Below, in pieces: positions 1 through 64,000 of a stretch of 64,000 nucleotides of DNA. Within the stretch, counting starts at the first letter, position 1. Each line of letters starts with the position of its first letter. The notes beneath the pieces were generated by a model. The model was not told where the DNA came from. It saw only the letters and a program-made list of their open reading frames with translations, and made no database searches. This DNA comes from Antedon mediterranea. Lineage: Eukaryota > Echinodermata > Crinoidea > Comatulida > Antedonidae. The translations under genes and the position numbers were made by a program. Where the stretch lies: positions 21,519,001 through 21,583,000 of the forward strand of contig NC_092673.1 of the NCBI RefSeq assembly GCF_964355755.1, written 5' to 3'.

Positions 1-487
1 AATTAATATAGGAGCGTATCGCCAAATCAGTAGAGAAAAAAAAACATGGCATGAAGATGTAATTAATCAAACAACGGCCAAAGAATACCAACAATTTTAA
101 TTTAGGTTTCGATTCGTAATTACTAATGTGGTGGACTAAGCCTAGTTTGAAACTATAGTGACCATTTATTTTAGAAAGAAAGATAGACAAATTTGTTTCC
201 ATCTCCATGTTATTGTTAATACCAAGGCACTTTTCAATTACAAATTCTGGCCTAGTATTCTTGCAAGGTCGTCACAGCTCCAGTTACAAAGGTCGTCACA
301 GCTCCAGTTACAAACGGTGATACAAAGTGTCAATCATTTGACCATTGAACAGCCCACTGGTAGGATAGTCCTTGAAACCGTCCGTAAAACACATTAATCA
401 CTCACATCAGTCATGCCGCTAATGGTTGAAAACCTCACTTTTTGGGGTTTTCAAACGTAACGCTATCCGGGGCTCCTGCGCCTAATG
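1..487. other. Intergenic, no gene recognised
   Basis: I see no gene here. The only structure is a perfect direct duplication of about 23 bases around 267-313 (GGTCGTCACAGCTCC twice in tandem). A short open frame covers it but shows no splice context, domain or codon signal, so I do not call it coding. Confidence 0.5.
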
Positions 488-574
488 AGTCCGGTGGCAG
501 GAGGGGGGAATCACCACCCGAAAGGGGACAAATTTCCATCCAACTTTTCTAGACTAGAATTTTCCGTAGATTAC

Positions 575-1590
575 GAATATGGAAGGTAATCGATCAGGAT
601 AGGAAGCGTTTTCGAGATATAAGGGGTCAAAGTTCAAAATTGACCAATTACAACAATGTATTATGTATATGTATTATAACAAATTTATTGAAGCACAATT
701 TGGTCTTTTATTAAATTTTTATGATTATAAGTGTCTATTCAATCACCTTATGAAAAAAAATCCTTTGTGATTAAGGGTCAAATGTCAATATTGACCAATC
801 ATAGAACGTACCTATAAAACCAAATAAAAACTAATATTTAATAAAAATTGGATGTTTTCTCATCCTGTTAATCAATCATACGCAATGTAAAAGAGCGAAT
901 ACATCATTTCATCAGTTGACATAAGGTCAATTTCATCAGTTGAAATAAGGTCAAAGGTCAACATTTTAATACGCGTATTAGTTAACAAATAAATGCAACG
1001 TTGTCCAAACTATGATATTGATGGTTTTACAAGTAATCAAATTATTTGATTAGTAAAGTTATGTTATTTCATTATAATACTGTATTTAATCAAATCAGAC
1101 TTCGATCAGGATAGGAAGCGAATAGGAAGAGATAACGGGTCAAAGTTCAAAATTGACCAATTATAACAATGTATTATATACATGTATTATAACCAATTTA
1201 TTAAAGTTCAATTTGGTCTTTTAATACATTTGTATGGTTATAGGTATTGTATGGTGTTATTCAGTCGCCTTATAAAACAAATACTTTGCAATTAAAGGTC
1301 AAATGTCAAATGTCAATATTGACCAATCACACAATTTGCATTTAAAACCAAATAAAAACTAACATTTAAGACAAAATGTTATGTTTTATCATTATCGTTA
1401 AGACATCTATCAATCATACAAAATCAAAAGAGCACATTTATCATTACACAAGTTGACATTGGTCAAAGGTCAACATGTGAATAAATGATATACTAAATAA
1501 TGCAAAGTTATTCAAACTATGAGATCGATGTTCATAAATGTAATCACGTTATTTTATCAGTGAAGTTATGGTATTTTTATATTTTTTCTA
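575..1590. repeat. Two direct copies of a ~490-bp arm unit
   Basis: The segment from about 590 to 1080 is repeated with divergence at about 1103-1590. Shared blocks include ATCAGGATAGGAAGCG, GGGTCAAAGTTCAAAATTGA and AACCAAATAAAAACTA. The unit begins inside the left inverted arm. Related inverted pieces occur near 3210-3330 and 3480-3660, so the element appears to have grown by duplicating its own subterminal sequence. Confidence 0.65.
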
Positions 1591-1924
1591 GTGCGCATTA
1601 TTTTAAATGTATTAATTATAATACTGTAAAATAAATAATAAAATTAATATTATGACGATTAAAATGTTATGATGTTAAAATGTTGCGCTGACCTTCAATG
1701 ATTTGCCACTGTACAGTTGCATTTATTAGGGCTACAATATTCGTTTTTGGAAAATAAACTACTATTCATCAGAACCAGAGAATACCAATTCGTACAGCCT
1801 GGATAGGGCATAGGCAGATCCAGGTGGCCAAACTCAATCCACAACTCACTACACAGACAGACCACAATTTGTATATAGTTTGGCCCATACAGGAAAGAGT
1901 TTCCTGTATACAAAGGATTCTAAA

Positions 1925-2945
1925 ATAACCTATATGGATTTGCCCGAATGAACCCTCTAAGGACCCTTTTGGGATCTCTATGTGGTGTGCTACATAAGGC
2001 CCTGTATTAGAAATTAGTATGGGGTAAATAGTTCATAGATGAACTATGGAATAAAACTAAATGTGCACCCTCAATCCTTAAATAACATTTATGGATTTGC
2101 CCAAATGAACCCAAGGGCCGGTCGTTCTCTATGGATGGACATTAAGCCCCATAATGGAAATATAAGGGGTGAGTTCATATAGACAGGCGCGGCCCATGAA
2201 TTAAGCTGCCTGTGCACTCTCGATCATTAAGAAAAATTTATGGATTTTCCCAAATTAACCCAAAGGCCGGTCCTCCATGGACATTAAGCCCCATAATAGA
2301 AATATAATGGGTGACACTGTGGGTTTATATAGACAGGCACATGGAATTAAGCTGCCTGTGCACTCTCGATCCTTAAGGAACACTTATGGATTTACCCAAA
2401 TTAACCCCAAAGGCCGGTCCTCCATGGATGGACATTAAGCCCCATAATGGACATAAGGGGTGACACTGTGGGTTCATAATAGACAGGCGGGGCCCATGGA
2501 ATAAAGCTGCCTTGCACTCTCGATCCTTAAGGAACACTTATGGATTTGCCCAAATTAACCCAAGGGCCGGTCATCCATGGACATTAGGCCTCATAATGGA
2601 AATATAAGGGGTGACAATGTGGGTTTATATAGACAGGCACATGGAATAAAGCTGCCTGTGCACTCTCGATCCTTAAGGAACCGATTTGGATTTTGCCTAA
2701 AATGAAACAACAGCAGGTCATCTATTTAGACCCTTCTGTGGTTCTCTACTACTGTATGTTCAGTTCTACATTATGATTTGGCTCCTGTATCGGATCAATG
2801 CATTTGGCTACATAAGTTACTGTGTTAGAAATATATCGGGTAACTAAAACTGTAGGTTCTAATATTAAGCCATGGGAAAAGCCTGTCTGTGCACCCTCAA
2901 TCCTTTTAAAAGGAACCCATATGGATTTGCCAAAATGAACCAAGG
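1925..2945. repeat. Tandem repeat, ~150-bp unit, about seven copies
   Basis: The repeated landmarks are TATGGATTTGCCC, GGCCGGTC, CATGGACATTA, AGACAGGC and CACTCTCGATCCTTAAG. They recur at about 1930, 2090, 2235, 2380, 2530, 2680 and 2915. The middle copies are most alike and the outer copies most decayed, as expected for an array maintained by unequal exchange. It lies inside the large inverted-repeat element. Confidence 0.75.
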
Positions 2946-3841
2946 GTAACTTCTGAATTCTCTATGAGCCGTACATTCCGTTTATTGGAGATACATGGAA
3001 ACCTGATTGAAATTACTCAAAAGAAAGACATTGTACTTATAGTAATAGTATTATTCCCCTTCCACACCTCTTGAATTAAATCCGCCCTGATAGGCTCTTA
3101 TGTACAGGATTTCAAGGCAATAATCACACTTGTATTTTTCAAACAGTATAATCTATTAGATTGAATAAAAATATCTATTATGAACAATTTGCCGTTAGAA
3201 ATCTCTATGCCATGTCGTTATTTAGATGAGAAAAACAGGTCAAAGGTTAAAATTACAGAAAAATAGGTGTTTCAGTCACTTTTTGAAAAAAATGTTGCAT
3301 TATGGCAAGTATAAACATATATATTGTGAACAATTTGACACCAAAATTGGCTTCTTACGACAAATATTTATTAATTTATGTTTTTATAACCTTATTCAAT
3401 TATGTCAAAGGTTAATAACCACACTTCCGGTCATTTTCAAGCAATATCATCTGTTATACTGAGGGAACAATTTGCTACTATTTTTAATTCTCTTCGACCT
3501 ATCGTTACTTAGATATAGCAAAAAGAGGTCAAAGGTCAAAATTGCTAACAATGGGGTTTCCGGTCAATTTTTCAAAGAAAGTTCTGTTAGAGCTAATATA
3601 AACATATACATTGTGAACAATTTGACACCAAAATTATCTCACTACGTCCAGAAGTTCCAGAGATATAGCATGTTTTTATATTGGTCAATTTTGAACTTTG
3701 ACCCCTTATATCTCGAAAACGCTTCCTATCCTGATCGATTACCTTCCATATTCGTAATCTACGGAAAATTTTGGTCTAGAAAAGTTGGATGGCAATTTGT
3801 CCCCTTTCGGGTGGTGATATCCCACCTCCTGCCACCGGACT

Positions 3842-4411
3842 AGCCCAAAGAAAGCTTAGACCCACAAGAATAAAGAATGTGTATGATTTGTGTACTTATT
3901 TTTTTAATTCTGCTATTTTATTATCAAACAATATGCATGTACTCAAAGGAACTTTAAAAATGCGCGTATATGAACACATGAGATGGGAAGATTAGACCCA
4001 CGAGAATAAAAAATGTATTTTTGTGTAATGTTTATTGTTTAATTGTGACCTAGCTACACACACACGTCACACATACCCACACAGCTACTACTAGAATAGA
4101 CATGGGTTTAGAGACAAATAATTAATTAGGCCTAATAGTATTAATAGAAACTATAATTTTAACATGAGGGGGTCTCCAACTTATGTACGAAAAAAAAATC
4201 GCACCCCGGGTGGGAGTTGGGGGTCATTATTTCCTCGAAAACACAAGGAGACGTGATGTACTGAAACATGCCAGGTAAGGTGTGTGTAGGGCACAGTCAA
4301 GTCGGACAGCAACAGTTTGGTATGGTGCCGCGGTGCGGTGTACAGTATCAGGCATATTTTCTACCAAACATCCTGATATTTTCAATAACACTAATTTCCA
4401 AGCATCTAGCG
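3842..4411. other. Intergenic, no gene recognised
   Basis: There is no gene evidence. A short direct repeat (TTAGACCCAC followed by GAGAATAAA or AAGAATAAA) occurs near 3857 and 3994. A short CA-rich run lies near 4055-4085. Confidence 0.4.
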
Positions 4412-5726
4412 CAGAGGGGCGGACCCAGGGGTGTTGCCTTAGTGGCCCGGGCAACACCCTTAATTTCATACTAAATGTTGTTTCTGCCACTAAATTAAAA
4501 TTGAGTCCCATTTATTTTTTATTTTTTTTTATTTTAAATGGAACGCTACAAAAACAATCCTCCGCTTTATCACTGCATAAATACCAGACAAGGTCGTATC
4601 TTTGTTACGTTTTAAATCAATCCATTTTGATATCACGCAATCCATTTTTCAACAATGGTAGTACCTGTATAATCATTTTTGATTGAATAGTGAGGGATTA
4701 GTTACAGTGTGTAACTTAAATCTTAAATAAACCATTGGTAATTTACTAAAAATCCAAAATGAACTTGTGTTATAATACAAGCAATAAAAACTATCACAGA
4801 TTACCTCTAATGGATCAAGCATTCACATATGAACTTTGCGACAAAACAAAAATATAGCTTATATTCATTCCTTTTAAATATTAGGCATATTACCAAGGCT
4901 AATAATCGATTTGTCCATAATTATTGCGTTTTGCCGGGGGTTTTCCATAATCTAAGGCCAATTTTTAGGCCAAATCATAATTGTCATGCGTATAGTTTTT
5001 TTCCGATGCGTATAGTACCCTATTTATCTTCACTTCCATACGTCCGTAAATATTAGGCCGAATTTCCGTAGTAATTTATGGAAGTCCCGAAATTTGAACC
5101 GTGTTATACCGGTAGCAGAGCAAAGTTTGCTTCCTTCTGCAAATTTCATATCATAATTTTCTTTGTTTTAATTTGGAGTGTGGTTTAAACAACACTTTTT
5201 TAAAGTTTATAATGGATAAATAAAAAATGAATTTTTGAAATTGTGGTTTTAACATCTGACTTTATTTAGCATTTAATTGAAAATAACACAATTTAACGTT
5301 TTGCGCAATATATTTATAGCAGCAGCTTCATATTTTTTGTATAACTTTTTGAAATTATTAGTTGCTAATAAATTTACAATAATTGAGTACAGTTATTAGA
5401 ATGTAATACCGTACCAGAAGTACCTTCATCGGGAACTTCCCCGTGACGTTCGCATTGAACGAAAACAAAAATGTTATCCTATAGGCCTATTGTTAGTCGC
5501 GTATGTTTTATTACCGGTCGAATAACATTATGCTACGATCCTCTGTTTGCTAGCGCACTATAGAGTGAGTGACATTTCCGTCGAACTAGAGGTGCAATTT
5601 ATTATGAATTTTACGTTTGTAGGGGTGTCATTTAACAATTTTCTTGCTCAAATACTCATTGTCTACAGCACTGGAGTCTTTGGGCAATTCTCTTAAAATA
5701 GTCCTGCAAGTCTGCGACCGCCCCTG
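4412..5726. mobile_element. DNA transposon, non-autonomous, 5-bp TSD TAGCG
   Basis: The left end reads CAGAGGGGCGGACCCAGG and the right end reads GCGACCGCCCCTG. The first bases are inverted copies (CAG-GGGCGG against CCGCCCCTG). The element is flanked on both sides by TAGCG (4407-4411 and 5727-5731), a perfect 5-bp target duplication. The interior is AT-rich and has no long frame. The ends resemble hAT-like elements common in marine invertebrates. That family assignment is an inference, because typical hAT duplications are 8 bp. Confidence 0.65.
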
Positions 5727-7182
5727 TAGCGCTCTATCTTTTCCAATTTTTCTTACCTCAGCTCCAACCATGATATTTATACCTCCATGATCAGACCAAG
5801 GTCCTGGGGCTGGAAACTCTCAGGAGAGGGGGTGCTCTTGTGGCTGGTGACCAATATCATTGGTGTTTTGATCGTTTGATATTAAATCATATAAGCTGTT
5901 ATTCCCATAAGAGGGGCCTTTTTGGGAAAAAAGAACCCCCCTGTAAAAATCCTGGCTACGGGCTTGATACTGTATATTAATTCAATGATGAGTACTTCTC
6001 ACCAAGATGAGAGATGGATATCGATTACGTAATCGAGCTGTTTGATACGCTTGATCGACTTTTCACACACTCGAGTTGTTCGATACATCATACATGCTGC
6101 AACAACGTGTGTGGAGATTGGAACCGTGAAGACTCGACATTTCTCCTAAATATTTTACTGTATTATTGCATACATTAGTTCATTATTCAGGGTAAGTTGT
6201 GCCAAGTTTTATTTCCAATGATGTATATATGTCGTATTCATACCGTAAATTCATAATAGAAAGCTAATTTTGTTTAGTTCTAGCCTAGGCTAGGCAATAC
6301 TTTTTTTTTCTAGCAGCAGCGGAATTAAGCATGGCCGGGGGAATAAATAGACATGTCAAGGCCTTCAGGTGGTCTGCGAACAAGCCTACTGTAGGCCTAG
6401 CATAATAAGCCCCTCCTAGCTTGATTAATAAGTGGTAATTTAATGTTAACATTATCATTTTAAATTGTAGGTTTCGATAATATGTTGAAAAAACCAAAAT
6501 ACAACAAAATAGTTTATTACTACTGGCTAACTGAGGCTAGGCCTATAATAGTATTACTTACTTCCTACTACTTAGTTAGAGAGACTACAGGCATAGGCCT
6601 ACTTATTTTTAAAATAATGTAAGTAGGCCCCTAACTCTAGGCCCAGGCTAGGTAATACAGAGTACAGGTAGTAAAGTATTATTAAATTAGTAATAATTTT
6701 AATCGGCACGGCTAAGATACGGTAAAAAAAATTGCATTTCTAAAATTAAATATAGAATCGCTCCTAAATATAAAACTTGTCCTAAATATTAAAACTCGTT
6801 CCTAAATATAAAACTCGTCCTAATATTAAAACTCATCCTAAATATTTATTATTAAAAACCTAACCCTCTAAATAATCTCTCTTAAATTAAAAAAAAAAAA
6901 AATTGTCAAGCAGAGAATCGATCCGGGACTCCTAAACCTTAGCCTAATCACAGGCCCACCATGCCACACAGCTGGCTTGCAGAAAACCATTTCCATACCT
7001 ATTTTATTAAAATCTATGCTTACAAAGCGCCCTCCATTATTACCGTACCTTTAGTGTTTAGAAGTATGGATACGGTACGGTATCTTTGGGACTACTCTAG
7101 TACTATATCAAATATATAACAATTTTTTAAGACAATTTAATTTTTTTATTTAAGTTGATTGAAATATATTGTCTTTTTTAGA
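5727..7182. other. PGM3 upstream region
   Basis: No coding exon is visible. At about 5935-5970 there is a decayed transposon end (CCTGGCTACGGGCTTG) like that of the element at 57758-58003. The bases before the PGM3 start (TTTTTTAG ending at 7181) look like a splice acceptor, so a non-coding first exon probably lies upstream. A donor-like CAG-GGTAAGT at about 6188-6196 is one candidate for its end, but this is unproven. Repeated CCTAAATAT-AAACTCGTC motifs occupy 6770-6845. Confidence 0.4.
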
Positions 7183-10100
7183 ATGTCCTTATGGAAAAAG
7201 TCAGTTTTCCCGGCAGCAGCACAGCACCAGAAACTAGATGGTCAAACATACAACTATGGCACGGCAGGCTTTCGTACCAAGTAAGTAGTAACAATAATCA
7301 GTGACGTAACGTACAGAACCAAGGCCACTGGTTTAGGAATTTAGGTACCCTAAGTGGCCCTCCCAACGCTGAAGGCCCTTTTTGCCTTTTTCGACATATT
7401 TTAAGGCCTGTTTTTTTCCTCTGTGCACTGCTCAGGGGTCGCCATAAGCTCCGGAGCCCCTGGGTTTACCCAGCGAGGGCTCATAGCCGTTACGCCACTG
7501 ACAATAATACATATTCTATTAAACTAAACGTCTGAATATATGTTTTATTTACACACATTCATTCCCCGTTTTGCTTTTTTATTGAGGGCGAACTTGCTTG
7601 ATTCAGTGATGTTTCGTTGTGGTTTAATTGCTGTTCTACGATCAAAGAAAACAAAATGTAAGAAATAACACTACTACTTAAAATTTAAACACAACATTGA
7701 AGACTGTATACTATAAAATATAAATTACTAGTATTTTAAAATTTTAACAAGAACCCAGTATTTACTAATATTTCTGTTATTGTCATTATTTTATTGTTTT
7801 GTCATCCCACCCCATTCATCCACCCCATCTGTCAGACCCACACCACCCCATCTATCTTATCTATCAGACCCACCCACCCCATCTATAAAATCTACCTACC
7901 TAATCTATCCCATTTATCCATCCACCCCATCTATCCCATTTATCTATTCCATTCATCCATCCCTTCCACCCATCCCATCTATACCATCCACCCACCCCCA
8001 TCTATCCCATTTATCTATTCCATTCATCCATCCCTTCCACCCATCCCATCTATACCATCCATCCACCCCCATCTATCCCATTTATCTATTCCATTCATTC
8101 ATCCCTTGCACCCATCCCATCTATACCATCCACCCACCCCCATCTATCCCATTTATCTATTCCATTCATCCATCCCTTCCACCCATCCCATCTATACCAT
8201 CCACCCACCCCCATCTATCCCATTTATCTATTCCATTCATCCATCCCTTCCACCCATATCTATTCCATTCATCCATCCCTTCCACCCATCCCATCTATAC
8301 CATCCACCCACCCCCATCTATCCCATTTATCTATTCCATTCATCCATCCCTTCCACCCATCCCATCTATACCATCCACCCACCCCCATCTATCCCATTTA
8401 TCTATTCCATTCATCCATCCCTTCCACCCATCCCATCTATACCATCCACCCACCCCCATCTATCCCATTTATCTATTCCATTCATCCATCCCTTCCACCC
8501 ATCCCATCTATACCATCCACCCACCCCCATCTATCCCATTTATCTATTCCATTCATCCATCCCTTCCACCCATCCCATCTATACCATCCACCCACCCCCA
8601 TTTATCCCATTTATCTATTCCATTCATCCATCCCTTCCACCCATCCCATCTATACCATCCACCCACCCCCATCTATCCCATTTATCTATTCCATTCATCC
8701 ATCCCTTCCACCCATCCCATCTATACCATCCACCCACCCCCATCTATCCCATTTATCTATTCCATTCATCCATCCCTTCCACCCATCCCATCTATACCAT
8801 CCACCCACCCCCATCTATCCCATTTATCTATTCCATTCATCCATCCCTTCCACCCATCCCATCTATACCATCCACCCACCCCCATCTATCCCATTTATCT
8901 ATTCCATTCATCCATCCCTTCCACCCATCCCATCTATACCATCCACCCACCCCCATCTATCCCATTTATCTATTCCATTCATCCATCCCTTCCACCCATC
9001 CCATCTATACCATCCACCCACCCCCATCTATCCCATTTATCTATTCCATTCATCCATCCATTTCCACCCATCCCATCTATACCATCCACCCACCCCCATC
9101 TATCCCATTTATCTATTCCATTCATCCATCCCTTCCACCCATCCCATCTATACCATCCACCCACCCACCCCCATCTATCCCATTTATCTATTCCATTCAT
9201 CCACCCCCATCTATCCCATTTATATATCTATCCCATTCATCTATCCCATTTAAATATTACATCCCATTTATCACATACTTTCAAATATCTTTGCTTTCCT
9301 TATTAGCTAGCATTGGAGTAATGATTACAGCTTCACACAATCCTGAGTGTGACAATGGTGTAAAAATTGTTGAACCAATGGGGGAGATGCTGATTGCTGA
9401 ATGGGAGGTTTATGCAACACAACTGGCTAATGCAAGGTGACTCTTCTTGGCAATTTCCATAGCTAATTTAGATTTTTGCAAATGAACAGACGTATCAGGA
9501 CTTTTTAGTTGTGCTACAAATTGCACTCCTCAACATATCCTGGTGTGCCTTTTGTATCTTGGTGTTTAGAAGTTTATCCAATTTAAGCATGATGTTAATT
9601 GCACAGCACAAAGGCATTTTATGTTAGGCGAGCAATCGCACTCTCATACAAAATGTGAGGCCTACGTTATAACAGTAACTGAGATCATAATCACTTTTAC
9701 TTTATATTAACAGCAATGAGGAGTTAGGAGGTGTAATTGAGGGTATTATAAAAGATAACAACATTGACATGACAGTTTCAGCGAATGTTATCATAGCACG
9801 AGACACAAGGTATGATTTTATTAAAAATAATGGTTAAATTGCAATATTTATTATACATGTAGTTTTGTGATGTCACTACAGCTGTTGTTACCGCATAAAC
9901 AAAAGATCTTTCAGACCACATGTCATTGATTTTTGACACAGCTGATCAAAGTATACACTCTCCTCAGCTATAAACTACATGCTGTATTTATAGTTTCCCT
10001 CAACTACAGCCACCCAATTGGTAATTCATACCAAATGTGATTTAATCCGTTATAACTCTAAACTCTAATAACTTTATCTAAAGTGTAAACAGTTTGTGTA

Positions 10101-13100
10101 ACTCTCACTCATCACAGTCAGTTAAAGTACAGTGGTGTAACATAGAGATCTGATGCCCCTGGTTTTGGAACCCTTAGTGGCCCTCCAACGCCGGAGGCCT
10201 CTGGATGTTATTAACCTTTTTCAACATATTTTAATGCCTGTTTTATTTCCGATGGACACTGCTCAGAGGCCCCCAATAAGCTCTGGGCCCCCTGGGTTTA
10301 ACCAGTGTGCGTGCATAGCCGTTACACCACTGATAAAGTACCATCTGTTTTGCCGTCTCAAAGCAAAAGCTTGTTCATTTCTCCAAAATAAGCAATGCAC
10401 AATGTGTATGAACCGTCCATTTAGTTATTCTTCTTATTCTGGATAAAATGGATTTTTGTTTTTTATTCGATTAGACCCAGCAGTCCAAGTTTATCAGCAT
10501 CAGTTATTGATGCTATTAAAGCTTTTAATGCAGTCTACACTGATTATGGTAAGTTACTAATAGTATACAAATAATGAGGTGAAACCTTTCATCATTCAGC
10601 TCATGACATTAATTGTACCATTACACTCACAAACATTAATTATTTGTAAACTATTGCATGCCATGTGACCAACAATCATCCAATCAAATGACAGGAATTT
10701 ATTTAGGTGTTATATAATAAATAAGTAAATTGACTGAGCAGCTAAGGCAGAGCACTACAAACTATATATATAATTGGCGCTACTTTTATTATTGTTATTG
10801 TGGTAGAATAAGTGTTCTTGGACTTTAAACAGTATACACATACAGAAGCAAACCAGGACGGATTAAAATCATTAACAAAATGTGATTCTGTTTTCATAGG
10901 AATGTTGACAACTCCTCAGTTACATTACCTTGTTAGATGTGTTAATACTAATGGACAGTATGGAGAGGCTACTGAAGAAGGATACTACAAGAAACTAAGC
11001 CAAGCTTTTACACAACTTAAGATACAGGTAGGTATACAGTAGAACCTCTACCTTGAAGTGTCCTCTTAAATTTCCCTGAATAGTGATTTGCTGTAGTGTT
11101 AAAACATATACAATGCCTCACGTTCAGTGTCCCCTGAATAGTGATTTGCTGTAGTGTTAAAACATATACAATGTCTCACGTTCAGTGTCCCCTGAATAGT
11201 GATTTGCTGTAGTGTTAAAACATGTACAATGTCTCACGTTCAGTGTCCCCTGAATAGTGATTTGCTGTAGTGTTAAAACATGTACAATGTCTCACGTTCA
11301 GTGTCCCCTGAATAGTGATTTTGCTGTAGTGTTAAAACATATACAATGCCTCGCGTTCAGTGTCCCCTGAATAGTGATTTGCTGTAGTGTTAAAAAATGT
11401 ACAATGTCTCACGTTCAGTGTCCCCTGAATAGTGATTTGCTGTAGTGTTAAAACATGTACAATGTCTCACGTTCAGTGTCCCCTGAATAGTGATTTGCTG
11501 TAGTGTTAAAACATGTACAATGTCTCACGTTCAGTGTCCCCTGAATAGTGATTTTGCTGTAGTGTTAAAACATATACAATGCCTCACGTTCAGTGTCCCC
11601 TGAATAGTGATTTGCTGTAGTGTTAAAACATGTACAATGTCTCACGTTCAGTGTCCCCTGAATAGTGATTTTGCTGTAGTGTTAAAACATATACAATGCC
11701 TCACGTTCAGTGTCCCCTGAATAGTGATTTGCTGTAGTGTTAAAACATGTACAATGTCTCACGTTCAGTGTCCCCTGAATAGTGATTTTGCTGTAGTGTT
11801 AAAACATATACAATGCCTCACGTTCAGTGTCCCCTGAATAGTGATTTTGCTGTAGTGTTAAAACATATACAATGCCTCACGTTCAGTGTCCCCTGAATAG
11901 TGATTTGCTGTAGTGTTAAAACATATACAATGCCTCACGTTCAGTGTCCCCTGAATAGTGATCTGCTGTAGTGTTAAAACATATACAATGCCTCACGTTC
12001 AGTGTCCCCTGAATAGTGATTTGCTGTAGTGTTAAAACATATACAATGCCTCACGTTCAGTGTCCCCTGAATAGTGATTTGCTGTAGTGTTAAAGCATAT
12101 ACTGCCTCACGTTCAGTGTCCCCTGAATAGTGATTTGCTGTAGTGTTAAAACATATACTGCCTCACGTTCAGTGTCCCCTGAATAGTGATTTGCTGTAGT
12201 GTTAAAACATGTACAATGTCTCACGTTCAGTGTCCCCTGAATAGTGATTTGCTGTAGTGTTAAAACATATACAATGCCTCACGTTCAGTGTCCCCTGAAT
12301 AGTGATTTGCTGTAGTGTTAAAACATATACTGTCTCACGTTCAGTGTCCCCTGAATAGTGATTTGCTGTAGTGTTAAAACATATACAATGCCTCACGTTC
12401 AGTGTCCCCTGAATAGTGATTTGCTGTAGTGTTAAAACATATACAATGCCTCACGTTCAGTGTCCCCTGAATAGTGATTTGCTGTAGTGTTAAAACATAT
12501 ACAATGCCTCACGTTCAGTGTCCCCTGAATAGTGATTTGCTGTAGTGTTAAAACATATACAATGCCTCACGTTCAGTGTCCCCTGAATAGTGATTTGCTG
12601 TAGTGTTAAAACATATACAATGCCTCACGTTCAGTGTCCCCTGAATAGTGATTTGCTGTAGTGTTAAAACATATACAATGTCTCACGTTCAGTGTCCCCT
12701 GAATAGTGATTTGCTGTAGTGTTAAAACATATACAATGTCTCACGTTCAGTGTCCCCTGAATATTGATTTGCTGTAGTGTTAAAACATATACAATGCCTC
12801 ACGTTCAGTGTCCCCTTAAATAATAATTTGCATATTGCAGACTCTTCAAAATTGCGCAGCGCGTTTGATTTTTCATTCACATGCACACCACCGTGGTTCC
12901 TCTTTTAAGCGAGTTGCACTGGCTGCCTTTTCTGCAAAGGATTGAATTTAAGATCTTGGTACAACTATATAATTACTGCATCAATGTTTCAGCACCCGTC
13001 TATTTACAGGAACTAATTCAGAAGTATAACCCTGGTCGCCAGGGACTCGGATCGACATGAGATATTACTAGTCTTGCTGTTCCTAAAACTAGTAGACTAT

Positions 13101-16100
13101 TTGGTGATAGATCATTTTCTGTCATTGGACCTAAGTTATGGAATAATTTACCTATTAATGTGCATATAGCTCAAAGTGTACAATGTTTAAAAAAATTAGT
13201 TTTCTTTTCCCTAAGGAATGATTTAGATTTGTCCTTATATACTGCTCTAATTAATGTACATCACTTTGGTCTTTTCTGGAAAAGCGGTTTTTAAAATCTA
13301 TATAGTATAGTATATCTGCAGCCATCTTTGTTACAAATTTTAAAATGAGATAAAAAATACATCTCTATACGATACCATGATGTTGAAAATGTACATTTAA
13401 TAAACTAATTGGATATTACCGACATTTTTCTGCAGACGCCTGGTGACAATTCCTATTTGCCGGAAATATCTGTAGATGGAGCAAATGGTGTCGGCGCCCT
13501 CAAGGTGTTACAGCTTCAGAAAGAGCTTAAAGGTTACCTTGATATGAAGGTGTTCAACGATGGATCGACAGGAAAGCTCAATGAACAGGTAAAAATCTTT
13601 CACAATTTATGAACAATAATTTTAAATTAGTCAAAAATTTAAATCCAAGAATGCCAAAAAGTTGAGAATACAATTGGCAAATCCTTCGCAAGTTTTTCTA
13701 AGTATTGAAACTGTAATGAGAATGCTAGTCAAATACCATATCTAATATATATATTAATTGTTGGTGTTTTTTTAGTGTGGAGCAGACTATGTCAAAGTTG
13801 GACAGAAACCACCAGCAGGTAATTTCTATAAGTAATTGTGATTTATTACTTGTTATTTTATTGATCTATTTTCAATACTGTACTGATAATTAATGTTAAT
13901 AGGTACTTTACGAAACACAACGATTAAGGGAGGACGACGAATATCCTGTGTTCGCTAGAGCGTAAAATCATATACAGTCGATATAGCCATTTTATTATTT
14001 ACGCACCCTTGCGCAAAGACGACGCTTGGCTGCATCTCTCTCCGATCCCTCCTCCCTGTCTCGTGGCGCGGGGCCCTTCTGAATCACTTGGCTCTGGTGA
14101 TACAGCATAAACTTAGCCTTCCTAGCAAGGGCCTAGCATTCAAACGCTGCTTTAACCCATTAAAAATGTTATTTCATTAAACAATTAGGGTTATATATAT
14201 GTAAACGGGAAAATGACCACTTTATCTTTCTCAAAAAGTTAAGACGACAGAATTTCATGCTAATCTTCCCCACTTTGTTAATAAGTACCGTCCTATGGCT
14301 TCCCATCATGTTTCGTAAAGTCTCTATTAAGTACGAGTAAGAGATTACTAGTGCTCAATGCCATTGGTAGAACTAGATAGATATATAAGTAAAATATAAA
14401 TACTTTATTACACTACAAATCTGTTTTGTATGCTAGCAGGGTGAAAGTACAACCAATAACTGACACAACTCTACATGGTTATATAATGTGAATGGGCAGG
14501 AATTATTTATGTATGTTTATTTAATCATTTTAAAAAGTTAAATTGTTATTGTGTGTTTTTTTTTATGTTTCTAACAGGTGTGATGTTTGAGGTGGGTAAG
14601 AAGTATTGTAGTTTTGATGGCGATGCAGACAGAATTGTCTATTTTTTCAAGTCAAAGGGTAAAAAAACATGAAAGTTGTTTTTATTGTGTTAAGTTTTTA
14701 TTAAAGATGTACTGTCCCTCAAAAACATGAAAATGAAGAATAATTAAATCAGACTTTGAATAGGTTATTTTGTAGTTTGGTCAAAGTGGATAACTATTAT
14801 GTGACATTAAAAAAAATTAAGAACTATGTTTCAGGTGGACAATACATCTTTAAATATTTTTCAATTCCTCTGATACCATAAAAATGATAATTTATCATTT
14901 CTTTTTAGATGGAAGTTTTCGATTGATGGATGGAGACAAGATAGCAACATTAGTAAGCCACATTTTTATTCTTTTGTATTTTTGCAAATTAGCATTTAAA
15001 TCATTTAGAACCTAATTTGGATGCTTGGTCATTGAAGTCCTGGGTTCAAATCCTGGAAGATTCTTTCTCACGACATGTTCAACTCCACTCTTAAAAACTT
15101 ATTTAAAAACTTTATTTGTAGAGCATCTTGTGTTTGTCCTGTGAAAGGGATTTGCCAGCTCTAAGGAGGATATTGACTTTGACTAAAAAAAAATCATAGT
15201 TACGGTAGTAGTTTCAGGCATTCTACATAGTTAATGTGTGTGCAGTTATGTTAAGTTTGATTATTGTTTTCCTTAAAATTGTTTTGCTTTTTGTTTTATT
15301 AGATTGCTGGATATTTGAAAGAGCTTGTAGCATCTGTTGGTTTAAATCTCCAGCTAGGCCTTGTACAAACTGCCTATGCTAATGGCAGTTCCACCTACTA
15401 TGCCTCAACTGTAATGGTAAATCATTCTAGTATTTAACATAATTTCTCTTTGTTCATCTCATAAAACAAACACAAAACAAACAAGGAGTAAATTATATTT
15501 TTAAAAGATGAAAGTGACCTCCAGGAAATCATGCAGGGATATTGGGACGTGTGTCCTTGCACCCCTCCTCGACACAATTCTAAGCTCTGTCTACACTATC
15601 AAACATTATGTGAAAAATATGTGTGATGTGCCCATATATGGACATGATGATATCATATCACTTCCATATTTAAGCATATGACTACCATATTTGGGCACAT
15701 CACATTTTTTTTGTCAAACAAATTTGATAGTGTAGACAGAGCTTTATAGCCTAGGTTAAACTCTATGATATATGTTAACAAACTGCACACAATTTGATCT
15801 TAATGTAGAAAGTTCCAGTAGCTTGTGCTAAAACAGGAGTTAAGCATCTTCACTTGAAAGCACTAGACTTTGATATTGGTGTGTACTTTGAAGCAAACGG
15901 ACATGGTACAGTAAGTACTATATCAGAAACATTCACAATGGTTTAACCATAGACAATAGTGAACTTTCATTTTTGGATGTAAATGGCGGAATAACCTGCG
16001 ACTTGCAGCCTATGGTTTACAGCGCCCCTGCCTTTACCACTCGGCCACTCGACTTATGGTAGATGAAGGATGAACGTTAAATCAACTAAATACAGTCTTG

Positions 16101-19084
16101 ATATTAAATACTCATGTACATATTAAGCTTTTGTGTAAATTGTCTCCTTTCAACTACTATCTTTTTTTTTTTTTTTTTTTTAAACCATATTTAATGAGGG
16201 TGATCCATCCAGCTGTTGCTGATCATTAGGGACCCTCAGAGGTTCACAAGACAAACATATACACAAGATGCTCTACATAAACAAAGTCTTATTACAAGTC
16301 TTTGGGAGTGGGGTAATCTTGAAACAAAAGTTCGCTAATATGTGGGTGGTAAACCGACAGTATTATCAAGAGATTTTTAGCATTGCTTGCTGCCCATTAT
16401 TGTATTGCCAGTAGAATAAAAATGGCAATTGTGCTTTCTAGTAAACAATTATTACCCATTAATCCATAAATAATAAATCTAAATTGTTTGCTGATTTCTT
16501 ACCAAACATTTTTAATTACATTTTAGGTTATCTTTAGTGAGAAGGCGACTAAGTCTATTACGAGTGCTAGTGAAGACTCCAGGTATAAATTCTCTCTTTT
16601 ATTTTAATGAGAATACCCTAAATACAGTGCTTTACTTCTTTGTTTTAAACATTGTAGATTACTGAGATTACTTATTACTTCATATATTGCCATGAACACC
16701 ACTATTCATATTTTCTTTTAATTGTTTATCTTTATTTAAATCCAAAATTAAGGATGGTATGTAATTGGTTCTTGTAGACCTTGTTGATGTGCTTTTGTCT
16801 TGTGTTTTTTTATGTAAAACAGTCTGTAAATGGCTGGCTCCCCGCTGTTGATTGCGAATTTAAATAAAAATGTTTTAAACATCCTACACTCCTCTTGATG
16901 TAATGTCAATTTCATTTTGATTTGATACTTAACTATATTTTTAGTTTGACAGAAGACAAGAAACAAGCAGCTGTTCGTTTGCTCAACTTAATGGATGTGT
17001 GTAATCAGGTAAAGCAAATTAATGATTACAAATTTGAAAGAAATATGATACTGTATTTATTGGAATAAACACCCCGCTTTGAATAAATTACTCCCTCGAA
17101 TATACGCCCCTGTAGAATATCATTTTAAATAAACGCTCCCTCGAATAAACGCCCCAAAACCTTTATTTATTTCCTCTAATAAACACCCTACAACATTCAT
17201 ATATACACAATATTGTGTTTCAACACATTTCTATTTGTAGTAGAATTCATTGATTGACATGATCTACAATTTTTACTGTATTTTATCACTTCTCAATAAT
17301 AATTATGTTAAATTTTTTCATAATTAGGGGGTATTTATTTGATTATCATGTTACCATGTTACACCCAAAAAAAATAAATGCCTTCTCAAATAAATGTCTT
17401 GCTCGAATAAATTTCCCCTCCCTTAAAAAGCCTCCCGAACGCCGTTTATTTGAATAAATACGGTAGATATTGGTCTATTTTTAGGTTGAAATCAATGTCA
17501 ACATCTTATGATTTAAAGGTATAAGTAACATTTTTGTTTAGACTGTGGGAGATGCAATTTCAGACATGTTACTTGTAGAGTCTATTTTAGAGGCTAGGCT
17601 GTGGAGTTTAGAAGACTGGAACAGTGCTTATACTGACTTACCAAACAGACTACTGAAAGTTAAGGTAAGTAAAACATATTTTGTAATAATTTAATAAACA
17701 TTTTACTAAAACACAGAGCACATACGCACATTCTTTCGTTGGTCATCACAATTAGGACTGGAATCAGACAAAGCAAAACAATCACGCCCCAGTGTTCCCG
17801 TTTGCTTACAATGAGGTGAATTGATCGACATACTATGTCCTAGTTCATTCAGTGGCATTAGGCAGAGGCTGGAGGCCTTGAGAGTTTTTAGCCTTTTCAG
17901 CATATTTTAATGCCTGTTTTTTCCTCTGGGCGCTGCTCATGGGCCCCATAAGCTCCGGGGCCCCTGTGTTTATCCAGTGAGCGATCATAGCTGTTATGCC
18001 ACTGAGGTCAATGTAAATAAAAAGCTTCCTATTATCGCATAATAAAAGTAATTCTTAACCTTTTCAGTTCTCCTATAATGAATATAAACATTATTTCCAG
18101 TTCTTTCTAAGAAAACCTAAATGAAGTAATCATCCATGTTTATTTTTAGGTTGAAGATAGAAATGCAATCCAAACAACAGATTCAGAGCGTAAAGCAACA
18201 TCACCTGTGGGGTTACAGATGGCTATTGACACTACAGTTGCAAAATACAGTAAATCAAGGTCGTTTGTTAGACCATCCGGTACAGAGGATGTTGTCAGAG
18301 TTTACGCAGAAGCAGACAATCAGGTAATATATATTTACAGTTTTATATTTACTTACATGGTCTTTTAAAATAGTGTGGCCAAGTGGTCAAGACAAAAACT
18401 TAACCCATAGCATAATACCGGCAAGGCGTCAATGCTCAATTGAACTTTCTGCATTGTTCTGGTGGTGGAATAAGTCTTCTCGGATAAGGACTGCTGTGTA
18501 CAAAGAGAGGTAACCCCTGGACAGCCAAGAGAGCACCTGAATTAGCACTAGTTACATGTAGTGTAACAAGTCCACAATGCAATGAACATATACATTTTTG
18601 ATACAAGATATATTTTCCCCCTAAAAAAAAAGAATTTTTTTACATTTTTGTTGTTGAATAAGCCAATTTTAATGTCACATAATAGTCATTCACTTTGACC
18701 AAAATCTGGGTCCAAAAAAAATTAAAGCAAGCATTTAAAGCAAAATATATACCTAAATTGTTTGTCAGACAATTGTTTTTCTATTAAAATTAACCGTTTC
18801 TTTTGTCTAATAATTAATTTTGATGATTTTTTTCTACAGAAGTAAATAACTTTATTAAAGCTGCAAAAATTCTATTAATCTTTATTTTTCATGTTTTTGG
18901 AAGACAATACTTCTTTAACAGATAGAATGAACAGTTGTTGTTTCTTATTTATTATTGTAAACAAAGTTTGTTTTTTTCTTGTTTCTAGACATCGGCTGAT
19001 CAGCTTGCGTATGATGTGGCTGTCTTGGTTCATAAACTCGCAGGTGGAGTTGGGGACCCACCAACGCCACCAATGAGCAGTTAG
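7183..19084 (+). CDS. PGM3: Phosphoacetylglucosamine mutase (PGM3), 17 exons
   Basis: The enzyme converts GlcNAc-6-phosphate to GlcNAc-1-phosphate in cytosolic UDP-GlcNAc synthesis. Coding exons: 7183-7280, 7587-7657, 9307-9436, 9714-9809, 10475-10548, 10900-11027, 13436-13588, 13776-13818, 14578-14658, 14909-14952, 15303-15416, 15809-15910, 16527-16582, 16945-17008, 17542-17664, 18150-18323, 18989-19084. All junctions are GT/AG and keep frame, giving 1647 nt or 548 residues. The vertebrate enzyme is about 542. The family landmarks are present in order: the catalytic phosphoserine loop TASHNP (64-69, Ser66), the metal loop DGDADR (278-283), the sugar-binding loop EANGHG (372-377) and the phosphate-binding loop RPSGTED (500-506). 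All catalytic residues are present, so the gene looks intact. The start is the first ATG after a probable acceptor, and GTAGFRTK follows at 26-33. Exon 2 is only 71 nt and hides between a MITE and a satellite, so it is easily missed. The structure is inferred by homology, not from transcripts. Confidence 0.97.
7299..7500. mobile_element. hAT-like MITE with 8-bp TSD (family H)
   Basis: The ends are CAGTGACGTAACG and CGTTACGCCACTG, which are inverted copies. The element is flanked by perfect 8-bp direct repeats ACAATAAT (7291-7298 and 7501-7508). An 8-bp duplication with CAGTGGCGTA-type ends is the hAT hallmark. It is about 200 bp, has no coding capacity, and sits in PGM3 intron 1. Relatives are at 10130, 17850, 19438 and 22993. 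Confidence 0.85.
7806..9240. repeat. 71-bp satellite, ~18 copies, G-free plus strand
   Basis: This array fills most of PGM3 intron 2. A 71-bp unit built from CCCAT, TATC and CCACC words recurs at spacing 71 (for example about 8008, 8079 and 8150). One copy is truncated near 8256. The plus strand has almost no G over 1.4 kb; a rare exception is near 8108. Because 71 is not a multiple of three and the unit has no stop codon, two plus-strand frames stay open for over 500 codons and one runs into PGM3 exon 3. These open frames come from base composition, not from a protein. Confidence 0.95.
10130..10332. mobile_element. hAT-like MITE (family H), intron 4 of PGM3
   Basis: The ends are CAGTGGTGTAAC and GTTACACCACTG. 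The flanks TTAAAGTA and ATAAAGTA match at 7 of 8 bases, consistent with an aged 8-bp target duplication. The internal sequence matches the copy at 7299-7500, including AGTGGCCCTCC, CATATTTTAA and ATAGCCGTTAC. Confidence 0.8.
11046..12825. repeat. 58-bp tandem array, ~30 copies, in PGM3 intron 6
   Basis: The unit contains GTTCAGTGTCCCCTGAATAG, then a TGATTTGCTG block and a TTAAAACATATACAATG block. Most units are 58 bp, some 59 bp (GATTTTG in place of GATTTG) and a few about 55 bp (CATATACTG). Linked variants occur: the 59-bp units carry CATATACAATGCC, and many 58-bp units carry CATGTACAATGTC. The two types alternate in the first half, and the second half is more uniform. This shows local amplification of multi-unit blocks. 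The first unit is decayed. Confidence 0.95.
12836..13250 (+). pseudogene. 5'-truncated non-LTR retrotransposon, reverse transcriptase C-terminal end
   Basis: Three frame-shifted pieces, read in order, match the end of the reverse-transcriptase ORF of CR1/L2-type LINEs. They are a [11 protein letters not shown] segment (about 12839), an [20 protein letters not shown] segment (about 12910), and a segment with [23 protein letters not shown] and a trailing Lys/Phe-rich end (about 13061-13225). Frameshifts between them and missing upstream domains show a dead 5'-truncated copy. It lies in PGM3 intron 6 directly against the 58-bp array. Confidence 0.85.
13903..14322. mobile_element. Candidate small DNA transposon in PGM3 intron 8
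   Basis: The edges carry short inverted repeats, TACTTTACGAAACA at the left and TGTTTCGTAAAGTC at the right. The interior is more GC-rich than the flanking intron. I cannot see a convincing target duplication, so a chance match is possible. Confidence 0.4.
15005..15190 (+). mobile_element. tRNA-derived SINE
   Basis: GGGTTCAAATCCTGG (about 15048) is a good Pol III B box. It is followed by a body containing TGTAGAGCATCTTGTG, which also occurs in the inverted element at 16160-16300. A tRNA-like head joined to a shared body is the usual SINE layout. The edges are uncertain. Confidence 0.6.
15582..15744. mobile_element. Palindromic MITE, family M2
   Basis: The left end is AAGCTCTGTCTACACTATC and the right end is GATAGTGTAGACAGAGCTT. 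The interior is also largely inverted (GATGTGCCCATATATGG against CCATATTTGGGCACATC), so the whole element can fold into one hairpin. It sits next to TA in PGM3 intron 11. Confidence 0.85.
15985..16300 (-). mobile_element. SINE pieces: tRNA-like head and LINE-type tail
   Basis: On the minus strand about 16060-15985 reads GTGGCCGAGTGGTAAAGGC, a tRNA-Leu/Ser-like A box. About 16300-16160 holds TGTAGAGCATCTTGTG, GAGGGTCCCTAATGATCAGC and GGATGGATCACCCTCATT, ending in a run of A. The last block recurs at 45140-45230 and, diverged, at 52795-52870. It is a widespread retroelement 3' end. Confidence 0.6.
17052..17464. mobile_element. MITE with ~27-bp inverted ends and TA flanks
   Basis: The ends are CTGTATTTATTGGAATAAAC and GTTTATTTGAATAAATACGG, with TA at both borders. 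Internal copies of the GAATAAA-CGCCCC word are scattered through the element. The layout fits a Tc1/mariner-type MITE. It has no coding capacity and sits in PGM3 intron 14. A decayed relative may lie near 38760-38880. Confidence 0.65.
17850..18004. mobile_element. hAT-like MITE (family H), internally deleted
   Basis: The ends CAGTGGCATTA and TTATGCCACTG are inverted. The core (CATATTTTAATGCCTG, CCCATAAGCTCCGGGGCC) matches the copies at 7299 and 10130, but about 45 bp of the left interior is missing. The flanks AGTTCATT and AGGTCAAT are only weakly alike, so this is an old insertion. Confidence 0.7.
18365..18560 (+). mobile_element. tRNA-derived SINE in PGM3 intron 16
   Basis: The head GTGGCCAAGTGGTCAAGAC resembles the A-box region of tRNA-Ser/Leu. 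It is followed by a body containing CGGATAAGGACTGCTGTG and CCTGGACAGCCAAGAGAGC. No intact tRNA fold is present, so this is a SINE and not a tRNA gene. Confidence 0.55.
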
Positions 19085-19268
19085 TTTATGTAATACCACC
19101 ACAAATCTTAGCCAAACAAAAGCATTCCAAGATATATATTTTATGTGATAAGCGCTTTCTATTATATGTAGCTTACGACTGAAGCATAGTGGCAATAAAC
19201 CAAAGCACGGCATGATGGGCATATGTATGAATTACGAAATTGTAACAGATTTAAAAACAACAAAATGG

Positions 19269-19274
19269 AATAAA
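19269..19274 (+). terminator. Candidate PGM3 polyadenylation signal
   Basis: AATAAA lies 185 bases after the PGM3 stop codon. A second AATAAA is at 20035-20040, which would give a longer 3' untranslated region. The sequence cannot tell which is used. Confidence 0.5.
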
Positions 19275-19437
19275 GGCCTAAACAGATTAGTATATTTTCA
19301 AGTTTTAACATTTATTCAGAGAGCCAGTTGGGACTAATTTGGGATTTTGGAAACAAATATTGAATTGCAAGAAATGGGATAGAATTAAAATCTCTGGCTA
19401 GTGTTAAATCATTGCAAACTGTGAAAAGAAAAACAAA

Positions 19438-19610
19438 CAGTGGCGTAACACTGACGCCCCTGGTTCAGACACTCTTAGTGGCGCTGGAAGCTGATGCTTT
19501 CAGCCTTTTTAGACGTATTTTTAAAGCCTGTTGTTTTTCTGGGCTCTTTTCAGGGGCCCCTGTAAGCTCTGGGTTAAGCCAGTATGCCAAACACTTATGC
19601 GCATGTTTTT
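19438..19610. mobile_element. hAT-like MITE (family H), right end decayed
   Basis: The left end CAGTGGCGTAACACTG matches the family exactly. The interior follows it (TTAGTGGCGCTGG, AGGGGCCCCTGTAAGCTC), but the right inverted end cannot be recognised cleanly. Confidence 0.65.
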
Positions 19611-20364
19611 AGGCCTAATTTTAAGTCTAAATGCCTTAACTGTGAGTGGTCATTACATTCTCTATATTTACTGATAAATCCTGAGGAGAGAGAATGGTTA
19701 TTATTAGCTTTTTTAATAGACGATTTTAAGTACTTAACATTTTATTCAGTATTTTATTAGGTCATTTTATATATGTGCCTTTTGACATTTTTAATATATA
19801 CACATTTTTTATAGTTGATTATACAACATTAATGTCAATCATTTACAAATTACACTTGTTTATCAGGGAAAAAGGAAATGAAAATTACAGTACCTATTTT
19901 CACACTATGTTTATCTTCAATACTTTTTAATTTATATCGTCATTTACTTTAGAAAAGCTTATTTATTTAAAAAAAAATTATTTTAGTACTGTACTGTGTA
20001 ATAGTGTAATGCTTATTATGTGCTTATACAGCTTAATAAATATGACATTTGTTCATTCCTACTAATTCTTGTTTATATACCACATGTATTCAAAATCAAT
20101 GTACCTCCATAAAACCACCATAGTCAGGTTCGGATCCAGGATTTTGTAAAAGGTGGGAGGGGGAGCGCAACTGTAGAGAGTCCACCATGATGGGGCTGAG
20201 TTGTGGCTGCATCAATCGACCAATCAGATATACCAGTTTCTGATCGTTTTTTTTTTCAACACAATCGGTCAAGAGGTTGCGACAGCAACAATGTGACACA
20301 ACACGTGAGTGTCCGCAACCGCTCATATACGTACAACTATGCATGTGTTGCTTGCATGCTGTGC

Positions 20365-20505
20365 CCTATAAAACTAGTTTGACAACAAAAGTAGGCCAAC
20401 TATGATGTGGCCAAATATGGTAGTGATATGACATCATTGTATCCATATATGGACACATTGTTTTGTCACATAAAGTTTGGTAGTGTTGACAGAGCTTTAT
20501 ATAAT
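20365..20505. mobile_element. Palindromic MITE, family M2, left end lost
   Basis: The right half matches family M2: CCAAATATGGTAGTGATATG, CATATATGGACACAT and AGTGTTGACAGAGCTTTATA. Only a vestige of the left arm remains (GTTTGACAACAAAAG). Confidence 0.7.
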
Positions 20506-21301
20506 GTCTGTGACCGCGCATTTTAACTAACGCTTGCGCATCGCCATGACTTAGGCCCTACTCGTAACGTTGGGATGATACGTCGCTTAAGATTGGATAA
20601 ACCAAACTCTCCTCTCCTATAAGATTTTGTCCTAGGGTAAAATATAGAATAGGATTAAGAGGGTATTAAGAATGTACATCGAAATAGCTCCCTTCTCCCT
20701 ACCTATAAAATGCAGCTATTTGATACAACCAACACTGAAGTCAAATCGAATTTGTTAAAAGTCTACATAATTTAATACTGTTACCATTCTAGAGCAATGG
20801 GCCCTATATTAATTTAATACTATGCTCATAGACAGGTGGATCCTAAGGCGTCTCCCACACATTGTCAAAGCAAAGTAGGCCTATCGATCCGTATTTTGCA
20901 TTCTTTTATGGACATAGGCTGTATCCCCGTTACCGAATTTGTTTATATACCTGTTCTTTTGTTATTGACAAACCCATCAACCTTACACGCATCAGATGTA
21001 TGGCTTAAACTGCCTATTCTTTTCATAGATCGGATTTGGGTTAGACATTAATTTAATATTTGTGTACTGTAAGTAAAAGTTGTTATTGTTCATTTAAAGT
21101 TCCGTTTTAATTGAGTGAATTTACAGCGTTTGAATGTTCGTATGTACATGTATAGAATTCGGACAGTAATACTGTACATTAATCTACATCTATATCTCAA
21201 AACAGTCCGATGTAGGCCTACCTTAAACTGGTCAAGCAGATCTGTATTCTTTTTGTTAAAATATTTTTCTCGTAGATGAATTCTGTAATTTAACTTCAAC
21301 A
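20506..21301. other. Intergenic between PGM3 and the ankyrin gene
   Basis: No gene is recognised. The ankyrin gene's promoter and any 5' untranslated exon should lie here, but no TATA-like or initiator element stands out. Confidence 0.4.
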
Positions 21302-21310
21302 ATGCCGTAG
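21302..21310 (+). promoter_or_regulatory. Two-codon upstream ORF before the ankyrin start
   Basis: ATG-CCG-TAG ends two bases before the ATG used for the ankyrin protein at 21313. If both lie on the mature transcript, this minimal uORF would reduce initiation at the main ATG. Alternatively TAG at 21308-21310 could serve as a splice acceptor, and then the uORF would not be in the mRNA. Confidence 0.35.
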
Positions 21311-21312
21311 GA

Positions 21313-24121
21313 ATGACAAATATAAGCCCAGCTGGACAGAGGGAAATTATTAGGGTAAGTGTGCTGCTTTACATGCCTTTAGTCTTCTTGTTATTTTTCT
21401 CTTTTCTGTGTTACAACTGGTTACAAAACACGAAGATCCCTCCATCAATCAATTCGCCTACGTTTGATTTCTGCTGCATGCCCTGTGTTTAATTTGTGTA
21501 CACCCGAATAGAATATGAATCGACCACTATACAATTTAATTAAATATATATATATATTTATCGTTTTTTTTTTGTATCTCCATTGAGATCCAGCCACTGA
21601 TACCCACAGCATTGTCATTTGTTCAGTAATTTGCCTTTGGATTTATATATATATATATATGCCTAAAATACGATTTTTTTGTCTTAGGAAATGTGCAATG
21701 CAATTCAACATGGTAGGAGACACGACGTAGAGACGATTCTTGATGATAATGAAGAGTTTATCAATGCAGATGAGGTATGCCTAGGTATATGCATGATATT
21801 TCTAGATGGACCCCTTTTTCCAAAACAGGGTTTATAACGGAGTTTCTAAAGCTTGGTTCCCCCTAGAACGTAACGCAAGGACGTAAACGCAACGCAAGCG
21901 TTTTAACCAATGACAAGCGAAGTTATAGACGGTTAGGAATCACAAGCGAATAAGCCATCGCTTGTGATTGGTCAAATTACTTGCGTTGCGTTACGTCCTT
22001 GCGTTGCGTCGCTAGTGGGAACCACGCTTTAGCGACGCAACGTAAGAAAATGCCCTCCCATTAAGCATGGTTCCCACTAGCGACGCAACGCAAGGACGTA
22101 ACGCAACGCAAGTGAATTGCCCAATCACAAGCGATGGCTTATTCGCTTGTGATTGCTAGCTGTCTATAACTTCGCTTGTCATTGGTTAAAACGCTTGCGT
22201 TGCGTTTACGTCCTTGCGTTACGTTCTAGTGGGAACCAAGCTTTAATGGTGTTTGCGTGAAATCAAACCTGCGATGTTTGCAGCACTGTTGTTGCGTCGT
22301 CGGCTCCCACTTGTGAATACGCAATACAACTTTGCGTCGATACGTCCGCTGCGTTACGTTGCGTTCTAGTGGGAACCACGCTTACGCAACTTTAGGAAAT
22401 GTTAATTGCGCTAGTAGGAACCACGCTTAACGCATTCCGAATTTCGTACAAAACGTACGTGCGTGAACGAAAACGTAACGTAACCGTATTACAGGACCGA
22501 ACTTAGGCTCAGTATGAATATGCGTAAAAAATATGATTTTAAGTGCGTCATTGGCGGTAATGTAAACAATGGTGCTGAAAATACTAATTGTGATGATAAT
22601 TACGTAACCTTTTTACCAAATAGGGTGGAAACATGGTAGCCAAATCTCTTTACCGAAACTTTCTGATGTTGGCCATTGATGCATTGGAGACGGATATATC
22701 AACCTTGCTCATCGATAGAGGGATTGACATCAACCATAAATGCTGGGTTTGTTGTACTGTATTATATATAGCATGATCTATTTAATTCATTTACCCAACT
22801 CTTTAATTCATTTACTCATGTCTTTATTGTTTGTAATATTTGATAACAGTGTGTTAATGGAAAGCAGTCCGCTCGAGATTTAGCTATTGAGAATGGGTTA
22901 AACGACGTCGTAGACATGATAGACAGTAGACTTCCAATTTCAATGGTAAGTAGTTAATTTTTATTTGCAAGGCAGTTTATTTATTACGGTTTGAGTAGTG
23001 TAACGCACAGGCCTGAGACCCTTGGATTAGGAAACCTAAGTTAACCCTCACCTTCGGGTGTTTTTAGCCTTTTTCGGCATATTTTTACCCCTAGGCACTG
23101 CTCAGAGGCTCCTAAGCACCGGGGTCCCTGACTTTAGCCAGTGAGCGCCCATAGCCGTTACGCCACTGGTTTTGATAAAAACCTAATTTCCCTAACTGAT
23201 TTGATACAGCCAATCCCAATTTTGCTGCTGAATACAATTTTTAAAAATAAGTTTACTTTTTTTTATTGACAGCAATTGTTCGCAGCTGTTTCCGATGGAA
23301 GTTTAACCAGAACAAAGCAACTCATTTCTCATATTGACGCTGATATTAACATGAAAGTGGTAAGCAAAATGAATAGAGTATAAAACCCCTCCTTTGTGAC
23401 ACCCTTTGATCCCTAAGCTTGGTTCCCACTAGAACGTAACGCAAGGACGTAAACGCAACGCAAGCGTTTTAACCAATGACAAGCGAAGTTATAGACAGTT
23501 AGCAATCACAAGAGAATAAGCCATCGCTTGTGATTGGTCAATTCATTTGCGTTGCTTTACGTCCTTGCGTTGCGTCGCTAGTGGGAACCACGCTAACGCT
23601 TGGTTCCCACTAGTGACGCAATGTAACGGAATCTACGCAACGTAAGCAAATGCCCTCCCAATAATTGTGTTTGCCCCGCCTGCGTGAAATCAAACCTGCG
23701 ATGTTTGCAGCACTGTCGCGTCGTCGGTTCTTCCCACTTGTGATTACGTAAAGCCACTAGCGGCACAACGCAGCGACGTATTGACGCAAAGTTATGTATT
23801 GCGTAATCACAAGTGGGAACCGACGACGCAACAGTGCTGCAAAAATCGCAGGTTTGATTTCACGTAGGCGGAGCAGACACAATGATTGAAAGGGCAATAC
23901 ATCACTTCGCGTCAATACGTCACTGCGTTGCGTTCTAGTGGGAACCACCCTTTACCTTGCGTATATTGCAGGCCCGTAACCAGGGGGGGATCGGGGGGAT
24001 CGTACGATCCCCCCCGCTGAACAGCGAGTTCCGCTTGGCCTCCCACTTTTTTTTTGCTGGGCATACTAACACAACACGACGATTGTTCACTACAGGCCTA
24101 GTCAAGCCTTAATAAATTAAA

Positions 24122-24155
<34 letters not shown>

Positions 24156-27100
24156 AACTAAAATATAAAAACCTAACACTAAAATTTACAAGATAAGTTC
24201 TATTTCATAACTGCTGAACATCGTGGTTCTGGAGCTAGCGAGCTGTACACAGAGCATAGTTGTTGTTTGGTTGACATAACAGGGTATTCCCCTACACAGG
24301 TCTCCGCGTGCGTGTGTGACGTGCCCAGCCAGCTGCTTGATAGAGAAAGCATGCAGCTCACACGGACGCAAGTGCAAGATGCAATGGTTGAGTGAATTCA
24401 GGAATCATCTTAATTCCATGGTTTTTTACCTAAACACCACATGATGGTGAATATGCCTGTTAAAGTCTCAATGATACGATCCCTAATGTACCATGTTGTT
24501 GCGAGGAGGCTTGAAAGGAGGAGGGATCTAGCCTAATTTCGGTCGGCAAGAGAATGCCGTCCTCTGACAATATAAGGTCGGCAATTGAAATTTGTGGGCT
24601 GGAAATTACACCAACAATATAGTTCATAAACAAAAGAGAATAGCCGGAAATGCGATTTGCGGCCATAGGCCTATAGAGAAAAAAAATTCGAGGGTATGGT
24701 TCCAGTGGCGGATCTAGCGGGGGCGTATTTTTTTTTTAAATTAAAATAGATTTTAAAAACACGTATTGTTTCGACGGTCATCAATCACCGATGGTTTGCA
24801 CATTTTCATAGTGAAAATAGTACGTCGGAGCACATCGTCAGCTTGATCGCATTCCACCAAGCATGTACGTCGACATCCTTTGTGTACTATCAATCTCTAG
24901 CGTTACCAACGATGTGTAAAAGGAGCAAGTTGATAAAAGCCACGTGGTGAGCTTGGTCGCGTTCCACTAAGCAGGCGGCATCCTTTGTGATCGTCACTCC
25001 CGCATTGTAGAGTAGCGGTACCTCAGACGATCAATAGAGTTGATGAAGCCACATGGTCAGTGCTACTATACTACGCGCCCATTTATTAAGTACAATAAAA
25101 ACAAAGACTAGGACTGTATGCCTATGAAAATTATCCCGTTAGGGCTAAATTTTATAACGTATTACTATTAAAATATTAACAATGCTGCAGCATTTCATGA
25201 CCCTTGTTGTTTTATTTGCTTTCCCGTCGATGATTCTCATAAACACATCGCGATGACATCATGACAAAAGAGGTGTTTTGTTTTTTTCAAATCACTAAAT
25301 ATAATGTAATCGAGCCGGACCGCTAATTTTTAAACGATCGTTTAAACCAGGTCGTTGAATATGCCGTGATTTTAATTGTCAAAAACATGACCGTCAGCAG
25401 TCGATGGCTCGGAGTTTCGATAAATCTGTCGTCGCATGTGTTGCGTGGTGAAAACACTCTCAGCAAGTTTGCTTCATTAATATGCATGAGACTCTGTGAC
25501 GACCCGCTTTAACGTGACGTCATTTTACTTTAGCTGCATGCGAAGTATAGTGACCGCGATCGACCCGGCGCGCGTGTAAAAAAATAATACCGGCCTAGAC
25601 TAGGGCAAGTTTATAATAATATAATTTAGGTGAAAAAAATTGTCGCGTTGTAAAAATTTAGATGTAAAGTACAGGCAAGTTGTTAGCTTGCTTTTGGTAC
25701 CCTAGGTAAGTATCAGCTGCATATTCCACATGTCGTAATTTGCGAGCTTTAGAGTGTTTGGTAAATGACATTATGAATTGTTTGTAAATCGTTTTAAACG
25801 ACTTACAATGCGCTAGAATGCCAAAATTTCCCGGGGCCGTCGGCCCCTGGACCCCGACCGGGGGCCCTTGGCGGCCCCCTGGCCCCCAGCCAATGTTTGC
25901 TCGCTTCGCTCGCAAAGCTACGCCACCCCTATTTCAATATCCTGGATCCGCCCCTGGGTTCCACTAAACAACTTAACGATCCACCCCGCCGTCAAACCTG
26001 GTTACGGCCCTGTATTGCGTTACGTTGCGTCACTAGTGGAGACAAGCTTTATGGTGTTCTACTCTATTTAATGACATGCGCATATCTTGGTTCTTGCTCA
26101 AGTTGCTTCTTATACGGTGCTATATCTAGGGACAATAAACTGCGATGTAGTCTCCTGACTACAATTTTTCTCCCACTATATACTATTGCCAAATACGTTA
26201 TACCAACGTTTTTCGGTAAGCCACCAGTACTGTTTGGGACAATGGTCTGTGCTCTAGCTTCCCAATCAGCCTCGTTTTATTGTCTCTAGACATAGTGCCG
26301 TGTGAGAATCGGATTTACCGTTTCGGAAGTTTAATTGACTTTTGTAAATTATTCAAAAATTGTAGAATTTATATGGCGAGAAGACACCGGGATGTTTAGC
26401 ATTCACACTTTTAATGATCGCTATCAAACTCAACCATTCAGATGTAGCCGAGTTACTCGTTCAAGGAAATATAGATGTTGCATTTCAACATCAGGTAATT
26501 TATTGTAGGCCTACATTTACAGGATTTTCTTTCCTCTATACTTATCTCTGCATACAATACAAGAGAACCCCTCCTTTGTGACTCCTATTCAGCTCAAATG
26601 ACCCGCCTATTAAAAATGAAATTTTCAATGTTTAATTTTTTATTGACTATCACCGTACGTTACAGTATTGTCATAGAAAACAAACAAAAAATAGCACAAA
26701 ATAAAAATGAACGTGATCAATATATATTTTAACACTATGGACACCCAAGACACTTGTTTGTTCCCAAAGTTGTCCCTTTAATAGAAGTTTATACATCATG
26801 CATGTATGGTGTGTATATGCTGTACAAACACAGTATTTCTGTACCGTCTACAAAACAGTATTTAAGCTTGATTCCAACTAGACAATACGAGGACGTAAGC
26901 GCAAAGTAAGCGAGTTGACCAATCACAAGCGATGATAATTCAAACTGTCGATTGTCATTGTTCAACTCTCTTGCGTTGCATCTACGTCCTTGCGTTGCGT
27001 TCTAGTGGGAGCCAAGCATAAAGCTTGGTTCCCACTAGAACGTAACGCAAGGACGTAAACGCAATGCAAGCGTTTTAACCAATCACAAGCGATGGCTTAT

Positions 27101-28968
27101 TCGCTTGTGATTGCTAACTGTATATAACTTCGCTTGTCATTGGTTAAAACGCTTGCGTTGCGTTTACGTCCTTGCGTCACGTTCTTGTGGGAACCTCGCT
27201 TAAGTAGTCATAAATACAAATTAGACAAAACGGGATTTAAAATTGGTAGTCCGTATATATTGAAACAAAAATTGTAATATGAATTTTATAATGTTCATAA
27301 TACTTCTGAAGATCTGAAGTGGGACGAACAAAAGGAAAACACAAATAACTGGACTGAGCTTGAGATCTTGCATAAAAACACAGACATAAACATTGTATAA
27401 TAATTGTATAGCCTATAACTTATTTTACAAAAAAAGGAATGGGAGAGGTTGAACCCAGAATCCGATGATGTCTTGGTGGTGTCATACACGGCGCTTGAAC
27501 TAGCTACGCAAAGAGGGATGTATGACGTAGTCAAGATGATCAAAGGTCAACAACTCAAACGCACAGTAGTAAAAGACACGAATGCAATTGATGATGCCAA
27601 ACAGGTATGCAAAAAAAACATATATATAAACAAAATATTAATAAAATAAACGCTAAATTGCTATTTATTATTGGTTCCTACTTTTTGACGCAATGCACGC
27701 AATTATACCAACATGGTGCTATAGATCTCCGGTCACCTGTCGTTTATGATTGGTCGACTCACTTGCGTCAATAGGAGTAATTTATAAAGTTCTTGCCAAA
27801 CTGTCCAACTGCAGTGGTAGTGTAGATCCTATTCTTTCAGTACAACAAATAATTACATACTAGCGACGCAACGCAACGCAATCTACGCAACGTAAGAAAA
27901 TGCCCTTCCAATCATTGCGTTTGCCCCCGCCTGCGTGAAATCAAACCTACGATGTTTGCAGAACTATTGCGTCGTCGGTTCCCACTTGTGATTACGCAAT
28001 ACAACACTTTGCGTCGATACGTCACTGTGTTGCGTTCTAGTGGGAACCACGTTTTAGTGGTAGAATATGCGCCTTGTTGGTTACGGTCCCGAGAGATTGA
28101 CAAAATATGTTGGTTTTTTTGTATTAATAGGCTGACGTCGATACAAATCGTTTAACTAATTCACAAGAAGCACGTGAACTACCAGCTGCAATACCAACCG
28201 TGGAACAAGAAGCACGTGAACTACCAACTTCAATACCAACCGTGGAACAAGATCATTTAGATAATAATATCAACAAATATGAAAATAAAGTGGTAAGTTG
28301 TGTAACCTGTATTTAGATTTATTAAACAAATTAGGAATGTTACACGCAAATAGCATAATACAAATACTGTGCGTGGTTCCCACTAGCGACGCAACGCAAG
28401 GACGTAAACGCAACGCAAGCGTTTAACCAATGACAAGCGAAGTTATAGACAGTTAGCAATCACAAGCGAATAAGCCATCGCTTGTGATTGGTCAATTCAC
28501 TTGCGTTGCGTTACGTCCTTATGTTGCGTCGCTAGTGGGAACCACGCTTACGCAACGTAAGAAAATGCCAATTCAAATAATTGTGTTTTCCCCCCGTCTG
28601 CGTGAAATCAAACCTGCGATGTTTGCAGCACTGTTGCATCGTTGGTTCCCACTTGTGATTACGCAATACAGCACTTTGCGTCGATACGTCGCTGCGTTAC
28701 GTTGCGTTGCGTTCTAGTGGGAACCACGCTTTAGCTTGGTTTCAACTAGCACGCAACGGAATGGAATTGACCAATCACAAGAAACGGTTCGAATAATACA
28801 TCGCTTGGATTAGTGTATTCGCTTGCGTTGCGGCAGATGTCTTTGCGTTGCGTCCTAGAGTGGGAACAAGCTAAAAAATTCACTTAAATTGAGAAATTGA
28901 ACTGTATTCTTTGTTTTTTTCTTGTTTACCAGGCTCACCGACAAAGTTGCTGTTGTATTCTGTCATAG
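21313..28968 (+). CDS. Ankyrin-repeat protein with C-terminal CaaX-like box, nine exons
   Basis: Coding exons: 21313-21354, 21688-21774, 22624-22746, 22850-22945, 23273-23359, 26366-26494, 27437-27604, 28131-28292, 28933-28968. Every intron is phase 0 with GT/AG ends. They join to 930 nt or 309 residues. Five or so weak ankyrin-type helix pairs are visible: about 50-84 (FLMLAID, TLLIDRGIDIN), 88-112 (ARDLAIENGLNDVVDMI), 117-143, 154-184 (TLLMIAI, VAELLVQGNIDV) and 205-226 (TALELATQRGMYDVVKMI). Exons 2-4 and 5-7 form two similar three-exon modules. Exon 8 encodes a 14-residue duplication (QEARELPAAIPTVE, 256-269, and QEARELPTSIPTVE, 270-283). The last exon ends SCCCILS. CILS fits a CaaX farnesylation signal and the two preceding cysteines could be palmitoylated. 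There is no signal peptide or membrane segment. The likely role is a membrane-tethered cytosolic adaptor, but the function is unknown. An unseen upstream exon cannot be excluded. Confidence 0.85.
21847..22440. mobile_element. Cluster of palindromic MITEs, family M1, one nested
   Basis: A first full copy (21847-22031) runs from TAAAGCTTGGTTCCCCCTAG to CTAGTGGGAACCACGCTTTA. A second (22061-22246) is inserted inside a longer M1b variant (about 22023-22383). A decayed end follows to 22440. Each full copy folds on itself almost completely: CGCAAGGACGTAAACGC pairs with GCGTTTACGTCCTTGCG. All lie in ankyrin intron 2. Confidence 0.85.
22993..23168. mobile_element. hAT-like MITE (family H) in ankyrin intron 4
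   Basis: The right end CCGTTACGCCACTG is intact and the left end is decayed (AGTAGTGTAACGCAC). The interior matches the PGM3-intron copies (CATAGCCGTTACGCC, CACTGCTCAGAGGC). Confidence 0.7.
23414..23955. mobile_element. Palindromic MITEs M1 and M1b, head to tail
   Basis: One M1 copy spans about 23414-23595. It is followed directly by an M1b copy (about 23594-23955) with GCGTGAAATCAAACCTGCG and its inverted partner CGCAGGTTTGATTTCACG. A further right end resumes at 26018-26053 beyond the large insertion at 23969-26012. Confidence 0.8.
23969..26012. mobile_element. 2.0 kb DNA transposon, 5-bp TSD TATTG
   Basis: The ends CAGGCCCGTAACCAGG and CCTGGTTACGGCCCTG are inverted copies. TATTG directly flanks both sides (23964-23968 and 26013-26017), a perfect 5-bp duplication. 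The element split a pre-existing M1-family MITE and itself holds a second element (24703-25956). No intact transposase frame is present. It makes up most of ankyrin intron 5. Confidence 0.75.
24703..25956. mobile_element. 1.25 kb DNA transposon nested in the previous one, 5-bp TSD GGTTC
   Basis: The left end CAGTGGCGGATCTAG and the right end CTGGATCCGCCCCTG are inverted with two or three mismatches. GGTTC flanks both sides (24698-24702 and 25957-25961). The right 130 bases are GC-rich, with GGGGCCCTTGGCGGCCCCC near 25860. No long coding frame is found. It is probably related to the elements at 4412 and 23969. Confidence 0.75.
26872..27202. mobile_element. Two palindromic MITEs, family M1
   Basis: A diverged copy (26872-27020) is followed immediately by a well-preserved one (27019-27202). 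Both have GCTTGGTT-type ends and CAATCACAAGCGA / TCGCTTGTGATTG cores. They lie in ankyrin intron 6. Confidence 0.8.
27671..28056. mobile_element. Partial M1 and M1b MITE copies
   Basis: A fragment at 27671-27775 (TTGGTTCCTACT, GTTTATGATTGGTCGACTC) is followed by most of an M1b right half at about 27865-28056. That half has GCGTGAAATCAAACC and ends GTTCTAGTGGGAACCACG. It is in ankyrin intron 7, just before exon 8. Confidence 0.7.
28371..28874. mobile_element. Three adjoining M1-family MITEs
   Basis: M1 (28371-28549), M1b (about 28545-28733) and a third diverged copy (about 28732-28874) abut with no spacer. They fill most of ankyrin intron 8. The first copy is nearly a perfect hairpin. Confidence 0.8.
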
Positions 28969-30094
28969 CGTTGACCAGATATTACCCGAGACAACAAGTT
29001 AAAATGTGTAGGAACATCATAAAAGTAGAGCTAAACAAGTATTGAATCAAATACAGTTTAATTCTAGACTGCAAATATACCTGGAAATTGCCAGATATTA
29101 GGGAGGAACCTTACGAATACGTTTTCTGAGATAAACTTTGTATACTACTGGATCCCGAAATTCGTTTTTGTGGAAATCACCCAAAATATGAACTTTTCAG
29201 AATTAAATTATTATGATCTGGTAGGTCTGGTGAGTATGTGTACGCATCAGTTTTAACTTGTTGGGTCATTTGAGTCTCCACTCATAAAAAGGTGACTTCT
29301 AGGTGACTAAAATACATATTTAAACTGTCCGCTTGTGATTAGTCAATTCGCTTACGTTGCGGTTGCGCCTTACATCTTTGCGTTGCGTTCTAACGAGAAC
29401 AAGGTTTAACAAGTCAACATTTGGCTATTTTTTTCCTGTACTATAGTACATGGATTTTTTTTCGAAAAATTGCCAAAATATCTTTTATTGAGGTAACATG
29501 CGCGGACCCCATTATGTGATTTTGCGCATATCACATTCAGTAACCAGTCATGTGAATGCGCAGACAATATTATGTGATTTTGCTCATGTTACATGATATA
29601 GTAACCAGTTATATGATTCTGCGCATGTCACATTATGATATACAGTATTAACCAGATGTCAATACGAAGGTAAAAATCGGGTCACTTTTATTGACGTTCA
29701 AAATTCAATTGTGTTACCTATATATATTCAATTACAGACACATACCGTATCTTAGAAAAACTGTACTATAGTACAGGGATTTTTTTTTTCAAAAAATGGC
29801 CAAATTTCGACCTTTTTATTTTTATTACTCGGGGTACCCGAGTCTAGTACTTACTCATTTTCTCCTTCTCTTCCTCCATCTGGACACTATTGAGTAAAAA
29901 GTGCGATTTTTAAAGTACTACTCCTCCCTTATTCGTTATAGTATTGAGCTGGGATTTGGCATGAACATACTACAGGGACATGTCCTCAAAGCTATAGAGC
30001 CGGATTTTTAATTTTTTGTTAATTAATTTGTTTAATTAAGAAGCCACAATGTGTGACACACACCACAGCGTTATGTAGTTATATGGTTATATGC
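28969..30094. other. Ankyrin 3' flank and repeat-like DNA
   Basis: No clear AATAAA follows the ankyrin stop closely. A decayed M1 fragment lies at about 29330-29405. About 29505-29650 is a three-copy repeat of roughly 65 bp with ATTATGTGATTTTGCGCAT-type words. TACTATAGTACA-G/T-GGATTTTTTTTC occurs near 29441 and 29764. Confidence 0.5.
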
Positions 30095-30166
30095 GGATTC
30101 TTGGCGTAGTGGTTATCACGTTTGCTTAACACGCAGAAGGTACCTGGTTCGAGCCCGGACGAAACC
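30095..30166 (+). tRNA. tRNA-Val(AAC)-like gene
   Basis: The sequence follows eukaryotic tRNA-Val: a GTAGTGGTTATCAC D-arm, anticodon loop TTAACAC (anticodon AAC), B box GGTTCGAGCCC, 3' strand GAAACC, then a run of eight T typical of Pol III termination. The acceptor 5' strand GGATTC has one mismatch with GAAACC, and the outermost T-stem pair is C-A. It may be a diverged gene or a pseudogene. Confidence 0.6.
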
Positions 30167-30378
30167 TTTTTTTTAAACTTTATGGTGAAAAGTACTGTAT
30201 ACGCAATATGATAATTATACAGAGTATATCTTATTTTTATTATTTTTTAAAATACTTATTTTGTGTAATCGGTAATTATCACTTTTACACATGTTTATTT
30301 TGCTTTGTGCTTATTACCATTTATTTGTAATTTAAATGGATTAAAAAACTTTCTGTAACCCACATTTTTAATGTAAGA

Positions 30379-30449
30379 GGTTTCGTAGTGTAGTGGTTGT
30401 CAAGTCTGCTTAACACGCAGAAGATCCCGGTTCGAGCCCTGGCGAAACC
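30379..30449 (+). tRNA. tRNA-Val(AAC)-like gene, second copy
   Basis: The acceptor stem GGTTTCG / CGAAACC pairs perfectly over 7 bp. The anticodon stem TCTGC / GCAGA is perfect around loop TTAACAC, giving anticodon AAC. The B box is GGTTCGAGCCC. The D-stem has TCAAG where TCACG is usual, the T-stem has a central mismatch, and the length is 71 with no long T run following. It may be a gene or a recent pseudogene. Confidence 0.6.
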
Positions 30450-31459
30450 TATTTTCTTTACTTTCTAACTGTATACGTCTGTATACAGCTTCTTTCGCTG
30501 TACCCCGAGTATTGCACATTCGTGCTTGTTTTACATAAATGGTTACTATTTACGTCTATAATACGTCTATACGATGATTATATGCGCATATATAGCATTA
30601 CTGCATAACAGTATTTTAAAAAGTGCGTATTTTTGACATTTTTTTTAAATGGCCAAATTTCAACTTTTATATTCTTTGAAAAATGGTTACTATAGGCCTA
30701 CGTCGTCTATAAGATGATGATAACGCAATATATGCGCATATATAGCAATATTATTGCATAATAATAGTATTTCAAAAAATGCGAATTTTTGCCATTTTTG
30801 GAAAAAAATCCCTTTAGGCCTACTATAATACAGGGATTTTTCCAACGTTTTTTTTCAAAAATTTGAATTTTTGATAATATACATGTACAGTACTATACTG
30901 TAGTACAGGAACTTTAAAATTCAATTATGCGCAAAGGAAACACATTTCCAGACTATTTTTACATTTCACACAATACCACATCTGTGACATTTATTTAAAT
31001 ACAATTTATTAGCATATATAGTGCCATCCAAATATACATACAATATTTATAATATGTACAACAACACATTTCTTTATAATAATAATAATACTGATCATTG
31101 AATAAGAAAATAAATAAACCAATAATCACATTTATATATGAAAATTGCAGAGGCGAACTGCAAGACATTTAAAACTACATAAAACGCGTTTCATCATGAT
31201 TAGTTGACGCATTTATTTGTTATTGTGTAAAACACATAATGTTTATCGTTCTTAATGCTATAATGAACTATGGGGAGTTTTTAATTAATTTGCAATCTAT
31301 AATAGGAAAAGATTGTTATATAATACTCCTTATGATAACAATCATAATAATAATAATAATATAATAATTGCATTTTATGTGTAAACTATAAGTCGGCAAA
31401 CGAATGCAACGATAAATTCGTTTTTGTCTTAGGTATCTATCTGCTTGTATAACACCCTA
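30450..31459. other. AT-rich repeat-like region, no gene
   Basis: Two diverged copies of GCGCATATATAGCA plus a following AT stretch lie at about 30585-30650 and 30733-30800. AATAAT runs occur at 31077-31090 and 31345-31365. No exon is recognised. Confidence 0.5.
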
Positions 31460-31637
31460 AAGGCCAATTTACACAGATGAGCGGTAATACTAATATAGAG
31501 TCTATGTTATTCATTATGACCATTACACAAGGCGCGGAGAGAACGGGCTGTTTCCGCTGAGGATATACAGATTCTACGTGGGACAAGCTACGCAGTTTTT
31601 CGCTTAACGTTACCGCTCGTCTGTTTAAATTGGCCTT
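31460..31637. mobile_element. Palindromic MITE, family M3
   Basis: The ends AAGGCCAATTTACACAGA and TCTGTTTAAATTGGCCTT are inverted. GATTCTACGTGGGACAAGC and GCGGTAATAC-type blocks recur in the copy at 34343-34522. It is flanked by TA. Confidence 0.75.
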
Positions 31638-33013
31638 AATGTAGCCTAATAGTAATCTTTAAAAAACAATATTTAACAACAATAATAATAGTAACTCTGA
31701 TAATGAATAAGCGATATATAAATCGCGTTCGTTTACATATCTATTTCATTTCCGTATTCTACTTGCTTAGTACCGTATTCGTTAATTTTTATTGTATAAC
31801 ATCTAAATATATTCCGGTCATTTCATTGGACGCTTGTGGGTCACATGGCATGCTATTAGTACGCACTATTTGTATAATATTTCGGAATTGTAAGCAAGAG
31901 AACCGAAGTCATGTTAAAGTATTCTATAGTATATAGTTTAATAGTATTCCAATTGTTTAGGAATTTGTTGAACATATATTTATAGATTTTCTTTTAAAAT
32001 ACAAAGCAATAATTCACCCAGTGACATCATAAACGTTATGATTTCACGTTATTATGCTGACGTCATAACACGCGCGCATTGTATGCGTAAAGTTACATCC
32101 ACACTTAGGCTTGGTTCCCACTAGGACGCAACGCAGGACGTAAGCCGTAAACCAATAAAAGCGATGGATTATTTTAACTGTCGCTTGTGATTGGTCAACT
32201 CGCTTGTGTTGCGTGCTAGTGGGAAACAAGCTTTAGGAAGAACGTACAATGGCTCCATTCAATTCTATATATGATTTTCCAGTATTTAACAAGGCACCGT
32301 ATGAATACAGCTTTACAGGTTTAAAAACATACTAATCGTGTAAATTCATTGGAATAAACAAGTCAATAATATACGCACATTCTTCACAATGTGTTGCATT
32401 CTAATGATACAATATTTTGTATAGCACATTCGGTGGTTTGTGCTATATAAAACGCGGTTAAAATAAACAAAGTACCGCAATTTGTAGCACCCAATTGTAT
32501 AATAAATATATAAATTACAGTATTATCAATTTTCCTGAGTTCAATTATTTAAATTATCTTATATAGGGTTTTGGATGGTCTATATCCAATAATATAAACC
32601 TATTAGCCATATTGTATAGATATTGAATACATGTTAACTGCTGGAAACAGAGATGATTTTAATTCGTGAACCCACAAAAATGCAGTTGAGTTGTATATTA
32701 TAATCACGCACGCATGCGCAGGCGTCTGATTAGGATACATTTTTCATCGGTAAAACATTAGTAAACTAATGAAAAAATAATAATAATAATTTCTGATACT
32801 AATATTGCATTTACGGGTTGGGCTAGTTTCATTAAAAATATACATAATTGCACAAAAAAACGTATAGCGCAGAGATTTGTAAATAAAACAAAATCGTCGT
32901 ACGGACACGAATGTATTCACAGATTATTAAGTTAAATAATCCATTTTCAAAGAGTTATTTACATTAACTATAGTAAACATTATCTTTATACTAATATGAA
33001 TGATATATTTATA
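31638..33013. other. MMP21 3' flank, with one M1 MITE
   Basis: No gene is recognised. A shortened M1 MITE lies at about 32106-32234 (TAGGCTTGGTTCCCACTAGG to GTGGGAAACAAGCTTTA). The rest is AT-rich single-copy-looking sequence. Confidence 0.5.
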
Positions 33014-33196
33014 AACGTTTATGGTACGTCGATGATTGATCATGATTGAATTGTTGCGTGAACGGCGTTCCATACATTGTTCGTTTTAAGTATTAATAAC
33101 TCAACTTATATAAACGTTTATGGTACGTCGATGATTGGTGATTGAATTGTTGCGTTAACGGCGTTCCATACAATGCTCGTTTTAAGTATAAACAAC
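33014..33196. repeat. ~103-bp tandem duplication at the 3' end of MMP21
   Basis: ACGTTTATGGTACGTCGATG and the bases after it occur at about 33014 and again at about 33116, with a few substitutions. The block would lie just past the MMP21 stop codon, probably in its 3' untranslated region. Confidence 0.8.
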
Positions 33197-33216
33197 TCTT
33201 TGAAAATAACAGTGGG

Positions 33217-36200
33217 TTATTCCACTTCACAGATATCATTCCAATACGTATTCCAATCTTTTGGACGGATGAATTTTCGTTCATACACGTTGGCGCTTTT
33301 ACGATGGTACGATATACGCCAATATTGATCTCCTTTGAAGAAAAATAACGTTCGATGTTTTTGAGAATAATACGTTGCGTCGAAATTACTTGGGAGTGGA
33401 TCATCGTTAACTGTTGGAAATCGTGGTGCATATACGTCATTTATTGGCTTTGGATAGCCGGAAATAACACTGTGTGAGTTTACATCAAATACATATACCT
33501 GCAATAAAAAAAAAGATCTTTATTGAAAATGACAAAAGAACATGTCTCTAGCAGGATTTTTAAAAAGAGAGAGAATTGAACGTTTTTTGTTGGTATTGTT
33601 TTAGGGATTCCTTAAGCCCAGCCTACACTAGCAAACTTTACATAAAGCCTTGTCTACACTAACTATCACACTTTATGTGACAAAAAAATGTGATGTGCAC
33701 AAATATGTAGTGATATGGTCAAATATGGTAGTGATATGACATCATCATGTCCATATATGGGCAAATCACATTTTTTCACATAAAGTTTGCTTGTGTAGGC
33801 TGGGCTTAAGTTCGAGTTTGCCACACTGTTTGACAAGACACGGCCTAACTTGTTTTCTGCAAACTGCCGAAGTTTGTCACCTAGTAACCATAGGAAAACT
33901 TTTATTTATTTCAAACTTCGAGTTTGCAAACTGAAGCTAGGCGTATAAGTACATTACAAGGTGACATAGTTATTTTTGCTTATTCTTTGCATCCCTGATG
34001 AACTATATTTGTAATTTTTATGTAGAGAGATTAATGAATAAAATAACTACATTCTACAAACTTACCTGAGATCCTTTAAAGAAATAGATATTTTTGTCTT
34101 TTTTATCAACGTGTGCAGTGTCTATGTTGTCTGGGACGCCAGGAAATCTTGAGCTGATTGAATCCACAGTTCGATTCAGTAGCGCGCTTACATTGTTATA
34201 GAAATATATAGTGACATTTACTCCTAAAGTAGAAAAAACAATAAATACTTAAATTATCTCATAATTCAACTATTATATTTATGTTATATTTGTGAATAAG
34301 GCAGGGAGGATGCCTGAAAAATATTGGAGACTTTTTGTTATTAAAGCCCAATTTACACAGTAACGGTAAGCGGAAAACCGCGTAGCTTGTCCCACATAGA
34401 ATCTGTATCTATACTGGGCGGTAACCGCCCGTCCGCACCGCGCTTTGTTTAGATGGTCATAATGAATAGCATAGAATCTATATTTGTATTACCGTTGCCG
34501 CTTGTCTGTGTAAATTTGCCTTTAAGGCGATACAACTAGAGTTTAAGGCTAATATACTTTTTGCACATGCTCATACGTTTCTGTGCGTACGCAAAATGTA
34601 AGACGCGACTGCTGAGTGCATATTATGTTTAACGCTATGCCTATATATGTCAAGCGTCATGAGACTATTGATGATTAAAAAGGGCAAAAACGCTACATAC
34701 CCGAGAAAAAGTAAAGTGTATTGTCCACCTTGCGTATTTGAAGAACAGCATCAATTTTGGTCGGGACACCTGGCCAGTGAGAACTTGTAGGTCTCGGTTC
34801 TCCATCTCTCGTTTTATTGGACTTGTTCTCATAAATCCAGGTAAGGCTGTCGTTGAAGAAATAGGTTGTGTACACACGTGACGTGCCACCAGCCTTTGGC
34901 CGGACCCAGTCGACAATGCTGTCAAATCTACCGGAGCATTTTGCTATAATAATTAATTATAAATCATTTATATTAGTAACTTAAATTAAGTTATACAATT
35001 AATTCAATTAAAAAGTATAAATTTGTCTATAACTCGTTAACATCAGCCCATCATCACACGTTAGCTCATCATCGTCCTTATATTTCATCAACAACAATAC
35101 AGTATATAACAATTGTCGTATTCGATTTTGACTTTTACCAATGAGTTTTTTCGTTTAGTACTAATTTATCTATTTTGAGCGTTGAGATTGTTCTTAACGC
35201 TTGGTTCCCACTGTGACGCAACGCAAAGACGTAGACGCAACGCAAGCGAGATGACCAATGGCAACCGACAGTTCGATGATCCATCAACTCGTTTGACGGT
35301 TGCACTTACGTTGTTGCGTTGCGTCCTAAGTGGGAACCAATCTTAACGAAAAAGCTTGCCTTGCCAACTTTTTCTATTCAAATGACTTTCTGTTGAGCAG
35401 AATCTCTTTAAAGGTTACCGTTAGAACACAAAAAAGTACTCAACGAATCTTTGACAACGAAAGTTCCCATTCGAATATGAAAATTATCTTAACTATGTAA
35501 CTATGTAACAGTTGAATCAGTTAAGTATCAGTACAATATATAACATTTAAGTATCTTACAATATATAACAGTTAAGTATCTTACAATATATAACAATATC
35601 TTACAATATATTCCATGAATGTCCTGTCTGTCTGAACTGTGCAATCCAAAATTGTTCTGATCGAATGATGTATAATAAGGGTACATTATAGCCTGTGTGT
35701 TTGCGGAATGATTCAACCCCAATACATGGCCTATCTCGTGCACTGCAGTCTTCAGAAGACTTATGCCTTGATTTGAAGCAATCGTAAAATGCACGTCGTT
35801 GTTAAAGTGTATGCCAGTATCGATGACGTGCGAATATACGGTTGGATTTAAGCTACCGTCATCCTGAGCAAACGGGTGGCCGTCGCTATGTGGACCTGAA
35901 AGATACAATAACAATAATAATAATTTCAATTAATAAAATCTGTGCCGTGTGATATAGACTGAGTTTAGACAATTACATGAGTATAGGCACTGTGAGGTGA
36001 CAAATGTATTACATGCGCCATGTTGTGGTCGTTTTAATACGACTAACTCTAAAGACGGACGGGAAAGGGTGCTGCAACATACAAAGATCTAGTGATTGTA
36101 TTTCGATATTTTGGGAAACCGGTTAGATCAAGACACAACTTTGCGCTGATTACTAGCTGCATTATGGGAGTATGTTTCCATACGTGTTTGATCCAAAAAA

Positions 36201-37705
36201 ATGACTGGAGTAATAATGTTCAGCGCTTAGAGGTTTCATAACATTAGGCGCTATATATAAATCCAGGATATTATTATTATTAAACCAGATAAACAAATTA
36301 TGTTCTTATGACCTGTCGTCATGTTACAATGTCATAAACAGTTTTTACATTTAAATAAAGGATTATTTGCATACCACTTGTAAATGTTATCCCAATGTCA
36401 ACATTCAAAACATCCCCATACAGGTTTTCTACAAAAATTAACGGCGTTATCTCAGCCCACATTCGAAAAGCATCTTTCATAGTATCGCGGACGCCATCCA
36501 GATCGGTTGCAATAATGCCGGTACTCTCAGACGAGGAATAAACTCTCCAGCTTACAACGTTCGAGGGAAATATTGTGTTCGCCTCTATTGTTAAATCATG
36601 ATCACTTCCCAGTGAACGTTTTTTACGTTTAATAATCTCATAAAATGATGACGAACGTTTTCTTCGCACTGGTGTGTTTGTCGTTGATGGAATTTCAGTA
36701 GCAGTGTCTGTATACGTGGTAAAAACAGTAGTTAGTGATTCGGCAGACGATGACGTCGTTGAATCTATAGTCCTAGGCGACGCAGACGACCGTTGAACTT
36801 GGCGTAAACTTGGAATTACTGGTTTGTCTGATTTTGTTTTCTCTATTGCCGATTTTTTAATCATAAATTTACCCAGATTATCTGGTACACCACACCTTGG
36901 TAGTAGAAACATTTGCATTGTCTGTTTATCAACTTGCCCAGAAACTGGGAGCTTGTTCTGTTTTTGAAAACGTTTTACAGCCTCTTTAAAGAGTACCTGT
37001 TCTTCTGGGTTGTTACTGCTTTCTGGATCTATCGTGTTTTCTAATTCAGTTTCTGATCCCAAGTCTTCATAAATATAACTTTCACTATAAAAATAATCAT
37101 ATGAATCTTTGTTTGACGGTTTTGGCCCGTCATATTTCCAGTCTGTAAACTCCCATTTTCGTAAATTTCTGTTGAATTTTTGCATGTAACCAAATTCTTG
37201 AAGAAATTTCTGAAAAGAAAAAAAAAGTTCTATTTTACTTTAAATTAGTTTACAAATTTGAAGTTTTAGAAACATATGGGCATATTTCAACACCACAGCT
37301 TATCATTCGCACTCAGTACAAAACATTCGCACATTAGGCCTACAAACAATTCACACAGTACGCACACGGTAGAGACAGTGCGCACATAACAAACAGTGCA
37401 TGCTACCTCATTTGGCGGCGTACGTATAATTTTTTTCTTAACTTTCGAAATACTTCTTTTAAACATGAAATTACCTTAGCCTTTGCGTCAGATATGACCA
37501 CATTTTCTTGTGGGTTCCACTCATAATGCGAACGCGAATCTTGGAAAAAGCGACCACGATGTACGCGCTCGTTCGATGTTGTTAACACAACGAGTAAACA
37601 CAGGTGACAACCAAATAGCAAGTTACGGATTGAAGTTAGCTGACAAGTCATCGTTGATAATAGGACGACGGTGTGCCTGCTGCTGCTGGACGACATGTGT
37701 ACCAC
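33217..37705 (-). CDS. MMP21: Matrix metalloproteinase 21 orthologue, six exons
   Basis: Coding exons in transcript order: 37705-37475, 37209-36375, 35895-35605, 34943-34701, 34223-34066, 33498-33217. They join in frame to 679 residues. A start at 37651 gives 661 and places the hydrophobic signal segment (NLLFGCHLCLLVVL) nearer the N terminus. Order of parts: signal segment, pro-domain with cysteine switch PRCGVPD (181-187), Ser/Thr-rich linker, two basic furin-type sites (RRKRS 259-263, KRKKRS 271-276), catalytic domain with zinc motif HEIGHVLGLNH (408-418) and Met-turn IMYP (425-428), and a hemopexin domain from KCSGRFDSI to a C-terminal DIC. MMP21 identity rests on ISLLKTAVHEIGHVLGL, WIYENKSNKTR, the VFDVNSHSV-GYPK stretch and the furin-linked pro-domain. 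In vertebrates MMP21 acts in left-right patterning. Oddities: the region before the zinc helix reads GIHFNNDVHF where MMPs usually have GD-HFD-DE, and hemopexin blade 2 is short. Confidence 0.93.
33614..33807. mobile_element. Palindromic MITE, M2-like, with doubled ends
   Basis: The outer ends are AAGCCCAGCCTACACTAGC and CTTGTGTAGGCTGGGCTT. Just inside the left end is a second M2-type end (AAAGCCTTGTCTACACTAAC), followed by an M2 core (CCAAATATGGTAGTGATATG). It sits in the last MMP21 intron. It is either an M2 relative with a new terminus or an M2 copy captured inside a related element. Confidence 0.7.
34343..34522. mobile_element. Palindromic MITE, family M3, in an MMP21 intron
   Basis: The ends AAAGCCCAATTTACACAG and CTGTGTAAATTTGCCTTT are inverted. 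The internal blocks TAGCTTGTCCCACATAGAATC and GGTCATAATGAATAGCATAG match the inverse of the copy at 31460-31637. Confidence 0.75.
35195..35346. mobile_element. Palindromic MITE, family M1, in an MMP21 intron
   Basis: The ends ACGCTTGGTTCCCACTG and TAAGTGGGAACCAATCTT are inverted. The arms ACGTAGACGCAACGCAAGC and TTACGTTGTTGCGTTGCGTC are diverged family sequence. Confidence 0.75.
36200..36280 (+). mobile_element. LINE/SINE 3' tail
   Basis: TTCAGCGCTTAGAGG, GGCGCTATATATAAATCC and then ATTATTATTATT form the typical 3' end of CR1/L2-type retroelements. A related tail is at 51690-51775. It lies in an MMP21 intron, antisense to the gene. Confidence 0.55.
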
Positions 37706-38107
37706 TCTGGGTTGAATTCGATCAAATTCAATGAGCTGTCTTAGTTTCTGATTGGTTGGTCTTCGCTGAACTTGGTTGTTTTGGTATTTTGACTCACTTT
37801 TCCTGATTAAAAGATAAATAGTTAAATTTAAACATTATAGCACAAAGGTTCTTCTTGTAGGTAACAAGTGAAAATGTTTGGAAGTGAAAAACAAGTTTTA
37901 AAATAGTGAAAATCAAAAGGTATTTAGTATATTCTATATTTAGTTAATTGTATAAATTATAACTTTTAGGTTACGATTAATTTATGAACAAAGTTGAAGG
38001 TAATTAAGTAAACACGTTAAATAACGTGATCACATAAAAAAAACATGTTTTCTTTCTTTCTTAAATGTATACAAGTTAATAGTAAGTCTATCCTATCACT
38101 TAAACCT
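37706..38107. other. MMP21 upstream region
   Basis: No further exon is recognised. The MMP21 promoter should be here. I see no clear core promoter motif. Confidence 0.35.
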
Positions 38108-38270
38108 AAAGCTCTGTCTACACTATCAAACTTTGACAACAAAAAGTGATGTGCCCAACAAAATGGCAGTGATATGCCCAAATATGGTAGTCATATGACA
38201 TCACCATGTCCATATATGGAGGCATCACATGTTTGTGTCACATAAAGTTTGATATTGTAGACAGAGCTCA
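38108..38270. mobile_element. Palindromic MITE, family M2
   Basis: The ends AAGCTCTGTCTACACTATC and GATATTGTAGACAGAGCTC are inverted. The core contains GATATGCCCAAATATGGTAG and CCATATATGGAGGCATC. Confidence 0.85.
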
Positions 38271-39465
38271 AGAAGATACCTTACGGCACAATTTATATAA
38301 ACACGTGCGATATGCACGACAGATAACATTATGTTATTATCATGATATTCAATCAATGTTTGTACATGCTCTTACACGGTCTTTTTGGGTGTAAAAGTGT
38401 ATATAAAATATTTATATGCAAAAATACTAATTCTTGTTTCAACTTTAATAATTAGCTTGGATATAATCGATTATTATTATAAACAATGGCAAGATTATAA
38501 GGGGAGGGAGAGATCGAGTTACTGTACTTATACACGAAGTCACTAACAATAAGCAGCAACAGGATTTTAACAAGGTTCATCTACTTTGAAAGTAAGCACC
38601 AACTAAGTCCCATTTTAGAATTCATTCGTTTCTAAAAATATATATCAAACAGGTGTGTGGTGCATTACATTTTTACATTAAATTAATTTTTTTAATGAAT
38701 TCCATTTCTAATTTAAATTCTTTCTTTGATAATTGGCGTCATAGCACGATATTTCAATAAATTTATTCCAGTTTAAATTTCCCACGCGAATAAATTTACC
38801 CAAAAGTAAATAAAATGGCGTGGCATGAATATCTGTGTCTAGACATAGGCCTATTGGAATAAATCACTCGTATAAAGAATTGGGTGGTAATACTCAAAGT
38901 AGAGGATTATCAGAGCATTGGGAAATATTAAAAATAGCATTGATCAAAGTTTGGCCTATTTATTTTCAACATCCATTAATCATTTAGTTAGGACCTTTTT
39001 CCAAAATACTTCCAACAAATGAACCTGCATCAGTGACCGCCAGCAGACAACTGATGTTGCCGCCTTGCTCGTTCGATCGAGAGGTAATTTACCTAATATT
39101 TACTAGAGAAATATTGGCAAATTTAAGCCAAAATAAGACTTTTTTAGGATTACTTTTTTTTTATCAGAATAACAAATGTTTTCTGGGTATTTGAGCATGT
39201 GTTCAAAGTTATATTTTCTGTAATAAGTGAATAATTTGCAAATTTAACAATTTTCAATTAACTATCATAAGTAGCGCCCTCTATAGCGTTTGGCAGGCAA
39301 CTGTTGTCCAATCAGTAATCGTCTCGTTAGATTACTTAAGTCGCTATCATACCATAATGTAATTCAATCTTTACGCCACGGTAAACATCGCATACATTTA
39401 TCGTACATACAAGTATCATATAGCCACAAACATTATAATGTTTTTAACTTTTTTACTCATTGTGC
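38271..39465. other. Intergenic, no gene recognised
   Basis: This is AT-rich sequence with no exon signals. A possible decayed relative of the 17052-17464 MITE lies near 38760-38880. Confidence 0.4.
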
Positions 39466-39665
39466 CATTTGGGATTGGACCGTTCTAGAGGTGTTTACCA
39501 CCTGTTGGTCCCATCCTTCACTCAATGTACTTGGGATTGGACCGTTCTAGAGGTGTTTACCACCTGTTGGTCCCATCCTTCACTGAATGTACTCTGTTCT
39601 TTTTATATGTTTTGTCTTTTTCTTGCTTTGTATGTACATTCTTGTGAGAATTTGAATAAAAAAAA
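39466..39665 (+). mobile_element. LINE 3' end with a duplicated hairpin block
   Basis: A 62-bp block with GGACC-AGAGGTGTTTACCACCT-GGTCC occurs twice in tandem (about 39471 and 39533). It is followed by TTGAATAAA and an A-rich tail. The nested stems (GGACC/GGTCC around AGGTG/CACCT) also occur at 61678-61713 with different outer bases. This is a conserved 3' hairpin of a non-LTR element. Confidence 0.65.
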
Positions 39666-39979
39666 CAAAAACAAAAAAAACACAATTATTGTACAATTTA
39701 TGACATTTTATCATAATTAAGTTAAATACATTATGAGAAAAACGGGAATATTACAAATTAGGTCTACTCTATAGGCCTATTTATTAAAATAAGCCTAACT
39801 AAATAATATAATATTTGAATTTAAATATCCAAATCAAATATATTTAAAGAAAATATTAAGATACATAACCCGGCCACGTAGACACATTAAACTAATGGTG
39901 GTGATGTACGGAATTGAGAGGCTCAGTTAAAATATTAGTCTTCCATATTTTTAGAGCTTGATAATTATTTCGCCTGCAA

Positions 39980-40920
39980 CAACAAAAAACAACTCATTCA
40001 TAGATTAACTGACCATGCACCGCAGGAAAGTAGGACAGATCTGAAGTGATCTGACCATTACTGGACGGACCAGTACAGAACAGGTCTGGAGTGATCTGAC
40101 CATTACTGGACGAACAAGTACAGTACAGGTCCGAGAAGTTATGTTTATCACATAACCATGTCACCCCTGGGTGAAAAAGAAAAAGGAAAGTACTGTCACT
40201 AGTAACGTGTGCAGAACACAATGTGATGTAAATAATAGCCATTGAGTAGTTTATGAGAACAATGCCATCGAAACACCCCCATTTTTGCTGTTAATATATC
40301 AATTTTTCAATAAATCTATATTTTTATTCAACTCATGGTAGTAAAACTCCATCGTTCACCCAGCGCCAACCTTTACAAAAACTCAGCAGTAACAATATTT
40401 ATTAAAACAATCTAAATCAGGTGAAATATTAGAAGCAAATATTTTGAGAACTAGAAGACGTTTGAGTGCACTTATCATTCCTGTTATCTTATCCTGAAAT
40501 TATAATTTTCCACAATAACAAAATCAGTGGGGCTAATTTAGAAAATATGAGGCTTTGTAAGAAAGCCATTCTCTAGTGGTTTAGTTTGTAGCATTGGAAC
40601 TTGCAGCGCCCAAAGCTATAAATTATCATTTTTCTACAATGAATTCTTTGAAATTCTTTGTAATTCGGAGAGTGACAAGACGTGAGCGTGTAAAAACTCC
40701 CGAAAAAATTAACAACAACTAACTAAAAGTAACATAGGCGGTTTACCAAGAGTCGATATAGTTAACATATCCACGTCTGTCTGACTAATCTCTTTTTAAA
40801 AAAAACTCGATATAACAATTAGAGCAAAGTTGCTCATGAGCAAAGTTGCTCATGAACAAAGTTGCTCATGAGCAAAGTTGCTAATGAACAATCTGCTCAT
40901 GATCAAACCAAGCTTTACAC
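39980..40920. repeat. Two local tandem repeats
   Basis: A roughly 53-bp unit (GTGATCTGACCATTACTGGACG) is present twice at about 40040-40140. A 17-bp unit (AGCAAAGTTGCTCATG) is present about five times at 40826-40905. No gene is recognised around them. Confidence 0.75.
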
Positions 40921-43272
40921 AAAGACACCAGATAATATGGTTCTATTGTTTACAAATTAGAACCGGGGGTAAGATTTGAATGTTTTTAAAAAATGTTTGT
41001 ACAAAGTTTAGATAGAAAGGTATTGTTCCCCCTGAAGACAGATTTTTCATTTTGAATATGCCATTTTTGTTACATAGTTATTGTATTCGTCATTCAAACT
41101 TTTACCCAAAATTGGATCGGAAAAAAAATATTTTTACCTGAAAAATTGTAATTAAAATGTAAAGAAAAACCAGCGAAAATGAAACTTGTGGGACAATACT
41201 TTTTTTACGATAAAAATAAGCAAGTACCGTAAATGCACATAAATAAGTAAGTAACAGGCAGTAAACCCGCCAATCAACGCATGTAGACTGCGAGTGACAT
41301 GTATACCAATCGTACCTTTATCTGGACAAGATAGAAGGCTAATAATAACATTCAATCGTGTATATAACGAATAATGATGTTACGTTTGACGTTGATGTTG
41401 TTGGCGGCAAATCAAATTCATACTGCTGGTTGTTTCCTTTACAAGGTGGACATTTTTTGTTTTATCTACGATCTTATTAATACACATTAATAAATATATC
41501 CTAGAATACTGTATACTAAAGTTCATACATACGTTATAGATACAAATAGATTAATAACCCATTTTTGACTTAATGGTTGCATTTGGTGTTCATTAATAGA
41601 TGGATAATGACAGCGATTATCTCACCTGCGGTCAGGTATTAAAGAGATTAACACCTGCATGCTTTGGTAAGACACACCTTCGCTCAACTAATTATGTTCT
41701 ATGAAAAAAAAACTCGCTAACTGAATAACTTCTTGGTTAAGAATAGCACTACTACTAAAGTATAGATTGTATGTCTGGGAACTCCCAGGGCAGGTCGCAA
41801 GCAAACCCCACAAGAGTGCGTAAGGATACTCCGGGTGGGGGAGGGGGAAGGGTGTAGAACACATGCACGGCAACAATTACAGGCTAAAAATGTATTAATA
41901 TCATGGAGATACTTATCGTAAATGACCAGGGAAACTATAAACACTGTGAACAGTTGGTAACGATATTAATGTGACTTTGTTTTGCTTAGCATTTTGTTTA
42001 TAAGATTGAATGGCAGAACATTAATTCCAAGTAAAATAAACATAATGAAACAACAAACAGTCTATCAAAAGTAGGCCTAAATAGTTCCATGGTCAAATAA
42101 CAACCGTGCGTACACAACGTAAGCAACCCAAAGTTACCAGTACCAAGTTTTAAGATGGAGGTGGAAACCAAAATTTATTTTGATGGGGTTGATTTAGACC
42201 ATGAAGAAGAATCGAATATAATAATACTATTAACAATATCAATATCAAAAGCTACTAAAAAATTGAAAAGACATACCTGTCCTATTCACATGTAGCCTAC
42301 CCACGCAACATACAGATTGTTAACTCTCTTCGTTGAGAATATACCGTAAGATATTGTTTTAAAACAATTGACTATGACAAATCAAATTTGAAAACAATAG
42401 CCTATTAGGCATACAAATCAAAGAATAGACAAATGAATGAAGCACCAGCTTTTACCAAATAGTTGCGATGAGTAATTGCACTTTTAAAATTGATACCGTG
42501 TTGGTTGTCCAGTCATTAGTCAGCCGTAACAGCTTTATCACAGTAAATCGTCATCTTTTACTCTCAACTGAATGAATCCAGCTAAATATGGTACAAGTTG
42601 ACCCAACACTTCACGGATAGAAGTACAGTTTATTTATAAGATAGTGATAGTGGTATAATTACTAAAGTATTAAGAGTTAAATGTAATGGAATTTATTCTA
42701 CTCTGTAGATACTTGGATCCATCAATCTTGAAGAACTCTAATGATAATTGGGTAATGATTGACATGAGAGAAGATGTCAATCAGCCACCACCCACACTTT
42801 GCCAATCAACCAATTATCTTTGCAATGTCTTCAAGCAATGATGAATTAAACACTTAGAACACCTTGCTAAAATATGTACATCAGTGGTTACTTGTTAGCA
42901 AATTTAAATTCGTTGACCTAAATTATGAGACATAAATATGGATGCTATTCCAAAGCGTGAAATGCATTAACGTGGGCGATACCATGTTAGGTATAAGAAC
43001 TACCTAATATTTAATGATTACGGTATGAACCTTTTTATGTATTTACCCCGAAGCAACCAAGATCCCAGCCAGCCTAAAGTGTTTAAAATGGCGCAAATTG
43101 GGACGGAGATGTTTGGATACAGCATGTTGGATCAGCAGATAACATCGTCTGCCTGTTGTTAGTATTATAATTATTATTTGTATAAGCACTTGTTTGAGTC
43201 GTTAGTCGTTTTACCCAGCTGTTATATCCACTTCGCCCTAATTAATGGTCATTAGGCCTATAACAGAGTCCT
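40921..43272. other. Intergenic, no gene recognised
   Basis: Nothing beyond short AT-rich frames without splice context or domain signal. I see no repeat family that I know from elsewhere in the window. Confidence 0.4.
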
Positions 43273-43533
43273 AAAGCTTGGTTCACACTATGATGCAACG
43301 CGCAACGCAAGCAGTTTGACCAATCACTGTCGCTTTGTACTTGGTAAAATTACTTGTCTTGCGTATAGTCAGCAGCGTTGTGGCGTCTAGTGGTACCAAG
43401 TTTGGTTTTCACTTGGACTCAACGCAGAGGGGCGTACGCGTAAGCGAGTTGATCAATCCCGACGTCATGATTGGTCAAATTACGTGCGTTTCGCTGTGTC
43501 CTTGCGTTTCCTCCTAGCGGGAACCAAGATTTA
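43273..43533. mobile_element. Two decayed M1 MITEs in tandem
   Basis: The first (43273-43400) runs from AAAGCTTGGTTCACACTATG to CTAGTGGTACCAAG. The second (about 43395-43533) runs from AAGTTTGGTTTTCACTTGG to CTAGCGGGAACCAAGATTT. Their inner arms retain GACCAATCAC and GATTGGTCAAATTAC. Confidence 0.7.
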
Positions 43534-45117
43534 AGGTATCTGTATGAATTTCGACATCGATAGTCGTCACCGCAAAATACGTCCTAAAACTATAAGTTAG
43601 AGTCCTTATCAATTATCATATAATAAATGGTATAATGGTATGAAATAACTAAAGTTGTTAAAGAACCACGGTTGTACACACATTGTGAACAAGCTAAATA
43701 TATAAACAGTTAAAATGATATCAATGAACGTTGTTTACATTTGAGGTTGTAAGCCTAGATTTACGAAGGTTAATCAACGAAAACACAACTGTCATCATGT
43801 TCATGTCAAAGAATTCTAAAAGATCGTTTGAATAGCAATTAGAATTCGCCAAAACACGAGTGGTTAAACGATATATACAAGAAGATAGTGTTGCCAGACG
43901 TGTCGCGAGGCATTAGCCAGGCGCGAGCTGCACGTCTGAATGCCCTCCGCGTGAAGCCTAACCTAAGATGTAAGATTACCATGATTGGCAGTTACGATCG
44001 ACATTTTGACGGGTGAGAACGAACAATCATTGTTTTTACTATTACATTTTGAAGACAACATTGTCGAAGGTTTACCATCTCGTGGATGAGACATATTGAA
44101 AGACAACCGACTCAGCTGTCAGTGAAACAGCTTCGGTCAATCCAGGGGCGTGGTTTAGATTTTTTAAATAAATTTTTGTTAAAATATAATAATTAATCAT
44201 CCAATTTAAAACACAGCCAAGATATTAGTAAGAAGTCAACTTTATAAATCGCTATTTTAACTACGGTATCTATAGGCCTATTTTTTTTAGAGTAGTTCTT
44301 TCTAATTAAAAAAGGTTCACCAGTGCGGAAATAATTCAGAAACCGGCTGGTAATATCGAGTATAAATGCTTCTGGGTGTTACGCACAATGGCATAGTTAA
44401 CAGGTTGAGAGTCCGATAGAACAAATTATACAGGCTTGATAGAATCGCAATGCGTCTTAGTAGCAGAATGTCCCAAAACAGCTTAGCAATAGCAATACAG
44501 TATAACAACAGCTTGTATTGTACAAGCTGATGATGGGGACAGACTGTGATTTCATCGTGGAGAGAGGAAAGGACCATGGTGACATAAAAAAGCGATTGGC
44601 CTGCAGAAGTTACCGTAACACATTATTATCAAAATCTAAAGGAAAATTACTGAAAAAAAAGTTTTTAAAATAAAATAAGCAAATAAATAGCTAAATTAAA
44701 AAATGTGCAGATCTTCCGGGCAACACTATAGCCCTTCATCAGTGTCAGAGATGAGAAGTATTAATTAGCCTACAGTTTTCTGTTTTTTTTTTATTAGTTT
44801 ATAGGTAATTTTACTTTTTATGGACCAGAGATTCAGAAATAAAATATTTAATGAATGAATTATCATATAGGTCTTTATATATAAATCAAAATACTGTTAA
44901 AATTAATGTTTATATATTATTTATAATATTTGTAATCAGCCTCTAATAAAACAAATCAGAAATAAAGACCCGGACCTTATATTCTAAGATTAACAATATG
45001 GTAAGATGTTGTAAAAAGTTCGAAAAAAAAGCTCTTTCAGAATTGGTTCGGTTTCTTAGAATTGTTATCTTGTTTGTACTTAAAGTACGCAAGATATATC
45101 GAATGAAATTCCCACTG
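43534..45117. other. Intergenic, no gene recognised
   Basis: There are no exon or repeat signals I can support. Near 44700-44735 a short GC-richer stretch (CTTCCGGGCAACACTATAGCC) resembles a retroelement edge but is too short to call. Confidence 0.4.
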
Positions 45118-45920
45118 ACCACCAACTCCTCGAATAATTGTGGTTTATTTTATTTGAACCATATTCATTGAGGGTGATCCATCCAGCAATTGCTGATCAT
45201 TTGGGACCCTAAGAACCGATATAATACACAAATTCAACAATAACAGTAAAGTTAAAGAAAAACAAAAGCATATAAATAAAATAAATTTCATGAGAATTAA
45301 AAATCTGAATAAGAAAATTTGGAATATAGTAAATAACTGATATGTTAAATTAAGCAAAAAGAATAAATATATATAGGCCTATACATAGATCTAATATTTT
45401 ACCCTTTAAAGTCTGGAAAGTGATTACATAGTTTGGAGAAAAGTTATCAGTCTAGTTTTGAATGAGGAAAGGGTGGTGATGGTGGTCTTGTTTCTAAAAA
45501 TAAGTACACTAACAATCTATCTGGAGGTAGACAATCTAAAGAGACACCAATTCAGGTACCTGTAGGCCCATGTTTCTTTGATGACATGGGTATTACAGAG
45601 AAGAAGCCTACCTCCAACCACCAACTCCTCGAATAATTGTGGTGGTCTTGTTTCTAAAAATAAGTAAACTAACAATTGGTAGAAAATCTGAAGAGACTCC
45701 AAAATTCAGGTACCTGTAGGCCCATGTTTCTTAGATGACATGGGTATTACAGAGAAGAAGCCTACCTCCAACCACCAACTCCTCGAATAATTGTGGTGGT
45801 CTTGTTTCTAAAAATAAGTAAACTAACAATTGGTAGACAATCTGAAGAGACTCCAAAATTCAGGTATACCTGTAGACCGATTTCTTAGATGACATGGGTA
45901 TTACAGAGAAGTAGCCTAGC
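45118..45920. repeat. ~158-bp tandem repeat, interrupted by a retroelement tail
   Basis: ACCACCAACTCCTCGAATAA begins copies at about 45117, 45619 and 45774. GTGGTCTTGTTTCTAAAAAT recurs at about 45482, 45640 and 45797. Within the first copy, about 45145-45230 holds an inverted retroelement 3' end (GAGGGTGATCCATCCAGC, TGCTGATCATTTGGGACCC) like that at 16160-16300. It was inserted before or during array expansion. Confidence 0.75.
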
Positions 45921-48900
45921 ACCAGGAGGTAGGTTTACTTGTTGCCTGGATCACTGATCGCCAAACTCAGCGTGTATTAGCAATATGAACAGGGAAAAAT
46001 TATAAAGATAATATAATATAGTCAGGGTTATAAGCAGGTAAAGGGACCAACTTGAATGTAAAGGTGGTTAACTCTGAAAATACCAGCACGCACACTATAA
46101 GTTGTGGTTTTCCTAAATATAATTCAAATTAATATTAACTTTTGTAAATTAGGCCTACTTTCCATCTACAGAAATAGATATGGAAGCTTTGGTTTATTTT
46201 ATTAAAAACATTTTTTTATATCATTTTTCATACATAATTTACTTTTTACAATTTTTCCAAAACTTACATAACGAAAGAATTGTAAAACAAAATAGTTGGT
46301 ACCTCCATGAATAGCGAGAGATAACATCAGTACTGGTGGATTTAATACCAGGATTACAGTACTAACGGTTATATAAATTATAATTTATTTAGTATTTCAG
46401 GATCATCAAGATCATAATCATCTAAATAAACATCAATTTTGAAATTTGAAAAGTTATTTAAAAAGTTCGAAGATTTACCAGGAGTTAAATTACATTCTAA
46501 ATTCCATTTCTATTAGTTTAAAATGTAGGATTAATTTATACATTTGTAAACCGACTTGGTAATAATAACCAAATTGTAATCGTTATAATATCAAAGGACA
46601 AGTTGTTATTATACAATTTAATATTTATATATTCTAATTTTAATTTGATATAAAGAAGGACCCTGAATATCAGCTGTTGAAATAAAAATTAAGTACACTC
46701 AAAAAGTATTTTGAAGTAACACAATTTAGACTAGAAATAATATTCTTTGTTTAAAGAAAGAAATCATTAATTATAAAATGAATGTTTTATTTAATATAAC
46801 AGAAGCTGTATTGAGTACTTTGTTTTAATTCTAAATGCTTTTTCGTAATCTATGCCTACATCACTCATACAACTCCTCAATTGAAATCAGGCAAAAGAAG
46901 TTGATATAAGTAATCGAAGAATACTAAGTCAAGTCAATATTGTATTTAGCTACGGAAATAAAACATTACGAGACGATTTTAATAATTGCCAGAGGGCAGT
47001 TTATTTAGGGAATTAATATTAAACTAAATCTTTTATTGCTTTTACACTTGACTGGTTTCACTTGTAATCTGTACTATAAGAATGATTAGAATCGGAATAC
47101 TAATTGAATGATGTCATTTTCTAGGTCTGGACTGAGTAACTGTTTACGCCCTTTGTTGTTACCCACCCTGGTCACATGTGATAAAAGGGTGAGGTCAGTC
47201 TGTGTGTGCCGCACATTTAGGGTCAGTAATGTAAAGAGTAGTGGTGGTCACCATTTGAACGCAGCACAAGTGCGTACTTGCAACGCAAGCGATAGGTGAT
47301 GATTCACCGCTCCTTGATTGATCAAACTGCGTTCCCAGTCTTTGCGCATAATAGTGAGAACCAATGGCTTTTTTTACATACATTGGGCTGGGGGTGTTGA
47401 CAGAACAGTCGAAATGCGGTACAATTCATTAATTTATCTGTTTGTGCATATCTCAGAGCAAACATACTTTCTATGTATATTATGTATCAAATGACAATAA
47501 ATGGAAGTCATTTTCCACTGATAAATGAATAAATGAATTAATAAACTTTCAATAAACGGCATTACATTGTTTCAATGGGCGTCCCAACCTGTTACGAATA
47601 AGATGTAACATCTCGTATAGGCCTATAATGGTTAGTGTAAGGATAAGTAAGACATTACACACACCCGCCCACTCATAACAACATCAACATCGGGATGTAA
47701 ACATCATGAGTTCAAGCTTCAATAACCTTTATGCCATAACATGTTACTATTTTACTACATTGTATGTACACACCCAAATGGCATGACATACACACAGCCT
47801 CCATCGTACATGCCAGACATGACAGACCATTTGCACACCTGTAGATCGACCCCAGTGACATCACACGCCTAAAGTAGGGCTCCAGAGTACAACATACAAC
47901 TTGTTTCATTAACGGAAAACAGGTAACTTAAAACGAAAATAATCAAGGAACACATTTCACATAAAAGATAACGACAAACTCTCAGAATATCCAGGTCGTC
48001 TGACTAAATCGATACATAAATGTACTGTCAGTGTGGAGTATATCTAACGGTTCTTCTAATCGTGAAGGGTCGGGTCGAATGCTGCCCAACCCCCTAAAAC
48101 TGGTCCTTTAACTTTCGAGTCAAGTGCTTAATATAAATAAGTACCGGCAGCGCAATGGATACATATCTGTGTTGTATCCAATGGTGCTTTATAGACCATT
48201 CATTGTGTGACGTACGTTTCTAGGCGGTTTATAGGCTTTTTAATTTGTTCCATCGATGATATCTTTGAATAGACGGACAGGTCGTTATCAGGTCTAGTCT
48301 TCGCAGTAATAACGTTCAAAATAACTTAAAATACAAACGAATTCTGACCGAAATGAGTATTTTTTATTCATTGTATCTATACATAGTTAGGTCTAGTGGA
48401 TGCGTTCGTGACATATTATGCGCGTTGGCACGCGTTTTTTCTACGCGTGACGAAGAGCACGCTAATCGCTAATTATTGAGTGAGAAACGATTCGCGAAAA
48501 ACACGTAGGTCTATTAAAACAAGTCGTCTAATTATTCAAAAATGTTTAGTTGAAATTTGCATAATTTGAAAACATTAATCGTTATATTTTAATTTATTTT
48601 AAACTTAAAATGCAAAAGAAAAAGTTTTAAAAAACTTACGATCTTATAAAACTTTGGAAGATATTCCTGTCTGTAAACGAAACGCACAAAAATCACAAGC
48701 AATTAATGGTAAAATTCTTAGCTAGTAAAATTAGCCAAGTCGTCGATATATTTTTCCGTAATCCGGAATCGTCTGTATCTATTTCTTAATCCATAGATTC
48801 GTCAATTTATTTGTCATTGCTGTTTTCTCTGGCCCGTTTGGGCTTCGTCTTGTTTCTTCCAGGTCTTATCGTCTACTGATGCGCTCACTTCTTCATGCTT

Positions 48901-51490
48901 GTTGAGTATACTGGACTTATTCACGCTCGGGGGGCTTTATACCAGTAGTCAACTTACAGAGAACTTAGCCCGAGGGGTATCACGATCATGAATAGTTAGC
49001 CGATGTCACTTTTTCAGTGCAGCATGAGAGTCCTGTATCGTATGTGCAGGCCTACCAGTATCACGATTTGATCTAAATAGTATATACCTCTACTACGAAT
49101 TTCTTTCGAAAAACAACAATTGTGTTTTCCAGAGAATCTTAAATTATATCAACTCATCTACAATGATATAATAGGTATACTGTGTTGCATGGTACTGTAT
49201 AAAAGCTATACAATAGCCAAGGAGGCCTAAGAAAAGCATGATTGAGTCTCAAAATAAAATGAATATTTACGTTGGTTACAAAGTGTAGTATATAGAACCA
49301 CGTGCTCAACTATAAGTTACCGTTCAGTTAATATTCAGAAAAGGCGCGAGCTATGATAATGAATAAATTGGGACAATATTTCGGGACTCCGGGAAAAAGA
49401 GGAGAGCAAGAGAGTGACAAATGTGGCATTATAAAATATAAAAGGGGGTAAGTGATAAATGACGACCTATCTACGGTACGGTACGCTTATAGGCTAGGCC
49501 AATATAGTTTCAAGGTTGGTGCGGATAGCTCAAATCCTACAAAATATATACATCACAGTTATATAAACATGACCCATTTTGTATTGGCGACACTTACAGT
49601 ATTATACAAATAATAAATAGGCCTAGCTGCAATGCACTTCAAATTACAATAGGCCTATTACTAATATGAACCACGACTGAATTGACTGGTGGATTTACAA
49701 ACACAAGTCGACGTGTGCAGCCTATTTGAATATAATCGAACAAACCAGCCAGAAACAGGCGTAAACAGTAGAAACAAGAGTTTGTTCTGTTTAAACAATT
49801 ACAGTACACCTTTGTTGATGTTAAATACTGGCCGGTTATTATTTAAATGTTTGTATCCAGGTAACTCAATCCAATGACACATTTACATTATAAGACATAA
49901 GGTATGAGGTTTATACATTGATTCTCATCACTTACCGTATTGCTGCTAACGTTCAACCAAAATATAAAAATCCACGCTAAGCAGTTGAAGACACATCGTT
50001 AGATCATCTATTAAATTGAAGTATTTTTGGCAGAGTAAAATAAGTACTTGTGGATACTATGATCACAATCTAAAATATAAATAAGTATTGAATGCCTGTT
50101 TGTCATCCCCTTCGACCATTAACCAATCAGAGCACCGCTATACAATATTTGTAGGTTGTAGAATACATTCTCGCTCACGAGTCATTCTTCAACCTAATAC
50201 TAATGTTTTCTACAAATCTGTGAAATGCTCAGTAATGAAAAAAAGACAACATTTGTAAAGACCTCAAGTCCTTGACCCGTCATAGTCCTAAACACCGAAT
50301 ATAAATAAGTAAATATTATCTTTCGATGTAGAACACAACAGATATAAGTTCAGTACGAATATGAATCTGATCATTTGGTAATTAACTGTACAGAAGCAAA
50401 CTAACAATTCGTAACAACAGCTTCTTAACCGCAAAGTACTTCATTCATTACAAGAGCTCTCTTTAACAAAAGTACCAGCTTTCACATCTCGAAAATAGAG
50501 CCGGAAGTATATAGTAAACTTGACCGCGCAATGAATACTCTATAGCAACGCGATTTATTACAATAAACTGTTTGTTAGATTTAAATAAATGATGTCATCT
50601 TCTTGTCATCGTGAACTAAACAATAGGCTATTATTAGTGTAAAAGAAATGTTGCCAAGGACGGTAGAAACGTGTGGTACAATAAAGAAGAATCAGAAACT
50701 ATCTTAACCAGGGAATAGTATAGGCCTACTACACTACACATTAAGCTCTAACAAATTGTTAATCTCCTAATTCGTAGGCCTACTTAAGTTCATGCAATGT
50801 CATCTTAAAAACACGAGCTTTGCCTTTAATTTTAACAGTGACACCACGAACCTGGCACGCGCGTACAAAAGCTGATAATCCAGTACGATTTTTGTACGCG
50901 CCGTGACGTCACTAACGGCGTATACACGAGTGGCATCGACGATCAATAACGAATTCAACGTTTAAACGATTAATTTATTTATCGGAGTAAGTTTTAACAT
51001 TGAACAGCCTAAATGTAATTTTCAATAATCATCCTTATAGTCCGACAATGCCACAAATATCATCATGAAATCCTCTTCTTACATGCACTCTGAAAAGTTC
51101 TTATGCATCCCATGTGTGATCTAATTATTTTCAATAGATAACATGTGAATTGGTTATGGGCTTTCCTTCATATCATCAATATGGATACAACTAAACTCGA
51201 ACATTTCGAAGAATTACGGTGGTAAAGACCTTGACGGCGGTAGGGTCTTCTTTATCCACAGGCCTACAGGCATAAGGTCCTGAAGTTCAATGTTAATGGT
51301 CATGGTAGGCTTTATCAATTGACAAAGGGGTGCGCCCCTCTGGGTCAGGTACCGCACTAAAAGAGAGAACGTGAGCTATCCAGAAAGTGAGAAATACGCA
51401 TCGAACACCGAGCACAAACTCGAAAATTACAGGATGGATAAACTATTTTATAATTTCTCGTGCTTTATAAACTAAGTCTCATGGAGTTGA
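45921..51490. other. Gene-poor stretch
   Basis: No gene is recognised. About 47248-47370 resembles a very decayed M1 MITE (AACGCAAGCGATAGG, ATTGATCAAACTGCG). Otherwise I see only AT-rich sequence and short frames. A small minus-strand open stretch near 48945-48840 has a hydrophilic reading but no clear splice sites. Confidence 0.4.
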
Positions 51491-51494
51491 GAGA

Positions 51495-51590
51495 GTCATG
51501 AGTTATAACACTGGCACTAGGTCAGGATTGAACCCAGGACCTTGTTGGAAGGCAACCATGTTGAACACCAAGCTACAGCTCCACTCGATT
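51495..51590 (-). mobile_element. tRNA-derived SINE head
   Basis: The minus strand reads GTAGCTTGGTGTTCAACATGG, then GGTCCTGGGTTCAATCCTG. The second segment holds a strong B box (GGTTCAATCC). No complete cloverleaf forms, so this is a SINE head and not a tRNA gene. Confidence 0.6.
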
Positions 51591-51689
51591 TGTTTTATCT
51601 TTTTATCAATATCATAAATATTTTCTTTTCAGTTCTAAAAATAAAGAACCTTTGTGTCTTCAGATAACATTGGATATATATATATATAT

Positions 51690-51780
51690 AACATTATGCG
51701 CCTTGAGCACTCTTGAGTGGTATGTGCGCTATAAAAATCCTATTATTATTATTGTTATTGTTAGTGTTATTATTATATTA
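51690..51780 (+). mobile_element. LINE/SINE 3' tail with ATT repeats
   Basis: ATGCGCCTTGAGCACTCTTG, GTGCGCTATAAAAATCC and then an ATTATTATT-rich run are the typical end of L2/CR1-like elements in many animals. Confidence 0.65.
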
Positions 51781-53085
51781 TATAAATGTTAGCACATATT
51801 CTATTTTCATCAGCATCACATATTGGGATAACAACGGCAATGGTAAACTAAATAAACAGACAAACGCGATGAATCCAAATCACATGAATGTTTCCTTGAC
51901 ATAAAACTATATTATGTCACATGTTCAAATAATGTAATGCAATTATTTAATCGGAACATGAACCAATTCACAGAGGGGGGAAGACAAATGGTCTATTAAT
52001 GCATGGTATTCACAAATTATTTAGAAATGGTTAGGCAGGTTTATTCCAGAGGCTCTTCTATACCTAACTACGGTTTAAAATTGTGCCTATTGGCATTGCC
52101 ATAAATCCCACCCTCACACACGTATAGAAAGTTGTACTTTCCATCTGGGCCTACTGTATAACTATATGAATGCAACAAAAGTAATAGGCGCCGTGTCATT
52201 TACATTTATTGCGCGCGTGCTTTTGGATAAGACTAATTATTTTAACACAAATTAAATTAAATATTATACTATATGTTTACACATCATCGCCTTACCGAAC
52301 ATTCCTGAAAAAATAGTATTAAGCATTTACTGATCACTCACACACGACCTTTTCAATACAACATATGGACGCTAAGCTGCAGCGATGGCAACATGTTCAC
52401 AGGCTGAAAGCCGACGACAAGGGGGTGTCAACACTAACCGAGCTACGATGACATATACAACTCAATGTTACCGACGAACGAGTGGCAAAAAGCCAAACAA
52501 TAACCTCGTAGCGAATTTGTGTTCATAACTGACACTTATACCACTATATTCCACCACCGATGAACAAAATAAATATTGCGAACGTTTAAAAAACAAAGTT
52601 AGTATCAACAAATATGGTAGGCCTACTGTATTTATTATTTTTGGAAAGAGGTTCACGCGAAAGTCGTTCATAATATTTTCGTTTTTAGAACATACATGCT
52701 TGCTTTCGAGGAAATATCAGCATGCTCTGTATTAATATGTATATGCCTACATAATATTTACAAGATTATATTTTTTACTTGTAAATGTTTTTATGTCGCT
52801 TGTATTGTTGAGGGACCCTCAAATCAGCTTCCGCTGGCTGGGTCACCCTCTTGAAAAATAAATAAATAGGCCTAAATTAAGAAACAACAAGAAACAACCC
52901 CGGTAATGTAATGCGCCGGTTCTCAAAACATGCACCAGCATTCGAATAAGTAATGTTTAAATACACGCTGATTAGCCCACATAGGGCCTAAAGACTAAAA
53001 AACAAAAATGAAAATCACTCCCGGTTAACTTCGTCATTTCAGTTCATCGGGAAGGGTCGATTAACTTTTGTTTATAACGTGGCCT
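51781..53085. other. Intergenic, with one LINE tail at 52795-52870
   Basis: GAGGGACCCTCAAATCAGC and GGCTGGGTCACCCTCTTG followed by AATAAATAAATAG mark a retroelement 3' end at 52795-52870. No gene is recognised in the remainder. Confidence 0.55.
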
Positions 53086-53250
53086 AAAGCTCTGTTTACA
53101 TTATCAAACTAATTTGACACAAAAAAGTGAGATTTTCCCAAATATGGTAGTGAACTGCCCAAATATGGTAGTGATATGACACCATCATGTCTTATATAGG
53201 CACATAACCTTTTTTTTGTCACATAAAGGTTGATAGTGTAGACAGAGCTT
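53086..53250. mobile_element. Palindromic MITE, family M2
   Basis: The ends AAAGCTCTGTTTACATTATC and GATAGTGTAGACAGAGCTT are inverted. The core has CCAAATATGGTAGTGATATG. It is next to TA. Confidence 0.8.
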
Positions 53251-54126
53251 AAATTTTGAAACAAACAAAACAGGAAAAGAAAATCACGTCGGGTCGAGTT
53301 GCAAACCTTTACCATAAAAGTATTTAATTTTTGTTGAAAGAAATATCTTGAAGGTGAAATTCCATAGCAAAATATATTTAACTTGAATACATTAAAATCA
53401 AGTTAACAAATAACACAGGTCTGGGTGAATAAACTAAAAAAAAGGCGGTCGATCAGTATTTAATGATATTAAAAGATTTGATTTAATTTGAAAAGCAGAC
53501 GTGCGATAATGATTAAAGGGGCTTGGTAGGCAGCTTAACCAATTACACCAGGGTATAAGCTGTCAGTTTTAATTTTGATTTGAATGATGCTTCACTTAGA
53601 AAATATTTTTTTGATACGTTAAAATTTGACGATTACATAATAATAAAATGAAGATGATAATAAAAATGATGATATATCATATCATTTATTGCGCCAAATT
53701 TCAAATAGATAAGACATAAAACAGTACTAAAGTAAATTAATGACGCAGGATCGCCTAAAAGTTATAAATAAAAATAATCGTCGAGAGGCTCTCCACATAG
53801 AAATACATAAAAGTTTTAATTAATTTTTGTTTAAACGTACAAAAGTATTAGGCCTATATAATTGTTTTAGTATAATATAAAGGTCTATCGTATGCAAAGT
53901 CAAAATGATTACGAAGGGTAGACCTACACACACACACCCTTTATACGCGGAATGCTAGCGTCTTGATGGTACCATAGCAGAATTTACGCCCCTGGTCAAT
54001 TCTGTTACGGTAGACGGAACCAGCATAACAATAAAAATGCTGATGCAATTTTGATAAATGTTGCAAATTTAATAATTCAAATAACATAAATATAAAATAT
54101 GTTACCTGGTCAGACGGATTAAAATG
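53251..54126. other. Intergenic, no gene recognised
   Basis: This is AT-rich sequence with no supported feature. Confidence 0.4.
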
Positions 54127-54292
54127 ATGGGCGATAGCAGGGGGAGATTCAAGGGGGCCAAGCCGACCTGCCCCCCCCCCCCTCTAAATTTCACAAATTA
54201 TAATGCAAAAGATAGGACATCAAAGTTCAGCACTGCATTTCACTACTTTTAGGCCTTCAGGCCCCCTATTTCAAATTCCTAGCTCCACTGGA
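54127..54292. mobile_element. Small decayed DNA element with inverted ends
   Basis: The left side has GGGGGAGATTCAAGGGGGCC and the right side has GGCCCCCTATTTCAAATTCC followed by TAGCTCCACTG. These are imperfect inverted copies around a C-rich run. It resembles the ends of the other CAGTGG-type elements in the window, but no target duplication is clear. Confidence 0.45.
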
Positions 54293-54588
54293 TAGGGCAG
54301 TTCCTATCAAAACAAAACATGAACTTACATTATCATCAGTAACAGTATTTCAACGCGAGCGTTATACTAACTTGTGTGTGTTTGATAATTTTATAGGACT
54401 AAATATTCATTAACTAAAGATATTACAATGACTAAGTCAATTCAATTTCGAATTATATTGCTATTCATTTCGGTAAATAGATATTTAAATTTTTCTGGTC
54501 TTCACAATTTTTGCCGCAAGAAAACAAACAAATTCTTATAACGATAATCAAATGGAACTCAAATACACATAGGCCTACATTTTAAAGC

Positions 54589-54892
54589 TAGGCTCCCACT
54601 AGGCACGTAACGCAAGTAATTTCAGTCCGTATGATCCGCTTGTGATTGGTCAAATTATTACCGTAGCGTTGCGCGTTTATTTAAAGGTCTGTCTACACTA
54701 TCAAACTTTATGTGACAAAATCATCATGTCCATATATAGACATGATAATGTCATATCAGTACAATTTTTTGGGCACATCACACTTTTTTGTCAAACTAGT
54801 TTGACAAATGGACATGATGTCATATCACTACCATATTTGGGCACATCACATTTTTTTTGTTAAACCAGTTTGATAGTCTAGACAAACCTTTA
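54589..54892. mobile_element. M1 fragment followed by a compound M2 MITE
   Basis: About 54589-54680 is an M1 left and centre piece (GGCTCCCACTAGG, GCTTGTGATTGGTCAAATTA). 54683-54892 begins AAAGGTCTGTCTACACTATC and ends GATAGTCTAGACAAACCTT. It contains two core halves joined at GTTTGACAAATGGACATGATG, so it is a longer and possibly rearranged M2 copy. Confidence 0.75.
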
Positions 54893-56025
54893 CAAGTGGA
54901 AACCCAGCTTTTGAATAAGTTTTATTTAGTTTTTAAACATTGTAAATATCACTTTTCAGATCAACGTGACTTTTATTTATATGGACTTTTGTTTGTAGAA
55001 GTCATAAGATACAAAACATATGCAATTTTACTACAGACATTTGTCCTACAGGTGTTCGTCGGCAATTTCGACAAATATAAACCGAGTATATTAAGATAAG
55101 AAATATTAAATAGTGTCTCATTTAAACAGCATCGCCTGATAAACTGAACTTTTCCCCTCAAAATAATACAGTGTGGTCGCTCTTTTTAGTGCTTGCTAGG
55201 TAGGTAGTGTTGGTTACATCGATAACACCGGTAGTAAAGAAACGCATACCATAGCTTGCATATTCATTCATTTAGGATAATTAATTAATAATTAAAAGTT
55301 ATTAAAAGATTCAGGCCTTCGTTCGTGGTGTTGTTACTGTGTAAATAATGGATAAAAACATTGTCTAAATAAGCCTATATTTTTAATAGTAGATTCATTC
55401 ATAAACTTTAAATTCACGGACGGAAACGTAAAAACCGAAACAATACAATTTAAAGTACCTGGATATATAAAAATAAAAAACAAGGTCTAGTCAGCAAGCG
55501 AAGCCAAAAGGAGTTCACAATCATACAACAGACCCTAAAATTTAACGATCTAACGCAAAGCAGTCGTTTTCCTAAGTTCATGATCATATGTTAATATGTC
55601 TACGTTCCTGTAGTAAAACAAATACACGTTTTCATGAATGGGGGTCTATAGCTACATGATACTTCCTACCGTCGTCCCCAAAGGCTTCGTCTATAGACAC
55701 GTTTTGGTTGTAAATCACTTCAAACATAAAACTACGCCAGACTATTTCTTGGCTTGCACTATAAAATCGACCTACCTAACTTTGTTATTATTATCAGACC
55801 GACGTTTACTATGATGTTTACATACACGCTCAGTCACTCCATATTGAACACGCTTATTGGCAGCAGCAAAGTGGTGGGAAAAGTTCAATAGTTGTGAATT
55901 TAAAAAAAGAAACAGCTAAACTTTGGACACACTGTTTTTGTGGAAGTATGTTGTTTGCTTTCTTTATAACCATACATATTTCTGGATAAATACAATCCAT
56001 CAGTAATGATACCAAGCTTTGGTGA
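54893..56025. other. Intergenic, no gene recognised
   Basis: No exon or repeat signal I can support. Confidence 0.4.
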
Positions 56026-56165
56026 CGCGCGCGTCGGAATAATGATGATGATGTAACGCGCGCGTCGGAATAATGATGATGATGTAACGCGGGCGTCGGA
56101 ATAATGATGATGATGTAACGCGCGCGTCGGAATAATGATGATGATGACGTAACGTGCGCGTCTTT
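56026..56165. repeat. 33-bp minisatellite, about four copies
   Basis: The unit GCGCGCGTCGGAATAATGATG plus GATGATGTAAC repeats about four times, with small length changes in the ATG run. It combines a CG-rich block with an ATG microsatellite in an otherwise CpG-poor region. Confidence 0.85.
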
Positions 56166-56447
56166 TCAATGATTTTTATTGGACACAGTATTGTGTTATT
56201 GTATATTTGATTGTATTGTCTGAATAGGGTGTGGGTGGAAACACACATTTTCACGAGATTTAGGCATATACTCTCGAAGTACTTCAAATTGAAAACTAAA
56301 CAGGAAATTCTTTTGGTCGTGGAAGATTAAAAACAAAGTGCAACAAATTTGCACTCTTATCAATATCATTAAAAAGTCTTATGGCTTTCGGAATAAAGGT
56401 CTTCTTATAACGTTCGATATTTGAATTATTATTTCTTATATTATGCG

Positions 56448-56574
56448 GAGTTTGGTTCTTACTTGGACGCAACGCAAGGACGTAGGCCCAATGAAATTAA
56501 CAAATCACGACGCGATGGATTCAATTTCGTTGCGCCATGTGTCGTTGCGTTGCGCCCATGTGAGAACCAAACTC
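56448..56574. mobile_element. Palindromic MITE, M1-like with altered ends
   Basis: The ends GGAGTTTGGTTCTTACTTGG and CCCATGTGAGAACCAAACTC are inverted. The arms ACGCAACGCAAGGACGTAGG and TGTGTCGTTGCGTTGCGC are M1-type. The terminal bases GAGTTTGG replace AAGCTTGG. Confidence 0.75.
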
Positions 56575-57757
56575 TCCTAGCTCGCATAGTATATTGCTAA
56601 TTTTATTTTGAAATAATAAAACCGGATATATAGACGACGACGATGGCGCAGATAATTGTATATAATCAATCTCTTTAACTTTAGAAAGTGTTGCGAACTT
56701 TTAAATTTCATCGTTTCTCAGAAATAAACACCGTTCCCATAGGGAATCATTCTCTTATTTAATGTGTACCGATGGGTATATAGACTACAATAGATTCTTT
56801 CCGGTTTCTTAAAGATTTCCAATTCAATAAAGTGATTATTTTAATAGATCAAATTTCATTACAATCTGAATAACAATACAACAAAAGAGGAATACTTATT
56901 TAGGTGAATGACAAAAAAATATAAAGTATGCCATTGAACTTCTATTCTATCGGGACGTACCGACATGTATTCGGAAAAGATGAACTCGGTGATCTTTTGA
57001 TGCGCGTATGTGGGCGCGTATGACGTACATTAGATTACGTCATCCGATAATAGGCCTAATATTTTTACTAACGGTACCAAAAATTGAAATATTTCTAACT
57101 CAATATTTAAAAATTGATTAGGAGTATGAATTGGGGAACAATGTACGTCATATAATATTAATATACTGTGCGCATGCGAAGACGGATTCTAGGTACAGAC
57201 GACGCAAATAAGCTCCTTACTAATGTCTGACCATTCTAAACTGACAGTCATAACAGAACATAACGAAATATTTTTTATTATAAAAGCGAATTAGAGCAAA
57301 AGTTACCTTCAAGTTGCCGTAAAGATCGACTAATTAATTTCGTCAATATTTTGTTCCGAATAGTACAACTAAAATAAATATGAAAACTAATATTTGTATC
57401 TATGATTTATACAGTATTACTAAATTCGGTTACGGGCGAACGGAATATGTATTTCATTTGGAGTAGGATCCATTTTAGTAGGATATCCAGACAAAGTTCA
57501 CGAGGAGTGATAAATAGGCCTACCACCGCTAATTAGGCCTAGGCCTTACTAATATTCGATATCGTTTGGAAGACATCATAATTTTTCAACACACCCTTCC
57601 TTCACGTCAGTCATACGTCATCAATTTGAGTGAATATGTGATAATTGACCAAAATGAATATTTTGCATGACCTAAAATGATGAAAGGTTAATGAATACTA
57701 CTCAATCAAAAATGTCATTTAATCTAGTTTTGTATGTCCGGTTTAAAAAAATTTCAA
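56575..57757. other. Intergenic, no gene recognised
   Basis: Nothing is supported here beyond AT-rich DNA. Confidence 0.4.
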
Positions 57758-58003
57758 CAGGACCGTAGCCAGGATGTGTCATGGGACACCAAGTATTTGG
57801 GTCACGCTCCCCATCCCCCAGAAGGTATGAGTTATTCAAATTTTTCTATTTACGAATAACCTTTTGTACTGTGGGGCACGTATTTGGTTCAGAGAGATGA
57901 GGTGAGGGTATTTGGCATGTCGGGGATGGGGGTTCGCAGTCGGTTAAAGGGGTTCCGCTGTAAGTTTCGCCCGAACCATAAAACCCCCCTGGCTACGGGC
58001 CTG
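57758..58003. mobile_element. ~245-bp DNA element, CAGG-GTAGCCAGG ends
   Basis: The ends CAGGACCGTAGCCAGG and CCTGGCTACGGGCCTG are inverted. The flanks TTTCAA and ATTCAA are similar but offset, so the target duplication is unclear. A lone related right end lies near 5950. Confidence 0.65.
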
Positions 58004-59085
58004 ATTCAATACGGGTAGCGGGGCCCATCGTGTTGTAAGTGTTGTATCGTGTCGGATCGGATCGGATTGAATGCCAATTTTACACCGGTAATTTTTGATA
58101 CCATAATCATTTCTGTGTTTAAAATGTCAATGAAAATAATATTTCGATTGAGATTAAAGTTTAAAATATATTTATTTAAGTTCTGCGCACCTGTAGCACG
58201 CACGCGCGTCCTAAAAGTGAGACAAAAATCAAACTATTTTGTTTTCTATGCGTGAGTTGACACCGATTGCAAATACAAACAGTATTTACCTGTGCGCTCT
58301 TCTTTTAGAGTGGCCTTGCTTGCCAGGTGTGCTAACTAAAGGTGTGTATATTAGGTATGTGATAAGCATTAATTGAGGTTAAACACCTTTGATGAGTTAT
58401 GGTATCTTTGCCAACTAAGCACAATTTTTTTTCTAATATTAAAAAAAATCGATGGCTGTAAATCTATTTGAACATTGAATGTTTAATGTTACGTTGAATG
58501 TTTTAGGTTGCATTTCATCATTTTTCGCCGGGAAAAAAACACCGCCACAAATTAAAGTTTTGCGACTTTTTAAAGTTTGTATAGCAACAAGGGAATATAA
58601 AGTAGGCCAATTCTCTTTGCAGACTGGGTATTTACTAATACTGTGTAGTAATGTTCAAAATAATGTTTTAGCATGACGGTCCATCCATGTGAACTGTCTT
58701 AACCCAACCATCCGTCAATCAACATTACTAACGCCTCAACGAGCCTTGTTGTGACAATAATTAACCCCCATGGAATATATGTTGTGACATGTCTGACACT
58801 GGAATACGTTACTCGCTGTGTGGCGCGGTTAACCGCTCCTAACTACTATATACTGTACCAACATGACATAAAGTTTGAACAAGTTTGAAAAAATATAACC
58901 CGGATGCAGGTGATCGAAGGAGAACATGATTTGATGTTTGGTGGAAATAAGAATCTAATCTCTTAATTAACAACACGAGGTCTATAATAAGTATCAGTTA
59001 AGCATATACCTACTTAATGTCACTCCCCACGACATTTACAAATGTGCGTAGCTCACGTAACGGCTACGTTTATCATCAGTACTCT
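58004..59085. other. Intergenic, no gene recognised
   Basis: Short frames near 58049 and 58479 have no splice or domain support. Confidence 0.4.
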
Positions 59086-59412
59086 AAAGCGTGGTTCCCA
59101 CTAGCGACGCAACGCAAGGACGTAACGCAACGCAAGTGAATTGACCAATCACAAGCGATGGCTTATTCGCTTGTGATTGCTAAATGTCTATAACTTCACT
59201 TGTCATTGGTTAAAACGCTTGCGTTGCGTTTACGTCCTTGCGTTACGTTAGGACGCAAGGCAAGGGAGTAAACGCAACGCAAGGACGTAAACGCAACGCA
59301 AGCATGTTGACCAATGACAACCGACAGTTCGAATAATCAATCGCTTGTGATTGGTCAACTCACTTACGTTGCGTCTACGTCCTTGTGTTGCGTCCTAGTG
59401 GGAACCAAGCTT
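59086..59412. mobile_element. Two M1 MITEs joined head to tail
   Basis: The first starts AAAGCGTGGTTCCCACTAG and ends in GTTACGTTAGGACGCAAGG without a clean terminus. The second ends CTAGTGGGAACCAAGC at 59412. The shared junction suggests one copy inserted in, or recombined with, the other. Confidence 0.75.
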
Positions 59413-61010
59413 TTTTACTACGCGTAGTTTAATTACGTATGCGTAATTTCAGGTATATTAATCTTTTTGTTTAATAATATAGTAACAATTGGAAGTAAAT
59501 TAAATTAAAGACGGCCGGCTTTACGTTTCATCCAATGGACACCGGATTATCTTTATCTCCACTTTCCATACGGTATTATCAACACATTGCATTTTTGTTG
59601 TCAATTTCACTAGTTAATGTTTTAATTACTATTGTCAATAGTGTAACTACACACACGACATGGGAAAACAAATGAATGGTTTGGCCCAATAAAACAATAA
59701 TCTAGAATGAGGTGGTCCTTAAAACAAACAAACATTGGCGGAATTAATATATCCCATCATCTAATGTATCTGTGCTTGTGTGTGGTTCCACCAAACCTAA
59801 CAATCAATGTTTATAAAGAAGGTACATAACAATTGTAATGGATTTATGAAGAAGAAGCCGTGATTTCAGATGAGGTTCGGTGACCTCCTGTTCGTTGACC
59901 CAGTATTCTAACATCACCTATTTTAGTTTTATGAATCTTTCAATAAAATTGCTTCTGTTTAAAAAATAATTTACAAATTGATTGGCCTAAGAAAAAAAAG
60001 TTACTTATTTGACCTTTTAATTTCAAGCCCTTCTGTGGTTGTTAATATCTGAATCGTAAACGTGCCATTGGGCACATGCATGCTCTCTATGACATAAAAT
60101 ATCTTAACACTTATTGTGATGGAATACAAATATATCTATAATTTTAATAGTTTTATATACAATTTCAACAAAAATGTGTATTGAATGAATATATTGAAAT
60201 TGAATAAAACTATTTTTTGAGCCTTAAGACATTAATTTTTTTTTAAATAAATGAAATAAACAAGGTTTAAATTAAATAAATAATGTTATGTATAAAAAGG
60301 GCAAACATCATTGTAAAAAAAAATTATTAGAAAAAGACACATCTGTTCTCATTACTTTGTCTGAAGAGGGGTGGCATGCAGTAGTGGCGGGGAAAAAAAT
60401 TGGCAAAAGTTCAATATCATTTTATGTAGTGATAAATTGACGTTTCAGATTATATGTATATCTTTGTTTTTGATGTTAAAGGCTTTTATTTAAAAGTCAC
60501 TGATTATGTTTGAATGATAACATAATGTTATATTTCCAGAATGATAAGGTCATGGTCAATATGGTGTGGTTTAGCGAAACAAAAATAGTAAGTCTAGTAT
60601 TGTGAACAAAGATTTGGCTAAAGGTAACACCACAAATGTAAATTGTGGTCTTGTATTACTGAATACTGACTGAAAAGCTTTATTTGTCCATTATCATATA
60701 AAATATTAATAGGAATTCTTCTTAAAGATTAGCATTTATATATTAGTAGGCCTATGATTAAAAACAGAACTTAAAATATAGAATTTATATACAGAAACTT
60801 AAAAAGTGGTTACAATTTGGAAGTTCAAAGTTAAAATACCATGCGGTATTTGTATTTTTCTAGATGTTTTAAATAACTATTTGATAGTATTTGCATCTTA
60901 AATGTTTAAAACTACATTTACAATTGAATTCTAACAAACATACTGTATGCATCATCAAAGGGGCATCAACATTACAGAATGTATAGTTGTAACATGGTGT
61001 ATTATATCCC
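59413..61010. other. Intergenic, no gene recognised
   Basis: This is very AT-rich sequence with no supported feature. Confidence 0.4.
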
Positions 61011-61011
61011 T

Positions 61012-61112
61012 AAAGCTCTGTCTACACTATCAAAAAAAGGTGATGTGCCCATATATGGAAATGAAGATGTCATATTACTACCATATTTGGGCATAATACA
61101 ACCACATTTTTT
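61012..61112. mobile_element. M2 MITE, right end missing
   Basis: The left end AAAGCTCTGTCTACACTATC and core GATGTGCCCATATATGG with CCATATTTGGGC are intact. The right terminus is replaced by unrelated sequence after about 61112. Confidence 0.7.
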
Positions 61113-62199
61113 AAAGCCACCAATGCAATACAATACAAGCTAGTTGATCTTGAGAATAACAAATATTAGATTACAGATAATTCCTTAAAAACATGGTTAT
61201 TTTCAACTGATTTTGGTCAGTTGTTTTTCCGCCTTTGTAGCGATTAATTGGAGGTAAGAAAACTAATTGGTAACAATTGCTTTATAAGCTACTTTTGCAT
61301 TCTCCTGACAGTCGGTGATTTTTTAAATATATTCTTGTGTTATTTATGTTGTTTACATTTGTAAAATGTATCTTGTATAAATAAAAGAATAATAAGGTGG
61401 CAAGACAATTTGATAAACTTTTTGAGACAAAATCTTCTGCTGGTTCACAACCATTGCAGATGATGATTGAAAGTGTGCTTTTTTTCAACAACAAAACAGA
61501 GAAAATGGAAGCAATTTCTGAAGGATTTCAGATGAGAATAATAATTTGTTTATAAAGACTTCCTTTTCAACATTTTTTAATAATTTTGATATTGAAAATG
61601 TGTGTAGTTGGTCGCTTTCTTGTCGATGCTTTTATTGTAGAACGTAATATATTTATTTTTCTCTGTTCTGGGTTGACCAACTAGCATAGGTGTTTAGCAC
61701 CTGTTTGGTCTTTCCGTGCCTCCTTTTATAATTGTTTTGTCTTCTTTGTTTATGTATATGGCAGAAATTGAATAAATAAATTTAAAAAAAATAAATTTGA
61801 GAAATGATAGGATTTCAGACGATATGGAGCATTTGTTGAAGAAGAGCTTTTAAGCAAGGAATTCTTAAGATTTGAAGCATTTGTTGAAGAGACATACAGT
61901 ATTTTAACATTTTACTGAGAAACTCCCAATATTATGAAGATTTCAGAAGATATTAAGCATTTGTCTGAAAAGTTTTCCACATTTAAATGTTTATAGAGAA
62001 AAACATTTGTTATCTATCATACAGTACCTGATTTTTCTGCCGCTGCATGGACTCTAAATTCTGCCCTTGTGCCATTAAAGGTGACATCCAATATAGCCTA
62101 TCCTTCTTTCTTCTTCCTTCACCATAGAACTGTATCTCTTCATTATCTCTTTAACTATATACAATTTATACATTTCAAGGCATAAAAGTTCTATTTACA
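61113..62199. other. UROS 3' flank, with a LINE tail at 61675-61790
   Basis: GACCAACTAGCATAGGTG, the hairpin partner CACCTGTTTGGTC, then TTGAATAAATAAAT mark a non-LTR element 3' end, as at 39466-39665. Related GATTTCAGA-ATAT-GCATTTG words recur at about 61808-61965. No other feature is seen. Confidence 0.55.
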
Positions 62200-62313
62200 T
62201 CACCTACGTAATATATTTATCAAAGACTCAGAATCGGGACTTTCTGCCACACCGGCGACGACATAACCAATCTTCTCCATTGCTACCTTTGTTGTTGGAC
62301 CAATCGCAATCAT
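62200..62313 (-). CDS. UROS: Uroporphyrinogen-III synthase, terminal coding exon
   Basis: After a splice acceptor (TTGTACAG) the minus strand reads 37 codons and a stop. They include MIAIGPTTKVAMEKIGYVV and GVAESPDSESLINILRR. The AIGPTT block and the AESP-LI-L tail are the conserved C-terminal end of uroporphyrinogen-III synthase, which closes and rearranges hydroxymethylbilane in heme synthesis. The exon starts in phase 0. The upstream exons, which carry the rest of the enzyme, were not found between 62314 and 64000, so they probably lie beyond the window. Orientation is opposite to PGM3. Nothing suggests a pseudogene. Confidence 0.85.
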   Translation of the reverse strand: MIAIGPTTKVAMEKIGYVVAGVAESPDSESLINILRR

Positions 62314-64000
62314 CTGTACAACAATATATATAAAAATAACACTTATTATTTATTTAAGAAGGAACGAAAACCATGTTATATTAGTAAATCCATTAAATAT
62401 AAAAATACAAATTAAATAGATAGTTTGCTAACAAAAAGATATAGGATGTCATAGGATTTAAGTTGAAGCAACCAGAGATGACTGATCATGTTTATTTATA
62501 ACTTTAGCCAATGAATAGAACCCAGTGATACAATACATCCAAGTTTCTTTCCATTCACGTTCACAAATCGTACAATTGAACAAGTGTCTCCATAGAATCT
62601 TGTAACCATCAATAAACAATAACTACTCTGTTTTATACGTTTCCCATTTTAAAAGCGATTGTTATATAAGTGTACACCTCCTTTATTGGGGGAATTAACC
62701 TTTCACATAAGAATAAAACCTAAATAAAGGTATTGTACTTCAAACCTGTGTAGGGAGGAAAACGGGTAACTTGCTTCCTAAATTGATATAAGTGAGCTAC
62801 TGTATTGTAAATGACATTTTAGACAATACACGTCACAAACTATGACATATGAACATATTGGTAACAGAACATACCAGACCTGAATTTGCACTTAAAATAG
62901 ATTTAGGAGATTAAGATTAACTATGCTATAATTTGCACTTGTGGTAAAAATGGTTGTATAGAATAGAATTATAATTATAATGATTGACATGTCACACTAC
63001 ACGTCATGTATGACAATAACTAAAGCAAACCCAACCCAATGTAGGTTCACACAGAAGGTTTTCACACAGAGGATGGCTTCACACTGAGGGTACAGTAGGT
63101 TCACACAGAGGGTGGTTTCACACTGAGGGTGGTTTCACATTGAGGGTGGTTTCACACTGAGGGTGCAGTAGGTTCCCACAGAGGGTGGTTTCACACAGAG
63201 ACGTGGTTTCACACTGAGGGTGGTTTCACACTGAGGGTACAGAAGGTTCACACAGAAGGTGGTTCCAAACAGAGCTGGTTTTGTATTCTAACAAATGATT
63301 TGAACCAAGGATCTTTCAGGGAAAAGGAAAGTTATTATAAACCTACACTAATATTCCATACTTTTAAAATCTTGTTTTGTACGTATAAATATATCATAAG
63401 ATTTAAGATCAGAGAAAATTACATAAAACTTGGCAACCAAAAGAAAACATGGACGAATAAAGAGCCAACATAATCTTCTACTGGAGGATTAGAAATTAAT
63501 TTATTTTTCAATTTTCTCTTTCCGAAGTTGAATGCATTTAAATATTGCGTGACTAGGATAATATTAAAATGCCACTTGAGAAATAATTAGCAAATACCGA
63601 TTAGGAAACTGATACAATAGACAGTAAGTATTTAAAAAAACACTTTGCGTGGCAAGTTTTTATACCTAAAGAAATTGATTTCTTTCCCCATACTATTGCT
63701 ATAATCTGCATCATCATGGCACGACTTCTTACAATCTTTGGCATAATGCTAAATCTGTAGGGCAGTTGTGAGAAGAGTTCAATGCTGGTCAAAATGTAAT
63801 GTTTTAAATGGTCTAACGTATGTTATTCTATAGGTATTGCACATACATTCCTTATAACTTTCTACCTGAAATGAATGGTTTACCAAGTTAGCCAGGGACA
63901 GCTTGAAGATTTGAAAAATGTCCCTTTTTTCTGAAATGTCCTTTTCAAACTAAAGACCAGCAGCGGAAGTGAGGGTTATTAGGCATGTAGTCTAGCTCAA
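62314..64000. other. Probable UROS intron, with a minisatellite
   Basis: The polypyrimidine acceptor side at 62314 implies intron sequence from here rightward. No further UROS exon was recognised. Apart from the repeat at 63040-63275, I see nothing. Confidence 0.5.
63040..63275. repeat. 17-18-bp minisatellite, about ten copies
   Basis: GGTTTCACACTGAGGGT and the variant GGTTCACACAGAGGGT repeat irregularly, with insertions such as ACAGTA. The array is imperfect. Confidence 0.85.

What the first reader, a model, noticed from the sequence alone, without database searches (positions are those of the whole stretch)
21313..28968. Ankyrin-repeat protein ending in a Ras-like lipidation signal
The reconstructed 309-residue protein ends SCCCILS. 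The last four residues fit a CaaX box with terminal Ser, which usually directs farnesylation, and two cysteines directly before it could be palmitoylated, as in some Ras proteins. A tiny last exon of only 11 codons carries this signal, so splicing could switch membrane anchoring on or off. I do not recognise the protein as a described family.
Basis: partly seen in the sequence, partly recalled or inferred. Interest (0 to 1): 0.75.

Follow-up and report, generated by a model that had tools for sequence, protein, structure and literature searches.

The report
Small ankyrin protein with CaaX tail
An animal gene appears to encode a small ankyrin-repeat adaptor ending in a Ras-like lipid-anchor signal; proteins that combine these two parts are already known, so it is a plausible but fairly ordinary new example, not yet confirmed by transcripts or relatives.

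Summary
Nine exons (21313-28968, +) join, every junction in phase 0, into 309 residues ending AHRQSCCCILS-stop. Pfam confirms ankyrin repeats (Ank_2, 2e-11), probably two three-exon triplets, about one repeat per exon. The last acceptor is among the 13 best of 6109 AG sites examined. Of 2895 distinct AG-to-stop ends in the window, 8 fit a strict CaaX box and one, this one, also has further cysteines. CVLS and CIIS are farnesyltransferase substrates (PMC11152559, passages), so CILS should be one by analogy. The genome has prenyltransferase-type and ICMT-type matches.

The lipid-anchor reading is good. "Splicing could switch anchoring" has no transcript evidence; only an intron-retained form without CaaX can be written. 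Eleven codons are only the coding part of the last exon. Ankyrin + CaaX is a known design (TIMAP, MYPT3, Legionella AnkB); this protein has no RVxF-type PP1-binding match, so it is not filed there. No paralogue was found. Orthologues could not be searched. New member of a known kind; interest modest.

The parts
21302..21310 (+). two-codon upstream ORF (ATG CCG TAG) just before the start codon
   Evidence: read; function not tested; not known to be in the transcript
21313..21354 (+). exon 1, coding (14 codons, start ATG)
   Evidence: donor 10.5 bits
21688..21774 (+). exon 2, ankyrin repeat 1 (29 codons)
   Evidence: repeat borders by eye
22624..22746 (+). exon 3, ankyrin repeat 2 (41 codons); weak donor GTTTGT
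22850..22945 (+). exon 4, ankyrin repeat 3 (32 codons); weak acceptor
23273..23359 (+). exon 5, ankyrin repeat 4 (29 codons)
26366..26494 (+). exon 6, ankyrin repeat 5 (43 codons); holds the single-repeat Pfam Ank match; weak acceptor
27437..27604 (+). exon 7, ankyrin repeat 6 and start of linker (56 codons); weak acceptor
28131..28292 (+). exon 8, hydrophilic linker (54 codons)
28163..28252 (+). 42-bp tandem repeat, 2.1 copies, in the linker
   Evidence: also D10
28293..28932 (+). intron 8 (640 nt); its retention would end the protein at 28314-28316 without a CaaX box
28933..28968 (+). coding part of exon 9: AHRQSCCCILS-stop; CaaX = CILS, Cys306
29202..29207 (+). first ATTAAA after the stop, candidate polyadenylation signal
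   Evidence: unverified

Best explanation
A real, apparently single-copy gene for a small adaptor protein. Six divergent ankyrin repeats (two triplets, about one repeat per exon) form the binding surface. A roughly 70-residue hydrophilic linker leads to a C-terminal CaaX box. Inferred mechanism: farnesyltransferase farnesylates Cys306; ILS is cut off and the cysteine methylated (RCE1-type and ICMT-type enzymes); Cys304 and/or Cys305 can then be S-acylated, holding the ankyrin module on the plasma or Golgi membrane, where it recruits a partner. Shown: sequence, exon structure as read from DNA, ankyrin identity, matches to prenyltransferase-type and ICMT-type families in the genome. Inferred: the transcript, lipid attachment, location, partner.
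For: Open 309-residue spliced frame, all phase 0; Ank_2 2e-11. Taken apart, exons 5-7 give Ank_2 at 4.4e-08, above cut-off, and exons 2-4 at 0.004, below it. The halves align with a local score of 67 against a shuffle mean of 27.6, sd 5.0, and 0 of 2000 shuffles as good. Exon 9 acceptor: 13 of 6109 AG sites examined on both strands score as high, this one included. Strict CaaX ends: 8 of 2895 distinct AG-to-stop ends, this one included; with a further Cys, 1 of 2895, this one. CVLS and CIIS are modified by human FTase in yeast (PMC11152559, passages), and CILS differs from each by one aliphatic swap. The residues before the box fit by eye the linker rule of PMC1175975 (passages). The genome has three loci with PF00432 matches, two with PPTA alpha-type matches and one ICMT match.
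Against: No RNA, no orthologue, no paralogue, so the last exon rests on splice-site and tail statistics alone. Four splice sites are weak. The first ankyrin triplet alone is below Pfam's cut-off. CILS together with 'farnesyltransferase' and 'CAAX' gave 0 papers, so its farnesylation is by analogy. PF00432 also covers squalene-cyclase-type repeats (recalled) and the ICMT family rang in 5 of 14 control prokaryotes, so these matches do not by themselves name the enzymes; RCE1 was not searched. S-acylation and partner are untested.
Confidence: 0.62

Rival explanations
1. The ankyrin gene is real but its last coding exon is wrong: the true 3' end is another exon or a retained intron 8, and the SCCCILS tail is a chance reading.
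For: No transcript or orthologue evidence; retention of intron 8 gives a clean short end VSCVTCI-stop; other AG sites lie in and after intron 8; 7 other strict CaaX ends occur among the 2895 ends of the same window.
Against: Acceptor at 28933 scores 3.8 bits or more above every other one listed between 28293 and 31300; strict CaaX ends are 8 of 2895 distinct ends and with an added Cys 1 of 2895, ours included in both.
Confidence: 0.17
2. The tail is real but is geranylgeranylated or only S-acylated, not farnesylated.
For: Three adjacent cysteines could be S-acylated; PF00432 matches lie at three loci (which enzyme is which was not tested). One passage of PMC11152559 lists CVLS among sequences better modified by human than by yeast GGTase-I.
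Against: X = Ser; another passage of the same paper says CVLS was unmodified by human GGTase-I, and a Ras2-CVLS reporter did not shift without FTase. The two passages on GGTase-I do not agree.
Confidence: 0.12
3. It is a diverged member of the TIMAP/MYPT3 (PPP1R16) phosphatase-targeting family.
For: Ankyrin repeats plus C-terminal prenylation motif, as described for TIMAP and MYPT3 (PMC3560227, passages); fly MYPT-75D, most similar to MYPT3, also has a C-terminal CAAX (PMC3723691, passages).
Against: No RVxF-type PP1 motif in the 309 residues (pattern recalled); 309 residues with six short-exon repeats in two triplets, where TIMAP has 567 residues and five repeats.
Confidence: 0.05
4. The model is a decaying pseudogene or a chance chain of open pieces.
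For: Four weak splice sites; foldback repeats in five of the eight introns.
Against: No stop or frameshift in 309 codons, coding-like codon-position GC and 0 of 20000 random draws open, though the exons were chosen for being open; Ank_2 well above cut-off.
Confidence: 0.04

Closest known systems
TIMAP (PPP1R16B) and MYPT3 (PPP1R16A); fly MYPT-75D
   Same: TIMAP and MYPT3: ankyrin repeats with a C-terminal prenylation motif that mediates association with the plasma membrane (PMC3560227, passages). MYPT-75D: C-terminal CAAX, most similar to MYPT3 (PMC3723691, passages; its ankyrin repeats are recalled, the paper's text has no 'ankyrin')
   Different: TIMAP and MYPT3 carry a PP1-binding motif; TIMAP has 567 residues and five repeats. 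This protein has no RVxF match. The gene symbols are recalled
Legionella AnkB effector (strain AA100/130b)
   Same: Ankyrin repeats and a CaaX box farnesylated at Cys -4, membrane anchoring (PMC5506055, passages)
   Different: Bacterial F-box effector modified by the host; here a spliced gene without an F-box match
H-Ras C terminus (CVLS)
   Same: Cys-aliphatic-aliphatic-Ser box (CVLS) with nearby upstream cysteines (recalled)
   Different: No GTPase match in Pfam; the extra cysteines are directly adjacent to the CaaX cysteine

Membership tests
Ankyrin-repeat proteins | Match to ankyrin-repeat profile above curated cut-off | tested here: met
   Ank_2 44.7 bits vs 27.3, Ank 33.6 vs 21.1, Ank_3 28.5 vs 22.3; first triplet alone 18.1, below cut-off
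CaaX protein, farnesyltransferase type | Cys at -4, aliphatic a2, X such as Ser | tested here: met
   CILS-stop; CVLS and CIIS as verified neighbours
CaaX protein, farnesyltransferase type | Flexible hydrophilic linker of about 11 residues before the Cys | tested here: inconclusive
   ENKVAHRQSCC by eye fits the rule in PMC1175975 (passages); PrePS was not available
CaaX protein, farnesyltransferase type | Prenyl group actually attached | not testable with these tools
   needs a labelling or localisation experiment
PPP1R16 (TIMAP/MYPT3) | PP1-binding RVxF-type motif | tested here: not met
   pattern [RK]x0-1[VI]{P}[FW] (recalled) has no match
PPP1R16 (TIMAP/MYPT3) | Ankyrin repeats plus C-terminal CaaX | tested here: met
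PPP1R16 (TIMAP/MYPT3) | Sequence kinship to PPP1R16 members | not tested
   no animal protein collection on hand; solved structures gave no match at E 0.001 or better (best 0.058, MIB1)

The most novel reading that the evidence does not exclude
A lineage-specific ankyrin adaptor whose lipid anchor is carried by a separable last coding exon, so that intron-8 retention makes a soluble form and splicing makes a doubly lipidated, membrane-bound form.
Probability: 0.1. Interest if true: 0.5.

Novelty: new member of a known kind. Interest (0 to 1): 0.25.

Why it matters
If confirmed, it adds a small ankyrin adaptor without a recognisable phosphatase-binding motif to the known ankyrin-CaaX proteins, and would suggest that this pairing arose more than once. 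It would not change how prenylation or ankyrin repeats are understood.

Tried and rejected
Paralogue search: the whole protein (7 matches at E up to 10, all in this gene) and exons 5-7 without the last 15 residues (3 matches, all in this gene) found no other copy. These searches start from a loose first look (8 and 3 candidates scored) and gave no separate match for exons 1 and 9, so they can miss diverged copies and short exons. The six-frame comparison of the window itself found no second copy (9 of the 10 hits are this gene's exons; the tenth, at 40800, has E 7.3). The Ank_2 family search scored 150 of 827 candidates, and none of the listed matches lies in the window, so it says nothing about this gene; it was not followed further.

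Tail search: a broad pattern (450 matches, reversed-pattern control 273, list cut) was too loose, because TRR also admits TGG and NTN many residues. A narrower one (86 matches, control 2; most are one repeat reading CCCIFS-stop) held one other CCCILS-stop, at C4:11734896-11734916. I fetched 10,000 bases there; its frame has a stop directly before CCC, and no similarity to this protein was found in that stretch (best phmmer E 3.8, best blastp E 0.93), so I take it as chance.

Mended on checking: the first tail count (12 strict and 2 Cys-doubled of 4669 tails) counted several AG sites that share one stop. By distinct ends it is 8 and 1 of 2895; both Cys-doubled rows were this same tail.

Literature: ankyrin repeat + CAAX + prenylation, 55 papers, 25 listed; TIMAP + CAAX + ankyrin, 4 papers; CILS with farnesyltransferase and CAAX, 0 papers; ankyrin repeat + CAAX + echinoderm, 4 papers, judged irrelevant from titles and abstract starts; MYPT3/CAAX/prenylation and CVLS/palmitoylation terms, listings; Antedon genome terms, 0 papers, so the organism is not identified. 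Toxoplasma prenylome (passages): 'ankyrin' only in a reference. PelC/PelE paper (passages): ankyrin repeats named only as a general effector feature, for AnkB, and in references. PMC9231725: none of CILS, CVLS, ankyrin in the text. No paper was read whole.

Rejected: Rab-type double geranylgeranylation, because it was known only for Rab GTPases (PMC1175975 of 2005, passage). The KH_PARP14_2 match is below cut-off.

Full report
What is there. Nine exons between 21313 and 28968 on the + strand, all beginning and ending in phase 0, give 309 residues ending AHRQSCCCILS-stop. The frame has no internal stop, codon-position GC is 0.52/0.34/0.36, and 0 of 20000 random draws of the eight pre-terminal exon lengths from the window were all open; as the exons were chosen for being open, this last number flatters the model. 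Introns are 333, 849, 103, 327, 3006, 942, 526 and 640 nt. Splice sites are mixed by an approximate matrix recalled from general consensus: strong at seven of eight donors (7.9 to 10.5 bits) and at the acceptors of exons 2, 5 and 9; middling at exons 3 and 8 (5.2, 5.9); weak at the exon 3 donor (1.8) and at the acceptors of exons 4 (1.2), 6 (0.1) and 7 (-1.2). The window lies in a 354-Mb assembly of 18 contigs; the organism was not identified.

The ankyrin part. Pfam gives Ank_2 at 2e-11, Ank at 4e-08 and Ank_3 at 1.4e-06, all above cut-off. Exons 2-4 and 5-7 (the latter without the last 15 residues) align with 27% identity; the local score of the two halves is 67 against 2000 shuffles with mean 27.6 and maximum 51. 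Exon 3 pairs best with 6 and exon 4 with 7; exon 2 shows no preference for exon 5 (scores 15, 17 and 16 against exons 5, 6 and 7). The first triplet alone scores below Pfam's cut-off (18.1 bits). I read this as six repeats, about one per exon; the repeat borders are by eye. Ordinary descent of ankyrin repeats from one another would also give such similarity, so a single triplet duplication is likely but not proven.

The tail. The exon 9 acceptor scores 10.3 bits; 13 of the 6109 AG sites examined on both strands score as high, this one included. Of these sites 4669 lead to a tail of four or more residues with a stop within 200 codons (1440 dropped), ending at 2895 distinct stops; 25 of the 2895 ends fit a lax CaaX pattern, 8 a strict one, and 1, this one, a strict one with a further Cys within four residues. 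Among acceptors of 4 bits or more there are 683 distinct ends, with 6, 4 and 1. So the end is unlikely, but not impossible, by chance. Exon 9 is not tiny as an exon: 11 codons is only its coding part.

Would it be lipidated? In passages of PMC11152559 human FTase expressed in yeast modifies CVLS (H-Ras) and CIIS (Ras2). On GGTase-I the passages differ: one lists CVLS among sequences better modified by the human than the yeast enzyme, another says CVLS was unmodified by the human enzyme. CILS combines CVLS and CIIS; CILS itself was not found in print (0 papers; also absent from the main text of PMC11152559 and PMC9231725). PMC1175975 (passages) describes a flexible, hydrophilic linker of up to 11 residues; ENKVAHRQSCC fits by eye. 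The genome holds three loci with PF00432 matches, two with PPTA alpha-type matches and one ICMT match. Which enzymes these are was not tested: PF00432 is shared with squalene cyclases (recalled), and the ICMT family also rang in 5 of 14 control prokaryotes. RCE1 was not searched. Palmitoylation of Cys304/305 is inference.

Splice switching. Retention of intron 8 would give VSCVTCI-stop, without CaaX. Other acceptors listed in intron 8 score at most 6.5 bits. Nothing shows that any such transcript exists.

Relatives. In its own genome no other copy was found, within the limits of that search. The one other CCCILS-stop is taken as a chance reading. No animal genome collection could be searched, so conservation of the tail, the most important test, is open. 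In the solved-structure set nothing matched at 0.001 or better.

Known comparison. Ankyrin repeats with a C-terminal prenylation motif are described in TIMAP and MYPT3 and in Legionella AnkB; fly MYPT-75D has a C-terminal CAAX (its ankyrin repeats are recalled). This protein shares the layout but lacks an RVxF match and an F-box match, so it would work like them in anchoring but is not filed with either. Verdict: a likely real, modestly interesting new member of a known kind.

Noticed in passing
window 21847-22245, 23414-23954, 26890-27204, 27859-28056, 28369-28733: Foldback, MITE-like repeats (GGTTCCCACTAG...; adjacent arms of up to 183 nt, 96% complementary) sit in introns 2, 5, 6, 7 and 8 of this gene; the 12-base core occurs 16 times in the window, both strands.
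   Followed up: partly
window 33217-35929, - strand: A matrix-metalloproteinase-like gene lies convergent to this one: Peptidase_M10 at 7.6e-24 in one open frame and hemopexin matches in two others.
   Followed up: partly
window 28163-28252: A 42-bp tandem repeat (2.1 copies, 95% matches) in the linker exon keeps the frame and suggests a recent in-frame duplication.
   Followed up: partly
window 21302-21310: A minimal upstream ORF (ATG CCG TAG) ends two bases before the start codon.
   Followed up: no
window, whole: The palindrome TAGGCCTA occurs 33 times in 64 kb, far above the roughly one expected for an 8-mer (own estimate).
   Followed up: no
window 7740-9437, + strand: A 566-residue open frame whose first 70 residues (all that was shown) are rich in Pro, His, Ile and Ser in short repeats, with two more long overlapping frames; probably a simple-repeat array.
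   Followed up: no
G000, many places such as C1:17778701-17778721: The 21-mer TGTTGTTGTATATTTTCATGA, probably part of a dispersed repeat, makes up most of the 86 pattern matches.
   Followed up: no
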